Assembly (NCBI GenBank): GCA_005503335.1
Contig: SCMQ01000012.1
Span: forward strand, 1-64,000
DNA from: Comamonadaceae bacterium 2FH
GTDB lineage: Bacteria > Pseudomonadota > Gammaproteobacteria > Burkholderiales > Burkholderiaceae_C
Direction of reading: 5' to 3'
DNA: 64,000 nt
Shown here: positions 1 to 64,000 of the stretch, piece by piece
Layout of the letters: the number at the start of each line of letters is the position of its first letter
Position numbering within the stretch: position 1 is the first letter of the stretch
Notes under the pieces: generated by a model
What the model was told of the DNA's origin: nothing
The model's database searches: none
What the model saw: only the letters and a program-made list of their open reading frames with translations
Made by a program: the position numbers and the translations under genes

Positions 1-119
1 CCCACACCCTCACGAATGTGCACGCATGACTCGGGGCCGCCGTAGCTGGCTAAGCCTTCAACGTATGACTCTTTCATTCACAACACTTTGCCGGTTTTGA
101 CCGGCGCACGGAGACCCGC

Positions 120-1079
120 ATGACAACTTGGTTCCACCGCTGTCTCGCCACCGGCTTGCTGGCAGGGCTGACCGCCCTGGCGCAGGCCCAGGACAAGCCG
201 CCGCTGAAGATTCTGGTCGGCTTCCCGCCGGGCGGCTCGGCCGACACGCTGGCCCGCCTGGTGGCCGACGGCCTGCGCAACGACTTCAGCCCGGTGACGG
301 TGGAGAACCGCCCCGGCGCGGGCGGGCGCATCGCGCTCACGCAGACGCGCCTCTCGAAGCCCGACGGGCAGACCGTGATCGTCCTGCCCAGCGGGCCCAT
401 GGTGCTGTTTCCGCACGCCTACAAGAAGCTGGACTACGATCCGGCCCGGGACTTCACGCCGATCTCGCAGATCGCCCGATTCCAGTTCGGCGTGGTCGCC
501 GGCCCCGGCAGCCAGGCCCGGACCATCCAGGAGATGGTGACCCAGGCCAAGGCCAAACCGGGCGAAACCAGCTACGGCACGCCCGGCCTGGGTACGCTAC
601 CGCACTTCATGGGCGTGCTCATGGAACAAAGCGCCGGCATCCAGCTCAACCACGTGCCTTTTCAGGGCGGCGGCCCGGCTAACACGGCGCTGCTGGGCGG
701 GCACATCGGCTACAAGTTCGACGTGGTGTCGGAAACCGCCGAACTGCACCGCGCGGGCAAGGTGCGCATCCTGGCCGTCACGGGCCCCCGGCGCGACACC
801 CAGGTGCCCGAGGTGCCCACGCTCAGGGAGGCCGGCATTCCCATGGAGGCCACCGCCTGGTTCGCCGTGTACGGCCCGGCCGGTCTGGCGCCCGACACCC
901 TGGCCCGGATCGAAAAGGCCATGGCCGTCGCGGTACGCAAACCCGAGATGCAGGAACGCCTGCTCAAGCTTGGCTACGAGCCTATCGGGTCCACCTCGGC
1001 CGAACTGGCCGCCGCGCAACGCGCCGACCTCGCGCGCTGGGAAAAGCCGATCAAGGCCACCGGCGTGCAACTCGACTGA
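120..1079 (+). CDS. Bug-family (TctC-like) periplasmic substrate-binding protein
   Basis: This 319-residue protein has an N-terminal signal peptide (hydrophobic stretch about residues 8-20, likely cleaved near AQAQ). The mature protein begins with the family signature around LKILVGFPPGGSADTLAR and continues with the usual VENRPGAGG motif. Bug proteins are extracytoplasmic binding proteins, abundant in Burkholderiales, that bind small carboxylated or amide compounds. The ligand cannot be read from sequence. The start has a GGAG eight bases or so upstream. It is followed 36 bases later by a second Bug gene and then a sulfatase, so the three are probably one transcript. No TctAB membrane partners are present in the window, as is common for orphan Bug proteins. 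Confidence 0.9.
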   Translation: MTTWFHRCLATGLLAGLTALAQAQDKPPLKILVGFPPGGSADTLARLVADGLRNDFSPVTVENRPGAGGRIALTQTRLSKPDGQTVIVLPSGPMVLFPHAYKKLDYDPARDFTPISQIARFQFGVVAGPGSQARTIQEMVTQAKAKPGETSYGTPGLGTLPHFMGVLMEQSAGIQLNHVPFQGGGPANTALLGGHIGYKFDVVSETAELHRAGKVRILAVTGPRRDTQVPEVPTLREAGIPMEATAWFAVYGPAGLAPDTLARIEKAMAVAVRKPEMQERLLKLGYEPIGSTSAELAAAQRADLARWEKPIKATGVQLD

Positions 1080-1115
1080 TCCCCCGTTTTCCTTCCTGCA
1101 ACTGGAATGCCTACC

Positions 1116-2096
1116 ATGAATGCCCCACTTCCCCGCCGTGTGGCGCTGCTGGCGCTCGCCACCATCGCGCTGACCCTGGCCGCTGCGCCGGCCGACGCCC
1201 AGGACAGCTACCCAACCAAGGCCGTCAAGTTCGTCAACAACTTCCCACCCGGCGGCCCCTCGGACATCCTGGCCCGCTCGGTCGCCGACTGGCTACAGGC
1301 CAGCCTCAAGCAGCCCTTCGTGGTCGAGAACAAGCCCGGCGCCAGCGGCAACATCGGCGCCGACCTGGTGGCCAAGAGCCCGGCCGACGGCTATACGGTG
1401 CTGTTCGGCATAGACACGACCTTCACCGTCAACCCGCACATCTACAAGGGCATGCCCTTCAAACCGGCGGACCTCAAGCCGGTGATGGTGATGGCCTCGT
1501 CGGGCCTGCTGGTCGGCGTCCACCCCTCGACCGGCTTCAAGACCCTGTCCGAGCTGGTCGCGGCGGGCAAGTCCAAGGGCCTGAACTTCAGCTCGGCCGG
1601 CAGCGGCAGCCCCGGCCACCTCGCGGCCGAGGTCTTCACCGAGGCCACCGGCATGAAGATCAGCCACATCCCCTACAAGGGCAACACCCCGGCCGTGACG
1701 GCCGTGCTGGCCGGCGAAGTGGACGGCGGCGTGCTGGCCACGCCGGGCATGCTGCCCCATGTCAAGGCCGGCAAGATCACGGCCCTGGCCGTGACCAGCC
1801 GTCAGCGCTCCAGGCTCGCGCCCGAGATACCCACCGTGGCCGAGGCCGGCCTCAAGGGGCTGGAGCAGGAGGTGGTCTACATCGCCATGGTGCCGGCCGC
1901 CACGCCGGAGGCCGTGGTGCAGACCCTGCAGCGCGGCTTCGCCGAGGCGCTGACCCGCCCCGACGTGCAGGCCCGCCTGGTCAACCTGGACCTGCACTAC
2001 GAGGGCCTGACCGGCGCCGCCGCGAGCAAGCGCCTGGCCGAGCTGTCCGAGCGCTACAGCCGGGTGATCCGCAGCACCGGCATGAAGGTCGAGTGA
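1116..2096 (+). CDS. Bug-family (TctC-like) periplasmic substrate-binding protein
   Basis: A second Bug binding protein of 326 residues, with a signal peptide (MNAPLPRR, then a hydrophobic core ending near ADAQD) and the conserved FPPGGPSDILARSVADWL and VENKPGASGN motifs. An in-frame ATG at 1107 is possible, but 1116 gives the better-spaced GGA ribosome site and a typical signal peptide. Its stop codon overlaps the ATG of the following sulfatase (TGATG), which implies translational coupling and a shared pathway. Two consecutive paralogues (120-1079 and this one) could bind related ligands or reflect a tandem duplication, although they have diverged clearly. Substrate unknown. Confidence 0.9.
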   Translation: MNAPLPRRVALLALATIALTLAAAPADAQDSYPTKAVKFVNNFPPGGPSDILARSVADWLQASLKQPFVVENKPGASGNIGADLVAKSPADGYTVLFGIDTTFTVNPHIYKGMPFKPADLKPVMVMASSGLLVGVHPSTGFKTLSELVAAGKSKGLNFSSAGSGSPGHLAAEVFTEATGMKISHIPYKGNTPAVTAVLAGEVDGGVLATPGMLPHVKAGKITALAVTSRQRSRLAPEIPTVAEAGLKGLEQEVVYIAMVPAATPEAVVQTLQRGFAEALTRPDVQARLVNLDLHYEGLTGAAASKRLAELSERYSRVIRSTGMKVE

Positions 2097-3412
2097 TGAA
2101 ACGCCCCAACATCGTCTTCATCGTCGCCGACGACCTCGGCTACGCCGACCTCGGCTGCTACGGCGGCCGCGAGGCCGCGTTCGGCCCGGTGTCGCCGGTG
2201 CTCGACCGCCTGGCGGCGGGCGGCCTGAAATTCACCGAGGGCTACGCGAACTCGCCGGTCTGCTCGCCCACGCGCTTCGCGCTGATGACGGCACGCTGGC
2301 AGTACCATCTGCGCGGCGCGGCCGACGAGCCGATCAGCAGCAAGAGCCGCGGCAGCCAGGTGCTGGGCCTGCCGCCCGAGCACCCCACCCTGCCCTCGCT
2401 GCTCCAGGCCAGCGGCTACCGCACGGCGCTGATCGGCAAATGGCACCTGGGCTACCCGCCGGCCTTCGGCCCGCTGCGCTCGGGCTACGAGGAGTTCTTC
2501 GGCCCCATGGCCGGCGGCGTGGACTACTTCAGCCACTGCGACTCGCGCGGCGTGCACGACCTCTGGTTCGGCGAGGAGGCGCGCAGCGAGGAGGGCTACC
2601 TGACCGACCTGCTGTCGCGCCGCGCCGTCGACTACGTGCAGCGCATGGCGCAGCAGGACGCGCCCTTCTTCCTGAGCCTGCACTACACGGCACCGCACTG
2701 GCCCTGGGAGACCCGCGAGGACCGCGCCGTCGCCGGCGAGGTCAAGGACAACCTCTTCCACCTGCACGGCGGCAACATCCACACCTACCGCCGCATGATC
2801 CACCACATGGACGAGGGCATAGGCTGGCTGGTCGAGGCACTGCGCGCCCAGGGCCAGCTGGACAACACGCTGATCGTCTTCACCAGCGACAACGGCGGCG
2901 AGCGCTTCTCCGACAACTGGCCGCTGGTCGGCGGCAAGATGGACCTGACCGAGGGCGGCATACGCGTGCCCTGGATCGCGCACTGGCCGGCCATGATCGC
3001 GCCCGGCGGCGTGAGCCGCCAGCACTGCATGACCATGGACTGGTCGGCCACGATGCTGGACCTGGCCGGCGCGAAGCCCGATGCGGCCTACCCGCTGGAC
3101 GGGGTCTCGCTGGCGCCGGTGCTGCGCGACGCAGGCCACCGCTTCGCGCGCCCGCTCCACTGGCGCATGAACCACCGCGGCCAGCGCGCGCTGCGCGACG
3201 GCGACTGGAAATACCTGCGCGTGGACGGCAACGACTACCTGTTCAACATCCCTGCCGACGCGCGCGAGCGCGCCAACCTGGGCGGCCGCCAGCCCGAGCG
3301 CCTGGCCGCGCTGCGCGCGGCCTGGGAGGCCTGGAACGCGACCATGCCGGCGATCCCCGAGGACGCGACGATCAGCCTGGGCTATTCGTACAAGGACATG
3401 CCGCAGCGATGA
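2096..3412 (+). CDS. C-type sulfatase (arylsulfatase family)
   Basis: A 438-residue alkaline-phosphatase-superfamily sulfatase. The N-terminus PNIVFIVADDLGYADLGCYG carries the metal-binding DD pair. Residues 56-60 are CSPTR, the C-x-P-x-R motif in which Cys56 would be converted to formylglycine. GKWHLG (nt about 2437) and TSDNGG (nt about 2882) supply the other conserved metal/substrate residues. No signal peptide is evident, so the enzyme may be cytoplasmic. It would hydrolyse a sulfate ester; the substrate cannot be told. It is translationally coupled to the Bug gene upstream and lies 42 bases before a SulP permease. No formylglycine-generating enzyme or anaerobic maturase is visible in this window, so maturation must be supplied elsewhere. 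Confidence 0.88.
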   Translation: MKRPNIVFIVADDLGYADLGCYGGREAAFGPVSPVLDRLAAGGLKFTEGYANSPVCSPTRFALMTARWQYHLRGAADEPISSKSRGSQVLGLPPEHPTLPSLLQASGYRTALIGKWHLGYPPAFGPLRSGYEEFFGPMAGGVDYFSHCDSRGVHDLWFGEEARSEEGYLTDLLSRRAVDYVQRMAQQDAPFFLSLHYTAPHWPWETREDRAVAGEVKDNLFHLHGGNIHTYRRMIHHMDEGIGWLVEALRAQGQLDNTLIVFTSDNGGERFSDNWPLVGGKMDLTEGGIRVPWIAHWPAMIAPGGVSRQHCMTMDWSATMLDLAGAKPDAAYPLDGVSLAPVLRDAGHRFARPLHWRMNHRGQRALRDGDWKYLRVDGNDYLFNIPADARERANLGGRQPERLAALRAAWEAWNATMPAIPEDATISLGYSYKDMPQR

Positions 3413-3454
3413 GGCCTTGACGGTCGACCCCTGAGCGCCGGGTAGGATCACGGC

Positions 3455-5140
3455 ATGTCCAGACTGCACCGCCTGTTTCCCTTCCTGAACTGGCCCCGCC
3501 CCGACGCCGCGCTGCTGCGCGGCGAGGCGCTGGCCGGCCTGACCGTGGGCCTGATGGTCATCCCGCAAAGCGTGGCCTATGCCGCGCTGGCCGGCATGCC
3601 GCTGATCACCGGCATCTACGCCTCCATCCTGCCGGCCCTGGTGGCGGCCCTGTTCAGCGCCTCGGCCCGGCTCTCGGTGGGGCCCACGGCGCTGAGCTGC
3701 CTGATCATCGGCGCCTCGCTGGCCGGACTGGCCGAGCCGGGCAGCGCGCGCTGGGTCGAGCTCGCGGTCTGGCTGGCCCTGCTGTCGGGCCTGCTGCAGG
3801 TGCTGCTGGGCTTCATGCGCTTCGGCTGGCTGCTCAACCTGGTGAGCGCGCCGGTGCTGATGGCCTTCACCCAGGCCGCGGCCGTGCTCATCATCGGCTC
3901 CCAGCTGCCGGCCCTGCTGGGCCTGCCGGCCGGCGCGCTGTGGCGCGGAGAGCTCGCGTCCCTGCATGGGCCCTCGCTGGCCTTCGGCCTGGGCAGCCTG
4001 GCCCTCCTGATGCTGGTGCGGCGCTGGCGCCCGGCTTTTCCCAGCGTGCTGCTGATCGTGCTCGCGACGGCCGGCGTGAGCGTCTGGACCGGCTTCGAGG
4101 CCGGCGGCGGCGCGGTCGTGGGCGCGCTGCCCGAGGGCCTGCCCGCGCCCTACCTGCCCTCTTGGCCGGGCTGGGCCACGCTGGGCCAGCTGCTGCTGCC
4201 CACCCTGGTGATCACGCTGGTGAGCTTCCTCGAGACCGCCTCCAGCGCCAAGGTGGACAACGAGCGCGAAGGCAAGCGCTGGAACCAGGACCAGGACCTG
4301 ATCGGCCAGGGCCTGGGCAAGCTCGCGGCCGCGTTCAGCGGCGCCTTCCCCACCAGCTCCTCGTTCTCGCGCTCGGCGCTCAACCTGTACGCGGGCGCGC
4401 GCACCGCCTGGGCCACCCTGGCCTCGGTGGCCGTGGTGCTGCTGGCCCTGCTCTGGTTCACGCCGCTGCTGCGCCATGTGCCGCAGGCGGTGCTGGCCGC
4501 CATCGTGCTGGCTGCCGTGCTGGGCCTGATTCGCCCGCGCGAGTTCTCACGCCTGTGGCGCATCTCGCGCCCCGAGGCCGTCACGGCCGGCGCGACCTTC
4601 ACGATCACGCTGGCGGCCGCGCCACAGCTGTACTGGGGCGTGCTGGCCGGCGTGCTGATGGCGCTGAGCCATTTCCTCTACCAGCGCCTGCACCCGCGCA
4701 TCATCGAGGTGGGCCTGCACCCCGACGGCAGCCTGCGCGACCGCCACCTGTGGCGGCTGCCGCCGCTGGCGCCGCACCTGTACGCGCTGCGCATGGACGC
4801 GGCGCTGGACTTCGCCGCCGCCAGCGGCTTCGAGCGCGCCATCACCGAGCAGATGGCCGCACACCACAAACTGCGTCATGTCTGCCTGTTCGCGCAGCCG
4901 ATCAACCGCATCGACGCCACCGGCGTGGAAACCTTTGCCAAGCTGCGCACCCAGCTGCAGCGGCAGGGCGTGACCCTGCACATCAGCGGGCTCAAGCTGC
5001 CGGTGGAAAAGGCGCTGCGCCGCGCCGGCGAGCTGGTCGAGGGCGAGCGCCTGAGGATGTACCGCACCGACGCCGACGCATTGGCGGCGCTGGCGCAGCT
5101 GGAGGAGCTGCCGGCCGACATCGCGGCAGCCGCGATCTGA
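3455..5140 (+). CDS. SulP-family anion (sulfate) permease with STAS domain
   Basis: This 561-residue inner-membrane transporter has many hydrophobic helices over residues 20-415 and the SulP signature region (VIPQSVAYAALAGMPL, about residues 33-48). The FPTSSSFSRSALN segment is also characteristic. A C-terminal STAS domain (about residues 440-555) contains IDATG at about residue 485. SulP proteins move sulfate, bicarbonate or dicarboxylates, and sequence alone does not decide which. It starts 42 bases after a sulfatase, so it could export or import the sulfate released there. That link is inference from neighbourhood. Confidence 0.88.
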   Translation: MSRLHRLFPFLNWPRPDAALLRGEALAGLTVGLMVIPQSVAYAALAGMPLITGIYASILPALVAALFSASARLSVGPTALSCLIIGASLAGLAEPGSARWVELAVWLALLSGLLQVLLGFMRFGWLLNLVSAPVLMAFTQAAAVLIIGSQLPALLGLPAGALWRGELASLHGPSLAFGLGSLALLMLVRRWRPAFPSVLLIVLATAGVSVWTGFEAGGGAVVGALPEGLPAPYLPSWPGWATLGQLLLPTLVITLVSFLETASSAKVDNEREGKRWNQDQDLIGQGLGKLAAAFSGAFPTSSSFSRSALNLYAGARTAWATLASVAVVLLALLWFTPLLRHVPQAVLAAIVLAAVLGLIRPREFSRLWRISRPEAVTAGATFTITLAAAPQLYWGVLAGVLMALSHFLYQRLHPRIIEVGLHPDGSLRDRHLWRLPPLAPHLYALRMDAALDFAAASGFERAITEQMAAHHKLRHVCLFAQPINRIDATGVETFAKLRTQLQRQGVTLHISGLKLPVEKALRRAGELVEGERLRMYRTDADALAALAQLEELPADIAAAAI

Positions 5141-5158
5141 CCCCCGCAACTTGGTCGC

Positions 5159-5980
5159 TCAGGCCGTGAGGATCCAGCCCTCCAGCGGGTCGAAGTCCGG
5201 CAGGCCGTAGCGCGCATCGCCCGCTGCGTGGCGCTGCTGCGCCCAGGCCGCCTGCACCAGGCACAGCACGGCGTCCAGGCGGTCGCCGCTGGCGTCGTCG
5301 ACCAGGGCGTCGCGCTGGGCGTGGCTGAGCTTGAGGCGCAGGCCGAGGCGGGTGCGGCCCTGCTCGAGCGCGGTGATCAGGTCCTTGCGCGCGATCAGGC
5401 GCTCGGGCGTCTGGCGGGCCCGCTCGTCGCTCTTGTAGCTGCGGCGGCCCAGGACCTCGCGCGCCAGCAGGCCCGGATAGGCCTCCAGCGCCACGCGCGC
5501 CGGATCGCCCGCCTGCAGGCCCGGCAGCTGGGCGCCGGCCGCGAGCAGCAGGGGCAAGCCCGCATGCAGCATGAAGGCCACCGGCGGATTGACCCATTTC
5601 ATGCTGGTGCTGCAGCCGGCCGGCCCGTCGGTGGCGCGGTGGGCGAACTTGCCGCCCGCCGGCCGTGCGGCGCAGAAGGCGGCGAAAGCCGCGCGGATCT
5701 GCTCGCGGCTCAGGGCGGCGTAATGAAGCTGGCAGGCCCGCCATTCGAGCGGCCAGCCCAGGGCCTGGACCAGCTCGCGTGGCAGGCCGAACGGCAGGTC
5801 GAAGCCGCCCACCCAGGACTCGCGCGGCGCGCCCAGCCAGTCGGCCAGGGCGGCCAGGGACTCCAGGGTTTCGAGGCGCTCGAGCAGCACGCGGCCGGCG
5901 GCCAGCCGACCGAGCGCGAGCACGATGGGCTTGCGGCGCGAGGGACTGCTGGAGAAATCGCAGCCGAGCAGCAGGGCCAT
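5159..5980 (-). CDS. DUF429 family protein (predicted RNase H-like nuclease)
   Basis: A 273-residue protein of the DUF429 family. It opens with GCDFSSSP, has GFDLPFG at about residues 59-65 and ends with a SGDRLDAVLCLVQA helix. These acidic positions are the ones that suggest an RNase H-like fold and metal-dependent nuclease activity in the family; no activity is established. It is convergent with the SulP gene (18-base gap) and lies 35 bases downstream of the BLUF gene on the same strand. Biological role unknown. Confidence 0.75.
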   Translation of the reverse strand: MALLLGCDFSSSPSRRKPIVLALGRLAAGRVLLERLETLESLAALADWLGAPRESWVGGFDLPFGLPRELVQALGWPLEWRACQLHYAALSREQIRAAFAAFCAARPAGGKFAHRATDGPAGCSTSMKWVNPPVAFMLHAGLPLLLAAGAQLPGLQAGDPARVALEAYPGLLAREVLGRRSYKSDERARQTPERLIARKDLITALEQGRTRLGLRLKLSHAQRDALVDDASGDRLDAVLCLVQAAWAQQRHAAGDARYGLPDFDPLEGWILTA

Positions 5981-6015
5981 GGACGCGCCTTCGACCGGCC
6001 CCCTCGCCTGCCGAC

Positions 6016-6438
6016 TCAGGCGCGCCCGATGATGGAGGCGGTAGCCATCAACTCCTCGAGCAGGGCCAGCGAAACCTGGCCCGAGACGCTGTAGGGGTCG
6101 AGCTCGGCGCGCTCGGAGTACTTGAGCAGGATATTGGTGTTGATCTTGGTCATGTTGACCTGGCCCATGGTCCAGCCGCCGAAGCGCCGCTCGGAGATCT
6201 CCTCGTAGTGCAGCAGCACCACGTCCTTGTGGCGGGCGTCGCGCTGGATATGGCCGTACAGCTCGCTGATCGCCATGCGCCCGCCCTCGATGGCCTGCAG
6301 GAAGATGCCGCCGCCGTAGCAGAGGATGCCGGTGATGCCGCAGGTGGGGTTGAAGTGGCGCGACTGGTCCAGGATCTCCTCGATCACCTCGGGCCGGGGA
6401 TCGACGGCGCGGCTGGCGTAGAGCAGGCGTACCAACAT
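6016..6438 (-). CDS. BLUF-domain blue-light sensor protein
   Basis: A 140-residue stand-alone BLUF protein. BLUF domains bind FAD and sense blue light. The residues expected around the flavin are present: Tyr7 (LLYASRA), Asn30, Gln48 (FLQAIEG), and Trp89/Met91 (GGWTMGQ). There is no attached output domain, only about 45 extra residues after the core, so it presumably signals through a partner protein. Its ATG begins two bases after the folE stop codon and its ribosome site (GGAGGT) lies inside the end of folE, so the two genes are translationally coupled. Whether light and pterin synthesis are linked is unknown. Confidence 0.88.
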   Translation of the reverse strand: MLVRLLYASRAVDPRPEVIEEILDQSRHFNPTCGITGILCYGGGIFLQAIEGGRMAISELYGHIQRDARHKDVVLLHYEEISERRFGGWTMGQVNMTKINTNILLKYSERAELDPYSVSGQVSLALLEELMATASIIGRA

Positions 6439-6440
6439 GT

Positions 6441-7178
6441 TCAGGACCTCCGGGGGATGAGCGACAGGAACTCGCGGCGCAGGTTGGCGTCCTTGAGGAA
6501 CACGCCGCGCATCACCGAGTTGATCATCTTGCTGTCCATGTCCTTGACGCCGCGCCAGGCCATGCAGTAATGGCTGGCCTCCATGACGATGGCCAGGCCG
6601 TCGGGCTGGGTCTTGTCCTGGATCAGGTCGGCCAGCTGGATCACGGCCTCCTCCTGGATCTGGGGGCGGCCCATGACCCACTCGGCCAGGCGCGCGTACT
6701 TGGACAGGCCGATCACGTTGGTGTGCTCGTTGGGCATGACGCCGATCCAGATCTTGCCGATCACCGGGCAGAAATGGTGGCTGCAGGCGCTGCGCACCGT
6801 GATCGGGCCGACGATCATCAGCTCGTTCAGGTGCTCGGCGTTGGGGAACTCGGTCAGGCCGGGCACCTTGACATAGCGCCCCTTGAACACCTCGTTCAAG
6901 TACATCTTGGCGACCCGGCGCGCGGTGTCGCTGGTATTGTGGTCGCGCTCGGTGTCGATGACCAGGCTGTCGAGCACGCCCTGCATCTTCTGCGACACCT
7001 CGTCCAGCAGCCGCTCCAGCTCGCCGGGCTGGATGAATTCGGCGATGTTGTCGTTGGCGTGGTAGCGCTTGCGGGCCGCCTGGACGCGCTCGCGGATCTT
7101 CACGGAGACCGGCGTCCCTTCGTCGACCGGGCGTGCGGCATCGGCAGCAGTCATGGCTTGGGGGGCTTTCATTAACAT
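6441..7178 (-). CDS. folE: GTP cyclohydrolase I
   Basis: GTP cyclohydrolase I, type IA, converts GTP to 7,8-dihydroneopterin triphosphate, the first step of folate and pterin synthesis. The zinc and catalytic motifs are visible: SACSHHFCPV with its Cys and His pair, and MEASHYCMAWRGV with the second zinc cysteine. At 245 residues it has a longer N-terminus than the minimal enzyme. Three in-frame ATGs (7178, 7172, 7154) are possible starts and none has a strong ribosome site, so the first is kept only provisionally. The next enzyme of the pathway, a NudB-type hydrolase, is encoded at 9654-10124 on the same strand. A BLUF gene follows directly. Confidence 0.93.
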   Translation of the reverse strand: MLMKAPQAMTAADAARPVDEGTPVSVKIRERVQAARKRYHANDNIAEFIQPGELERLLDEVSQKMQGVLDSLVIDTERDHNTSDTARRVAKMYLNEVFKGRYVKVPGLTEFPNAEHLNELMIVGPITVRSACSHHFCPVIGKIWIGVMPNEHTNVIGLSKYARLAEWVMGRPQIQEEAVIQLADLIQDKTQPDGLAIVMEASHYCMAWRGVKDMDSKMINSVMRGVFLKDANLRREFLSLIPRRS

Positions 7179-7221
7179 CCGACGATGGTACCAGCACTGG
7201 CCCGCCGAGGCCTTCCACTCG

Positions 7222-7280
7222 AAAACGCCCTACCCCATTGCGTAGCAAGCTATCAAATCAGGAGCTTGGTAGGTCGACGG
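7222..7280. repeat. probable remnant of a Comamonadaceae-type dispersed repeat
   Basis: Between clsB and folE lies an untranslated patch containing CTATCAAATCAGGAGC next to a GTAGCAAGC segment. It is lower in GC than its surroundings and resembles, from memory, a dispersed repeat (tagctgctngcgc type) frequent between Comamonadaceae genes. Only one copy is in this window, so repetition cannot be shown here. The flanking GGCCccttccGGCC could form a small hairpin after clsB. Confidence 0.35.
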
Positions 7281-7294
7281 CCCCTTCCGGCCGC

Positions 7295-8530
7295 TCAGTA
7301 GCGCTTGCCCGTGATGAACAGCGCCAGCCGCATCAGGCCCAGCGCCATGCGCTCGAGCAGGCGCTGGTAGAGCGGCCGGTTGGCGTACTCGCTGGCCGCC
7401 ACCGGCCGGCTGTCGTGGCGTATGGCGTGCATCAGGCGCTCGCGCAGCACGGCGGCAAAGTGTGCGTCCTGCACCACGACGTTGGCCTCGCGCGCCAGCA
7501 GCATGCTCAGGGGGTCGATGTTGGACGAGCCCACCGTGGCCCAGGGACGCTCGCCTTGCGCATCGATCACGGCGACCTTGGCGTGCAGGAAGCTGGCCGT
7601 GTACTCGTGGATCTCGACCCCCGCCGCCATCAGGGCGCCATAGACCGGGCGGGTGGCGTGGAACTGCATGAAGTACTCGTAGCGCCCCTGCAGCAGCAGG
7701 CGCACCTTCACGCCGCGCCGGGCCGCGTGGATCAGCGCCTTGCGCAGCTTGCGCCCGGGCACGAAATAGGCGTTGGCGATGATGATTTCCTGGCGCGCGC
7801 CGGCGATCGCCCGACGGTAGGCCTTCTCGATCTGGCTGCGGTGCAGCAGGTTGTCGCGCAGCAGCAGGCCGGCTTTGGCCACCCAGAGGTGGCCGCGCCC
7901 AGGCGCGGGCTCGGGGCCGGTCCAGGGCAGGTGCAGGCCACCGGCGCGGAACGAGCTGAAGGCCTGCGGGAAATTGTGCTGGCGCACGTTGCGCACCGCC
8001 TGGATGCGCCACCACAGCTGGGCCGTGGTCTCCTGGGCCTGCTGCACCAGGGCCCCGCTGGCGCGCACCGCGAAATCGAGCCGCGGCCGCGCCAGCTGGC
8101 CATGGTTGGGGTCGTGGTAGTCGTCCAGGATGTTGATGCCGCCGCAGAACGCCAGCCGCCCGTCGACTACGCAGAGCTTGCGGTGCAGGCGCCGCCAGCG
8201 GCTGGGAATCAGCAGGCCCAGCGCGCCCAGCGGCGAGTAGACGCGCCACTGCACGCCCGCGGCGTCGAAGCGCCGCTGCCAGCTCGGCGGCAGCGCCCCC
8301 GTGCCCACGCCGTCGACCACCAGCCACACGGTGACGCCGCGCCGCGCGGCGCGCTCCAGCGCCTCGGCCACCTCGGCGCCGACGCCGGTGCAGTCGAAGA
8401 TGTAGGTCTCCAGCCTGACCTCCGAGCGCGCCTGGTCGATCGCCGCGATCAAGGCCGGGAAGTACTCCTCTCCGCCCTGCAGCAGCTGGATCTGGTGGCC
8501 GTCGCGCAGCAGGGCGCCAGGGTTGCGCAT
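7295..8530 (-). CDS. clsB: cardiolipin synthase B (phospholipase D superfamily)
   Basis: This 411-residue protein has two PLD active-site motifs: HRKLCVVDGRLAFCGG near residue 116 and HAKVAVIDAQ...TVGSSN near residue 314. Together they form the two-His active site that joins phosphatidyl groups to make cardiolipin. The absence of N-terminal transmembrane helices, and the location next to an endonuclease/exonuclease/phosphatase-family gene as in E. coli ybhP-clsB(ybhO), favour ClsB over ClsA. The start ATG lies 11 bases from the end of a MITE-like element, which leaves little room for a ribosome site (only a weak GCAAGG). Acts at the inner membrane. Confidence 0.88.
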   Translation of the reverse strand: MRNPGALLRDGHQIQLLQGGEEYFPALIAAIDQARSEVRLETYIFDCTGVGAEVAEALERAARRGVTVWLVVDGVGTGALPPSWQRRFDAAGVQWRVYSPLGALGLLIPSRWRRLHRKLCVVDGRLAFCGGINILDDYHDPNHGQLARPRLDFAVRASGALVQQAQETTAQLWWRIQAVRNVRQHNFPQAFSSFRAGGLHLPWTGPEPAPGRGHLWVAKAGLLLRDNLLHRSQIEKAYRRAIAGARQEIIIANAYFVPGRKLRKALIHAARRGVKVRLLLQGRYEYFMQFHATRPVYGALMAAGVEIHEYTASFLHAKVAVIDAQGERPWATVGSSNIDPLSMLLAREANVVVQDAHFAAVLRERLMHAIRHDSRPVAASEYANRPLYQRLLERMALGLMRLALFITGKRY

Positions 8531-8541
8531 GCCTTGCGGCC

Positions 8542-8906
8542 CTAGGGCCTGTTAACACTGTTTTTGCCAGTGCGAACGTGGTTAAAAGCGTGCCAATCTA
8601 GGCGCGCGACGACGCCCAGGCTGGCCGCCTGGGCTAGGAGTGCAACAACGAGTGGCACGCTTTTAATCACGTTCCCTCCGGGTTGCGGCCAAAAAGGCCA
8701 TGCGCCGCGTTGCGAAACATCGCCGGGGTGCCGCCCGCAGCCGTTGGTCTGCGAAGCGAACCAGGCGAAGGGCGGCATTGGCGTTGCTGCGCTGTACAGC
8801 TTCGCGCACGGACGCTGCGCAACGCCCCCCGGCTGCGTTTCGCGCCTTGCGCATGGCCTTTTTGATCCGCAACGCATCTGGCAAAAACAGTGTGAACAGG
8901 CCCTAG
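8542..8906. mobile_element. MITE-like element with CTAG target duplications, nested inverted repeats
   Basis: This fills the whole 372-base gap between ybhP and clsB. Terminal inverted repeats of 25 bases (8546-8570 and 8878-8902, one mismatch, beginning GGCCTGTT) are flanked on both sides by CTAG (8542-8545, 8903-8906), a likely 4-bp target duplication. A CTAG duplication is characteristic of the IS5 subgroup of the IS5 family, which could have supplied the transposase. Inside are two more inverted repeats: 8574-8595 with 8653-8674 (22 bases, one mismatch), and 8682-8718 with 8837-8873 (about 80 percent matched). No transposase is encoded. The stop codon of ybhP is formed by the right-hand CTAG. 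Confidence 0.8.
8737..8823 (+). repeat. dispersed repeat module A, copy 1
   Basis: This segment, inside the MITE-like element, is about 90 percent identical to the reverse complement of 17787-17877. It contains GGTCTGCGAAGCGAACCAGG and, further on, GCTGCGCTGTACAGC. Two copies in unrelated intergenic positions, in opposite orientation, show that it is a dispersed repeat rather than a gene. It forms the loop of the element's second hairpin. Confidence 0.8.
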
Positions 8907-9643
8907 AGTTTGAACTCGGCGATCAGCGGCAGGTGGTCCGACATGCGGCCCCAGACCGGGCCGCGTGGCACATGCTGGGCCAGGGGCTTGAGGCCGCGCA
9001 CGTAGACGCGGTCGAGCGCCGCCAGCGGCAGGCGCGAGGGATAGGTCGGGCGCGGAGCGTCGTCGCCCTCGCGCAGGCCGACGCTGGCCATCATGCGCTG
9101 CACCTGCGTGCCCCAGTCGTTGAAGTCGCCGGCCACGACCAGCGGCGCCCTGGCCGGCACCTCGCGCGCCATGTAGCCATGCAACTGCTCGATCTGGCGC
9201 ACCCGGCTGGCAGGGATCAGCCCCAGGTGCACGACGATCACGTGCAGCCGCCGCGTCTGCACCTCGATCTCGACATGCAGCAGGCCGCGCTGCTCGAAGC
9301 GGTGGTCGGACATGTCCTCGTGCTGGTGCATCACCACCGGCCAGCGCGAGAGCAGCGCGTTGCCGTGCTCGCCGTGGCGGGTGAAGGCATTGGTGCGGTA
9401 GACCGACTCGTAGCCCTCGGGCGCCAGGAACTCGGCCTGCGGCAGCTCGGGCCAGTGCGCGAAGTAGCGCTCCTCGCGCCGGTGCAGCTTGCGCACCTCC
9501 TGCAGGCAGACCACGTCGGCGTCCAGCTGCTCGACCGCATGGCCCAGGTTGTGGATCTCCAGCCGTCGGCGCGGGCCTATGCCCTGCACACCCTTGTGGA
9601 TGTTGTAGGTCGCGATGCGGAGCTGGCGTGGCTGGGCGTTCAC
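8903..9643 (-). CDS. ybhP: endonuclease/exonuclease/phosphatase family protein (YbhP-like)
   Basis: A 246-residue EEP-fold metal-dependent phosphodiesterase. The motifs appear in order: ATYNIHKG near the start, CLQEVR, GNALLSRWP, VAGDFNDW and SDHLPLIAEF at the C-terminus (Asp-His pair). The superfamily cleaves phosphodiesters in nucleic acids, phosphoinositides or sphingolipids; the substrate here is unknown. Position beside clsB matches E. coli ybhP-ybhO and hints at a membrane-lipid role. The last codon and TAG stop abut the terminal repeat of the MITE-like element, which therefore inserted exactly at the gene's end. Confidence 0.85.
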   Translation of the reverse strand: MNAQPRQLRIATYNIHKGVQGIGPRRRLEIHNLGHAVEQLDADVVCLQEVRKLHRREERYFAHWPELPQAEFLAPEGYESVYRTNAFTRHGEHGNALLSRWPVVMHQHEDMSDHRFEQRGLLHVEIEVQTRRLHVIVVHLGLIPASRVRQIEQLHGYMAREVPARAPLVVAGDFNDWGTQVQRMMASVGLREGDDAPRPTYPSRLPLAALDRVYVRGLKPLAQHVPRGPVWGRMSDHLPLIAEFKL

Positions 9644-9653
9644 AGCGCCAACA

Positions 9654-10124
9654 TTACCGCAAAAAGCGCGGCAGCAGCATGATGGCTTCGGCGTTGGACG
9701 GCGAAAAACAGGCGTCGGCCGCGGCTTGGTAAGGCAGCCAGCGCAGGGCGGTGTGCTCGCTCGGGTTGAGCCGGACCGGCGTGCCCTGCGGCACGCGCAG
9801 GCCGAACAGGTGCTCGGTGTTGCGCGTCACGCCCGGCGCGTAGCGGTGCCGCCAGCGCGGATAGATCTCGTAGACGTTCTCCAGCCCCCAGTCGCTCAGC
9901 CGACAGGCCGGGCCCAGGGCGTCGATGCCGGTTTCCTCCAGCACCTCGCGCACCGCGGTCTGCTGCCAGGACTCGTCCTCATGGTCCTTGCTGCCGGTGA
10001 CCGACTGCCAGAAATCCACCGCATCGGCACGCTGGATCAGCAGCACCTCGAGCGCCGGCGTGTGGATCACGACCAGCACGGATTCGGGGATTTTCCAGCG
10101 TGGGGCGCCGGACGAAGGCGGCAT
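9654..10124 (-). CDS. nudB: dihydroneopterin triphosphate diphosphatase (NUDIX)
   Basis: A 156-residue NUDIX hydrolase that most resembles NudB, which removes pyrophosphate from dihydroneopterin triphosphate in folate synthesis. A PESVLVVIHT start, FWQSVTGS and a NUDIX core AVREVLEETGI are visible; the box has one extra residue before its first glutamate compared with the strict consensus. The ATG at 10124 follows a strong AAGGAGGT site, so longer upstream frames are not needed. The substrate of NudB is the product of folE (6441-7178), encoded on the same strand. Ten bases separate it from ybhP. Confidence 0.8.
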   Translation of the reverse strand: MPPSSGAPRWKIPESVLVVIHTPALEVLLIQRADAVDFWQSVTGSKDHEDESWQQTAVREVLEETGIDALGPACRLSDWGLENVYEIYPRWRHRYAPGVTRNTEHLFGLRVPQGTPVRLNPSEHTALRWLPYQAAADACFSPSNAEAIMLLPRFLR

Positions 10125-10141
10125 GGCACGACCTCCTTGCC

Positions 10142-10456
10142 CTAGAAGAAGCCGCCCCGCGCCTGGCCCAGCCCCTGGCGCAGGCGTGCCAGCAGGCGCC
10201 AGCCCGACCACAGACGCAGCCCCCAGCGCAGGGTACGCCGCGGGCGCAGCAGCGCCAGCCCGAGCGCGGCAGCGGCGACCGCCAGCGGGTGCTCGCGCAG
10301 CCAGGCCACCCCCGCGCGCACCTGGTCACCCAGGCCCAGCACGGGCTGCAAGCCGGAGGCCTGCTGCGCGACGCGCTCGCGCAGCAGGGTCGAGCGTTGC
10401 TGCAGCGACTGGCGCCTGAGCACCAGCTCCTCGCGGCGCAGGCGGCGCGCGGTCAT
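10142..10456 (-). CDS. YqjK-like small protein
   Basis: A 104-residue basic protein with an Arg/Gln-rich amphipathic N-terminal half (ARRLRREELVLRRQSLQQR) and a single hydrophobic segment around residues 60-75. Its ATG overlaps the stop of the preceding holin-like gene (ATGA). Size, composition and place after YqjD- and YqjE-type genes match YqjK of the E. coli yqjCDEK group. Function unknown. Confidence 0.6.
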   Translation of the reverse strand: MTARRLRREELVLRRQSLQQRSTLLRERVAQQASGLQPVLGLGDQVRAGVAWLREHPLAVAAAALGLALLRPRRTLRWGLRLWSGWRLLARLRQGLGQARGGFF

Positions 10457-10833
10457 GGCTGCAAGCGGTCGTGATCGCGCTGCAGCTCCTCCAGGCTGGC
10501 GGAGAACAGCCGCGTGCCCTCGCGCAGCCGCTGCCGCGCCAGCCAGGCGGCAACGGCGCCCAGCGTGAGAAACAGCGTGGCGAACACAGTCAGGGCCAGC
10601 AGACGGTGCCCGTCCCACAGCAGCACCGTGAGCAGCACCGCCAGGAAGGTCAGCCCCAGACACAGGAAGGCGATGGCGCAGGCCCCATAGACCACCAGTT
10701 CGCCCAAGCGCAGCACTTCCTCGCGGGCTTCCACCGTGAGCAGTTCCAGCCGCACCCGCAGCAACTCGACCAGGCCAGCGGCCAGGCCGCGCAGCGACGC
10801 AGCCAAGGAAGGCGGTGGGGGCGATGGCGCCAT
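10453..10833 (-). CDS. YqjE-like phage-holin-family membrane protein
   Basis: A 126-residue protein with two strong transmembrane segments at about residues 45-70 and 75-97, separated by a short WDGHR turn, and with charged termini. This fits the YqjE/holin-X-like family of small inner-membrane proteins. It lies 17 bases after the YqjD-like gene and overlaps the YqjK-like gene by four bases, so the three are co-translated. The family is stress-associated in enterobacteria, but no mechanism is known. Confidence 0.7.
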   Translation of the reverse strand: MAPSPPPPSLAASLRGLAAGLVELLRVRLELLTVEAREEVLRLGELVVYGACAIAFLCLGLTFLAVLLTVLLWDGHRLLALTVFATLFLTLGAVAAWLARQRLREGTRLFSASLEELQRDHDRLQP

Positions 10834-10850
10834 GCGCTGACCGCCCGCGC

Positions 10851-11168
10851 TCAGCGGCGGCCGATCAGCAGGCCGACCACCAGCCCGATGCCGGCGCCGA
10901 CGCCGATGGCCTTCCAGGGGTTCTCGTGCACGTAATCGTCGGTGGCGCGCGCCACCTCGCGCGTCTTGGCCTCGATCGCGGCCTCGGCGTCGGCCAGCTT
11001 GTTGCGCGCCACGCGCAGGTTTTCATTCATGCGCACGCGCAGTTCGGCGACCTTGCCCTCGCTCTGGGTCGCGGTGGCCTGCAGCAGCTCTTCGGCATCG
11101 GCGATGACCTGTTTCAGGTCGGTCACGAGTTTTTCCCGGCTGGCGGCGGTGTCGGCGAAATCGGTCAT
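10851..11168 (-). CDS. DUF883 family protein (YqjD/ElaB/YgaM-like)
   Basis: A 105-residue protein with a long amphipathic, probably coiled-coil stretch (residues 10-75) followed by a C-terminal glycine-rich transmembrane segment (IGVGAGIGLVVGLLIGRR). This is the layout of C-tail-anchored YqjD/ElaB proteins, which in E. coli associate with ribosomes at the inner membrane in stationary phase. The ATG at 11168 has an AGGAGAG ribosome site; an upstream in-frame extension is ignored. First gene of the minus-strand run yqjD-yqjE-yqjK-nudB-ybhP. Confidence 0.8.
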   Translation of the reverse strand: MTDFADTAASREKLVTDLKQVIADAEELLQATATQSEGKVAELRVRMNENLRVARNKLADAEAAIEAKTREVARATDDYVHENPWKAIGVGAGIGLVVGLLIGRR

Positions 11169-11272
11169 GTCGTCTCTCCTGCGTGAAAAAAGCGAATGGA
11201 TCCAGACCCGAAACATCATACTGGCCAATCGGCGCAGGACCCGGCTTGCGGGACGTCACCACGCGGCCGCAG

Positions 11273-11297
11273 AAAAAGGGCCCTGAATCAGGGCCCT
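11273..11297 (-). terminator. rho-independent terminator of aspS
   Basis: On the minus strand, 39 bases after the aspS stop, a nine-base perfect stem AGGGCCCTG/CAGGGCCCT with loop ATT is followed at once by TTTTTC. It ends the fmdB-DUF502-aspS transcript. Confidence 0.88.
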
Positions 11298-11335
11298 CTT
11301 GGTCGAGCCGCCGGCCGGCGGTCCAGTCTGACCGC

Positions 11336-13138
11336 TCAGGCGGCCTTGACGGCGTCCGGGTTGCGCAGGCGGATGTGCAGCTCGCGCAGCTGCTTCTCGT
11401 CCACCGGCGACGGCGCCTGGGTCAGCAGGCACTGGGCGCGCTGGGTCTTGGGGAAGGCGATCACGTCGCGGATCGACTCGGCGCCGGTCATCAGCGTGAC
11501 GATGCGGTCCAGGCCGAAGGCCAGGCCGCCGTGCGGCGGCGCGCCGTACTGCAGCGCGTCGAGCAGGAAGCCGAACTTCAGCTGCGCCTCGTCGGGCGTG
11601 ATCTTCAGCGCGTCGAACACCTTCTGCTGCACGTCGGCGCGGTGGATGCGCACCGAACCGCCGCCGATTTCCCAGCCGTTGAGCACCATGTCGTAGCCCT
11701 TGGCCAGGCATTTCTCGGGCGCGGTCACCATCCAGTCCTCGTGGCCGTCCTTGGGCGCGGTGAACGGGTGGTGCACGGCAGTCCAGCGGTCCTCTTCCTC
11801 GTCGTGCTCGAACATGGGGAAGTCGACCACCCACAACGGCGCCCAGCGATCCTCGAACAGGCCGCGCTTCCTGGCGAACTCGCTGTGGCCGACCTTCAGG
11901 CGCAGCGCGCCGATCGCGTCGTTGACGATCTTGGCCTTGTCGGCGCCGAAGAACAGGATGTCGCCGTCCTGCGCGCCGGTACGCTTGAGGACCTCGGCGA
12001 TCGCGGCGTCGTGCAGGTTCTTGACGATGGGCGACTGCAGGCCCTCGCGGCCCTTGGCCACCTCGTTGACCTTGATCCAGGCCAGGCCCTTGGCGCCGTA
12101 GATCTTGACGAACTCGGTGAAGCCGTCGATCTCGCCGCGGCTCATCTCGGCGCCGCCCGGCACGCGCAGCGCGACCACGCGGCCGCCCTTGGTGGTGGCG
12201 GGATGCGAGAACACCTTGAAGTCCACGTCGGCCATCACCTCGGTCAGCTCGGTGAACTCGAGCTTGACGCGCAGGTCCGGCTTGTCGGAGCCGAAGCGGT
12301 ACATGCCCTCGCCATAGCTCATGACCGGGAACTCGCCCAGGTCCACGCCCAGCACCTTCTGGAACACCTGCTTGATCATGCCCTGGAACATGTCGCGGAT
12401 GTCCTGCTCGCCCAGGAACGAGGTCTCGATGTCGATCTGGGTGAACTCGGGCTGGCGGTCGGCGCGCAGGTCCTCGTCACGGAAGCACTTGGTGATCTGG
12501 TAGTAGCGGTCGTAGCCGGCCACCATCAGCAGCTGCTTGAACAGCTGGGGCGACTGCGGCAGGGCGAAGAACTGGCCGTCGTGCACGCGGCTGGGGACCA
12601 GGTAGTCGCGCGCGCCCTCGGGCGTGCTCTTGGTCAGCATCGGCGTCTCGATGTCGATGAAGCCGTGCTCGTCGAGGAACTTGCGCACCTCCATCGCCAC
12701 CTTGTAGCGCAGCATCAGGTTGCGCTGCATGTAGGGGCGGCGCAGGTCCAGCACGCGGTGCGTGAGGCGCGTGGTCTCGGACAGGTTCTCGTCGTCGAGC
12801 AGGAAGGGCGGCGTGACCGAGGGGTTGAGCACCGTGAGCTCGTGGCACAGCACCTCGATGCGGCCGCTCTTGAGGTGCTCGTTGGTCGTGCCCTCGGGGC
12901 GGGCGCGCACCAGGCCCTTGACCTGGATGCAGAACTCGTTGCGCAGGCCCTCGGCCAACTTGAACATCTCGGCCCGGTCCGGATCGCAGACCACCTGGAC
13001 CGAGCCCTCGCGGTCGCGCAGGTCGACGAAGATGACCCCGCCATGGTCGCGGCGGCGGTTCACCCAGCCGCAGATGCTGACGGTCTGGCCGATCAGTTCT
13101 TCGGTCACGAGACCGCAGTAATGGGAGCGCATGGACAT
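11336..13138 (-). CDS. aspS: aspartyl-tRNA synthetase
   Basis: This 600-residue class II synthetase charges tRNA-Asp. An N-terminal OB-fold anticodon-binding domain (about residues 1-105; [21 protein letters not shown]) is followed by the catalytic core with the bacterial GAD insertion. Class II motif 2 is in [16 protein letters not shown] and motif 3 in [10 protein letters not shown] near the C-terminus. Many proteobacteria without AsnRS use a non-discriminating AspRS; that cannot be settled from this window. No clear Shine-Dalgarno is visible at the start (MSMRSHYC). It lies 52 bases after DUF502. Confidence 0.96.
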
Positions 13139-13190
13139 AGGAGAGTCTTTCTGGGGCTGCGTCCGCGGGACGGGCCCCGACGCAGCAGAT

Positions 13191-13862
13191 TCATGAATGG
13201 GAGGCTTCGACGACGGCCGGCGCCACCGGCAGGGCCGCGGGGCCGCCGGGCACCACCACCCCCATCGAGATGACGTACTTGAGCGCCTCGTCGACGCTCA
13301 TCTTCAGCTCCACCACGTCGGCCCGGGGCAGCATGAGGAAGAAGCCCGAGGTCGGGTTGGGCGTGGTCGGCACGTAGACGCTGACATGCTCGCCCACCAG
13401 GTGGCTGGCCACCTCGCCGCCGGGCCGGCCGGTCAGGAAGGCGATGGTCCAGGCCCCCTGGCGCGGGTACTGGACCAGCAGGGCCTTGGAGAAGGCGTGG
13501 CCGCTGCCGGAGAACAGGGTGTCGGACACCTGCTTGACGCTGGTGTAGATGCTGCGCACCACGGGAATGCGCGTGAACAGCTTGTCCCACTGGCGCACCA
13601 CCCACTGGCCGAACATGTTGGCCACGAACACGCCGGAGGCGAAGATGACCACGATCACCAGGATCACGCCCAGGCCCGGCACGTTGCGCAGGCGCTCGGC
13701 CAGCAGGTGCATGCCTGGGATGACCGCGTCGGCCGCGCCGAGCACGGCCAGGAAGATGCCGTCGAGCACGCCCACCATCCACAGCAGCAGCCACAGCGTG
13801 ATGGCCAGCGGCAGCCAGACCAGCAGACCGGTGATGAAATAGTTCTTGATGTGGTGCTTCAT
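13191..13862 (-). CDS. DUF502 family membrane protein
   Basis: A 223-residue inner-membrane protein with two transmembrane helices (about residues 8-30 and 60-85) and a C-terminal soluble region containing [15 protein letters not shown], typical of DUF502 proteins. The family is conserved between fmdB and aspS in betaproteobacteria. It has no established role. The chosen ATG gives the canonical [19 protein letters not shown] start; frames further upstream run into fmdB and are not real. Confidence 0.85.
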
Positions 13863-13896
13863 GCCGTGGGGCTCGGTGGGGCGGGGACCGGCGCGC

Positions 13897-14223
13897 TCAG
13901 TGGCAGGCGCAGGCCGAGCCGCAGCCGCCGGCCGCCGGCGCCGAGTCGGCCGCCGCGCTGCTGGCCGGCGCGCTGGCGCTGTCCGAGCCGGCGCTGGTGC
14001 CGGAGTTGGCAGGCGCCGGGTCGCTGCCGCCCGCGCCGCTGCCGCCGCGGAAATCGGTGGCATACCAGCCCGAACCCTTGAGCTGGAAGCCGGCCGCCGT
14101 CAGCTGCTTGGCGAAGCTGGCCGCGCCGCAGGCTGGGCATTCGGTCAGCGGGGCGTCGGAAATCTTCTGCAGAACGTCCTTGGCATGACCACAGGACTCA
14201 CACTTGTAGGCGTAGATGGGCAT
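13897..14223 (-). CDS. FmdB-family zinc-ribbon protein
   Basis: A 108-residue protein starting MPIYAYKCESCGHAKDV with a CxxC...CxxC zinc ribbon (CESC, CPAC), the FmdB/putative regulatory family. The C-terminal half is a low-complexity Ala/Ser/Pro/Gly linker ending in GGCGSACACH, which adds several cysteines and a histidine. First gene of the fmdB-DUF502-aspS run. Function unknown; the name comes from a regulator of formamidase, which should not be transferred. Confidence 0.8.
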   Translation of the reverse strand: MPIYAYKCESCGHAKDVLQKISDAPLTECPACGAASFAKQLTAAGFQLKGSGWYATDFRGGSGAGGSDPAPANSGTSAGSDSASAPASSAAADSAPAAGGCGSACACH

Positions 14224-14257
14224 GACGGGAACTCTCGACTTTGGTGCAAAGCCCGCA

Positions 14258-14263
14258 ATTATA
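14258..14263 (-). promoter_or_regulatory. candidate -10 box for fmdB-DUF502-aspS
   Basis: A perfect TATAAT on the minus strand, 34 bases before the fmdB start. No good -35 lies at 16-18 bases, so this is a suggestion only. Confidence 0.4.
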
Positions 14264-14400
14264 GGCGGACGGCCCTAATTCAAGTCCCAAGGGACCAGCG
14301 GCGCACCTGGGGTCTTATACAATCGGCCGGTTTTTCGGCCTGCCGAGCCCCTGGCGCCCGGCATGGCCCTTTGGAGCACCCCAATCTTCGGAGCATGGGC

Positions 14401-15555
14401 ATGATGAACAAAAAGCATTTCTGGATTCTGGCGCTGTCCTTCCTCGCGTTGACGGCCTGCGGCAAGAAGGAAGAGCCCAAGGAAGCCGCCGCGCCGGCCG
14501 CTGCACCGGCGCCCGGCGCCAACACCGAGGAAAAGGTGCTGAGCGTCTACAACTGGCCCGACTACGTGGCCAAGGACATGATCGCCGACTTCGAGAAGGA
14601 AACCGGCATCAAGGTCAACTACCAGACCTTCGAAAACAACGAGGCGCTGCACGCCAAGCTGGTCGCGGGCAACTCCGGCTACGACGTCGTGGTGCCGGGT
14701 GCGGTATTCGCCAAGGGCCAGATCGAGGGCGGGCTGCTGCAAAAGCTGGACAAGAGCAAGATCCCCAACTACGGCAACCTGGACAGCGCCATCATGGCCA
14801 AGCTGGCCACGGTGGACCCGGGCAAGGAGTACCTGGTGCCCTGGGCCTGGAGCTACACCACGGTGGGCATCAACAAGACCAAGGTCATGAAGGCGCTGGG
14901 CAGCACCCCGATGCCCGAGAACGCCTGGGACCTGGTGTTCAACCCCACCTACACTGCCAAGCTCAAGTCCTGCGGCATCGCCTACCTGGATTCGCCGACC
15001 GAGGTGCTGCCGCCCGCACTGCACTACATCGGCAAGAACGCCTACTCCAACGACCCCGCCGACCACAAGGCGGCCGGCGAGATGCTGGCCAAGGTGCGCC
15101 CGCACGTCCGGCTGTTCTCCAGCACCATGATCGACGACCTGGCCGGCGGCAAGGCCTGCGTGGCCCTGGGCTGGGCCGGCGACATCAACATCGCCCGCAG
15201 CCGTGCCATCGAGAACAAGAGCGACGCCGACATCCAGGCACTGCTGCCCAGCACCGGCGGCCTGATCTTCATGGACAACCTAGCCATCCCCAAGGACGCC
15301 AAGCATCCGAACAACGCGCTGACCTTCATCGACTACTTCCTGCGTCCGGAAGTCTCCGCCGCGCTGACCAACGAGCTCAGCTACCCGACGGCGAACAAGG
15401 CCAGCCTGGCCAAGGTCAAGCCGGAAATCGCCCAGGACAAGACGGTGTTCCCGGATGCCGGTACGCTGGCCAAGATGGTTGCGCCGTCGAACTTCAGCAA
15501 TGCCGCGCGCGAGTCGCTGAGCAACGTCTACACCGCCTTCAAGAAGGGCAAGTAA
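14401..15555 (+). CDS. potF: putrescine-type ABC transporter substrate-binding lipoprotein
   Basis: A 384-residue periplasmic binding protein closely similar along its length to E. coli PotF (SVYNWPDYVAKDMIADFEKE, LKSCGIAYLDSPTEVL, CVALGWAGDINIARSRA). The Trp and Asp of GWAGD and the Glu of TEVL match known polyamine contacts; the Ser of the E. coli VPSASF motif is Gly here (VPGAVF). The signal sequence ends in LTACGKK, a lipobox, followed by an Ala/Pro linker, so it is probably a membrane-anchored lipoprotein. Three adjacent ATGs (14395, 14401, 14404) are possible; GGAG at 14390 fits 14401. First gene of potFGHI. Confidence 0.9.
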   Translation: MMNKKHFWILALSFLALTACGKKEEPKEAAAPAAAPAPGANTEEKVLSVYNWPDYVAKDMIADFEKETGIKVNYQTFENNEALHAKLVAGNSGYDVVVPGAVFAKGQIEGGLLQKLDKSKIPNYGNLDSAIMAKLATVDPGKEYLVPWAWSYTTVGINKTKVMKALGSTPMPENAWDLVFNPTYTAKLKSCGIAYLDSPTEVLPPALHYIGKNAYSNDPADHKAAGEMLAKVRPHVRLFSSTMIDDLAGGKACVALGWAGDINIARSRAIENKSDADIQALLPSTGGLIFMDNLAIPKDAKHPNNALTFIDYFLRPEVSAALTNELSYPTANKASLAKVKPEIAQDKTVFPDAGTLAKMVAPSNFSNAARESLSNVYTAFKKGK

Positions 15556-15655
15556 GCATCGCCAGCGCATGCGGTGCGCTGCCATGCGTTGAAGACCCCA
15601 AGGGCTGTGGACACCACCGGTGTGCACAGCCTTTCTTTTGACCCTAGCTGACGAG

Positions 15656-16765
15656 ATGGACACCTCCCCTGCCGCCGCGCCCGGAGCCGGCTTCCTGGTC
15701 ATCGACGCCCTGACCAAGCGCTTTGACGGCGCCACGGCCGTCGACGAGGTTTCGCTGGAGATTCCCAAGGGCGAGATCTTCGCTCTGCTGGGCAGCTCGG
15801 GCTGCGGAAAATCGACCCTGCTGCGCATGCTGGCCGGTTTCGAGACCCCCACCTCCGGCGCGATCAGGCTGGGCGGGCGGAACATCGCCGACCTGCCGCC
15901 CTACGAGCGGCCGATCAACATGATGTTCCAGTCCTATGCGCTGTTTCCCCACCTGACGGTGTGGGACAACATCGCCTTCGGCCTCAAGCGCATGCAGATG
16001 CCCAAGGCGCAGATCCAGGAGCGCGTGCAGGCCATGCTCGACCTGGTGCAGCTGGGCAGCTTCGCGCAGCGCAAGCCGCACCAGCTCTCGGGCGGACAGC
16101 AGCAGCGCGTGGCGCTGGCGCGCAGCCTGGCGCGCAAACCGGAACTGCTGCTGCTGGACGAGCCTCTGGGCGCCCTGGACAAGAAGCTGCGCGAGCAGAC
16201 GCAGTTCGAGCTGGTCAACATCATCGAGTCGGTCGGAGTGACCTGCGTGATGGTCACCCACGACCAGGAGGAAGCCATGACCATGGCCTCGCGCATTGCC
16301 GTGATGAGCCATGGCCGCATCCTGCAGGTGGGCACGCCCAGGGAAATCTACGAGACGCCGAATTGCCGCTTCGTGGCCGACTTCATCGGCAGCGTGAACC
16401 TGCTGGACGGCCAGCTCGTGCAGGACGCGGCCGACCACTGCACGGTGCAGACGCCGCAAGGCGAGGTCCGCGTCGGCCACGGTATGGCGGGGACCCTGGG
16501 AATGCGCCTGTCGATCGCGATCCGGCCGGAGAAGATGCACATTGCCACCGAGCGTCCGCCCCAGCCGCACAACGTGCTGGCCGGCCAGGTGAGCGAGATC
16601 GCCTACCTCGGCAGCTACAGCTCCTACATGGTGACGCTGGCCGACGGAAAAATCATCAAGGTCACCCAGGGCAACACCCATCGCCGCGACGACCCGCACA
16701 TCGCATGGGGCAGCCAGGTGTACTGCTGGTGGGACGACACCGCGCCTATCGTGCTCAAGAGCTGA
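15656..16765 (+). CDS. potG: polyamine ABC transporter ATP-binding protein
   Basis: This 369-residue ABC ATPase energises polyamine uptake. Walker A is GSSGCGKST, the signature LSGGQQQRVALARSLARKP and Walker B LLLLDEPLGALD, followed by the H-loop VTHDQEEAM. A C-terminal TOBE-type domain (about residues 285-365) is present, as in PotA/PotG/MalK proteins. An upstream in-frame ATG at 15620 is possible, but 15656 gives the usual length. It lies 100 bases after potF and 18 before potH. Confidence 0.92.
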   Translation: MDTSPAAAPGAGFLVIDALTKRFDGATAVDEVSLEIPKGEIFALLGSSGCGKSTLLRMLAGFETPTSGAIRLGGRNIADLPPYERPINMMFQSYALFPHLTVWDNIAFGLKRMQMPKAQIQERVQAMLDLVQLGSFAQRKPHQLSGGQQQRVALARSLARKPELLLLDEPLGALDKKLREQTQFELVNIIESVGVTCVMVTHDQEEAMTMASRIAVMSHGRILQVGTPREIYETPNCRFVADFIGSVNLLDGQLVQDAADHCTVQTPQGEVRVGHGMAGTLGMRLSIAIRPEKMHIATERPPQPHNVLAGQVSEIAYLGSYSSYMVTLADGKIIKVTQGNTHRRDDPHIAWGSQVYCWWDDTAPIVLKS

Positions 16766-16783
16766 CACCCGGGAAAGGCAACC

Positions 16784-17713
16784 ATGTTTTCGAGCCCACG
16801 CTTGCGCTGGACCGGTGGCCGTCGCTGGGTCATCGGCGTGCCCTACCTCTGGCTGCTGGCGTTCTTCGCCCTGCCCTTCCTGATCCTGCTGCGCATCAGC
16901 ATCACCGACATGGGCGAGGGGGTGGACCCGTTCGCGCCCATCCTGGCCAGCACCGACGGCCAGTGGCAGCTGATCCTGCGGCTCGACAACTTCGCGGCGC
17001 TGTTTCGCGGCGAAGACGGTCCGTGGGGCGCCACGCTGTACACCGACGCCTACCTGACCTCGCTCAGGTACGCGTTCTGGACCACGCTGTCCTGCCTGCT
17101 CATCGGCTACCCGTTCGCCTACTTCATGGCGCGCGCCGAGCCCAGCCGCCGGCCGGTCTACCTGATGATGGTGATGCTGCCGTTCTGGACCTCGTTCCTG
17201 CTGCGCGTCTACGCCTGGAAGGGCATCCTGGCCGACCAGGGCGTGATCAACCAGGCGCTGATGGCGCTGGGTCTGATCTCCGAGCCCCTGGTGATGCTCT
17301 ATACCGACGTCTCCATGCTGGTGGGCATGACCTATGTGTACTGCCCGTTCATGATCCTGCCCTTGTACGCCAACCTGGTGAAGCTCGACCTGAGGCTGCT
17401 GGAGGCCGCCTACGACCTCGGCGCCACCCCCTGGCAGGCCTTCTGGCGCGTGACCGTGCCGCTGAGCCGCGGCGGCATCCTGGCCGGCTCGATGCTGGTG
17501 TTCATCCCCTGCGTCGGTGAGTTCGTGATCCCCTCGCTGCTGGGCGGGGCCGAGAACATCATGATCGGCCGCGTGGTCTGGGACGAGATGTTCAGCAGCA
17601 ACAACTGGCCCAAGGCCGCCGCGCTGGCTATCCTGATGATCCTGCTGGTGATCGTGCCGCTGGCCTGGTTCAACCACCGCACCGCCCAGCGCGTGGCGCA
17701 GGAAGGAGCCTGA
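16784..17713 (+). CDS. potH: polyamine ABC transporter permease, PotH/PotB type
   Basis: A 309-residue inner-membrane permease with six predicted transmembrane helices. The EAA loop EAAYDLGATPWQAFWRVTVP (about residues 206-225) contacts the ATPase. A long periplasmic segment after the first helix is typical of PotH. It ends ...QEGA-TGA. The original junction with potI appears to have been a coupled TGAaATG, now interrupted by a repeat insertion. Confidence 0.92.
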   Translation: MFSSPRLRWTGGRRWVIGVPYLWLLAFFALPFLILLRISITDMGEGVDPFAPILASTDGQWQLILRLDNFAALFRGEDGPWGATLYTDAYLTSLRYAFWTTLSCLLIGYPFAYFMARAEPSRRPVYLMMVMLPFWTSFLLRVYAWKGILADQGVINQALMALGLISEPLVMLYTDVSMLVGMTYVYCPFMILPLYANLVKLDLRLLEAAYDLGATPWQAFWRVTVPLSRGGILAGSMLVFIPCVGEFVIPSLLGGAENIMIGRVVWDEMFSSNNWPKAAALAILMILLVIVPLAWFNHRTAQRVAQEGA

Positions 17714-17714
17714 A

Positions 17715-17897
17715 ATGCCCCCACGCTCATCACTTCGTGTATTCGCTGCCCCCCGAGGGGGCCCAGGCCTCCTTTGGGGCGGCGCTGTGCAGCGTCGTGC
17801 GCGCAGCTGTACAGCGCAGCAGCGCCATTGCCGCCCTTCGCCTGGTTCGCTTCGCAGACCAACGGCTCCGGGCGGCCCGGCAGGAGGCCTGAAATGA
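17715..17897 (+). other. 60-codon bridging frame inside a repeat insertion between potH and potI
   Basis: An open frame starts two bases after the potH stop, with an AAGGAG site at 17703-17708, and ends in a TGA whose last bases overlap the potI ATG (ATGA). Nearly all of it is repeat sequence also found at 51184-51255 and 8737-8823, so the predicted peptide (Pro/Arg/Gly-rich) is unlikely to have a function of its own. It may keep ribosomes moving into potI and so preserve coupling across the insertion. Confidence 0.55.
17718..17881. repeat. dispersed repeat (modules B and A) inserted between potH and potI
   Basis: The first half (17718-17785) matches 51184-51252, sharing CACTTCGTGT and the hairpin GCCCCCcgaGGGGGC. 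The second half (17787-17877) is the reverse complement of module A at 8737-8823. The insertion is flanked by near-identical AGGAGCCTGAAATG (17704-17717) and AGGAGGCCTGAAATG (17882-17896), as expected if it duplicated the original potH/potI junction. Confidence 0.78.
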
Positions 17898-18751
17898 CCG
17901 GCTTGACCCGCTGGCTGACGGCGAACCTGCCCCGCCTCTGGCTGGGCGCCGTGTACCTTTTTCTCTACCTGCCGCTGCTGTTCCTGATCGTGTTCTCGTT
18001 CAACAGCACGCGCCAGGATGGCGTGTTCACCGGCTTCTCGTGGCGCTGGTACCAGGCCCTGTGGGGCGACACCCGGCTGGTCGAAGGCTTTTTCCTGTCG
18101 CTGAAAGTCGCTCTGCTGACCGGCACCTTGTCGACCGTGCTGGGCACCTTTGCCGCCTTCGTGCTCGTGCGCTACGGGCGCTTTCGCGGCCGCGCGCTGT
18201 TCACGGGCATGGTCAATGCGCCCCTGGTCATGCCCGAGGTCATCGTCGGCCTGTCGCTGCTGCTGCTGATGGTGGCCGTCCAGCGCCAATTCGGCTGGCC
18301 CGAGCGAGGCATGCTGACCATCGTGCTGGGCCATGTGCTGCTGGGCATGGCCTACGCCACGGTGGTGATCCAGTCGCGCCTGCGCGAGATGGACCGCTCG
18401 ATCGAGGAGGCCGCCATGGACCTCGGCTGCCGTCCGGCCCAGGTGTTCTTCCTGGTGACGCTGCCCAGCATCGCGCCGGCGCTGCTGGCGGCCTGGCTGC
18501 TGACCTTCACGCTGTCGTTCGACGACGTGGTGGTGTCGGAATTCCTTTCCGGGCCGGGCGTCACGACGCTGCCGCAGGTGATCTTCAGCTACGCGCGGCG
18601 CGGCGTGAACCCCTCGATCTATGCGGCGGCCACCTTGCTGATGGCGGTGGTCACGCTGGGCGTGCTGGCCTACAGCCTGCAGCTGGCGCGCCGGCAGCGG
18701 CTGCGCGAGCGGGCCCGGCTGGCCCGAGAAGCAGCCGACGCACTCACCTGA
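17894..18751 (+). CDS. potI: polyamine ABC transporter permease, PotI/PotC type
   Basis: The second permease subunit, 285 residues, six helices, with the EAA loop [21 protein letters not shown] (about residues 177-197). A frame running in from the repeat upstream is not part of the gene: ATG 17894 has an AGGAGG site at 17882-17887 and gives the normal length. That AGGAGG is exactly complementary to CCTCCT at 17768-17773 in the inserted repeat, so initiation could be masked by RNA folding. The 3' end overlaps the convergent ubiB by 8 bases. Confidence 0.92.
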
Positions 18752-20303
18752 GCCAGGCGGCCATGGCCACCAGTCCGCCGATGAAGCCGGTGGCGGCCCA
18801 GGCCATGCCGCGCAGCAGGCGCCGGGTCGCGCGCTGTTCGGCGAGCAGTTCGCGCACCGACGCCGCCGAGCCGCCCTCCTGCTCACGCTGCTGCAGGAAG
18901 CTGTGCAACAGGCGCGGCAGCTCGGGCAGCAGCTTGGCGTAGCGCGGCGCCTGGGCCTTGAGCTCGCGCCACAGCCGCCTGGGGCCGACCTGGTCGAGCA
19001 TCCAGCGCTCGAGAAAGGGCTTGGCCGTGGCCCAGAGGTCCAGCTCGGGGTCGAGCTGGCGGCCCAGGCCCTCGATGTTGAGCAGGGTCTTTTGCAGCAG
19101 CACCAGCTGCGGCTGGATCTCGACGTTGAAGCGGCGCGAGGTCTGGAACAGCCGCATCAGCACCATACCCAGCGAGATTTCCTTGAGCGGCCGGTCGAAA
19201 TAGGGCTCGCAGACACTGCGTATCGCCGACTCCAGCTCGTCCACGCGGGTCTCGGGCGGCACCCAGCCCGACTCGATGTGCAGCTCGGCCACCCGCTTGT
19301 AGTCGCGCCTGAAGAAGGCCGTGAAGTTCTGCGCCAGGTATTCCTTGTCGTATTCGGTCAGCGTGCCGACGATGCCGAAGTCCAGCGAGATGTAGCGGCC
19401 GAAGCTGGCCGGGTCGACGCTGACCTGGATATTGCCCGGGTGCATGTCGGCGTGGAAGAAGCCGTCGCGGAACACCTGGGTGAAGAAGATGGTCACGCCG
19501 TCGCGCGCCAGCTTGGGGATGTCGACGCCGGCCGCGCGCAGGCGCTCGACCTGGCTGATCGGCACGCCGTCCATGCGCTGCATGACGATGACCTCGTTGT
19601 GGCAGTAATCCCAGAACATCTCCGGGATCAGCACCAGGTCCAGCCCCGCCATGTTGCGCCGCAGCTGGGCTGCGCTGGCCGCCTCGCGCACCAGGTCCAG
19701 CTCGTCGTGCAGGTACTTGTCGAACTCGGCCACCACCTCGCGCGGCTTCAGGCGCTTGGCGTCGGCCGACAGGTTCTCGACCCAGCCGGCCATCATGCGC
19801 ATCAGGCTCAGGTCCTTCTCGATCACCGGCAGCATGCCGGGGCGCAGCACCTTGACCGCGACCTCGCGCATGCGGCCCTCGCGGTCCTTGAGCGTGGCGA
19901 AATGCACCTGGGCGATCGAGGCGCTGGCCACGGGTTCGCGCTCGAAGCGGGTGAAGATCTGGTCCACCGGCCGGCGGAAGGCGCGCTCTACGGTGGCCAC
20001 CGCGACCTCGGAGGGAAACGGGGGCACGCGGTCCTGCAGGCGAGCCAGCTCCTCGGCGATGTCGGGCGGCAGCAGGTCGCGCCGGGTCGACAGCACCTGG
20101 CCGAACTTGACGAAGATCGGCCCCAGGCGCTCGAGCGCCTCGCGCAGCCGCTGGCCGCGCGGCGCCTGCAGGTTGCGCCCCAGGGCAACCGTGCGCGCCA
20201 GCAGGTGCAGCCAGGGCTTCTGGAAGCTGGTCAGGACCAGCTCGTCCAGACCGTAGCGCAGTGCAATCCAGACGATGTAGGCACCGCGCAGCAGTCGCCT
20301 CAT
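18744..20303 (-). CDS. ubiB: ubiquinone biosynthesis atypical kinase/ATPase UbiB
   Basis: This 519-residue UbiB/ABC1/ADCK-family protein is needed for ubiquinone synthesis. The family-defining KxGQ motif is at about residues 66-72 ([13 protein letters not shown]), followed by an Ala-rich nucleotide loop ([11 protein letters not shown]). The catalytic-loop HADMHPGN lies at about residue 285 and the DFG-like LDFGIVG after it. One or two C-terminal transmembrane helices anchor it in the inner membrane. Its ATG overlaps the ubiJ stop (ATGA). Confidence 0.95.
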
Positions 20304-20845
20304 GAACCGGCCCCGCCGGCGCCGGGGCGGGTGCGGGACAGGACGAACTGGCGCAGCGCCAGCGCCGCGCCGCGCGCGGCCTGGGCCAGCTGGTGCGCCG
20401 GCGCATCGCCGATCAGGCGCGCCAGGTCTTCCTCGGCGTCCCAGCGCACATGGTCGACCAGCCAGTTCACCTCGGCGGCGAGCTGCACGTCGCCCTCGAT
20501 GCGCACCGCGGGCCGCTCGCCGCTCAGCACCGCCTGGGCCAGGGCCAGCGGCGAGCTGTCGGTGAGCGTGAGGCGCAGCTCGGGCTCGCCGTCCGGCACC
20601 TGCTCGAGCAACCCCGCCGGCGTGGCGGCCAGCTGCAGGCGGAACTGCCGCCACTGCAGGCGCACCCGGCTGCCCTTCTGCCGCATCAGCCGCGCCTGGG
20701 CCTCGGGCTCCTGCATCAGCACGTGGTTGAGGAACAGCACCAGGCGGTGCTGGACCTCGTCGGCCATCCAGTCAGGCGGCTGCAGCCGGTCGCCGAGCTG
20801 CTCCAGCGCGCCGGCCAGCATGGAAAAAGGGGACGATGTTGCCAT
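20300..20845 (-). CDS. ubiJ: ubiquinone biosynthesis accessory protein UbiJ (SCP2 domain)
   Basis: A 181-residue protein with an SCP2-like lipid-binding domain in the N-terminal half (residues about 15-115) and a C-terminal helical region. Size, position between ubiE and ubiB, and the four-base overlap with ubiB identify it as UbiJ, a component of the soluble complex that presents hydrophobic ubiquinone precursors to the Ubi enzymes. Sequence conservation in this family is weak, so context carries much of the weight. Confidence 0.82.
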
Positions 20846-20863
20846 GGTCCCCGATTATTCCCT

Positions 20864-20882
20864 GAAAGCGGTGCCCCACCGC
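20864..20882 (-). terminator. possible weak terminator after the Tim44-like gene
   Basis: A six-base perfect stem GCGGTG/CACCGC with a GGG loop is followed on the minus strand by TTTC. The U-tract is short, so it may only attenuate readthrough into ubiJ. Confidence 0.3.
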
Positions 20883-20908
20883 GGCAACCGCACGATGCAG
20901 CCGGTGCC

Positions 20909-21904
20909 TTATTGCAGCGCCTGCACCCCTGCCACCAGCCAGCCGCTGGCGCCGCTGCGGGGCTTGGTCATGTTCCAGACCTCGCGGAACGGGCTGGGGC
21001 CGGCCGAGGGCTCCTCGCGGATCATGCCGTTGAACTCGACGCTGGCCATGTAGTGGTCGGGCAGCTCCTCGATGCCCAGCAGCTGCGCCTCGAGCATCAC
21101 CACCTCGGTCTTGTTCGGCTGGCCCGGGGCATGGCTCTCGCGCTCGGCCAGCTGGGCCCGGATCTCGCCGACCATGGTGTCGGTCATCATGGAGCGCAGG
21201 GTCGCGATGTCCGAGCGGTCCCAGGCGTCCTGCAGGGTCACGAAGTTGCGCTTGGCGGCGCCCAGGAAGCCGGCCACGTCGAAGCCTTCCGGGGTGCCCC
21301 AGGCCTGGGCGCCGGCCAGGGCCGAGCCGATCATGGAGCCGCCGGATGCCGCACTGGCATCGAAGGGGGTGGCATTGCTTTCCCAGGGACGCGCCGAGGC
21401 GTCGTTGCCGACCTTGTCCGGGCTGTACTGGCGCGGCAGGCTGGGCACGGCCGGCGCGTTGCCGGCGCCCTGGAAGGCCAGGCCGCCCTCGGTGCGCGGC
21501 GTTCCCTTGCGTGCGCGCATCACCGCGCCGATCACGGCCATCACCACCAGGGCCAGCAGGCCCATCAGCAGGAACTGGCCGAAGGCCTCGCCCAGGCCCA
21601 GCGAATGGGCCAGCCAGGCCAGGCCCAGACCGGCCGCCAGGCCGCCCAGCATGGCGCCCCAGGGCTTTCGGGCCGCCGGCGCAGCCGCACCGGCGGCCGT
21701 GGCTGCGGTGGCGGGCTGGGCCGTGGGGCTGGCCGCCTGGGTCGTGGTGGTGGGCGCGGCCGGCGCCTTGGTGGCCTCGCGCTGGGTCACGTTGCTCGAC
21801 TGCTGGCCAATCGACTTGCCGCCGCCCAACCGGCGCGCGGCCTCGGCGTCCAGACTTGCGACGGCCAGCATGGCGACCAGGACCAGGGACAGGATCTTCT
21901 TCAC
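20909..21904 (-). CDS. Tim44-like domain membrane protein
   Basis: A 331-residue protein with an N-terminal signal or anchor (KKILSLVLVAMLAVAS), an Ala/Thr/Pro linker, a pair of hydrophobic segments (about residues 85-125) and a C-terminal Tim44/TIM-like domain (about residues 190-330). The GTG start at 21904 is chosen because it has a textbook AGGAGG site and yields an intact signal; an upstream frame overlapping ubiE's end is not needed. Bacterial Tim44-like proteins are membrane proteins of unknown function; a role in import should not be assumed. Located between ubiE and ubiJ. Confidence 0.78.
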   Translation of the reverse strand: MKKILSLVLVAMLAVASLDAEAARRLGGGKSIGQQSSNVTQREATKAPAAPTTTTQAASPTAQPATAATAAGAAAPAARKPWGAMLGGLAAGLGLAWLAHSLGLGEAFGQFLLMGLLALVVMAVIGAVMRARKGTPRTEGGLAFQGAGNAPAVPSLPRQYSPDKVGNDASARPWESNATPFDASAASGGSMIGSALAGAQAWGTPEGFDVAGFLGAAKRNFVTLQDAWDRSDIATLRSMMTDTMVGEIRAQLAERESHAPGQPNKTEVVMLEAQLLGIEELPDHYMASVEFNGMIREEPSAGPSPFREVWNMTKPRSGASGWLVAGVQALQ

Positions 21905-21929
21905 GTTGCCTCCTCGTTTGCGTGATGCG

Positions 21930-22661
21930 TCAACACTTGATTCCAACATGCAAGGCCACCACTCCGCCCGTGAGGTTGTGATAGTCCACATGGCCGTAGC
22001 CACTATTTTTCATAAGGGCTTTGAGCTCCTGCTGCCCCGGGTGCATGCGGATCGACTCGGCCAGGTAGCGGTAGCTCGCGTCGTCGCCGGCCACCAGTTG
22101 CCCCAGCCGCGGCAGCACCTTGAAGGAATACCAGTCGTAGGCCTTCTCCAGTGGGGGCGCCACCTTGGAGAACTCGAGCACCAGCAGCTTGCCGCCGGGC
22201 TTGAGCACGCGGCACATCTCCTTGAGCGCCAGGTCCTTGTGCGTCATGTTGCGCAGGCCGAAGGCCACGCTGACCAGGTCGAAATGGCCGTCGGCAAAGG
22301 GCAGCTTCTCGGCGTCGCAGACCAGGGTGGGCAGCACCACGCCGGCGTCCAGCAGGCGGTCGCGCCCGGTGCGCAGCATGGCCTCGTTGATGTCGGTGTG
22401 CACGACCTGGCCGCGCGGGCCCACCTTGCGGGAGAAGGCCAGGGACAGGTCGCCCGTGCCGCCCGCGATGTCCAGCACCCGGTCGCCCTCGCGCAGGTTC
22501 GCCACCTGGACCGTGTAGGCCTTCCAGAGGCGGTGCAGGCCCATGGACATCAGGTCGTTCATGAGGTCGTACTTGGGCGCGACCGAGTCGAACACCCCGC
22601 GCACGCGGCGCGCCTTGTCCTGTTCGTCGACTGACTGGAAACCGAAATGCGTGCTGCTCAT
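21930..22661 (-). CDS. ubiE: ubiquinone/menaquinone C-methyltransferase
   Basis: This 243-residue SAM-dependent class I methyltransferase performs the C-methylation step of ubiquinone (and menaquinone) synthesis. SAM motif I is [16 protein letters not shown] (about residues 55-70); the UbiE signature regions [20 protein letters not shown] and the C-terminal [14 protein letters not shown] are present. First of the run ubiE-Tim44-ubiJ-ubiB. Confidence 0.96.
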
Positions 22662-22789
22662 GGATCAGATGCTAGAGGAGTGAGGGCCCCAAAACAGGGA
22701 CAACCCCGCCCCGCCGTAGGGCATTGACGGGGCTGGGCACCGGCGTGGGGGCCGACCGTTGCGAAAAACCGACTGCGGGCCAGCCCGGC

Positions 22790-23206
22790 TCAGTGGTGGT
22801 GGCCGCAGGCCGAGCCGCCCTTGTCCGGCATGGGCGCGTCGCGCTCGACGCCGGCCGCCTGCAGGCGCGCGGCGTAGTCGGCCCAGAGCTGCTCCTGCTG
22901 CGAGCCCAGGAAATAAAGGTAGTCCCAGGAGAAGATGCCGCTGTCGTGCCCGTCCGAGAAGCTGGGCTGCACGGCGTAGTTGCCGACCGGCTCCAGCCCG
23001 GTCAGCGTGACCTCGCGCTTGCCGGTCTGCAGCACTTCCTGTCCCGGGCCATGGCCCTTGACTTCGGCCGAGGGCGAGTACACGCGCATCAGCTCGAAGG
23101 GAATGCGAAAGCGCGCGCCGTCGGAAAAGCCCACCTCGAGCACGCGCGACTGGCTGTGCACCGTGATGTCCACCGGTGTCGGGGCACCGGCCTTCAGTCC
23201 TGCCAT
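22790..23206 (-). CDS. DUF971 family protein
   Basis: A 138-residue protein of the DUF971 (gamma-butyrobetaine hydroxylase-like N-terminal) fold: RVLEVGFSDG, FELMRVYSPSAEV and GIFSWDYLYFLG are typical. The C-terminus is His-rich (GGSACGHHH) with a nearby Cys and could bind metal. Stand-alone DUF971 proteins occur beside ubiE in many betaproteobacteria; some relatives are linked to Fe-S cluster handling, but no activity is established. It is 21 bases after the large FAD/Fe-S oxidoreductase gene. Confidence 0.8.
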   Translation of the reverse strand: MAGLKAGAPTPVDITVHSQSRVLEVGFSDGARFRIPFELMRVYSPSAEVKGHGPGQEVLQTGKREVTLTGLEPVGNYAVQPSFSDGHDSGIFSWDYLYFLGSQQEQLWADYAARLQAAGVERDAPMPDKGGSACGHHH

Positions 23207-23227
23207 GGCTGTCGTCTCCTTCGCTGC

Positions 23228-26200
23228 TCAGACCAGCACGCGCTCGATGCCGCCGGCGTTGGCGGCCGACACGTACTCGGGCAGCCACTGCTCGCCGAGG
23301 ATATGGCGCGCCATCTCGACCACGATGTAGTCGGCCTCGAGCAGCCCGTTCTGCAGGTCGCCGCCGTAACGGGACAGGCCCTGCAGGCAGCTCGGGCAGC
23401 TGGTCAGGATCTTGACGTTGTCCTGCGCGCCGACCGCACCCGAGGCGCGCAGCGCCGCCTCGCCCTTGCGGATCTCCTCTTCCTTGCGGAAGCGCACCTG
23501 GGTCGAGATGTCGGGCCGGGTCACGGCCAAGGTTCCCGACTCGCCGCAGCAGCGCTCGCTCTTGAGCACCTGCTCGCCGACCAGGGCCTGCACGGTCTTC
23601 ATGGGATCCTGCAGCTTCATCGGCGTGTGGCAGGGGTCGTGGTAAAGATACGCGCCCTGGCCCTCGAGCTTGATGCCCTTCTCGAGCAGGTACTCGTGGA
23701 TGTCTATGATGCGGCTGCCAGGGAAGATCTGGCCGAACTCGTAGCCCTGCAATTGGTCGTAGCAGGTGCCGCAGGAGACCACCACGGTCTTGATGTCCAG
23801 GTAGTTCAGCGTGTTGGCCACGCGGTGGAACAGCACCCGGTTGTCGGTGATGATCTTCTCGGCCTTGTCGTACTGGCCCGAGCCGCGCTGCGGGTAGCCG
23901 CAGCAGAGATAGCCCGGCGGCAACACGGTCTGCACGCCGGCGTGCCACAGCATGGCCTGGGTGGCCAGGCCCACCTGCGAGAACAGGCGCTCGGAGCCGC
24001 AACCCGGGAAGTAGAACACCGCCTCGGTCTCGGCCGTGGTGGCCTTGGGGTTGCGGATGATGGGCACGTAGTCCTTGTCCTCGATGTCCAGCAGGGCGCG
24101 CGCCGTGCGCTTGGGCAGGCCGCCCGGCATCTTCTTGTTGATGAAGTGGATCACCTGCTCCTTGACCGGGGCCGTGCCCACGGTGGCCGGGGGCCGGGCG
24201 GTCTGCTTCTTCGCCAGGCTGCCGAGCAGGTCGTTGGCCAGGCGCTGGGCCTTGTAGCCCACGTCGATCATGGCCGTGCGCATCAGCTTGATGGTCTCGG
24301 GATTGGTCGCGTTGAGGAAGAACATGGCCGCGGCATTGCCGGGGCGGAACGACTTCTTGTCCATCTTGCGCAGCAGGTTGCGCATGTTCATGGACACGTC
24401 GCCGAAGTCGATCTTGACCGGGCAGGGCGAGAGGCACTTGTGGCACACCGTGCAGTGGTCGGCCACGTCCTCGAACTCCTCCCAGTGCTTGATCGACACG
24501 CCGCGGCGCGTCTGCTCCTCGTACAGGAAGGCCTCGACCAGCAGCGAGGTGGCCAGGATCTTGTTGCGCGGGCTGTACAGCAGGTTGGCGCGCGGCACAT
24601 GGGTGGCGCAGACCGGCTTGCACTTGCCGCAGCGCAGGCAGTCCTTGACGCTGTCGGCGATGGCGCCGATGTCGGACTGCTGCATGATCAGCGACTCGTG
24701 GCCCATCAGGTTGAAGCTGGGCGTGTAGGCGTTGGTCAGGTCGGCGTGCAGCGCCCCGCCCGCGCCGCCCGGCGCGCGCAGCAGCTTGCCCTTGTTGAAG
24801 CGGCCTTCGGGGTCGACCTGCTGCTTGTACTCGCTGAACGGGCGCAGCTCCTCGTCGCTCAGGAACTCGAGCTTGGTGATGCCTATGCCGTGCTCGCCCG
24901 AGATCACGCCGTCGAGCGAGCGCGCCAGCACCATGATGCGGGCCACGGCCTCGTGCGCGGTCTGCAGCATCTCGTAGTCGTCGCTGTTGACCGGGATGTT
25001 GGTGTGCACGTTGCCGTCGCCGGCGTGCATGTGCAGCGCCACCCAGACCCGGCCCTTGAGCACGCGCTGGTGGATGGCGTTGCATTCCTCGAGGATGGGC
25101 TGGAAGGCCGCACCGGCGAAGATGGCCTGCAGCGGCTCGCGGATCTGGGTCTTCCAGCTCGCGCGCAGGCGGTGGTCCTGCAGCTGCGGGAACAGCGTGT
25201 CTACGCCGTCCAGCCAGCCCTGCCACAGCGCGCGCACCTCGCACAGCACGGCCAGGGCCTGGGCCACGCGGTCCTCCAGCAGCTCGGCCGAGGGGATCTC
25301 GCTGGCGTCGTCGCTCTTGCCCAGCGGCAGATTGCCCTGGGTGAAGAAGGCCTCGAGCTCGCGCGTCAGCTTGAGCTTGTTGCGCAGGCTCAGCTCGATG
25401 TTGATGCGCTCGATGCCGTCGGTGTACTCGGCCATGCGCGGCAGCGGGATCACCACGTCCTCGTTGATCTTGAAGGCGTTGGTGTGGCGGCTGATGGCGG
25501 CCGTGCGCTTGCGGTCCAGCCAGAACTTCTTGCGCGCCTCCGGGCTGATCGCGATGAAGCCCTCGCCGCTGCGCGAGTTGGCGATGCGCACCACCTCCGA
25601 GGTGGCGCGCGCCACGGCGTCGGCGTCGTCGCCGGCGATGTCGCCGACCAGCACCATCTTGGGCAGGCCGCCGCGCTTGCTCTTGGTGGCATAGCCCACC
25701 GCCTTGAGGTAGCGGTCGTCCAGGTGCTCCAGGCCCGCGAGCAGGGTACCGCTGCGCTCAGCCTCGGCGAACATGAAGTCCTTGATCTCGACGATGCTGG
25801 GCACGGCGTCGCGCGCGTTGCCGAAGAACTCCAGGCAGACGGTGCGCGTGTGCTCGGGCATGCGGTGCACCACCCAGCGGCCGCTGGTGATCAGGCCGTC
25901 GCAGCCTTCCTTCTGGATGCCGGGCAGGCCGGCGAGGAACTTGTCGGTCACGTCCTTGCCCAGGCCCTCCTTGCGGAAGGTCTTGCCCGGGATGTCCAGG
26001 CGCTCGGTGCGGATCGGCGTGCGGCCGTCGGCCTCGAAGTACTTGAGCTCGAAGCTCGCGACGTCGACGTCGTGGATCTTGCCCAGGTTGTGGTCCAGGC
26101 GCGTGACCTCCAGCCACTGCGCCTGCGGCGTGACCATGCGCCAGCTGGCTAGGTTGTCCAGCGCCGTGCCCCAGAGCACGGCCTTCTTGCCACCGGCGTT

Positions 26201-27097
26201 CATGGCGATGTTGCCGCCGATGCACGAGGCCTCGGCCGAGGTCGGGTCGACTGCGAACACGAAGCCGGCGCGCTCGGCCGCGTCGGCCACGCGCTGCGTG
26301 ACCACGCCGGCCTCGGTCCAGATGGTCGGCACGGGCCGGCCCACGCCGGGCAACGTAACCATCTCCACCTCAGTCATGGCCTCGAGCTTCTCGGTGTTGA
26401 TCACCGCGCTCTTCCAGCTCAGCGGGATGGCGCCGCCGGTGTAGCCGGTGCCGCCGCCGCGCGGGATGATGGTCAGGCCCAGCTCGATGCAGCCCTTGAC
26501 CAGGCCGGCCATCTCGGCCTCGGTGTCGGGCGTGAGCACGACGAAGGGGTATTCGACGCGCCAGTCGGTGGCGTCGGTCACGTGGCTGACGCGCGAGAGG
26601 CCGTCGAACTTGATGTTGTCCTTGGCCGTCAGCCGGCCCAGCGCGCGCTGGGCCTTGCGGCGCAGCGCCGCCACCTCCTGGAACGCGGTGTCGAAGCTGC
26701 GCACGGCGTGGCGCGCGGCCTCCAGCAACTCGGCCACCAGCGCATCGCGCGCCGGGTCCTGGTCGGGCGTGCGGCGCTTGGCCACCTCGCCGAGCCGGTG
26801 CCCCAGCGCCTCCACCAGCGCCTTGCGGCGCCCCGGGTTATCGAGCAGGTCGTCCTGCAGGTAGGGATTGCGCTGCACCACCCAGATGTCGCCCAGCACC
26901 TCGTAGAGCATGCGGGCCGAGCGGCCCGTGCGGCGCTCTTCGCGCAGCTGGTTCAGCAGGTCCCAGGCACGGGCCCCCAGCAGGCGGATCACGATCTCCC
27001 GGTCAGAGAAACTGGTGTAGTTGTAGGGGATTTCGCGCAGTCGGGCGGGCTCTGCAGCCTGGGACAGGATGGCGGCCAACGCGGTGGGAGCATTCAT
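23228..27097 (-). CDS. large FAD/Fe-S oxidoreductase (DUF3683, D-lactate dehydrogenase-like)
   Basis: A 1289-residue multidomain enzyme. In order: an N-terminal DUF3683 region (residues 10-150), an FAD-binding PCMH domain (about 170-390, [17 protein letters not shown]), an FAD-oxidase C-terminal domain (about 540-780, ending [12 protein letters not shown]), two 4Fe-4S ferredoxin motifs ([11 protein letters not shown] near 820, [14 protein letters not shown] near 886) and two cysteine-rich CCG domains ([10 protein letters not shown] near 1032, CCGESG near 1184). It resembles GlcD+GlcF or Dld+LldE-type subunits fused in one chain. It probably oxidises a 2-hydroxy acid and passes electrons to quinone at the membrane. 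Substrate not assignable. Confidence 0.85.
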
Positions 27098-27295
27098 GGA
27101 TGGAACCTGAGGGGTGGGCGTTGCACGCCCAGAAGCCTTGGGTGGACGATTCTAAGTCACGGACCAAGGGGCCGCCGGGGCGCGGCGCGGCAACCCTTGC
27201 GGCGCCGCGGGCAGGCTGAACGTGGCCCCGGGGCCGACTTGGCCCGGCCGCGGGGATCGCCTAGCATCGAGAACCGGGACCCTCCCCCGCATGCG

Positions 27296-28048
27296 ATGAA
27301 GCCCGACGCCCTCACCCCCTGGCCCTACCCGCGCTGGATCGCCCACCGCGGCGCCGGACGGCTGGCACCGGAAAACACCCTGGCCGCCTTCCGTCTCGGG
27401 GCCCAGCAGGGCTGGCGCATGTTCGAGTGCGACGTCAAGCTCAGCGCCGACGAGGTCCCCTTCCTGCTGCACGATGACACGCTGGAGCGCACCACCAGCG
27501 GAAGCGGCCCGGCCGGCCAACAGCCCTGGGCTGCGCTCTCGCGGCTGGACGCCGGCGGCTGGCACTCGCCCGCCTACGCCGGCGAATCCCTGCCGACGCT
27601 GGAGAACCTGGCTCGCTTTTGCCTGGCCAACGACTGCCGGCTGAACATCGAGATCAAGCCCAGCCCGGGCACCGAGCAGCGCACCGGCGAGGTCGTGGCG
27701 CAGCAGGCGGCGCGCCTGTGGCGCGCCGAAGCCGTGCCGCCGCTGTTGAGCTCGTTCCAGACGGCGGCGCTGCGCGGCGCCCTGCAAGCCGCGCCGCAGT
27801 TGCCACGCGCCCTGCTGCTCGACCAGCTGTGGAGCGGCTGGCAGGCCGCGGCGAGCGCCCTGGGCTGCGTGGCCGTGGTCGGCCAGCACGCGCTGTGGGA
27901 CACCGCCAGCGTCGCGCAGGCGAAGAGCGCGAGCCTGCGCTGCCTGAGCTACACGGTGAACGACGAGGCCACGGCGCAGCGCCTGCTGGCGCTGGGCCTG
28001 GACGGCCTGATCAGCGACCGGGTGGACCGCTTCGATCCGCGGGGCTAG
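27296..28048 (+). CDS. ugpQ: glycerophosphodiester phosphodiesterase
   Basis: A 250-residue GDPD-family TIM-barrel enzyme that hydrolyses glycerophosphodiesters to glycerol-3-phosphate and an alcohol. AHRGAGRLAPENTLAAF holds the first catalytic His and metal-binding Glu-Asn; FECDVKLSADEVPFLLHD gives the remaining metal ligands and second His; LNIEIKP follows. No signal peptide, so it is cytoplasmic and UgpQ-like. No ugp transporter genes are present in the window. An in-frame run from inside the divergent oxidoreductase is not part of the gene. Confidence 0.88.
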   Translation: MKPDALTPWPYPRWIAHRGAGRLAPENTLAAFRLGAQQGWRMFECDVKLSADEVPFLLHDDTLERTTSGSGPAGQQPWAALSRLDAGGWHSPAYAGESLPTLENLARFCLANDCRLNIEIKPSPGTEQRTGEVVAQQAARLWRAEAVPPLLSSFQTAALRGALQAAPQLPRALLLDQLWSGWQAAASALGCVAVVGQHALWDTASVAQAKSASLRCLSYTVNDEATAQRLLALGLDGLISDRVDRFDPRG

Positions 28049-28063
28049 CAGCCCGTCGGGATC

Positions 28064-28330
28064 CTAGCGGCGCAGCGACATCAGCCACTGGCAGGCCAGG
28101 GCCGCCAGCACCAGAACCGCGTAACTGCCCATGCGGCCGTCGCGCCCGGTCAGGACCAGGCCGCCGAGCAGCACCGCCAAGCCCACGCCGGCCTGGACCG
28201 CGAACTGCACGCGCCAAGCCAGGGCGGCCCGCCCCACCACCCAGGGCGCCGCCAGGGTCACGATCAGGGCGACGAACAGGGCGGGGGCGGCGAAATTCAG
28301 CAGGTGGTTGAGCAGATCGAGCGGACCCAT
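28064..28330 (-). CDS. small integral membrane protein, function unknown
   Basis: An 88-residue protein with three predicted hydrophobic helices (about residues 8-27, 35-52 and 64-82) and basic ends (MSLRR at the C-terminus). The ATG at 28330 is preferred to a TTG further upstream, though neither has a strong ribosome site. It is convergent with ugpQ (15-base gap) and divergent from hemA. I do not recognise a family. Confidence 0.6.
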   Translation of the reverse strand: MGPLDLLNHLLNFAAPALFVALIVTLAAPWVVGRAALAWRVQFAVQAGVGLAVLLGGLVLTGRDGRMGSYAVLVLAALACQWLMSLRR

Positions 28331-28373
28331 GGCGGGCGAAGGCAGCGGCGGGCAGGGTTGAAGCGACAAATTT

Positions 28374-28379
28374 TATAAT
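28374..28379 (+). promoter_or_regulatory. candidate -10 box directly before hemA
   Basis: A perfect TATAAT ends six bases before the hemA ATG. If used, transcription would begin at or next to the start codon, giving a leaderless message. No convincing -35 is present. Confidence 0.35.
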
Positions 28380-28385
28380 CCCGTC

Positions 28386-29657
28386 ATGGCAGTCTGGGCA
28401 TTGGGGCTTAATCACACGACCGCGCCGCTCGATCTGCGCGGTCGTTTCGCGTTTGCCGTCGACCAGATCGCGCCCACGCTCCACGGTTTGCGCGAGTCCC
28501 ACGCGCGCCACCCCGAGGCCGCCATCCTCTCCACCTGCAACCGCACCGAGATCTATTGCGCCTCCGACCGGCCCGAGGTCGACCACACGCTGGACTGGCT
28601 GGCCGCCAGCGGCGGCGTTTCGCCGGGGTTGCTGCGCTCGCACACCTACCTGCTGCAGGACGGCCAGGCCGCGCGCCATGCCTTCCGCGTCGCCAGCGGC
28701 CTGGATTCCATGGTGCTGGGCGAGGCGCAGATCCTGGGCCAGATGAAGGACGCGGTGCGCGCGGCCGAGGACGCCGGCGCCCTAGGCACCACGCTGAACC
28801 AGCTGTTCCAGCGCAGCTTCGCCGTGGCCAAGGAGGTGCGCAGCGCCACCGAGATCGGCGCCCACTCGATCAGCATGGCCGCCGCCGCGGTGCGCCTGGC
28901 CGGCCAGCTGTTCGAGGACCTGGGCGAGATCCGCGTGCTGTTCGTCGGCGCCGGCGAGATGATCGAGCTGGCCGCCACGCATTTCGCCGCCAGGAACCCG
29001 CGCGCCATTGCCATCGCCAACCGCACGCTGGAGCGCGGCGAGAAGCTGGCCACGCGCTTCGGCGGCGAGGTCATGCGCCTGGCCGACCTGCCCGATCGCC
29101 TGCACGAATTCGACGCCGTGGTCAGCTGCACCGCCAGCACCCTGCCGCTGATCGGCCTGGGTGCGGTCGAGCGCGCGCTCAAGAAGCGCCGCCACCGCCC
29201 CATGTTCATGGTCGACCTGGCCGTGCCGCGCGACATCGAGCCCGAGGTCAAGGCCCTGGAGGACGTCTACCTCTACACCGTGGACGACCTGGCCGCCGTG
29301 GTGCAGACCGCCCAGGCCAGCCGCCAGGCCGCCGTGGCCCAGGCCGAGGCCATCATCGACGCCGGCGTGCAGAGCTTCATGCACTGGCTGGGCCAGCGCG
29401 GCACGGTGCCGCTGATCCAGCAGCTCAATGCCCAGACCGACGCCTGGCGCGCGGCCGAGATCGCGCGCGCGCGCCGCCTGCTGGCGCGCGGCGAGGACGT
29501 GGACGCGGTGCTCGAGGCGCTGTCGCGCGGCCTGACCCAGAAGATGCTGCACGGCGCCCTGGCCGAGCTCAACGCCGCCGACCCGGCCCACCGCGAGCAG
29601 ACGGCGCAGGCGATCAGCCGGCTGTTCCTGCGCAGCCAGAACAAGAACGGCCTGTAG
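28386..29657 (+). CDS. hemA: glutamyl-tRNA reductase
   Basis: This 423-residue enzyme reduces glutamyl-tRNA to glutamate-1-semialdehyde, the first committed step of tetrapyrrole synthesis. The catalytic nucleophile is Cys51 in LSTCNRTE. The NADPH domain contains VLFVGAGEM (about residues 183-191), and a C-terminal helical dimerisation domain follows. Start [14 protein letters not shown] matches the family. No ribosome site is visible. Followed by prfA 57 bases later, the common hemA-prfA-prmC order. Confidence 0.96.
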
Positions 29658-29714
29658 CGCCCGTCCCGAGGACGCGCTCCGCTGCGAGGCCCGTAGCGAA
29701 CCACCCTAGCCCGC

Positions 29715-30800
29715 ATGAAACCCTTTCTCCGCCAGCAGCTCGAACGCTACGCCCAACGCCTGTCCGAGCTCGACTTCCTGCTCTCGCGCGAGGACATCAT
29801 GGCCGACATGGGCCAGTTCCTCAAGCTCTCGCGCGAGCACGCCGAGGTCGCCACGCTGGCCGGGCGCTACGCCCGCTGGCGCCAGCGCGAGGCCGACCTT
29901 GCCGCGGCGCGCGAGATGCTGGCCGACCCCGACATGGCCGGCATGGCGCAGGAGGAGATCACCGCCTGCGAGCAGGAGCTGGCCCAGCTCGAGCAGGAGC
30001 TGCAGCGCCTGCTTTTACCGAAGGATCCGGACGACGCGCGCAACGCCTTCCTGGAAATCCGCGCCGGCACCGGCGGCGACGAGTCGGCGCTGTTCGCCGG
30101 CGACCTGCTGCGCATGTACCTGCGCTACTGCGAGCGCCAGGGCTGGCGCGCCGAGCTGCTGAGCGAGTCGCCGAGCGAGCTCGGCGGCTACAAGGAGGTG
30201 GTGCTGCGCATCGCGGGCGAGCACGCCTACGGCCGGCTGCGCTTCGAGTCGGGCGGCCACCGCGTGCAGCGCGTGCCGGCGACCGAGACCCAGGGCCGCA
30301 TCCACACCAGCGCCTGCACCGTGGCCGTGCTGGCCGAGCCCGACGAGGCGGCGACCGTGCAGATCAACCCGGCCGAGCTACGCATAGACACCTTCCGCGC
30401 CAGCGGCGCGGGCGGCCAGCACATCAACAAGACCGACTCGGCCGTGCGCGTCACCCACCTGCCCACCGGCATCGTGGCCGAATGCCAGGACGACCGCAGC
30501 CAGCACCGCAACAAGGCCCGGGCGCTGCAGGTGCTGGCCGCGCGCATCCAGGAGAGGGAGCGCACCGAGCGCGCCGCCAAGGATGCAGCCCTGCGCAAGG
30601 GGCTGATAGGCAGCGGCGACCGCTCGGACCGCATACGCACCTACAACTTTCCCCAGGGCCGGCTGACCGACCACCGCATCAACCTCACGCTGTACAAGCT
30701 GCCCTTCGTCATGGAGGGCGATCTGCAGGAGGTGGTGGACGCGCTGCAGGCCGCGCGCGAGGCCGAGCAGCTGGCCGAACTCGAGGTCGGTGCCGCGTGA
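29715..30800 (+). CDS. prfA: peptide chain release factor 1
   Basis: A 361-residue release factor for UAA and UAG codons. The RF1-specific codon-recognition tripeptide PAT is at about residue 187 (RVPATETQG) and the catalytic GGQ at about residue 233 (GAGGQHINK). The Gln of GGQ is the target of PrmC, encoded at 31154-31981. Length and start are standard. Confidence 0.97.
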
Positions 30801-30823
30801 GCCCCGCTCCCCATTCTCTGCGT

Positions 30824-31066
30824 TCAGAGCACCAGGGTATAGACCTGGGCCTCGGCACGCTCTTCGGCGCTGTGGCCAGCCAGGGCCTTGTCCCATTCGG
30901 ACGCCGTCGCGCCATGGGCGGGGACGATGCCCTCGGTGGTCTCGGACACGTCCTCGGACGAGGCGTCCATGTCGATGACATGGACACGGTTCGCGTCGAA
31001 CAGCCGTGCCACCATGGGGCCACCCGACTCGATCACGATCAGGTATTTCACCGGTGAGCTGTGCAT
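30824..31066 (-). CDS. conserved-looking small protein of unknown function
   Basis: An 80-residue acidic protein (MHSSPVKYLIVIESGGPMVA start) lying antisense between prfA and prmC. It has a plausible GAGGGG ribosome site, and its wobble positions look like those of its neighbours. The N-terminal half alternates like beta strands and the centre is rich in Asp/Glu. I recognise no domain. It interrupts the otherwise plus-strand prfA-prmC pair, so it presumably has its own promoter. Confidence 0.6.
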   Translation of the reverse strand: MHSSPVKYLIVIESGGPMVARLFDANRVHVIDMDASSEDVSETTEGIVPAHGATASEWDKALAGHSAEERAEAQVYTLVL

Positions 31067-31153
31067 GATCCGCCCCTCGTTTTCAGTCCATCAGGCCCAC
31101 AGCATAAGCACCCCGGCCCCCAATCTGCAAGCGGCCCGTCCGAGGGAATGCGC

Positions 31154-31981
31154 ATGACCCTGGCCCAGGCCCTCGCCGCGGCCCAGGCCCTGGGCCTGGC
31201 GCGCCTCGATGCCCAGCTGCTGCTGCTGCTGGCGCTGGAGCGCGGGCCGCAGGAGCGCGCCTGGCTGCTCGCGCACGACACCGACCCGCTGCCGCCCGAG
31301 CGCCAGCAGCGCTTCGAGCAACTGCTGCAGCGGCGCGCCGGCGGCGAGCCGCTGGCCTACCTCAGCGGGACCAAGGAGTTCTTCGGCCTGCCCCTGCGAG
31401 TCGACGCGCGCGTGCTCGACCCGCGGCCCGACACCGAGACCCTGGTCGAATGGGCGCTGGAACTGCTGGCCCCGCTGCCCGGCGCCAGCGTGGTCGACCT
31501 GGGCACCGGCAGCGGCGCGATCGCACTGGCGCTCAAGCACGCCCGGCCCGAGCTGCGGGTGACGGCGGTGGACGCCAGCGCCGATGCCCTGGCCGTGGCG
31601 CGCGCCAACGCCGAGCGCCTGGACCTGCCTGTGACCTTCCTGCAGGGCAGCTGGCTGTCGCCGGTGGCCGGCCGCCACCAGCTCATCGTCTCCAACCCGC
31701 CCTACGTGACCGACGACGACCCGCACCTGGCCGCCCTGGCCCACGAGCCCCTGCAGGCGCTGGCCAGCGGGCCCGACGGCCTGCGGGACATCCGCGAGAT
31801 CATCGCCCAGGCTCCGGCCCACCTGCTGCCCGGCGGCTGGCTGCTGCTCGAGCAAGGCTGGGACCAGGCCGCGGCCGTGCGCGCCCTGCTCGCCGGCGCC
31901 GGCTTCGTACAGGTGCAAAGCCGCATGGACCTGGCCGGCATTGCCCGCTGCAGCGGCGGGCAATGGCCAGGGCTGGGATAA
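31154..31981 (+). CDS. prmC: release factor glutamine methyltransferase
   Basis: This 275-residue SAM methyltransferase N5-methylates the GGQ glutamine of release factors. SAM motif I is VVDLGTGSGAIALAL, and the substrate-binding NPPY lies at about residue 180 (IVSNPPYVTDDD). A YLSGTKEFFGLPLRVDARVLDPRPDTE segment marks the PrmC N-terminal domain junction. Start 31154 is preferred because GAGGG at 31142 is then correctly spaced; the ATG at 31148 is too close. 55 bases before grxD. Confidence 0.95.
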   Translation: MTLAQALAAAQALGLARLDAQLLLLLALERGPQERAWLLAHDTDPLPPERQQRFEQLLQRRAGGEPLAYLSGTKEFFGLPLRVDARVLDPRPDTETLVEWALELLAPLPGASVVDLGTGSGAIALALKHARPELRVTAVDASADALAVARANAERLDLPVTFLQGSWLSPVAGRHQLIVSNPPYVTDDDPHLAALAHEPLQALASGPDGLRDIREIIAQAPAHLLPGGWLLLEQGWDQAAAVRALLAGAGFVQVQSRMDLAGIARCSGGQWPGLG

Positions 31982-32036
31982 TCATCGCTTGTCCGGGCCG
32001 CGCCGGCCGCAACCCCTTTCCTTAAGGAACCGAACC

Positions 32037-32360
32037 ATGAGTGACGCCCAGCAACGCATAGACGAACTGGTCAAGAGCAACGACATCCTGCTGTTCATGA
32101 AGGGCAGCGCCAGCTTTCCCATGTGCGGCTTCTCCGGCCGCGCCATCCAGATCCTCAAGGCCTGCGGCGTGGACCCCAAGGCCCTGAAGACGGTCAACGT
32201 GCTCGAGGACGACGCGATCCGCCAGGGCATCAAGGAATACAGCAACTGGCCGACCATCCCCCAGCTCTACGTGAAGGGCGAATTCATCGGCGGCTCGGAC
32301 ATCATGATGGAGATGTACGAGTCGGGCGAGCTGCAGCAGGTGCTGGGCGCCCAGGCCTGA
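32037..32360 (+). CDS. grxD: monothiol glutaredoxin, Grx4 family
   Basis: A 107-residue monothiol glutaredoxin with the CGFS active site at Cys30 ([10 protein letters not shown]). The glutathione/cluster-binding residues WPTIPQLYV and GGSDI follow. CGFS glutaredoxins bind [2Fe-2S] with glutathione and act in iron-sulfur cluster transfer and iron sensing. A clear terminator follows 34 bases later. Confidence 0.95.
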
Positions 32361-32393
32361 CCCGCCCCGCCCGCCGCGGCGGGCTCCCACAGG

Positions 32394-32422
32394 ACGGCCA
32401 CCTCCGGGTGGCCGTTCGTTTT
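32394..32422 (+). terminator. rho-independent terminator after grxD
   Basis: A nine-base stem ACGGCCACC/GGTGGCCGT with a TCCG loop is followed by TCGTTTT. It closes the prmC-grxD transcript. Confidence 0.75.
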
Positions 32423-32522
32423 GGGCCGTCATAGGGCGGCGACCCTAGATTCGCCACGGACATTGAGAGCAGGCACGTCTTGTGCTTGAATGGATGCGTA
32501 TCGTGCGTCAAAGGAGTGAACG

Positions 32523-33530
32523 ATGGCATCCCGCAGTCTCGTGCCCTCATCCTCATCCCTGCGCCTGCCCGTGGCCCGGATGCGCAGCGTGTTCCAACCC
32601 GGCGAGGTCGAGCGCAAGCTGGCCAAGCTGCAGGACGGCGGCAGCCCGCGCGAGCACGAAGGCCTGCGCGCCACCTACGAGCGCATGCTCGAGCGCGGAC
32701 CGCAGCGCTTTCAGGTCAAGCCATCGGGCGTGCCCGACATGGCAGGCCTGTACGAAACCCTGCCCAATTTCAGCGAGGTGCTGGACGACGTCAAGCGCCA
32801 TGTGGCGCTGGCCCAGGACAGCCGCGACGGCCTGGAGGTCACGCCCATGCTGCTGCTCGGGCCACCCGGCATAGGCAAGACCCATTTCGCGCGCCAGCTG
32901 GCCGACCTGCTGGGCACCGGCATGTGCCTGGTGCCCATGAGCTCGATGACCGCCGGCTGGCTGCTCTCGGGCGCCTCCTCGCAGTGGAAGGGCGCGCGCC
33001 CCGGCAAGGTGTTCGAGGCCCTGGTCGACGGCGAGTACGCGAACCCGGTGATCGTGGTCGACGAGATCGACAAGGCCAGCGGCGACGCCCAGTACGACCC
33101 GCTGGGCGCGCTCTACAGCCTGCTCGAGCACGACACGGCGCAAAGCTTCACCGACGAGTTCGCCGAGGTCGCGATCGACGCCAGCCAGGTGATCTGGATC
33201 ACCACGGCCAACGACGAGCGCGCCATTCCCGAGCCCATACTCAACCGCATGAACGTGTTCCAGGTCGACGCGCCCACGCCCGAGCAGGCGCGCCGCATCG
33301 CGGCCCAGCTCTACACCGGCATACGCGCCGCGCACGACTGGGGCCAGCATTTCGACGAGGCGCCGGCCGACGACCTGCTCGACCTGCTGGCCCAGATGCC
33401 GCCGCGCGAGATGCGCCGGGCGCTGATGACGGCCTTCGGCAATGCCCGCCTGGCCGGGCGCGACAGCCTGCGGCCCGGGGATCTGCCGGCGGCCAGCGCC
33501 GGCAAGCCGCGCATCGGCTTCGTGCAGTAG
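32523..33530 (+). CDS. AAA ATPase related to the Lon ATPase module
   Basis: A 335-residue AAA ATPase. Walker A GPPGIGKTHFARQLA (about residues 113-127), Walker B VIVVDEIDKAS, sensor-1 ITTAND and an arginine-finger region ILNRMNVF are present. This arrangement resembles the Lon ATPase core, but both the Lon substrate-binding N-domain and the serine/lysine protease domain are absent. A strong AAGGAG site precedes the ATG. It stands alone between the grxD terminator and a convergent amidohydrolase. Likely a chaperone-like unfoldase or remodeller; its partner is unknown. Confidence 0.75.
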   Translation: MASRSLVPSSSSLRLPVARMRSVFQPGEVERKLAKLQDGGSPREHEGLRATYERMLERGPQRFQVKPSGVPDMAGLYETLPNFSEVLDDVKRHVALAQDSRDGLEVTPMLLLGPPGIGKTHFARQLADLLGTGMCLVPMSSMTAGWLLSGASSQWKGARPGKVFEALVDGEYANPVIVVDEIDKASGDAQYDPLGALYSLLEHDTAQSFTDEFAEVAIDASQVIWITTANDERAIPEPILNRMNVFQVDAPTPEQARRIAAQLYTGIRAAHDWGQHFDEAPADDLLDLLAQMPPREMRRALMTAFGNARLAGRDSLRPGDLPAASAGKPRIGFVQ

Positions 33531-33548
33531 CGCACCAGCCTGGCGCGG

Positions 33549-34769
33549 TCAGGCGGTGGCCGGCGTCGCCGCGTCGTTCAGCGGCAGAAAGCGCTGCACC
33601 AGGCCAGCCCACAGGGCCGCGCCGGTGGGCAGGATGGCGTCGTTGTAGTCGTAGCCGGGGTTGTGCACCATGCAGCTGCCCTCGCCCTGGCCGTTGCCGA
33701 CCAGCAGGTAGCAGCCGGGCACCCGCTCGAGCATGAAGGCGAAATCCTCGCTGCCCGAAAGCGGCGCCCCCTGCGGCGTGACCCGCTCGGCGCCGAACAG
33801 CTCTCGCGCCACCTCGGTGGCCAGCCGGGTCGGCGCCTCGGCATTGACCAGCACCGCGTAGCCATGCCGGTAGTCGAGCTCGGCCTGCACGCCGTAGCTC
33901 TGGGCCTGCGCCTCGACCAGGGCGCGCAGGCGCTGCTCGAGCAGGGCGCGCACCTGCGGGTTCAGCGCGCGCAGGCTGAGCTCCAGCGTGACGCTGTCGG
34001 GGATCACGTTGTTGGCCTGTCCGCCATGGATCGCGCCCACGGTGACCACGGCCATCTCGCCGGGGTCGACGTTGCGCGACACCAGGGTCTGCAGTGCCAT
34101 CACGATCGAGGCGGCCGCCACCACCGGGTCGGTCGCGCGATGCGGCATGGCGCCGTGGCCGCCCACGCCGCGCAGCCGGATCGTGGCGTAGTCCGAGGAG
34201 GCCATGAAGGCGCCGCTGCGAAACACCAGCTGGCCCTGCGGCAGGCCCGGCATGTTGTGCAGCGCGAACACGGCGTCGCAGGGGTATTTTTCGAACAGGC
34301 CGTCCTGCATCATGCGCAGCGCGCCGCCCAGCCCCTCCTCGGCCGGCTGGAAGATCAGGTTCAGCGTGCCGGAAAAGCCGCGCGTGTCGCCCAGGTAATG
34401 CGCGGCGCCCAGCAGCGTCGCCGTGTGGCCGTCGTGCCCGCAGGCATGCATCACGCCGGCATGGGCGCTGGCCCAGGGCAGGCCCGAGGCCTCCTGGATA
34501 GGCAGCGCGTCCATGTCGGCGCGCAGGCCGATGGCGCGAGAGCCCGTGCCGCAGCGCAGCCGCCCCACGACGCCGGTGCCGCCCAGGCCGCGTTCGACCT
34601 CGTAGCCCCAGTCCGTGAGGCAGCGCGCCACGATGTCGCTGGTGCGCCGCTCCTCGAAACCGAGTTCGGGGTGCTGATGGATGTCGCGGCGCAGCGCCGT
34701 CATCTCGGGCGCGTAGCCCTGCATGGCGGCCAACAAGTCGGCGGGAGCTGGGGAAAGCCTCTGCAGCAT
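33549..34769 (-). CDS. M20-family amidohydrolase (hippurate hydrolase-like)
   Basis: A 406-residue metal-dependent amidohydrolase of the M20D group. Metal ligands are in ACGHDGHTATLLG and AEEGLGGALRMM; the family N-terminus RRDIHQHPELGFEE is intact. Relatives cleave N-acyl amino acids such as hippurate or indole-3-acetyl conjugates. A GTG at 34781 would overlap the upstream Bug stop (GTGA), but the ATG at 34769 with GAGG upstream is preferred. Tight linkage to a Bug binding protein suggests the Bug protein captures the enzyme's substrate or a related compound. Confidence 0.88.
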   Translation of the reverse strand: MLQRLSPAPADLLAAMQGYAPEMTALRRDIHQHPELGFEERRTSDIVARCLTDWGYEVERGLGGTGVVGRLRCGTGSRAIGLRADMDALPIQEASGLPWASAHAGVMHACGHDGHTATLLGAAHYLGDTRGFSGTLNLIFQPAEEGLGGALRMMQDGLFEKYPCDAVFALHNMPGLPQGQLVFRSGAFMASSDYATIRLRGVGGHGAMPHRATDPVVAAASIVMALQTLVSRNVDPGEMAVVTVGAIHGGQANNVIPDSVTLELSLRALNPQVRALLEQRLRALVEAQAQSYGVQAELDYRHGYAVLVNAEAPTRLATEVARELFGAERVTPQGAPLSGSEDFAFMLERVPGCYLLVGNGQGEGSCMVHNPGYDYNDAILPTGAALWAGLVQRFLPLNDAATPATA

Positions 34770-34777
34770 GGCCGGCC

Positions 34778-35770
34778 TCACTGACGCTCTATGCCGACCG
34801 CGCGGGCCAGCTTGCGGTAGCCCGCCGTCTCGGTGGCGTAAAAGCGCGCCGACTCCTCGAGCGACATGGGGCGGGCCACCAGCTGGCTTTGCGCCGTCAG
34901 CGACTCGCGCACCTTGGAGTCGCTCAGCGTCGCCTGGATGGCCTTCTGCAGCCGCTGCACCACCTCGGCCGCCGTGCCCTTGCGCACCAGGTAGCCGGTC
35001 CAGGTCATGTAGGCGAAGTCCTTGAGCAGCTTGCCCTCGGTCGCCGTGGGCAGCTGCTTGAGGGTCTCGGCGCGCTGGGCGCCGAGCTGGCCCAGCAGCT
35101 TGACGCGGCCGGCCGCGACCATGCCGTCGATGGCGCCGAAATGCGGCAGGATGGCGTAGTCCACGTTGCCGCCGGCCAGGTCCTGCAGCAGCGGCGCCGC
35201 GCCCTTGTAGGGCACATGGGTCATCTTCGCGCCTATCACCTGGCCCAGGTGCTCGGACAGCACATGGTAGAGCGAGCCCGTGCCCACGCTGCCGTAGTTC
35301 AGCGGCTTGTCCCTGGGCGCCTGGCGCGCCAGCGTGACCAGCTCGTCCATGCTGGCGGCCGGCAAGTCCTTTCTCGCCACCACCACCATGGGCGTCTGGG
35401 CGATCAGCTGCACCAGCTGGAAATCCTCGGCCTCGAACTTCACCGCGGCATTGGCCAGCGGGGCGAGGATCAGCTCGTTCGGCGAGCCCTGGAAGAAGCT
35501 CTGGCCATTGGCCGGCGCCGACAGCACCTTCTGCGCGCCCAGCGCGCCGCTGACGCCGCCCAGGTTTTCAACCAGCACCGGCACGCCCAGATCCCTGGCC
35601 ATGGGGGTGTTGAAGATGCGCGCGATCACGTCCGAGGCGCCGCCGGCCGGGTAAGGCACCATCAAGGTCAGCGGGCCGCCGGGGTAGGCCTGGGCCGAGG
35701 CACCGAGCGCGAGCAACAGGCTAGCCGCAGCCAGCACGGCACGGCGGGAGAGCTGGGAAATGGCATTCAA
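34778..35770 (-). CDS. Bug-family (TctC-like) periplasmic substrate-binding protein
   Basis: A 330-residue Bug protein with signal peptide LSRRAVLAAASLLLALGASAQA, whose twin arginine could direct it to Tat. The mature start is GPLTLMVPYPAGGASDVIARIF. A TTG start at 35770 is chosen because AGGAGA lies seven bases upstream; the ATG at 35800 lacks a ribosome site and adds residues before the signal. It ends 8 bases before the ATG of the M20 hydrolase. Upstream lies an unusually AT-rich regulatory region. Confidence 0.85.
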   Translation of the reverse strand: MNAISQLSRRAVLAAASLLLALGASAQAYPGGPLTLMVPYPAGGASDVIARIFNTPMARDLGVPVLVENLGGVSGALGAQKVLSAPANGQSFFQGSPNELILAPLANAAVKFEAEDFQLVQLIAQTPMVVVARKDLPAASMDELVTLARQAPRDKPLNYGSVGTGSLYHVLSEHLGQVIGAKMTHVPYKGAAPLLQDLAGGNVDYAILPHFGAIDGMVAAGRVKLLGQLGAQRAETLKQLPTATEGKLLKDFAYMTWTGYLVRKGTAAEVVQRLQKAIQATLSDSKVRESLTAQSQLVARPMSLEESARFYATETAGYRKLARAVGIERQ

Positions 35771-35851
35771 GGCGGGTCTCCTGGGTTGTGGGCAAGTCAT
35801 GACCGAATGCTAGGAAACCCGGATGAATATGTCCAATGCATGTTTATTTTT

Positions 35852-35880
35852 ATTTGAATGAGAAAAAGTTATTAATTCAA
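35852..35880 (-). promoter_or_regulatory. candidate promoter for the Bug-M20 operon
   Basis: On the minus strand TTGAAT (35875-35880) and TCAAAT (35852-35857) are 17 bases apart inside an AT-rich patch. Each matches the sigma-70 consensus at four of six positions. Confidence 0.4.
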
Positions 35881-35897
35881 GGCCATGCATGGCCTTG
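35878..35897. promoter_or_regulatory. 20-bp perfect palindrome, possible operator
   Basis: CAAGGCCATGCATGGCCTTG is a perfect palindrome that overlaps the candidate -35 box of the Bug-M20 operon by three bases. It lies in the divergent space before the CNNM gene. No U-tract follows on either strand, so a protein-binding operator is more likely than a terminator. No regulator gene is adjacent. Confidence 0.45.
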
Positions 35898-35972
35898 TCG
35901 CCAGCCATAGCACGGCCCAGTCGTTACACTGGTAAAGACCTCGTGCGAGCCCGTAACATCGGGCCGATCCCC

Positions 35973-37334
35973 ATGAGCCTGACCCAAAGCCTCATCGTCA
36001 TCGCCCTGCTGATCGGCGTCAGCGCCTTCTTCTCGGTGGCCGAGATTTCGCTGGCGGCCTCGCGCCGCCTGCGCCTGCGCCAGATGGCCGACGAGGGCGA
36101 CGCGCGGGCCGACCAAGTCATGCACATCCAGGAGCACCCCGGCAATTACTTCACCGTCGTGCAGATCGGCCTGAACGCGATCGCCATCCTGGGCGGCATC
36201 GTCGGTGAGGGGGCCCTGAGCCCCCACTTCAGCCAGCTCTTTGGCTGGTGGTTGCCGCCTGCACATGCCGACAGCGCCGGCTTCGTCGTCTCCTTTGCGA
36301 TCGTCACCTCGCTGTTCATCCTGTTTGCCGATCTGCTGCCCAAGCGCATGGGCATGACCGAACCCGAGAAGCTGGCCGTGCGGGTGGTCGGTACGATGCA
36401 GTTGTGCATGTCGGCGTTCAAGCCCCTGGTCTGGCTCTACGGGAAGGGGGCGGACGGGCTGTTCCGCGCCTTCGGACTGCCGGCCGAGCGCGACGAGCGG
36501 GTCACGTCCGGCGACATCCTGGCCCTGACCGAAGCCGGTGCCCAGTCCGGCCTGCTGGCACGGGGCGAATTGCAGGTGATCGAGAACGTGTTCGAGCTGG
36601 ACACGCGCAGGGTGGAAAGCGCCATGACGCCACGCGACCGCATCGCCTACTTCCTCAAGGACGACCCCGACGCCGTGGTGCGCGCACGCATCGCGGCCGA
36701 ACCGTTTTCTACCTACCCCGTCTGCGACGGCGACATCGACCATGTGCTTGGCTATGTCGACGCCAAGGACCTGTTCCAGCGCGTACTGAACGACCAGCCG
36801 ATCGCGCTGACCGACGAAAGCCTGCTGCACAAGGTGCTGATCGTGCCAGATCGCCTGACCCTGGGCGAGGTGCTGGAGCAGTTCCGCCAGGTGCACGAGG
36901 ACTTTGCGGTGATCGTCAACGAGTACAGCCTGGTGGTCGGCGTGGTCACGCTCAACGACGTGATGAGCACGGTGATGGGCGAGCTGGTGTCGCTGCCGGC
37001 CGAGGAGCTGATCGTGCAGCGTGACCAAGACTCCTGGCTGATCGACGGCGTCACGCCGGTGCAGGACGTGCAGCGCGCACTCGACATCGACACCCTGCCG
37101 CACGAAGATGAGTACGAGACCCTGGCCGGATTCCTGATGGTGATGCTGCGCCGCGTGCCCAGGCGCACCGACAGCGTGAGTTGGGGCGGCTACAAGTTCG
37201 AGGTGATCGATGTCGACAGCTACCGCATCGACCAGGTCATGGTGACGCGGCTGGACGCTGCGGCCCCCGCCCCTCCTGCGTGCAGCGAAACGGCCCCCTC
37301 CGCACCGGCTCAGGCGCTGCCGAGCTCCCACTGA
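35973..37334 (+). CDS. CNNM/CorC-type membrane protein with CBS domains (hemolysin-like)
   Basis: A 453-residue UPF0053-family protein. An N-terminal DUF21/CNNM transmembrane domain (about residues 1-190) is followed by a CBS-domain pair (about 205-325, MTPRDRIAYFL opening) and a C-terminal CorC_HlyC domain (about 340-430, DQDSWLIDGVTPV). Relatives are implicated in magnesium or cobalt efflux; the old hemolysin label is not supported. ATG 35973 gives the usual MSLTQSLIVIALL start; longer in-frame starts upstream are discounted. The 3' end overlaps the convergent transglycosylase gene by 25 bases. Confidence 0.85.
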   Translation: MSLTQSLIVIALLIGVSAFFSVAEISLAASRRLRLRQMADEGDARADQVMHIQEHPGNYFTVVQIGLNAIAILGGIVGEGALSPHFSQLFGWWLPPAHADSAGFVVSFAIVTSLFILFADLLPKRMGMTEPEKLAVRVVGTMQLCMSAFKPLVWLYGKGADGLFRAFGLPAERDERVTSGDILALTEAGAQSGLLARGELQVIENVFELDTRRVESAMTPRDRIAYFLKDDPDAVVRARIAAEPFSTYPVCDGDIDHVLGYVDAKDLFQRVLNDQPIALTDESLLHKVLIVPDRLTLGEVLEQFRQVHEDFAVIVNEYSLVVGVVTLNDVMSTVMGELVSLPAEELIVQRDQDSWLIDGVTPVQDVQRALDIDTLPHEDEYETLAGFLMVMLRRVPRRTDSVSWGGYKFEVIDVDSYRIDQVMVTRLDAAAPAPPACSETAPSAPAQALPSSH

Positions 37335-37948
37335 CGCGTCGCGCCCAGCACGGCGTCGGGGTACGGCGCCCGGCCCCGGCTGCCGTTGTAGCGGCCCAGG
37401 GCCAGGAACAGGTCGCCGCGCTCGCGCTCCAGGTAATGGCGCAGGATCACGCAGCCGAAACGCAGGTTGGTCTGCGTAACAAACAGATTGCCCGGATCGC
37501 CGTCGCCGATCACGCGGGCCCAGAACGGCATGACCTGCATATAGCCGCGCGCGCCAACTTGCGATATTGCACGACGTCGGAAGGCGCTCTCCACTTGGAT
37601 CAGCCCCAGCACCAGCGACTTGTCCAGCCCAGCACGCGTCGCCTCGTACCAGACTGTCTGCAGAAATTCATCGCGCTCCTGCAAATCTGGCATGCGCCGC
37701 GTAAGTCGCGCTCCCATCCTAATTCGCCAGCGCAGGTACTGCAGCCGCGCCTCCGTTGTGCGGAACTCGGACTCGGGCGGTGCGCTGTAAGCAATCGCTG
37801 CGCGAAGCGCGCTGCGCACCGAGTCGGCCAGCGGCTCCTCGAGCTGACCTCCGGCCCGGGCCGGCGCGGCCCAGCCCCCCAGCCCCAGGCCCGCTGGCAG
37901 GGCCAGCAGGCAGGTTCTGCGGGACAGGCCGGGCTGCATGGTCGCCAA
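37310..37948 (-). CDS. lytic transglycosylase, SLT family
   Basis: A 212-residue protein with signal peptide (GLSRRTCLLALPAGLGLGG; the RR could allow Tat export). A Slt-like catalytic domain follows, with catalytic Glu at about residue 119 in GLIQVESAF, then SQVGARGYMQVMP and ALGRYNGSRG. It would cleave peptidoglycan glycan strands in the periplasm. A stretch around 37640-37760 is visibly less GC-rich than the surrounding genes. It is 17 bases upstream of the end of proS on the same strand. ATG 37939 is an alternative start. Confidence 0.85.
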   Translation of the reverse strand: MATMQPGLSRRTCLLALPAGLGLGGWAAPARAGGQLEEPLADSVRSALRAAIAYSAPPESEFRTTEARLQYLRWRIRMGARLTRRMPDLQERDEFLQTVWYEATRAGLDKSLVLGLIQVESAFRRRAISQVGARGYMQVMPFWARVIGDGDPGNLFVTQTNLRFGCVILRHYLERERGDLFLALGRYNGSRGRAPYPDAVLGATRQWELGSA

Positions 37949-37965
37949 CTCGCCGCCGGCCCCGC

Positions 37966-39711
37966 TCAGGCCGCGAGCCGCCCCTTCACGAAGGCGAACA
38001 CCTGGTCCGCCGGCACCTTGCTCGCCGCCGCCTCGCGGCGGTGCTGGTACTCGAGCAGCCCTTCCTTGAGGCCGCGGTCCGAGATCACCACGCGGTGCGG
38101 CACGCCGATCAGCTCCCAGTCGGCGAACATGGCGCCGGGCCGCTCGCCGCGGTCGTCGAGCAGCACGTCCACCCCCGCGTCCTGCAGTTCGTCGTGCAGC
38201 CTCTCGGCGGCGGCCCGGACCTCGGCGCTGCGGTCCATGCCTATCGGGCAGATCACCACAGTGAAGGGCGCGATCGCGTCGGGCCAGATGATGCCGCGCT
38301 CGTCGTGGTTCTGCTCGATGGCAGCGGCCGGCAGGCGGGTGATGCCTATGCCGTAGCAGCCCATTTCCATGAACTGCGGCTTGCCGGTCTCGTCCAGGAA
38401 GGTCGCGTTCATGGCACGCGAGTACTTGGTGCCGAGGTAGAACACATGGCCGACCTCGATGCCGCGCTCGATCGCCAGCGGGCCCTGTCCGTCGGGCGAG
38501 GGGTCGCCGGCGACCACGTTGCGCAGGTCGGCCACCAGGTCGGGCTCGGGCAGGTCACGTCCCCAGTTGACGCCGGTCAGGTGGTGGTCCACCTCGTTGG
38601 CGCCGCAGATCCAGTCGGCCATCACGGCGACCTCGCGGTCGGCCACCACGGTGAGCGGCTGCTTGAGCCCGATCGGTCCCAGGTAGCCGGGCGGGCTGCC
38701 GAAATGGGCCTCGATCTCGGCGCCTGTGGCGAAGCGGAAACCCGCCTCCAGGCCCGGCAGCTTGCCGACCTTGACCTCGTTCATCTCGCGGTCGCCGCGC
38801 AGCAGCAGCAGCCACAGGCGGGTCTTGACCACCTCGTCGTAGTCGTTGAGCTCGTCGCTGGCCAGCACCAGGGACTTGACCGTGGTCGCGAGCGGCACGC
38901 CCAGCAGCTCGGCCACCTTGGCGCAGGTGCTGCGGTCCGGCGTGGGGGTGAGCGTGAGGGCCTGGGTCGCGGCCGCACGCGGCCCGGCCGGCGCCAGGGC
39001 CTCGGCCTTCTCCATGTTGGCCGCGTAGTCGCTCGCCGGGCAGTAGACGATGGCGTCCTCGCCGGTGGCGGCGATCACCTGGAACTCCTCGCTGAGGTCC
39101 CCGCCGATGGCGCCGCTGTCGGCCGCCACCGCGCGGTAGCGCAGGCCGAAGCGGTCGAAGATGCGGCGGTAGGCCTGGGCCATGACCTGGTAGCTGGCCT
39201 TGGCCGAGGCCGGGTCGCGGTCGAAGCTGTAGGCGTCCTTCATGACGAATTCGCGCCCGCGCATCAGGCCGAAGCGCGGGCGGCGCTCGTCACGGAACTT
39301 GGTCTGGATCTGGTAGAGGTTCTTGGGCAGCTGCTTGTAGCTGCGCAGCTCCTGGCGCGCGATGTCGGTCACCACCTCCTCCGAGGTCGGCTGGATCACG
39401 AAATCGCGCGCGTGCCGGTCCTTGATGCGCAGCAGCTCGGGCCCCATCTTCTCGAAGCGGCCGGTCTCCTGCCAGAGCTCGGCCGGCTGCACCACGGGCA
39501 TGGTCAGCTCCACGGCGCCGGCCCGGTTCATCTCCTCGCGCACGATGGCCTCGACCTTGCGGATCACCCGCAGGCCCATGGGCATGTAGCTGTAGATGCC
39601 GGCACCCAGCTTCTTGATCATGCCGGCGCGCATCATGAGCTGGTGGCTCACCACCTCGGCGTCGGCGGGGGCTTCCTTGAGGGTGGAAATCAGGAACTGG
39701 GAGGCTTTCAT
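37966..39711 (-). CDS. proS: prolyl-tRNA synthetase
   Basis: This 581-residue bacterial-type class II synthetase carries the editing insertion (about residues 225-405) between motifs 2 and 3. [20 protein letters not shown] is the standard start. [17 protein letters not shown] holds motif 2, [14 protein letters not shown] motif 3, and the C-terminal anticodon-binding domain includes [12 protein letters not shown] longer frame to 39774 lacks support. Confidence 0.96.
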
Positions 39712-39747
39712 TGACGGCTCGTGCGGGACGGGTAAGAGCTGGTCCTC

Positions 39748-39777
39748 TTGGCTGGCGCGATGCCTGCCGGGCATAAT
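39748..39777 (+). promoter_or_regulatory. candidate sigma-70 promoter of rppH
   Basis: TTGGCT (39748-39753) and CATAAT (39772-39777) are separated by 18 bases, 30 bases before the rppH start. The -10 matches consensus at five of six positions. Confidence 0.45.
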
Positions 39778-39807
39778 GGACTCAGTTCAAAAATTTGGGG
39801 TTTGATT

Positions 39808-40464
39808 ATGCTCGACCGGGACGGCTTCAGGCCAAACGTCGGCATCATCCTGCTCAACCAGAGAAACCAGGTGTTCTGGGGCAAGCGCATCCGCACCCAC
39901 AGCTGGCAGTTTCCGCAGGGTGGCATCGACCGGGGAGAGACACCCGAGCAGGCCATGTACCGGGAACTCCAGGAAGAAGTGGGCCTCCTGCCGGAGCATG
40001 TGCGCATCGTGGCCCGCACCCGCGACTGGTTGCGCTACGAGGTGCCAGACCGGTACATACGCCGCGACGCGCGCGGCCACTACAAGGGTCAGAAACAGAT
40101 CTGGTACCTGCTTCAGCTGCTGGGCCATGACTGGGACCTGAACCTGCGCGCCACCGACCATCCGGAGTTCGACGCCTGGCGCTGGAACGACTACTGGGTG
40201 CCGCTGGACGTGGTGGTGGAGTTCAAGCGCGGCGTCTACGAGATGGCGCTGACCGAGCTGGCCCGCTTCCTGCCGCGTCACGAGCACCGCAACCGCTACC
40301 TGCGCGGCGGCATGCGCGCGCGCGAATTCGAGCCGGCCGGCCCGCGCCAGGAGCGCCCGTCCGGCGCCGGCCTGGAACTGCCGCCCGGCGCCACCTTCGA
40401 GCCCGACCCGCACACCGACCTGCCGTCCAGCGCGCAGGATGCCTCACATGCGGCGCCGCGCTAG
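39808..40464 (+). CDS. rppH: RNA pyrophosphohydrolase
   Basis: A 218-residue NUDIX hydrolase that removes pyrophosphate from mRNA 5' ends and so triggers decay. The NUDIX box lies at about residues 38-60 ([12 protein letters not shown] then RELQEEVGL); [20 protein letters not shown] and the [13 protein letters not shown] segment identify RppH. The C-terminal 40 residues are a Pro/Gly-rich tail typical of betaproteobacterial versions. The end overlaps the start of the next gene by about 26 bases. Confidence 0.94.
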
Positions 40465-40963
40465 GCGCGCGGCGCTGGCGCTGGCCCTGTCCGTGCTGGC
40501 CGCCACGGGGGCCTGGGCCCAGCTGGTTCCCGACGCACCGGACTGGCGCGAGAGCGAGGTGCCGCCCCCGCCGGCCTTCGACGTCAAGCGCCTGCTGACG
40601 GTGGAGATGCCGCGCCCCTCCTCGCTGAGCGTGGGAGTGGACCCGGCCACGCTGTCGATCAGCCGCGACGGCATCGTGCGCTACGTGGTCGTGGCCGCCA
40701 GCCCCAGCGGGGCCATGAACGTGATGTACGAGGGCATACGCTGCAGCACCGCGCAGCACCGCGTCTATGCGCGCCACCATCCGGACAGCGGCTGGACCAC
40801 CGACAGCCAGTCCGCCTGGCGCTCGCTGCGCGACCCCATGCCGTCCCGGTATCCGCTGGTGCTGGCGCGCACCGCCCTGTGCAGCGGCGCAGCGCCCAAC
40901 GGCCCGGTCGCCGAGATCGTGCGCAGCCTCAAGAACCCCTACCCGAGCGGCCAGCGCGATTGA
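40439..40963 (+). CDS. CNP1-like family exported protein
   Basis: A 174-residue protein with a signal peptide ([19 protein letters not shown]) and the conserved pattern W-x-E-x(4)-PPPPAF-x(7)-[23 protein letters not shown] and the C-terminal LVLARTALC are also conserved. This fits the CNP1-like family of betaproteobacterial periplasmic proteins, best known as an uncharacterised neighbour of rppH/proB. Two cysteines ([16 protein letters not shown]) may form a disulfide. ATG 40448 is an alternative start. Function unknown. Confidence 0.75.
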
Positions 40964-40985
40964 CGCCGCCCCTGGCGGCGCGGTC

Positions 40986-42122
40986 TTAGCGGCTGAGCAC
41001 CAGGTTGTCCCGGTGCACCATCTCCGGCTCGGCCAGGTAGCCGAGCAGGCCCTCGATCTCGCTCGAGGGCCGGCGGCACAGCAGGCGGGCCTCGGCGCTC
41101 GCGTAGTTGGCCAGGCCGCGCGCGATCTCCTGGCCCTGGGCGTCGCGCACCGCGATCACGTCGCCGCGCGAGAACTCGCCCTCGACCGCCGTCATGCCGA
41201 TCGGCAGCAGGCTCTTGCCCTCCTCGCGCAGCTTGGCGACGGCGCCGGCGTCTACGGTCACGGCGCCGCGCAGTTGCAGGTGGTCGGCCATCCACTGCTT
41301 GCGCGCCTGCTGCTTGGCCGTCTGCGCCACCAGCAGCGTGCCTATGGCCTCGCCGCGCGCCAGGCGGATCAGGGCGTCGGGCTCGCGCCCCCAGGCAATC
41401 ACCGTGGAGGCGCCGGAGCCCGCCGCGCGCTTGGCCGCCAGGATCTTGGTGATCATGCCGCCCTTGCCCAGGCTGGAGCCGGCGCCGCCGGCCATGGCCT
41501 CGAGCACCGGGTCGCCCGCCTGGGCCTCGTGCACGAACTGCGCCGACGGGTCCTTGCGCGGATCGGCCGTGTACAGGCCCTTCTGGTCGGTCAGGATCAC
41601 CAGCGCGTCGGCCTCGATCAGGTTCGCGACCAGCGCACCCAGGGTGTCGTTGTCGCCGAACTTGATCTCGTCGTTGACCACGGTGTCGTTCTCGTTGATC
41701 ACCGGCAGCACCCGGTGCAGCAGCAGCGTGCGCAGCGTGGAGCGCGCGTTCAGGTAGCGCTCGCGGTCGGCCAGGTCGGCGTGGGTCAGCAGCACCTGGG
41801 CGCTGCCCAGGCCATGCTCGCGCAGCTTGGTCTCGTACATCTGGGCCAGGCCCATCTGGCCGACGGCGGCGGCAGCCTGCAGCTCGTGCACCTCGTGCGG
41901 CCGCGTGGCCCAGCCCAGCCGCTTCATGCCCTCGGCGATGGCGCCGCTGGACACCATCACGACCTCGCGCCCCTCGCGCGCCAGCGCCGACATCTGGCGG
42001 CACCATTCGCCGATGGCGACCTCGTCCAGCCCCCTGCCCTCGTTGGTCACGAGGCTGGAGCCGACCTTGACGACGATGCGCCGCGCGTCGCGCAGCACGG
42101 TGGAAGCGGGTTTCTGAGTCAT
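40986..42122 (-). CDS. proB: glutamate 5-kinase
   Basis: A 378-residue enzyme that phosphorylates glutamate in the first step of proline synthesis. An amino-acid-kinase domain (residues about 10-260: [52 protein letters not shown]) is followed by a C-terminal PUA domain (about 280-370). It lies 49 bases after obgE on the same strand, a common betaproteobacterial order. No proA is in the window. Confidence 0.96.
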
Positions 42123-42171
42123 TCGGGTTCCTGGGCCGCGCCGCGCGGGCAGCAGGCCGATTGCTAGGTTG

Positions 42172-43251
<1,080 letters not shown>

Positions 43252-43278
43252 TTACAAAGGAAAGTTGAGGAGGCGGGG

Positions 43279-43312
43279 CCAAAACACAGAAGCCCCGACC
43301 AGGCGGGGCTTC
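43279..43312 (-). terminator. hairpin/attenuator between rpmA and obgE
   Basis: On the minus strand a perfect nine-base stem GAAGCCCCG/CGGGGCTTC with a six-base loop is followed by TGTGTTTTGG. This is an imperfect terminator that probably lets part of the transcription continue into obgE. Confidence 0.65.
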
Positions 43313-43332
43313 CGGAGTGGATCCTGCGGGCT

Positions 43333-43593
43333 TCAGGCCGCCGGGGTCACGTTCACCATGTGCTTGTTCAGCGCCCCCTTGGTGGCGAACGACACATGGC
43401 CGTCGACCAGGGCGAACAGCGTGTGGTCCTTGCCCACGCCGACGTTGGTGCCGGCATGGAACTTGGTGCCGCGCTGGCGCACGATGATGGAGCCGGCGCT
43501 GATCAGCTCACCGCCGAAGGCCTTCACGCCGAGCATCTTGGGCTTGGAATCGCGCCCGTTTCGCGTAGAGCCGCCGCCTTTTTTCTGTGCCAT
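43333..43593 (-). CDS. rpmA: 50S ribosomal protein L27
   Basis: This 86-residue protein has the invariant L27 start [16 protein letters not shown], whose N-terminal tail reaches the peptidyl-transferase centre. [17 protein letters not shown] follows. It lies 12 bases after rplU in the standard rplU-rpmA-obgE operon. No Firmicute-type N-terminal prosequence. Confidence 0.98.
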
Positions 43594-43605
43594 GACCTGT
43601 GCTCC

Positions 43606-43917
43606 TTAGGCAGTGATCGCGCCGATCTGCAGCTCGGTGAACTGCTGGCGGTGCCCTTGACGTTTCTGATAGTGCTTGCGACGGCGCATCTTGAAGATGC
43701 GAACCTTGTCGTGCTTGCCGTGCGCCACGACCGTGGCTTTGACAGTCGCGCCGGACACCAGGGGCGTACCCACCTTCAGCTCAGCGCCGTTGCCGACAGC
43801 CAGAACCTGGTCGATGACGATTTCCTGGCCTACGTCCGCAGCAATCTGTTCTACTTTAATTTTTTCGCCAGCAGCAACACGGTACTGTTTGCCGCCGGTT
43901 TTTATGACCGCGTACAT
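43606..43917 (-). CDS. rplU: 50S ribosomal protein L21
   Basis: This 103-residue L21 starts [18 protein letters not shown] and ends with the conserved [22 protein letters not shown] longer in-frame reading to 43980 is rejected because it runs through the promoter. First gene of rplU-rpmA-obgE. Confidence 0.98.
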
Positions 43918-43970
43918 GAATGACCTCTTGAAAGGAAGTTCCGCAAAAAGGATTTTTCGAGGAACCGGGG

Positions 43971-43999
43971 ATTCTATCACGCATGCGGCGCGCTGTCAC
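43971..43999 (-). promoter_or_regulatory. sigma-70 promoter of rplU-rpmA-obgE
   Basis: On the minus strand GTGACA (43994-43999) and TAGAAT (43971-43976) are exactly 17 bases apart. Each matches consensus at five of six positions, about 55 bases before the rplU start. Confidence 0.7.
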
Positions 44000-44039
44000 G
44001 ACTGGCGGCCAGGCCTCGGGGGCGGCGGCGCGCGCTCCC

Positions 44040-44045
44040 TATAAT
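44040..44045 (+). promoter_or_regulatory. candidate -10 box of ispB
   Basis: A perfect TATAAT, 26 bases before the ispB start codon. It would give a leader of only about 20 bases. No recognisable -35; it is divergent from the rplU promoter. Confidence 0.45.
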
Positions 44046-44071
44046 GGCGCAACTTCCGTCCAATCGCCGCC

Positions 44072-45052
44072 TTGTCAGCCTCCCCCAGCACCGCCGCCAT
44101 TCTTGCCCTCGTTGCCGACGACATGCGCGAGGTGGACAAGGTCATTGCCCACCGCCTGGCCTCCGGCGTCCCGCTGGTCGGCGAGGTGGCGCGCTACATC
44201 ATCTCCGCCGGCGGCAAGCGCCTGCGCCCCGTGCTGCTGCTGCTGACCTGCGGCGCCCTGGGCTACCGGGGCGCGCAGCGCCACGAGCTCGCCGCGGTGG
44301 TCGAGTTCATCCACACCGCCACCCTGCTGCACGACGACGTGGTCGACGCGTCCACACTGCGCCGCGGCCGCCCCACGGCCAACGAGACTTTCGGCAACCC
44401 GGCCAGCGTGCTGGTGGGCGACTTCCTCTACTCGCGCGCCTTCCAGATGATGGTCGAGGGCGGCAGCATGCGCGTGATGCAGATCCTGGCCGACGCGACC
44501 AACGTCATTGCCGAGGGCGAGGTGCTGCAGCTGATGAACATGCACGACGCCTCGCTCGACGAGGCTGCCTACCTGCGCGTGATCCAGTCCAAGACGGCCA
44601 AACTGTTCGAGGCCAGCGCCCGGATCGGCGCCGTGCTGGCGGACAGCCCGCCCGCGGTCGAAGAGGCCTGCGCGCGTTACGGCCAGGCCCTGGGCACGGC
44701 CTTCCAGGTCATCGACGACGTGCTGGACTACGACGGCGACGCGGCCGAGATGGGCAAGAACCTCGGCGACGACCTGCGCGAGGGCAAGGCCACGCTGCCG
44801 TTGATCGCCGCCATGCGACGCGGCGACGCGCGCCAGCGCGACGTCGTGCGCCAGGCCATCGAAACGGGCTCGGTCACCGAGCTGACCGCCATCGTCGACA
44901 TCGTGCGCCAGACCGGTGCCCTGGAGGCGACGCGGCAGGCCGCGGCCGCGGAGGCCGAGCGGGCCATGGAGGCCGCGCGCGAGTTGCCGCGCAATGAGCA
45001 CTCCGAAGGTCTGCTACAATTGGCGGCTCAGCTTTTGGAGCGACGTTCCTGA
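44072..45052 (+). CDS. ispB: polyprenyl (octaprenyl) diphosphate synthase
   Basis: A 326-residue trans-prenyltransferase making the isoprenoid side chain of ubiquinone. The first aspartate-rich motif is LLHDDVVDAST (about residue 88) and the second VIDDVLDYDGD; GGKRLRPVLLLLTCG is typical. The TTG start at 44072 gives the usual N-terminus (SPSTAAILALVADDMREV) but has no visible ribosome site; an ATG at 44123 is a shorter alternative. Supplies the pathway of ubiB, ubiE and ubiJ elsewhere in the window. Confidence 0.92.
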   Translation: MSASPSTAAILALVADDMREVDKVIAHRLASGVPLVGEVARYIISAGGKRLRPVLLLLTCGALGYRGAQRHELAAVVEFIHTATLLHDDVVDASTLRRGRPTANETFGNPASVLVGDFLYSRAFQMMVEGGSMRVMQILADATNVIAEGEVLQLMNMHDASLDEAAYLRVIQSKTAKLFEASARIGAVLADSPPAVEEACARYGQALGTAFQVIDDVLDYDGDAAEMGKNLGDDLREGKATLPLIAAMRRGDARQRDVVRQAIETGSVTELTAIVDIVRQTGALEATRQAAAAEAERAMEAARELPRNEHSEGLLQLAAQLLERRS

Positions 45053-45078
45053 AACCACTCAGGGCCCGTCATCCGCAT

Positions 45079-45155
45079 CGGGGTGTAGCTTAGCCTGGTA
45101 GAGCGCTACGTTCGGGACGTAGAGGCCGGAGGTTCGAATCCTCTCACCCCGACCA
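45079..45155 (+). tRNA. tRNA-Pro (anticodon CGG)
   Basis: A 77-base cloverleaf: acceptor CGGGGTG/CACCCCG, anticodon arm CTACG-TTCGGGA-CGTAG with anticodon CGG reading CCG, T-arm GGAGG-TTCGAAT-CCTCT, encoded CCA. It lies 26 bases after ispB and may share its transcript. Confidence 0.97.
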
Positions 45156-45280
45156 GCTGATTCTCGACTGTCTTCTTTTGCCCACTTCGCGGCAATCCTC
45201 CACGGCCTGCAGGTTTACACGCACATCCCGATCGGCGATGATCAGGCGCTGTTCCCGCTCTTCGCCTTTCACCGCCGCAC

Positions 45281-47017
45281 ATGGCCTCTGTTGACACCGT
45301 CCTGAGAGAAGCTGCCGCCGCGACCTTGCCCGGCCTGGGTCGCGCCCTCGTGATGGCAGGCAAGCTCGATCAGAAGACGGCCGAGGAGCTCTACCGCAAG
45401 GCCCTGGCCAGCCGCAGCAAGTTCATCGCCGAGCTCACGGGCTCGGGCGCGGTCTCGTCGGCCGACCTGGCGCACACCATGTCGAACGCCTATGCCGCGC
45501 CCCTGCTGGACCTGGACGCGGTCGACCCGCAGCGCCTGCCCAAGGGACTGCTCGACGGCAAGATCTGCCTGGCCTACCGCGTGGTGGTGCTGCGCAAGCG
45601 CAACAACCGCCTGATCGTGGCCACGGCCGACCCTTCCGACCAGGAGGCTGCCGAAAAGATCAAGTTCGCCACCCAGCTCGGCGTGGACTGGGTGATCGCG
45701 GAATTCGACAAGCTCTCGCGCATGGTCGAGGCCAGCAGCACCTCGGCCACCGAGGCCATGGACCACATCATCGGCGAGGACTTCGAGTTCGACGAAGCCT
45801 CGATGGAGGCCCAGGCGCCCGACAGCGGCGAGACCACGAGCGCGGAAGTGGACGACGCGCCGGTCGTCAAGTTCCTGCACAAGATGCTGCTCGACGCGTT
45901 CAGCATGCGCGCCTCGGACCTGCACTTCGAGCCCTACGAGCACCATTACCGCGTGCGCTTTCGCATCGACGGCGAGCTGCGCGAGATCGCCTCGCCGCCG
46001 ATCGCGATCAAGGACAAGCTGGCCTCGCGCATCAAGGTGATCTCGCGCCTGGACATCGCCGAGAAGCGCGTGCCGCAGGACGGGCGCATGAAGCTCAAGA
46101 TCGGTCCCGACCGCGTGATCGACTTCCGCGTCAGCACCCTGCCCACGCTGTTCGGCGAGAAGATCGTGATCCGTATCCTGGACCCTAGCAGCGCCAAGCT
46201 GGGCGTCGACGCGCTGGGCTACGAGCCCGAGGAAAAGGAGCGCCTGCTCAAGGCCATCGAGCGGCCCTACGGCATGATCCTGGTCACCGGTCCCACGGGC
46301 TCGGGCAAGACCGTGTCGCTCTACACCTGCCTGAACCTGCTGAACAAGCCCGGCGTCAACATCGCCACGGCCGAGGACCCGTCGGAGATCAACCTGCCCG
46401 GCGTGAACCAGGTCAACGTCAACGAAAAGGCCGGCCTGACCTTCGCCGCGGCGCTCAAGTCCTTCCTGCGCCAGGACCCGGACATCATCATGGTGGGCGA
46501 GATCCGCGACCTGGAGACCGCCGACATCGCCATCAAGGCCGCCCAGACCGGCCACCTGGTGCTGTCCACCCTGCATACCAACGACGCGCCGACCACGCTC
46601 ACGCGCATGCGCAACATGGGCATCGCGCCGTTCAACATCGCCTCCAGCGTGATCCTGATCACCGCGCAGCGGCTGGCGCGGCGATTGTGCGTCAACTGCA
46701 AGGCCCCGGCCGACATTCCCGCCGAGACCCTGGTCGAGGCGGGATTGCGCGAGGAAGACATCGACGGCAGCTGGACGCCCTACCGGCCGGTAGGCTGCTC
46801 CATGTGCAACAACGGCTACAAGGGCCGGGTCGGCATCTACCAGGTCATGCCGATCAGCGAGCCCCTCCAGCGCATCATCCTCGCCGACGGCAGCGCGCTC
46901 GAGATCGCCGAGCAGGCCCAGCGCGAGGGCGTGCGCTCGCTGCGCCAGTCGGGCCTGCACAAGGTCAGGCTGGGGCTGACCTCGCTGGAAGAGGTCCTGG
47001 CCGTCACCAACGAATAA
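45281..47017 (+). CDS. pilB: type IV pilus assembly ATPase
   Basis: This 578-residue hexameric ATPase drives pilus extension. An N-terminal MshEN/GspE-N domain (about residues 40-150) precedes the ATPase core with Walker A GPTGSGKT (about 336-343), the Asp box and Walker B (IIMVGEIRDLETA), and His box (TGHLVLSTLHTNDA). A tetracysteine zinc motif (CVNCK...CSMCN) lies near 470-508. Followed 23 bases later by pilC and then pilD, the standard assembly operon. Confidence 0.96.
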   Translation: MASVDTVLREAAAATLPGLGRALVMAGKLDQKTAEELYRKALASRSKFIAELTGSGAVSSADLAHTMSNAYAAPLLDLDAVDPQRLPKGLLDGKICLAYRVVVLRKRNNRLIVATADPSDQEAAEKIKFATQLGVDWVIAEFDKLSRMVEASSTSATEAMDHIIGEDFEFDEASMEAQAPDSGETTSAEVDDAPVVKFLHKMLLDAFSMRASDLHFEPYEHHYRVRFRIDGELREIASPPIAIKDKLASRIKVISRLDIAEKRVPQDGRMKLKIGPDRVIDFRVSTLPTLFGEKIVIRILDPSSAKLGVDALGYEPEEKERLLKAIERPYGMILVTGPTGSGKTVSLYTCLNLLNKPGVNIATAEDPSEINLPGVNQVNVNEKAGLTFAAALKSFLRQDPDIIMVGEIRDLETADIAIKAAQTGHLVLSTLHTNDAPTTLTRMRNMGIAPFNIASSVILITAQRLARRLCVNCKAPADIPAETLVEAGLREEDIDGSWTPYRPVGCSMCNNGYKGRVGIYQVMPISEPLQRIILADGSALEIAEQAQREGVRSLRQSGLHKVRLGLTSLEEVLAVTNE

Positions 47018-47040
47018 GACAGAACGGGGAGAAGGAAACG

Positions 47041-48255
47041 ATGGCCACCGCAGCGACCGCCGCCAAGGAATTCGTCTTCGAATGGGAGGGCAAGGACCGC
47101 CAGGGCAAGCAGGTCCGGGGCGAGACCCGGGCCGCCGGCGTCAACCAGGTCCAGGCCGCGCTCAGGCGCCAGGGCGTGCTGCCCACGCGCATCAAGAAGC
47201 GGCGCATGGGCGCCGGCAAGAAGATCAAGCCCAAGGACCTGGCGATCTTCACGCGCCAGCTCGCGACCATGATGAAGGCCGGCGTGCCGCTGCTGCAGTC
47301 CTTCGACATCGTGGGCCGCGGCAACGCCAACCCTAGGGTCACCAAGCTGCTCAACGACATCCGCACCGACGTGGAGACCGGCACCTCGCTGAACAACGCC
47401 TTCCGCAAGTTCCCGATGTACTTCGACAGCCTGTACTGCAACCTGATCGAGGCCGGCGAGGCCGCGGGCATTCTGGAGCAGCTGCTGGACCGGCTCGCGA
47501 CCTACATGGAGAAGACCGAGGCGATCAAGTCCAAGATCAAGTCGGCCCTGATGTACCCGATCGCGGTCATCGTGGTGGCCTTCGTCGTGGTGACCGTGAT
47601 CATGATCTTCGTGATCCCCTCGTTCAAGGAGGTGTTCAGCTCCTTCGGTGCCGACCTGCCCGCCCCCACGCTGTTCGTGATCGGCATGAGCGAGTTCTTC
47701 GTCGCCTACTGGTGGCTGATCTTCGGCAGCCTGGGCGGCGGCCTGTACTTCTTCTTCCAGGCCTGGAAGCGCAACGAGAAGGTGCAGCGCTTCATGGACC
47801 GCCTGCTGCTCAAGCTGCCGGTGTTCGGCACCCTGATCGAGAAATCGGTGATCGCGCGCTGGACCCGCACCCTGTCGACCATGTTCGCCGCCGGCGTGCC
47901 GCTGGTGGAGGCGCTGGACTCCGTGGGCGGCGCGGCGGGCAATACGGTCTACGCCATCGCAACGGAAAGGATCCAGCAGGAGGTCTCCACCGGCACCAGC
48001 CTGACCGCGGCCATGACCAACGCCCGCATCTTCCCGTCCATGGTGCTGCAGATGTGCGCGATCGGCGAGGAATCCGGCTCCATAGACCACATGCTGGGCA
48101 AGGCGGCGGACTTCTACGAGGCCGAGGTGGACGACATGGTGGCCGGCCTGTCCAGCCTGATGGAGCCCATCATCATCGTGATCCTGGGCGTGGTGATCGG
48201 CGGCATCGTGGTCTCCATGTACCTGCCCATCTTCAAGCTCGGCCAGGTGGTCTGA
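47041..48255 (+). CDS. pilC: type IV pilus inner-membrane platform protein
   Basis: A 404-residue inner-membrane protein with two GspF/T2SSF domains (about residues 68-190 and 271-393) and three transmembrane segments, forming the platform on which PilB acts. ATG 47041 has GGAG/AAGGA upstream. Its stop overlaps the pilD start (TGATG). Confidence 0.95.
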   Translation: MATAATAAKEFVFEWEGKDRQGKQVRGETRAAGVNQVQAALRRQGVLPTRIKKRRMGAGKKIKPKDLAIFTRQLATMMKAGVPLLQSFDIVGRGNANPRVTKLLNDIRTDVETGTSLNNAFRKFPMYFDSLYCNLIEAGEAAGILEQLLDRLATYMEKTEAIKSKIKSALMYPIAVIVVAFVVVTVIMIFVIPSFKEVFSSFGADLPAPTLFVIGMSEFFVAYWWLIFGSLGGGLYFFFQAWKRNEKVQRFMDRLLLKLPVFGTLIEKSVIARWTRTLSTMFAAGVPLVEALDSVGGAAGNTVYAIATERIQQEVSTGTSLTAAMTNARIFPSMVLQMCAIGEESGSIDHMLGKAADFYEAEVDDMVAGLSSLMEPIIIVILGVVIGGIVVSMYLPIFKLGQVV

Positions 48256-49097
48256 TGCCGGAAATCCAAGTCGTGGAGGCCGCCTTCGGCGGCTTGCTGG
48301 GCCTGCTGATCGGCAGCTTCCTCAACGTGGTCATACACCGCCTGCCGCAGATGCTGGAGCGGCAGTGGGCGGCCGAATGCGCCCAGCTGTCGGGCCAGGC
48401 CCAGGCGCCGGGTGAACCGCTGAGCCTGCTGCGGCCGCGCTCGCGCTGCCCGCACTGCGGCCACGCGATCCGCTGGTACGAGAACATCCCGGTGCTGAGC
48501 TACCTGGCGCTGCGCGGCCGATGCGCCGCCTGCCACGCCACCATCGGCTTGCGCTACCCGCTGGTCGAGCTGGCCACCGGCGCGCTGTTCGCCTGGTGCG
48601 CCTGGCGCTGGGGCGCCACGCCGGCCGCGCTGGCCTGGAGCGCCTTCGCCGCGACACTGCTGGCGCTGACCCTGATCGACTGGGACACCACCTTGCTGCC
48701 GGACGACATGACGCTGCCGCTGCTGTGGGGCGGCCTGATCGCCGCGGCCCTGAACCTGAACGGCGTGCCGCTGAGCACCGCCCTGTGGGGAGCCGTCGCC
48801 GGCTATGTCTCGCTGTGGGCGGTCTACTGGGCGTTCAAGCTCGCCACCGGCAAGGAGGGCATGGGCTACGGCGACTTCAAGCTGTTCGCCGCCCTGGGCG
48901 CCTGGTTCGGCTGGCAGGCCCTGGTGCCCATGATCCTGATGGCCTCGGTGATCGGCGCAGGGGTCGGCATAGGCATGAAGTTCGCGAACACGCTGCGCGA
49001 GGGCGGCTACGTGCCGTTCGGCCCCTTCCTGGCCGCGGCCGGTTTGACGGCCATGCTGTTCGGGCCCGAGGCCATCCTGCGCGCGGTCGGACTCTAG
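48255..49097 (+). CDS. pilD: type IV prepilin peptidase / N-methyltransferase
   Basis: This 280-residue polytopic enzyme cleaves and N-methylates prepilins. The cytoplasmic zinc region has CPHC and CAAC pairs. The catalytic aspartates are in LTLIDWDTTLLPDD and GMGYGDFKLFA (GxGD). Eight hydrophobic helices. Translationally coupled to pilC; coaE follows 8 bases later. Confidence 0.95.
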   Translation: MPEIQVVEAAFGGLLGLLIGSFLNVVIHRLPQMLERQWAAECAQLSGQAQAPGEPLSLLRPRSRCPHCGHAIRWYENIPVLSYLALRGRCAACHATIGLRYPLVELATGALFAWCAWRWGATPAALAWSAFAATLLALTLIDWDTTLLPDDMTLPLLWGGLIAAALNLNGVPLSTALWGAVAGYVSLWAVYWAFKLATGKEGMGYGDFKLFAALGAWFGWQALVPMILMASVIGAGVGIGMKFANTLREGGYVPFGPFLAAAGLTAMLFGPEAILRAVGL

Positions 49098-49105
49098 GGC
49101 CGGCC

Positions 49106-49717
49106 ATGGCTACGGTGACCCTGCTCGGCCTGACCGGCGGCATAGGCAGCGGCAAGAGCACGGTCGCCGCCATGCTGGCCGAGCATGGCGCGGCCGTGGT
49201 CGACGCCGACGCCATCGCGCGCGGCGTCACGGCGCCGGGCGGCGCCGCCATCCCGGCGATCGCACAGGCCTTCGGCGCCGAACTGATCACGCCGCAGGGC
49301 GCGCTGGACCGCGACCGCATGCGCGCCCTGGTGTTCGCCGACCCGAACGCCAGGCGGCGGCTGGAAGCCATCGTGCATCCGCTGGTCGGCCAGGAGACCG
49401 AGCGCCAGGCCCAGGCCGCCCTGGCCCAGGGCCGGCGCACCGTGGTGTACGACGTGCCGCTGCTGGTCGAGTCGGGCCGGCGCTGGCGCCAGAAGGTGCA
49501 GCGCGTGCTGGTGGTCGACTGCCCGGTCGTCACCCAGGTCGAACGCGTCATGGCGCGCAGCGGACTGGCCCAGGCCGAGGTGGAGCGCATCGTCGCCAGC
49601 CAGGCCAGCCGCGCCCAGCGCCTGGCGGCCGCCGACATCGTGATCCACAACCAGGGCCTGACGCTGCCGGCCCTGCGCGAGGAAGTGAGGCAGTTGGCGC
49701 AAGGCTTCGGGCTATGA
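49106..49717 (+). CDS. coaE: dephospho-CoA kinase
   Basis: A 203-residue kinase catalysing the last step of coenzyme A synthesis. P-loop GLTGGIGSGKSTVA (about residues 8-21), VVDADAIAR, and the lid region with RSGLAQAEVERIVASQ are typical. Position after pilD is conserved in many proteobacteria. Confidence 0.95.
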   Translation: MATVTLLGLTGGIGSGKSTVAAMLAEHGAAVVDADAIARGVTAPGGAAIPAIAQAFGAELITPQGALDRDRMRALVFADPNARRRLEAIVHPLVGQETERQAQAALAQGRRTVVYDVPLLVESGRRWRQKVQRVLVVDCPVVTQVERVMARSGLAQAEVERIVASQASRAQRLAAADIVIHNQGLTLPALREEVRQLAQGFGL

Positions 49718-49739
49718 TGCGGGCACAGGAAAAAGCAGC

Positions 49740-50495
49740 GTGATACTGTACGAATATCCCTTCAACGAACGCATCCGTACCTACCTGCGACTGGAGCACC
49801 TGTTCCGACGCCTGGGCCAGCTGGTGCCCCGCGAAACCCCGCTGGATCACCACTACGCACTGACCACACTGTTCGAGGTCATGGACGTCGCCGCGCGCGC
49901 CGACCTCAAGTCGGACGTGCTCAAGGACCTGGAAAAGCAGAAACAGGCGCTCAACGGATATCGCGGCAACCCCGCGATCTCCGAGGCTGCGCTCGACGAG
50001 GTCGTGGCCCGGCTCGACGCTTGCTTCTCGGCCCTCAACCAGCAGCCCGGCAAGGCCGGCCACGCGCTGACCGAGAACGAATGGCTGATGAGCATACGCA
50101 GCCGCGCCGTGATCCCCGGCGGCACCTGCGAGTTCGACCTGCCGGCCTACTACGCCTGGCAGCACAAGGACGCCGACACGCGCCGGCACGACCTGCAGCA
50201 ATGGGCCACCACGCTGGCGCCGCTGGCCGAATCCATCCACCTGCTGCTGCGGATGCTGCGCGACTCGGGCGCGCCGCAGAAGGTGATGGCCGTGGGCGGG
50301 CAGTTCCAGCAGAACCTGCCTCAGGGCCGCAGCTTCCAGCTGCTGCGCCTGCGCATCGACCCGGCGCTGGACCTGATCCCCGAGATCAGCGGCAACCGCC
50401 TCATCGTGTCGGTGCGGCTGATGCGCCAGGAGGCCGACGGCCGGCTGCAGGCCGGCGGCGACGACGCTCCGCTGGAGATGACATTGTGCGCGTGA
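49740..50495 (+). CDS. zapD: cell division protein ZapD
   Basis: A 251-residue FtsZ-binding protein that bundles FtsZ filaments at the division ring. The start [20 protein letters not shown] is diagnostic. It uses a GTG start at 49740, preceded by AGGAAA. Conserved order coaE-zapD-yacG. Confidence 0.93.
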
Positions 50496-50713
50496 AGCCC
50501 TCCGCCCCGGCCAGCACCGACTCCAAGGCCCGGCAGGTGCGCTGCCCCGCCTGCGGCGGCCCCAGCCTGTTCGCGCCGGAAAACCGCTTCCGCCCCTTCT
50601 GCTGCGAGCGCTGCAAGAACATGGACCTGGGCGCCTGGGCCAGCGAGAGCTTCCGCATGCCCGCCGAAGCGCCGCCCGAGGACCAGGCCTTCGGCGACCC
50701 CAGGCTGCAGTAG
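50486..50713 (+). CDS. yacG: DNA gyrase inhibitor YacG (zinc-binding)
   Basis: A 75-residue zinc protein with CPAC...CCERC ligands (about residues 19-43) and the conserved [19 protein letters not shown]. YacG binds GyrB and inhibits gyrase. It has no ATG: GTG at 50486 is best placed for the GGAG at 50474, and GTG at 50492 (GTGA overlap with zapD) is the alternative. Either way it overlaps the end of zapD. Confidence 0.88.
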
Positions 50714-50717
50714 GCGC

Positions 50718-51275
50718 TCAGGCCGGGGCGTGCGTGGCGCCCTCGAAGCCCTGCTCGGCGGCGAACCACTGCAGCACCGGCACCGTGCCCGGCAGCACCG
50801 GCCTCACCTGCACCGGCAGGCGCTGCCAGGCGAAGGACTGGCCTTCGCGCATGTGCAGCTCGCCCGCCCAGTCGTAGACCTTGCAGAAGTTCAGCCGCAC
50901 CAGGGCATGCGGGTAGTCGACCCGTTCCACCTTCCAGGGATGGGCGGCGCCGATGGCGACGCCGATTTCCTCCTGGAGCTCGCGCCGCAGCGCCTGCTCC
51001 ACGGTCTCGCCGGGCTCGACCTTGCCGCCGGGGAATTCCCAGTAGCCCTCGTAGACCTTGCCGGGCGGGCGCGAGGTCAGCAGGAAGGAACCATCGGCCC
51101 GCAGCAGCACGCCCACGGCCACCTCGACCTCCTTGCGATCCGGCCCACCCTCGCGCGGACGGTGGCCGTCGGCGACGAGTACGGCCCCCACGCTTGCCAC
51201 TTCGTGTGCTGCGCTGCCCCCCGAGGGGGCCTTCGCGCCTTGGGGCGGCCCGGCGGCGCTCAAGCTTTCCGTCAT
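50718..51275 (-). CDS. NUDIX hydrolase, MutT-like
   Basis: A 185-residue protein whose C-terminal 140 residues form a MutT-type NUDIX domain (GGKVEPGETVEQALRREL then QEEIGV). It is likely an 8-oxo-dGTP or related nucleotide diphosphatase. The ATG at 51275 overlaps the DUF815 stop (ATGA). The first 30-odd residues (Ala/Gly/Pro/Ser-rich) are encoded by a dispersed repeat and have no counterpart in MutT proteins. The native start could therefore be one of the GTG codons further in, near residue 32 or 49. Confidence 0.82.
   Translation of the reverse strand: MTESLSAAGPPQGAKAPSGGSAAHEVASVGAVLVADGHRPREGGPDRKEVEVAVGVLLRADGSFLLTSRPPGKVYEGYWEFPGGKVEPGETVEQALRRELQEEIGVAIGAAHPWKVERVDYPHALVRLNFCKVYDWAGELHMREGQSFAWQRLPVQVRPVLPGTVPVLQWFAAEQGFEGATHAPA
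51184..51255. repeat. dispersed repeat module B, copy at the 5' end of the NUDIX gene
   Basis: It shares CACTTCGTGT, GCTGCCCCCCGAGGGGGC and CTTGGGGCGGC with 17718-17785. The core is a six-base hairpin with a CGA loop. Here it is translated as the N-terminal extension of the NUDIX protein. Confidence 0.72.
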
Positions 51276-52144
51276 GCGGAACGGCGGCCCGCGTAATCGC
51301 GCGCAAACTGGTAAGCGACGCGGCCGCTGCGCGAGCCGCGCTCCAGCGCCCAGACCAGGGCCTCGGGACGAGCCGCATCGATGGCCTGCGGCCCGACGCC
51401 GAACGAGGACAGCCATTGCGCGGTGATCGCCAGGTACTCGTCCTGACTGAACGGGTAGAAGCTGACCCACAGGCCGAAGCGCTCGGACAGCGAGATCTTC
51501 TCCTCCACCACCTCGCCCGGATGGACCTCGCCGTCCTCGCTGTGGGTGTAGGTGAGGTTCTCCTTCATGTACTCGGGCAACAGGTGGCGGCGGTTGCTGG
51601 TCGCGTAGATCAGCACGTTCGGCGTGGCCGCAGCCACCGAGCCGTCCAGGATGGACTTGAGCGCCTTGTAGCCGGGTTCGCCGTCCTCGAAGCTCAGGTC
51701 GTCGCAGAACACGACGAACTTCTCGGGGCGCTCGGACACCACGTCGACGATGTCCGGCAGGTCCGTCAGGTCGGCCTTGTCCACCTCGATCAGGCGCAGG
51801 CCGCGCGCCGCGTAGGCGTTCAGGCAGGCCTTGATCAGCGAGGACTTGCCGGTGCCGCGCGCGCCGGTCAGCAGCACGTTGTTGGCCGGACGGCCTTGGA
51901 CGAACTGCTCGGTGTTGCGCCGGATCTTGTCCTTCTGGCCGTCGATCTCCTTGAGGTCGTCGAGCGCGATGCCGGCCACGTGGCGCACCGGCTCGAGCAC
52001 GCCGTGGCCGGAGGCGCGCTTGCGGTAGCGCCAGGCGATGGCGGCCGACCAGTCCGGCTCGGTCAGCGGCTGCGGCAGCACGGATTCGATGCGCGCCATC
52101 AGGTGTTCGGCACGCTGTATCAGTCTCTCGAGCGGATCGATCAT
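51272..52144 (-). CDS. DUF815 family ATPase
   Basis: A 290-residue P-loop ATPase of the DUF815 family. Walker [14 protein letters not shown] lies at about residues 91-103, Walker [10 protein letters not shown], and sensor [14 protein letters not shown] follows. The N-terminal helix region is of the [14 protein letters not shown] type. Function unknown. It is coupled by four-base overlaps to argJ upstream and the NUDIX gene downstream. Expression is tied to arginine biosynthesis by position only. Confidence 0.85.
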
Positions 52145-53370
52145 GAGCGGTAGTCGGCGTTGATCGACACGTAGTCGTGGCTGAGGTCGCAGGTCCAGAC
52201 CTGGTCGCTGGCAGCGCCACGGCCCAGGACCACGCGCACCGTGATCTCGCTTTGCTTCATCACGCGCTGGCCGTCCTCCTCGCGGTAGGCCGGATGGCGC
52301 CCCCCCTGCACCGCGACATGGACCTCGTCGAGGTAGAGGTCGATGCCGGTCTGGTCCAGGTCATCGATGCCGGCATAGCCCACGGCGGCCAGGATGCGGC
52401 CCAGGTTGGGGTCGCTGGCGAAGAAGGCCGTCTTGACCAGCGGCGAATGCGCGATCGCGTAGGCCACCTTGCGGCACTCCTCGCCGTCGCGCCCGCCCTC
52501 GACCCGGATGGTGATGAACTTGGTCGCGCCCTCGCCGTCGCGCACGATGGCCTGGGCCAGCCGGCGCGCCACGTCCAGCAGCGCCGCCTTGAGCGCCTGG
52601 CCCTCGGCGCTGGCCAGCGACTGGATCGGTGCGTGGGCCGCCTGCTGCGTGGCCACCAGCACGAAGGAGTCGTTGGTCGAGGTGTCGCCGTCGATGGTGA
52701 CACGGTTGAACGAGCCCTCGGCCAGCTCGGTCACGAGCTGCTGCATCAGGGCCGGCGCCACGCAGGCGTCGGTGGCCAGGAAGCCCAGCATGGTCGCCAT
52801 GTTGGGGCGGATCATGCCTGCGCCTTTGCTGATGCCGGTGATGGTCACCGGCGCGCCGGCGATGGTCACGCGCGCGCTGAAGGCCTTGGGCACGGTGTCG
52901 GTGGTCATGATGCCCTCGGCCGCGCGCGCCCAGTGGTCGGCTCGCGCGTCGGCCAGCGCCGCTGGCAGGCCCGCCGCTATGCGCTCGACCGGCAGCGGCT
53001 CCATGATCACGCCAGTGGAGAACGGCAGCACCTGCTCGGGGGCCAGCTGCAGCTGGCTGGCCAGCACGGCGCAGGTCTGGCGCGCGCGCGCCAGGCCTTC
53101 GGCGCCGGTGCCGGCGTTGGCATTGCCGGTGTTGATCACCATGGCGCGTATGCCGGCGCCCACGGCCAGGTGCTCGCGGCAGATCTGCACCGGCGCGGCG
53201 CAGAAGCGGTTGCGCGTGAACACGCCGGCCACGCTCGCGCCTTCGTCGAGCAGCAGCACGGTCAGGTCCTTTCGGCCGACCTTGCGTATGCCGGCCTCGG
53301 TCACGCCCAGGCGCAGGCCGGGCACGGGAAAGAGCTGGAAGGGATCGGGGGCGGAAAGGTTGACGGGCAT
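52141..53370 (-). CDS. argJ: glutamate N-acetyltransferase / ornithine acetyltransferase
   Basis: This 409-residue bifunctional enzyme recycles the acetyl group in arginine synthesis. The self-cleavage site and nucleophilic Thr are in [16 protein letters not shown] (about residue 190), dividing alpha and beta chains. [13 protein letters not shown] and the C-terminal VSINADYRS are conserved. Its end overlaps the DUF815 ATG by four bases. Confidence 0.96.
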
Positions 53371-53379
53371 GGCGGTCTC

Positions 53380-56160
<2,781 letters not shown>

Positions 56161-56380
56161 GCATGCAGGACCGCCCGGCCTGCCGTGTCAGCCTGCCGGG
56201 CGACCGAAATCCCTAAAGTGTTGTGGATCCAGGTGGGAGCGTCGGCGCGGGCTGCGCCGCCTGCAGCGACGGCGGCCCGCGTCGGTGCCGGGCGCCATTT
56301 TACCCACGGGCCGGGCGGCCGCGTGCCGCCCCTATCCACGATAATCGTCGGCCGCAACGCCCTGCCCTCGCGCCCGCCCC

Positions 56381-56692
56381 ATGAACCGACGCCACCACGC
56401 CATCACGCTGCAGCAAGCCGCCGCCGATTCACCCACGCTGGCGCGGCTGGCCGGGCTGGCGCGCGAATCCGGCGAACGGCTCAAGGCCGTGCAGTCCCTG
56501 ATCCCGGTGATGCTGCGCCCCACGGTCAGGCCCGGGCCCATAGACGGTGACAGCTGGTGCCTGCTGGTCGGCAGCAACGCGGCTGCGGCCAAGCTCAGGC
56601 AGGTGCTCCCGGCCTTGATGGCCAGCCTGCGCAGCAAGGGCTACCAGGTGAACAGCATCCGACTCAAGGTCCAGGTGGAAACCAGGCCCTGA
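56381..56692 (+). CDS. DciA-like (DUF721) protein
   Basis: A 103-residue basic protein of the DUF721 family: an N-terminal helix (ARLAGLARESGERLKAVQSL) and a C-terminal KH-like fold with the WCLLVGSNAAAAKLRQ pattern. DciA proteins help load the replicative helicase in bacteria lacking DnaC. The assignment rests on pattern and on its place divergent from secA, as in other Burkholderiales. Confidence 0.68.
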   Translation: MNRRHHAITLQQAAADSPTLARLAGLARESGERLKAVQSLIPVMLRPTVRPGPIDGDSWCLLVGSNAAAAKLRQVLPALMASLRSKGYQVNSIRLKVQVETRP

Positions 56693-56706
56693 GCGAAGGG
56701 AAGGGA

Positions 56707-56782
56707 TGGTGCCGCTTGTCGGATTCGAACTGACGACCTACCGCTTACAAGGCGGTTGCTCTACCAACTGAGCTAAAGCGGC
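56707..56782 (-). tRNA. tRNA-Thr (anticodon TGT)
   Basis: A 76-base cloverleaf on the minus strand: acceptor GCCGCTT/AAGCGGC, anticodon arm ACCGC-CTTGTAA-GCGGT with anticodon TGT reading ACA, T-loop TTCGAAT, discriminator A and encoded CCA. Confidence 0.97.
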
Positions 56783-56829
56783 GGAATGCGCTTGCGATTC
56801 TAACGGCTGGCCCAGGTGGGCCGCGGTGT

Positions 56830-57351
56830 TCACTTCACACGCTTGAGCGCGGGGCGAGGCCCGGCCGGTGGCTTGGGTGGCTCGGGCTCCGGCGTACCCG
56901 CCTCACCCTCCGCAACCTCGCCGCCCGGCACCAGCTGCATCGAGCGGCCAGCCGCGGACGCCTCGGGCGCGGCACCCGACGCCGCCGCGGGTGGCGGGGG
57001 CTCGGCCGGCTCCGCGGCCGCAGCGGGCACCGGCACCGGGAAGGCCATGCCCTGGCCGTTTTCCCGCGCGTAGATCGCAATCACGCGCTCCACCGGCACG
57101 CTGATCTCGCGCGCCACGCCCGCGAAGCGGGCCTTGAACTCGATGAAGTCGTTGCCCAGCTTGAGCGAGCTCGTGGCGTCGAAGCTGATGTTCAGCACGA
57201 TCTCGCCGTCCTTCACGTACTCGCGCGGCACCTGCACCGTGTCGTCGACCAGCACCGCCACATAGGGCGTGAAGCCGTTGTCGGTGCACCACTCGTACAG
57301 GGCGCGGATCAGGTAGGGCCGGGTGGAGCTGGCGTCCAGGGCGTTCATCAT
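56830..57351 (-). CDS. sspB: ClpXP protease specificity-enhancing factor SspB
   Basis: A 173-residue adaptor that delivers ssrA-tagged peptides to ClpXP. The folded domain (residues 1-105) includes TRPYLIRALYEWCTDNGFTP and VPREYVKDGEIVLNIS. A long Ala/Pro/Glu-rich linker then leads to a short C-terminal ClpX-binding tail (RPALKRVK). It is 16 bases after sspA in the standard pair. Confidence 0.94.
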   Translation of the reverse strand: MMNALDASSTRPYLIRALYEWCTDNGFTPYVAVLVDDTVQVPREYVKDGEIVLNISFDATSSLKLGNDFIEFKARFAGVAREISVPVERVIAIYARENGQGMAFPVPVPAAAAEPAEPPPPAAASGAAPEASAAGRSMQLVPGGEVAEGEAGTPEPEPPKPPAGPRPALKRVK

Positions 57352-57367
57352 GGCGCGGCCTGGGCGC

Positions 57368-57979
57368 TTACTTGCGCATCACTTTCTCGGACGGCGTCAG
57401 CGCCTCGATGTAGGCCGGGCGCGAGAAGATGCGCTCGGCGTACTTGAGCAAAGGCGCGGCGTTCTTGCTGAGCTCGATGCCGTAGTAGTCCAGGCGCCAC
57501 AGCAGCGGCGCGATGGCCACGTCGAGCATGGAGAAGTTCTCGCCCAGCATGTACTTGTTCTTGAGAAACACCGGGGCGAGCTGGGTCAGGCGGTCGCGGA
57601 TATGGGCGCGCGCCTTCTCCAGCAGCTTGTCGTTGCCCTTGGCGGCGCGGTTTTCCAGCGTCGAGACATGGACGAACAACTCCTTCTCGAAGTTGAGCAG
57701 GAACAGGCGCACGCGGGCTCGGTCCACCGGGTCGCCCGGCATCAGCTGCGGGTGCGGGAAGCGCTCGTCGATGTACTCGTTGATGATGTTGGACTCGTAC
57801 AGGATGAGGTCACGCTCGACCAGGATGGGCACCTGGCCGTAGGGGTTCATCACGTTGATGTCCTCGGGCTTGTTGTAGAGGTCCACGTCGCGGATCTCGA
57901 AGTCCATGCCCTTCTCGAACAGCACGAAACGGCAACGGTGGGAAAACGGACAGGTGGTTCCTGAATACAGCACCATCAT
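57368..57979 (-). CDS. sspA: stringent starvation protein A (GST-fold)
   Basis: A 203-residue glutathione-transferase-fold protein. SspA binds RNA polymerase and alters transcription in stationary phase and acid stress. YSGTTCPFSHRCRFVLFEKGMDF is the N-terminal thioredoxin-like part; PYGQVPILVERD and the helical C-terminal domain follow. Start 57979 has GAGGAG upstream. It lies downstream of the bc1 genes, past a hairpin. Confidence 0.92.
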   Translation of the reverse strand: MMVLYSGTTCPFSHRCRFVLFEKGMDFEIRDVDLYNKPEDINVMNPYGQVPILVERDLILYESNIINEYIDERFPHPQLMPGDPVDRARVRLFLLNFEKELFVHVSTLENRAAKGNDKLLEKARAHIRDRLTQLAPVFLKNKYMLGENFSMLDVAIAPLLWRLDYYGIELSKNAAPLLKYAERIFSRPAYIEALTPSEKVMRK

Positions 57980-57992
57980 GGCGGGGACTCCT

Positions 57993-58044
57993 CAAAATCA
58001 AAAAGAGTGGGATGCCGCCGGGCCCGGCCCGGCACACCCACTCT
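57993..58044 (-). terminator. terminator/attenuator between petC and sspA
   Basis: On the minus strand AGAGTGGG (58037-58044) pairs with CCCACTCT (58004-58011) around a GC-rich, partly self-complementary interior, followed by TTTTGATTTT. It separates the petABC and sspAB transcripts at least partly. Confidence 0.7.
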
Positions 58045-58079
58045 GGCAATGCCGGGCAACAGGCCCGGCCAGGTCTGGT

Positions 58080-58844
58080 TTACTTGACGTCTTTCCAGTA
58101 CGCGGCATTGAGGCGCCACGCGATCACGGTGAAGACCACCAGGAACAGCAGCACCCAGACGCCTATGCGCACGCGGCTGTTCTGCGCCGGCTCGCCCATC
58201 CACTGCAGGTAGTTCACCAGGTCGCCGACCGCCTGGTCGTACTGCAGCGGGGTCATGGTCCCGGGCGTGACCTGCTCCCAGCCCTTGAAGACCTGGACCT
58301 CGTGGCCATGCTCCTGCTTGGCCTCGAACAGCGGGCGGCGCTCGCCCTGCAGCTCCCACAGCGCGTGCGGCATGCCGACGCTGGGGAACACCAGGTTGTT
58401 CCAGCCGGTGGCCTTGGTGTCGTCGCGGTAGTAGCTGCGCAGGTAGGTGTAGAGGTAATCGGCGCCCGTGCCGTCGTGGCCGGCACGCGAGCGCGCGACG
58501 AGCGTCAGGTCGGGCGGGTTGGCGCCGAACCAGTCCTTGGCCTGCTTGGGATCGATCGCGGCCTTCATGGTCTCGCCGACCTTGTCGGTGGTGAACAGCA
58601 GGTTGTCCTTGATCTGCTGCTCGCTCAGGCCGATGTCGCGCAGGCGGTTGAAGCGCATGTACGCAGCCGAGTGGCAGTTCAGGCAGTAGTTGACGAACAG
58701 CTTGGCGCCGTTCTGCAGCGAGGCCAGGTCGGTCGTCTTGACGGGCGCCTTGTCCCAGCTCACGCCGCCGCCAGCGGCCTGCACACCCGAGATCAGGCCG
58801 ATGGCCACGACCAAGCCCAGCGCCAGTTTCTTGAATTTGTTCAT
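58080..58844 (-). CDS. petC: cytochrome c1 of the bc1 complex
   Basis: A 254-residue protein with signal peptide (residues 1-23). Heme attachment is CLNCH at residues 54-58; the distal Met ligand region is VGMPHALW or later. A C-terminal transmembrane anchor lies at about 225-245. It takes electrons from the Rieske protein and passes them to soluble cytochrome c. Third gene of petABC, 20 bases after petB. Confidence 0.96.
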   Translation of the reverse strand: MNKFKKLALGLVVAIGLISGVQAAGGGVSWDKAPVKTTDLASLQNGAKLFVNYCLNCHSAAYMRFNRLRDIGLSEQQIKDNLLFTTDKVGETMKAAIDPKQAKDWFGANPPDLTLVARSRAGHDGTGADYLYTYLRSYYRDDTKATGWNNLVFPSVGMPHALWELQGERRPLFEAKQEHGHEVQVFKGWEQVTPGTMTPLQYDQAVGDLVNYLQWMGEPAQNSRVRIGVWVLLFLVVFTVIAWRLNAAYWKDVK

Positions 58845-58864
58845 GGGGTCACTCTCTACAGGGC

Positions 58865-60277
58865 TTAGTGCGGGGCGAAGGTCACGCGCTCAGGCACCGG
58901 CTTGGGCTCGCCCAGCTTGCTCCACCAGGGCATCAGCAGGAAGAAGCCGAAGTAGAACAGCGTACCGACTTGCGACACGCGCTCGCCGATCGGCGAGGGC
59001 GGCTGCACGCCGAGGTAGCCCAGCACCAGGAACACGACCACGAACACGGCGTACAGGTACTTGTGCCAGCCCGCACGGTAGCGGATCGACTTGACCGGGC
59101 TGTGGTCCAGCCAGGGCAGGAAGAACAGGATGACGACGGCGCCACCCATCACGAGCACGCCCCAGAACTTGGCGTCGATGGCCAGCATCAGCACCGAGGC
59201 CACCACGGCGGCGCCGACCACCACGGCCTTGAGCAGGCCGGACAGCTTGCCCTTGAGCACGCCGAAGGCAGCCGCAGCGACCACGCAGGCGATCAGCGCA
59301 TACATCATCTCGCTGGTGATGGCGCGCAGCATGGAATAGAACGGCGTGAAGTACCAGACCGGCGCGATGTGCGGCGGCGTCTTCAGCGGGTCGGCCGGGA
59401 TGAAGTTGTTGAACTCCAGGAAGTAGCCGCCGAACTCGGGCGCGAAGAACACGATGGCCGAGAAGGCCAGCAGGAACACGCTCACGCCGAAGATGTCGTG
59501 CACCGTGTAGAAGGGGTGGAAGGGCACGCCGTCCAGCGGCTTGCCGTTGGCATCCTTGGGCGCCTTGGGGCCTTTGATCTCGATGCCGTCGGGGTTGTTC
59601 GAGCCCACGTCGTGCAGCGCCAGCAGGTGCGCCACCACCAGGCCCAGCAGCACCAGCGGCACGGCGATCACGTGGAAGCTGAAGAAGCGGTTCAGCGTGG
59701 CGTCGCCGACCACGTAGTCGCCGCGGATCAGCAGGGCCAGGTCCGGACCGATGAAGGGGATGGCGGAGAACAGGTTGACGATCACCTGGGCGCCCCAGTA
59801 GGACATCTGGCCCCAGGGCAGCAGGTAGCCCATGAAGGCCTCGGCCATCAGGCACAGGAAGATCGCGCAGCCGAAGATCCAGACCAGCTCGCGCGGCTTG
59901 CGGTAGCTGCCGTACATCAGGCCGCGGAACATGTGCAGGTAGACCACCACGAAGAAGGCCGAGGCGCCGGTGGAGTGCATGTAGCGGATCAGCCAGCCCC
60001 AGGGCACGTCGCGCATGATGTACTCGACCGACTCGAACGCCTTGGCCGCGTCCGGCTTGTAGTGCATCACCAGGAAGATGCCGGTGACGATCTGGATCAC
60101 CAGCACCAGCAGCGACAGCGAGCCGAAGATGTACCAGAAGTTGAAGTTCTTCGGCGCGTAGTACTCCGACATGTGGACGCGGTAGGCGTCGAAGGCGGTC
60201 GGGAAGCGGTTTTCGAGCCAGTTGGTCAGCTTGGCGCCGGCCGGGGCGTTGGGAGAGATTTCCTTGAATTCAGCCAT
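58865..60277 (-). CDS. petB: cytochrome b of the bc1 complex
   Basis: This 470-residue integral membrane subunit holds both hemes b and the quinol and quinone sites. Eight or more helices; heme-ligand histidines in [19 protein letters not shown] and [21 protein letters not shown] motif lies in [10 protein letters not shown] (the usual PEWY is replaced by PEFG, the form common in betaproteobacteria). Consumes the ubiquinol made with the ubi genes of this window. Confidence 0.96.
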
Positions 60278-60288
60278 GTCCGTCGTCC

Positions 60289-60885
60289 TCAGGCCTTCTT
60301 GTCTTCACCGATCAGCAGCTTGCTCTCGGAGAGGTAGATGTGCGGAGGCACCTCGAGGTTGTCCGGCGCCGGCTTGTTCTTGAACACGCGGCCGGCCATG
60401 TCGAAGGTCGAGCCGTGGCAGGGGCAGAGGAAGCCGCCCTGCCAGTCGTCGGGCAGCGAGGGCTGGGCGCCGGTCTGGAACTTGTCGGACGGCGAGCAGC
60501 CCAGGTGCGAGCAGATGCCGACGCCGACCCAGACCTCGGGCTTGATCGAGCGGTACTGGTTCTTGGCGTACTCGGGCGTGGGATAGGCCTTGCGGTCCGA
60601 ATTCGGGTCGGCGAGCTGCGTCTCGGTCTTCTTCAGCGACTCGAGCTGCTCGGGCGTGCGCTTCATGATCCAGACCGGCTTGCCGCGCCATTCCACCGTG
60701 AGTTTCTCGCCCGGTTTCAGGCTAGAGATGTCCACTTCGACGGCGGCACCAGCCGCCTTGGCTCTCTCCGAGGGCTGGAAGGTGCTGACGAAGGGCACGG
60801 CGGCGAAGCCGGCACCGACGGCACCCGCGCAGGTGGACGCGATCAGCCACGTCCTCTTGCTGCTGTCGACTGGGGTGTCACTCAT
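60289..60885 (-). CDS. petA: Rieske iron-sulfur subunit of the bc1 complex
   Basis: A 198-residue protein with an N-terminal anchor carrying [18 protein letters not shown]. The 2Fe-2S ligands are in CSHLGC (about residues 125-130) and CPCHGS (about 152-157). It oxidises ubiquinol at the bc1 complex. A longer in-frame reading upstream is not coding. First gene of petABC. Confidence 0.96.
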
Positions 60886-60924
60886 GGGGATCCTCTGGCA
60901 ATGCTGTATCAGGGTCAACCAGAG

Positions 60925-60930
60925 ATTGTA
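60925..60930 (-). promoter_or_regulatory. candidate -10 box of petABC
   Basis: TACAAT (five of six to consensus) on the minus strand about 40 bases before the petA start. No good -35 at the right distance. Confidence 0.35.
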
Positions 60931-60969
60931 GCCGAGCGAAACATCCACCCCCGGCCCAGCCCCCCCGCC

Positions 60970-60997
60970 TTGACAGGGCCCTGCGGCCGGCCATACT
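60970..60997 (+). promoter_or_regulatory. candidate sigma-70 promoter of mscL
   Basis: A perfect TTGACA (60970-60975) and CATACT (60992-60997), 16 bases apart, 30 bases before the mscL ATG. Four of six -10 positions match. Confidence 0.55.
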
Positions 60998-61027
60998 GGC
61001 CGCCTCAACAACAAGCAGGAGGGCCCC

Positions 61028-61449
61028 ATGGGGATGATGCAGGAGTTCAGGGAGTTCGCCGTCAAGGGCAATGTGATGGACCTGGCCGTCGGTGTGATCA
61101 TCGGCGGAGCCTTCGGCAAGATCGTCGACTCGGTGGTCGGCGATCTGATCATGCCGGTCGTCAGCAAGATCTTCGGCGGCCTGGACTTCTCCAACTACTA
61201 CCTGGGCCTGGCCGGACAGCCGCCGGGCTGCCCCTGGCGGAGGCCAAGAAGGCCGGCGCGGTGCTCGCCTACGGCAGCTTCATCACCGTGGCGCTGAACT
61301 TCGTCATCCTGGCCTTCATCATCTTCGTCATGGTCAAGCAGATGAACCGGCTCAAGAAGGAGGCACCGCCCGCCGCACCGGCGGCGCCGGCCGCCCCGCC
61401 GGAAGACATCGTGCTGCTGCGCGAGATCCGCGACAGCCTGAAGAGGTAG
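61028..61449 (+). pseudogene. mscL: large-conductance mechanosensitive channel, frameshifted
   Basis: The start [21 protein letters not shown] is unmistakable MscL, with an AGGAGGG ribosome site. The frame is intact to Gln at 61217-61219. The rest of the protein ([20 protein letters not shown]2 [20 protein letters not shown] and the C-terminal helix [11 protein letters not shown]) continues in another frame to 61449. Inserting one base after 61219 (for example a third C, giving QPAG) restores about 140 residues, the normal length. So it is either a genuine single-base deletion or a sequencing error in a C run. As read, the product stops after 89 residues and loses TM2. Confidence 0.9.
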
Positions 61450-61466
61450 GCCCGCGCGGGCGCCGC

Positions 61467-62510
61467 TCAGCGCGCCAGCCGGCGCGCCACGCGTATCGCC
61501 TCGATCAGGCTGGCGGCCTCGGCCCGACCGCTGCCGGCGATGTCGAAGGCCGTGCCATGGTCCGGGCTGGTGCGCACCAGCGGCAGGCCCAGGGTCACGT
61601 TGACACCCTTGTCCACGCCCAGGTACTTGACCGGGATCAAGCCCTGGTCGTGGTACATGGCCACCACCACGTCGAACTCGCCGGGATGACCGGCTGCGGC
61701 ACGGGCGCGCATGAAGACCGTGTCGGGCGCGAACGGGCCATGGGCGTCCACGCCTTCGGCGCGCGCGGCCGCGATGGCCGGCGCGATGAGCTCGATCTCC
61801 TCGCGCCCGAACAGCCCGCCCTCGCCCGCGTGCGGGTTGAGCCCGGCCACGCCGATCCGGGGCGCGCGGCCGAGCGCGGCGCCCAGCGCGGCATGGGTGA
61901 TGCGCAGGGTCTGCAGCACGCTGTCGAAGCTCACCGCGGCGATCGCCTCGCGCAGCGAGACATGGATGCTGACCAGCACGGTGCGCAGCTCGTCGTTGGC
62001 CAGCATCATGCGCACCGGCAGCTCGGACAGGGACTTGCCCAGGTGGCCCGCCGCCTCGGCCTGCAGCAGCTCGGTGTGGCCCGGGTATTGCGCGTAGGGA
62101 GGGCCCGCAGCCGACAGCGCCTCCTTGTGCAGCGGCGCCGTGACCAGCGCGGCGATCTCGCCGCGCAGCGCAGCGCGCGCTGCCCATAACACGCAGTCGC
62201 CCGCGATCCGGCCGGCCTCGGCGCTGACCTGGCCGCAGGGCACCGGCGGCCGGGCCGGCACCACCTGCAGCACCGGGATGCAGCGCGGCGGCGCGTCCCA
62301 GGCCTGGTGCGCCGCCTCGAGCTCGGCCACCGGCAGGCCGGGCGCCCCCGGCGCGGTGATGAAGCCGGCGGCGCGGCGCAGCGTGGCCAGGTCGCCGGCG
62401 ACGAAGCATCCGCGCGTCGCCTCGGGCGCGTCGCGGAAGGCCTTGGCGATGATCTCCGGGCCTATGCCGGCCGCGTCGCCTAGCGTGATCGCGATGGGTT
62501 TTGCGCTCAT
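61467..62510 (-). CDS. pdxA: 4-hydroxythreonine-4-phosphate dehydrogenase
   Basis: A 347-residue enzyme of pyridoxal 5'-phosphate synthesis. Start AITLGDAAGIGPEIIAKAF, the metal-binding His region YPGHTELLQ, GLNPHAGEGGLFGREE and MYHDQGLIPVKYLG are diagnostic. It is 6 bases after the Nif3-like gene on the same strand. Confidence 0.95.
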   Translation of the reverse strand: MSAKPIAITLGDAAGIGPEIIAKAFRDAPEATRGCFVAGDLATLRRAAGFITAPGAPGLPVAELEAAHQAWDAPPRCIPVLQVVPARPPVPCGQVSAEAGRIAGDCVLWAARAALRGEIAALVTAPLHKEALSAAGPPYAQYPGHTELLQAEAAGHLGKSLSELPVRMMLANDELRTVLVSIHVSLREAIAAVSFDSVLQTLRITHAALGAALGRAPRIGVAGLNPHAGEGGLFGREEIELIAPAIAAARAEGVDAHGPFAPDTVFMRARAAAGHPGEFDVVVAMYHDQGLIPVKYLGVDKGVNVTLGLPLVRTSPDHGTAFDIAGSGRAEAASLIEAIRVARRLAR

Positions 62511-62516
62511 GCGGCC

Positions 62517-63275
62517 TCAGGCGGGGTTGTCGATGTCGACGAACACATGGTCCAGGCCCAGCTGGGCCGCCACATGGGCCGCCAGAGCCGGCGCCCCGTA
62601 GCGCTCGCTCGCGTGGTGACCGCAGGCCAGGAAGGCCACGCCGCATTCGCGTGCGTAGTGCGCCTGCGGCTCGGAGATCTCGCCGGTGATGAAGGCGTCG
62701 GCGCCAGCCGCGATCGCGGCCTCGAAATAGCCCTGGGCCCCGCCGCTGCACCAGGCGATGCGCCGCAGGGGCTTCGCCCCGGCCTCGACCAGGGTCACGG
62801 GCCGCCCCAGGGCCGCCTCCACATGCCGGGCCAGCGCCCGTCCATCGGCGAAGCCGCCCTCCTCGACGCGTGCGCCCAGGAAACCCAGGTCCTGCTCGCC
62901 GAAGCGGGCCTGGGCCGTGAGGCCCAGCACGCGGCCGAGCTGGGCGTTGTTGCCGAGCTCGGGATGAGCGTCGAGCGGCAGATGGTAGGCGTAGAGGCTG
63001 ATGTCGTGCGCCAGCAGCAGGGCCAGGCGCTGCTTCATCCAGCCGGTGACGCGGCCCTCCTGGCCGCGCCAGAACAGGCCGTGGTGCACCAGGATGGCGT
63101 CCGCCCCTTGGGCGACGGCGGCCTCGATCAGGGCGCGGCTGGCCGTCACGCCGGAAACCAGCTTGCGCACCTCTGTCCGGCCCTCGACCTGCAGGCCGTT
63201 GGGCCCATAGTCGCGAAAGCGTTCGGGCTGCATCAGGGCGTCGAAGGCGGCGAGCAGGGTCTGGCGGTCGGTCAT
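62517..63275 (-). CDS. Nif3-like dinuclear metal centre protein (YbgI family)
   Basis: A 252-residue NIF3/YbgI protein. Metal ligands: VHHGLFW (about residues 63-69), HLPLDAHPELGNN, and the C-terminal GHHASERYG. The family forms hexameric toroids with a dinuclear metal site; it is sometimes called a GTP cyclohydrolase I type 2 homologue, a label not supported by function. ATG 63275 is chosen to give the usual MTDRQTLLAAFD start. Confidence 0.88.
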   Translation of the reverse strand: MTDRQTLLAAFDALMQPERFRDYGPNGLQVEGRTEVRKLVSGVTASRALIEAAVAQGADAILVHHGLFWRGQEGRVTGWMKQRLALLLAHDISLYAYHLPLDAHPELGNNAQLGRVLGLTAQARFGEQDLGFLGARVEEGGFADGRALARHVEAALGRPVTLVEAGAKPLRRIAWCSGGAQGYFEAAIAAGADAFITGEISEPQAHYARECGVAFLACGHHASERYGAPALAAHVAAQLGLDHVFVDIDNPA

Positions 63276-63334
63276 GCGGGGCTTTGCAGGGCAGGCGGCC
63301 ACGATTGTGGGCCAAGTTCAGGGACAATCCTGCC

Positions 63335-64000
63335 ATGAAACGTTTCTGGCTTCTCTTCTCGCAGGCCGTCACCGTGTTGCTGGCGGCGTATTTCGTGGTC
63401 GGCACGCTCAAGCCCGCATGGCTGGGCCATGGCGCAGGCGGCGGCGCGCTGGCCGTGTTCGAGGCCCCCGGCGCCAGCCCGGGCGCCGCCCCGTCAGGCG
63501 GCTTCAGCGCGGCCGCACGCAAGGCCGCGCCGGCCGTGGTCAGCATCAGCACCAGCAAGGCGGCCCGCACGCCCTACAGCAACGACCCCTGGTTCCGCTT
63601 CTTCTTCGGCGAACAGGACAGCCAGCCCCAGGTCGGCCTGGGCTCGGGCGTGATCATCAGCCCCTCGGGCTATGTGCTGACCAACAACCACGTGGTCGAG
63701 GGCGCGGACGAGATCGAGGTGGTGCTGACCGACCGCCGCCGCGCCCAGGCCAAGATCATAGGCACCGACCCCGACACCGACCTGGCCATCCTCAAGATCG
63801 AGCTCGACCGGCTGCCGGTCATCGTGCTGGGCAACTCCGACGCGCTGCAGGTCGGCGACCAGGTGCTGGCCATAGGCAACCCCTTCGGCGTGGGCCAGAC
63901 CGTGACCAGCGGCATCGTCAGCGCCCTGGGCCGCAACCAGCTGGGCATCAACACCTTCGAGAACTTTATCCAGACCGACGCGGCCATCAACCCCGGCAAC
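63335..64000 (+). CDS. Do/DegQ-type periplasmic serine protease, 5' part
   Basis: The first 222 codons of a trypsin-like HtrA protease, cut by the window end. An N-terminal signal anchor (residues 4-23) is followed by an Ala/Gly/Pro linker and the protease domain. Catalytic His119 (TNNHVVEG) and Asp149 (DTDLAILK) are visible; the window stops at INPGN, just before the catalytic GNSGG serine. The uncleaved-looking anchor suggests a DegS/MucD-like membrane-tethered form. PDZ domains would lie beyond the window. Divergent from the Nif3-like gene. Confidence 0.9.
   Translation, partial: MKRFWLLFSQAVTVLLAAYFVVGTLKPAWLGHGAGGGALAVFEAPGASPGAAPSGGFSAAARKAAPAVVSISTSKAARTPYSNDPWFRFFFGEQDSQPQVGLGSGVIISPSGYVLTNNHVVEGADEIEVVLTDRRRAQAKIIGTDPDTDLAILKIELDRLPVIVLGNSDALQVGDQVLAIGNPFGVGQTVTSGIVSALGRNQLGINTFENFIQTDAAINPGN

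Follow-up and report, generated by a model that had tools for sequence, protein, structure and literature searches.

The window analyzed here is a 64,000-nt stretch of contig SCMQ01000012.1 from Comamonadaceae bacterium 2FH. In it, the genes called ybhP and clsB in an earlier sequence-only reading of the same DNA flank a folded repeat (Table 1), and positions 8542 to 8906 are one copy of a small mobile element that has no genes of its own. The outer arms of this copy (8542-8570 and 8878-8906) are 29 nt long and 97% complementary, with one mismatch, and CTAG is present at both outer edges. Removal of the CTAG from these arms leaves the 25-base terminal repeats with one mismatch that the sequence-only reading had described, and its CTAG on both outer sides is there in the sequence. 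The two internal inverted repeats that it had also seen correspond to the arms of P2, which are 22 nt long with one mismatch, and to the second hairpin, P3, which includes a perfect 16-nt core (8690-8705 and 8849-8864) plus a 30-nt stretch at 73%. As that reading had held, no transposase is apparent: the three internal open reading frames (111, 73, and 68 aa) had no Pfam matches at E ≤ 0.01.

Table 1. Features of the ybhP-clsB junction and a related repeat in the window
Feature	Coordinates	Strand	Basis or description
Composite mobile element with flanking TA duplications	8543..8905	.	End repeats, genome copies, 152-locus target pattern
Left end, P1 5' arm	8545..8570	+	First ~16 bp match IS5-element ends
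Right end, P1 3' arm	8878..8903	-	Inverted-repeat partner of left end
P2 stem-loop module	8574..8674	.	Arms 8574-8595 and 8653-8674, apical hairpin, conserved internal loops
P3 stem-loop module, broken by insert	8682..8873	.	Repeat search and covariation
98-bp insert within P3 loop	8729..8826	.	Two hairpins from a second interspersed repeat
Upstream gene, ybhP	8903..9643	-	246 aa, Exo_endo_phos domain; name from the sequence-only reading
Downstream gene, clsB	7295..8530	-	411 aa, PLD-like domains; name from the sequence-only reading
TAG stop of ybhP, supplied by element edge	8903..8905	-	Reading-frame check
Insert-repeat copy elsewhere in window	17777-17876	-	One of six ~100-bp pieces

The reading frame of ybhP terminates in CTC TAG, in which the TA is that of the target duplication and the G is the element's first base, and clsB starts 12 nt past the TA at the opposite edge. 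The proposal that ybhP is left intact with its stop at the edge of the element therefore stands, but the stop does not lie inside a duplicated CTAG, as had been thought, since the duplication is TA and the G comes from the element. The minus-strand RNA of this copy has a predicted folding energy of -236.1 kcal/mol, compared with a shuffle mean of -151.5 (z = -14.4; 0 of 100 shuffles equal), and a consensus scan of positions 8300 to 9200 detected neither promoter- nor terminator-like sites.

The window copy is longer than the ~270-bp unit of its relatives because 98 bp replace the small P3 loop. The same insert is present in two other copies in the genome (L002 and L003), and relatives show the unit without it. 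At six places in the genome, a ~100-bp piece of another interspersed repeat contains the same two hairpins as the insert, and a 47-bp core of that repeat was found at 12 more places among the matches listed. As L002 and L003 share the insert, the composite probably moved after forming. The window copy is thus a composite, and its fold and stop-codon position are traits of the whole family, which the sequence-only reading had overlooked.

A dispersed family and IS5-family elements with shared ends

The further copies for which the sequence-only reading had suggested a search were found both in the same genome and across the host family. The genome gave 64 matches, some of which are self-matches in inverted orientation or fragments of a second repeat; inspection by eye resolved the matches into a second full-length copy (L002), a long partial copy (L003), and about eight shorter ones (~270 bp or truncated). 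Matches at E ≤ 0.001, some of them partial, are present in 98 of 299 host-family genomes, representing 64 of 141 genera. In a set of 100 relatives, 20 have a match, and a few of these belong to other families of the same order. One complete genome of a copy-rich genus has at least 12 element matches. Among named contigs, 105 stretches contain the motif GGAGTGCAACAACGAGTGGCG; the titles among the 80 matches listed are from Curvibacter, Hylemonella, Polaromonas, Hydrogenophaga, Ramlibacter, Caenimonas, and Rhodoferax, together with several MAGs that have higher-rank names only, one of them as Gammaproteobacteria. Hence, the element was neither confined to the same place nor without a copy elsewhere, the two outcomes that the sequence-only reading had set against mobility. 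Plasmid and phage collections contained zero element matches, and carriage by a plasmid or phage was rejected on that basis. In the literature searched, which included few subscription papers, no paper was recognized as describing the element.

The unit is 268 to 273 bp long in 156 of 160 distinct near-full-length copies, a set drawn from 209 full-length profile hits with 70 partial hits excluded, and the constancy of length is valid for that class only; the three insert-bearing copies (window, L002, and L003) lie outside the set. As lengths of 269 bp (27 copies) and 271 bp (18 copies) are both frequent, a reading frame is seemingly not kept, and a self-contained open reading frame was rejected as an identity for the element. 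At one locus (L065; G000:C11:319947-320001), a 55-bp palindrome holds little beyond both element ends joined.

The insertion target was derived from 152 loci rendered independent by flank similarity (152 clusters from the 160 copies). Their pattern is Y-TA-GGG...CCC-TA-R, with Y before the left TA in 89% and R after the right TA in 87%; immediately inside the left TA, G is found in 98%, and beyond the right TA, G accounts for 55% and A for 32%. In two congeners, whose flanks are ~90 to 92% identical, the site is empty and has just one TA, which lies in the TAG that ends the right-hand gene. At a further empty site, the position agrees but the target letters differ, so that it does not show the duplication. 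Element-free sites are thus found in congeners, with a single TA in place of the single CTAG that the sequence-only reading had proposed to look for at ybhP-clsB. The 4-bp CTAG duplication, to which the CTAG flanking the window copy at either end had pointed, is highly improbable and was rejected in favor of TA within YTAR, as the left TAG is paired with TAA, TAC, or others on the right at many loci, the left inner G stays at 98% regardless of the right flank, and the empty sites carry one TA. The IS5 subgroup proper generates a 4-bp YTAR duplication, and the IS427-like subgroup has TA-type target duplications and GG-type ends; over the 152 loci, the element shows the latter traits and not the former.

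An apparently complete IS5-family element of ~830 bp, with ends as in the repeat described here, lies at the TAG of a proC-like gene in a relative (L321:943-1774). Its transposase is split over two overlapping frames and belongs to family NF033580 (transpos_IS5_3), with DUF4096 and DDE_Tnp_1 parts; with the first of its reading frames as query, relatives were detected at E ≤ 1e-20 in 29 of the 299 genomes. At 16 of the 31 loci examined, the IS elements have paired ends 0.80 to 0.85 kb apart. The 31 readable IS ends all have AC at positions 11 and 12 and C at position 14, beyond the search pattern, with A (29 ends) or G (2 ends) at position 13, and their flanks have C or T in 30 and the final A in 29. 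These ~0.8-kb IS5-family elements with the same ends and target support the view of the repeat as an IS5-type MITE, and the full-length IS elements that the sequence-only reading had proposed to look for are thereby present in relatives (L321 and the 16 elements). The draft genome of the host itself contained no IS of the L321 type at E ≤ 1e-20, and inspection of 34 hits by eye revealed no such end pair at an IS-like distance.

The properties that characterize MITEs are present in the family: terminal inverted repeats (the 29-nt arms here, and a P1 that is 96.4% paired over 22 distant copies), a short unit (~270 bp) with Pfam-negative reading frames in place of a transposase gene, dispersed copies with a target duplication, and, in relatives, ends common to an autonomous element. 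The copies, the empty sites, and the IS ends of relatives thus uphold the earlier suggestion of a nonautonomous element with IS5-type ends, which was probably mobilized by an IS5-type transposase. In comparisons of three elements with three IS elements, the ends matched over 15 to 25 bp and otherwise nothing fell below an E value of 0.07; as the interior was unshared, origin by internal deletion of an IS was rejected. The IS-bearing genomes had element matches in 8 of 29 cases versus 98 of 299 overall, i.e., no co-occurrence above expectation, and DUF4096 was present in only 2 of 26 genomes of a copy-rich genus, L321 being one of the loci concerned. An IS630-type partner was also considered: DDE_3 was detected in 4 of 26 genomes of that genus, in 2 of them above the cutoff, and three of five loci were scanned, none of which had AGGGCCTGTT.

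A covarying fold of three stems

The structure was analyzed in an earlier set of 67 copies (7 of 74 omitted) and a later set of 147 (5 of 152 omitted). For 22 copies that are pairwise less than 80% identical, the consensus comprises 103 pairs with 91.8% of cells paired, and changes on both sides were found in 88 of these 103 pairs. Their covariation score was 0.604 versus 0.166 in shuffles, none of which (0 of 500) scored as high. Slid-structure controls had 36 to 44% of cells paired, in a comparison that favors the true structure, which was derived from the same 22 sequences. Across the 147 copies, 94% of the cells in the 90 best pairs are Watson-Crick.

The balance of changes depends on the distance between copies. 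Copies at least 95% alike have 245 one-sided versus 75 two-sided stem differences, whereas copies less than 80% alike have 56,352 one-sided versus 181,645 two-sided differences, 152,462 of the latter between two Watson-Crick pairs; these tallies count pairs of copies, which are nonindependent. Our reading is that individual copies may decay while the fold would be maintained in the lineages that propagate, with template switching as an alternative or additional cause.

A preference of the stems for one strand is weak or absent. Wobble cells in the 90 pairs and 147 copies number 204 for G-U versus 179 for A-C (P1, 40 and 45; P2, 101 and 80; P3, 63 and 54), and the choice of a strand from wobble pairs was rejected on these counts. 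The 67-copy set had given 236 G-U versus 119 A-C cells, with 108 from two mostly G-U consensus pairs. Comparisons between copies lean toward G-U on the plus strand, by 1.5- to 2.2-fold over 95 pairs and by 1.2- to 2.3-fold over the 90 best, and the folding energy of the minus strand was better in 76 of 147 copies, so that neither strand is the better folder.

Between the IS5-type ends, the interior consists of two stem-loop modules, P2 and P3, which sequence comparison suggests are probably inverted copies of one motif. When P2 was searched with a P3 profile, its reverse complement was hit in 146 of 147 copies, at a median of 7.7 bits; by comparison, the opposite strand gave hits in 7 of 147 copies and mononucleotide shuffles in 34 of 735, with no score exceeding 4.4 bits. 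The consensus-to-consensus score of P2 and P3 was 49 versus a shuffle mean of 33 and maximum of 52 and was not clear. In addition, the folds of several relatives (L024, L357 to L361, L367 to L369, and L375), judged by eye, have P2 alone or P3 alone inside the outer stem, and some of these single-module relatives have a different arm where P2 would be. Together with the resemblance of P2 and P3, the single-module relatives make the unit look like two inverted copies of one module. The P2 segment matched best on the opposite strand in 2 of 154 copies (L055 and L046).

Placement at gene junctions and proposed explanation

Genes beside the copies were called only where the codon model gave a confident frame (250 of 296 sides with a retrained model; 18 of 296 with the first model), and start distances were taken from in-frame ATG, GTG, or TTG codons, from which true starts may differ. 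Among genes that read toward an element, 64 of 122 stop in the edge TAG by the codon model, and 60 of 140 elements have at least one edge-stop side. For genes that read away, the first 5 nt of 121 sides contained 36 in-frame ATGs versus 2 per out-of-frame frame, a count made before related loci were removed. At junctions between co-directional genes, the element lies in one orientation at 47 loci and in the other at 14 (p = 2.7e-5 on the assumption of independent loci); two subsets gave 28:6 and 19:8. An edge stop is present in 28 of the 47 loci in the majority orientation and in 6 of the 14 in the minority, and a possible start codon lies within 8 nt of the other edge in 23 of 47 and 4 of 14, respectively. 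The window copy, which is outside this set, has the majority orientation. Either tolerance of insertions in one direction or insertion linked to transcription could produce the bias.

We propose, with a probability of about 0.8, that the element is a MITE that IS5-family transposases mobilize in trans, with duplication of TA at YTAR sites and with its fold kept mainly for propagation. In this proposal, a transposase of the NF033580 family would recognize the terminal GGGC(C/G)TGTT(A/C)ACACT and insert the element at the TA of YTAR, duplicating TA; the ends, target, and duplication are those observed above, and mobilization in trans is what we infer from them. Where the TA falls within a stop codon, the first G of the element restores TAG, as it does in the sequence of ybhP. 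The restored stop preserves the length of the upstream gene, so that even a tight operon junction can accommodate the element. At the ybhP-clsB junction, its likely effect is that of a structured 0.36-kb spacer separating two cistrons; an RNA-level influence on clsB, as the sequence-only reading envisaged, is a guess. Distant copies retain pairing and some loop bases, and the differences between recent copies are mostly one-sided. Several points stand against this explanation: the draft genome of the host gave no L321-type IS at E ≤ 1e-20; DUF4096 was present in only 2 of 26 genomes of a copy-rich genus; IS-bearing genomes are not enriched in element matches; some relatives have different ends, e.g., GAGCCTGTT or GAACGTGTT; the L321 transposase is split over two overlapping frames; and transposition alone does not account for the 47:14 orientation bias.

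The stop-codon position itself may well reflect survivorship only, an account that we somewhat favor: harmless YTAR sites in gene-dense DNA would often be stop codons. TAG and TAA both fit YTAR, other copies sit farther from genes, and an edge stop is likewise present at 4 of 16 IS5 copies, but the orientation bias is left unexplained by survivorship as well.

For the fold, the alternative with a real chance of being right, short of even odds, is that the covariation is mainly mutational, with template switching copying one arm onto the other, so that the pairing would say little about selection. Template switching between arms during replication is described in PMC8794818 and PMC8604942, and the excess of two-sided over one-sided changes in the 22 distant copies (515 versus 44 changed standard-pair cells, with ~8% of cells unpaired) is what such copying would give. 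The inverted P2 segment of L055 (89% over 101 nt on the opposite strand relative to the rest) is likewise what spacer inversion would yield. However, close copies show mostly one-sided changes, and template switching gives no reason for unpaired bases to be nearly invariant (identity is at least 95% in 21 of 80 unpaired columns, versus 36 of 190 paired columns); the latter objection is weak, since mean conservation is about equal (0.81 for unpaired and 0.82 for paired columns).

We regard as unlikely that the element is a host-useful RNA, i.e., a transcribed structure that processes, stabilizes, or insulates intercistronic mRNA and whose copies are retained for that purpose. The orientation bias, its recurrence in both subsets, and the more frequent edge stops and near starts in the majority orientation agree with such a role. 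However, G-U and A-C cells are nearly equal in number, and the 1.2- to 2.3-fold G-U lead is small for an RNA; the changes in close copies are mostly one-sided; insertion sites vary among genomes, as seen in the 152 clusters from 160 copies; and Rfam has no family for the element at the gathering score, where the search gave two weak subthreshold hits as well as two tRNAs elsewhere in the window. In the preferred explanation of a transposase-mobilized MITE, the fold would be kept chiefly by the needs of propagation; template switching between the arms would help, and benefit to the host at individual sites would count for less. More tentatively, and with considerable doubt, we hypothesize a modular folded transposon, with two inverted stem-loop copies in IS5-type ends, whose fold is recognized or needed for mobility and which is adapted to operon junctions, restoring the stop codon that its insertion disrupts and being tolerated largely in a single orientation with respect to transcription.

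Bacterial MITEs are often viewed as decayed IS ends. The family described here keeps a covarying fold of three stems and often sits on stop codons, with the genes not shortened; it thereby offers a testable case for selection on folding in transposition and for tolerance of mobile elements inside operons. IS5-type MITEs are a known kind of element, and what is new here is the stem covariation, the edge-stop habit, and the orientation in operons. The IS5-family elements (NF033580; L321 and relatives) resemble the family in the terminal ~16 bp, the YTAR target, the TA on both sides, and some copies at stop codons, but they carry a transposase, are ~0.8 kb long, and have an unshared interior in nine comparisons.

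RUP, Correia/NEMIS, and ERIC are described in PMC2229807 as likewise small and intergenic, with terminal inverted repeats, a terminal TA, and a folding transcript; RUP of Streptococcus pneumoniae has terminal inverted repeats common to an IS and is linked there to IS630. They are ~100 to 200 bp with long stem loops in that description, whereas the element here is ~270 bp and has three stems, whose covariation is seen across copies from about 20 genomes. The CIR repeats of Caulobacter and Brucella likewise have two linker-joined arms and a conserved structure; as portrayed in PMC2229807, they are without 5'-3' end pairing, and their means of mobility is called unclear. The beta-proteobacterial repeat BRE, according to its account in PMC3110155, is similarly found in Polaromonas, Delftia, Rhodoferax, and other Burkholderiales and is mostly intergenic and mobile-like, but it is ~90 bp long and sometimes tandem; we set it beside the P2 and P3 modules by description only. 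The MITEs of Polaromonas sp. JS666, cited in the review PMC10969869, may or may not be the same family, the likeness being the genus, which has core-motif hits. A Polaromonas contig (L244:6700-6975) carries a copy at a folE-BLUF-like junction (gene names by resemblance), and the same junction in the window, at positions 6430 to 6441, is element free.
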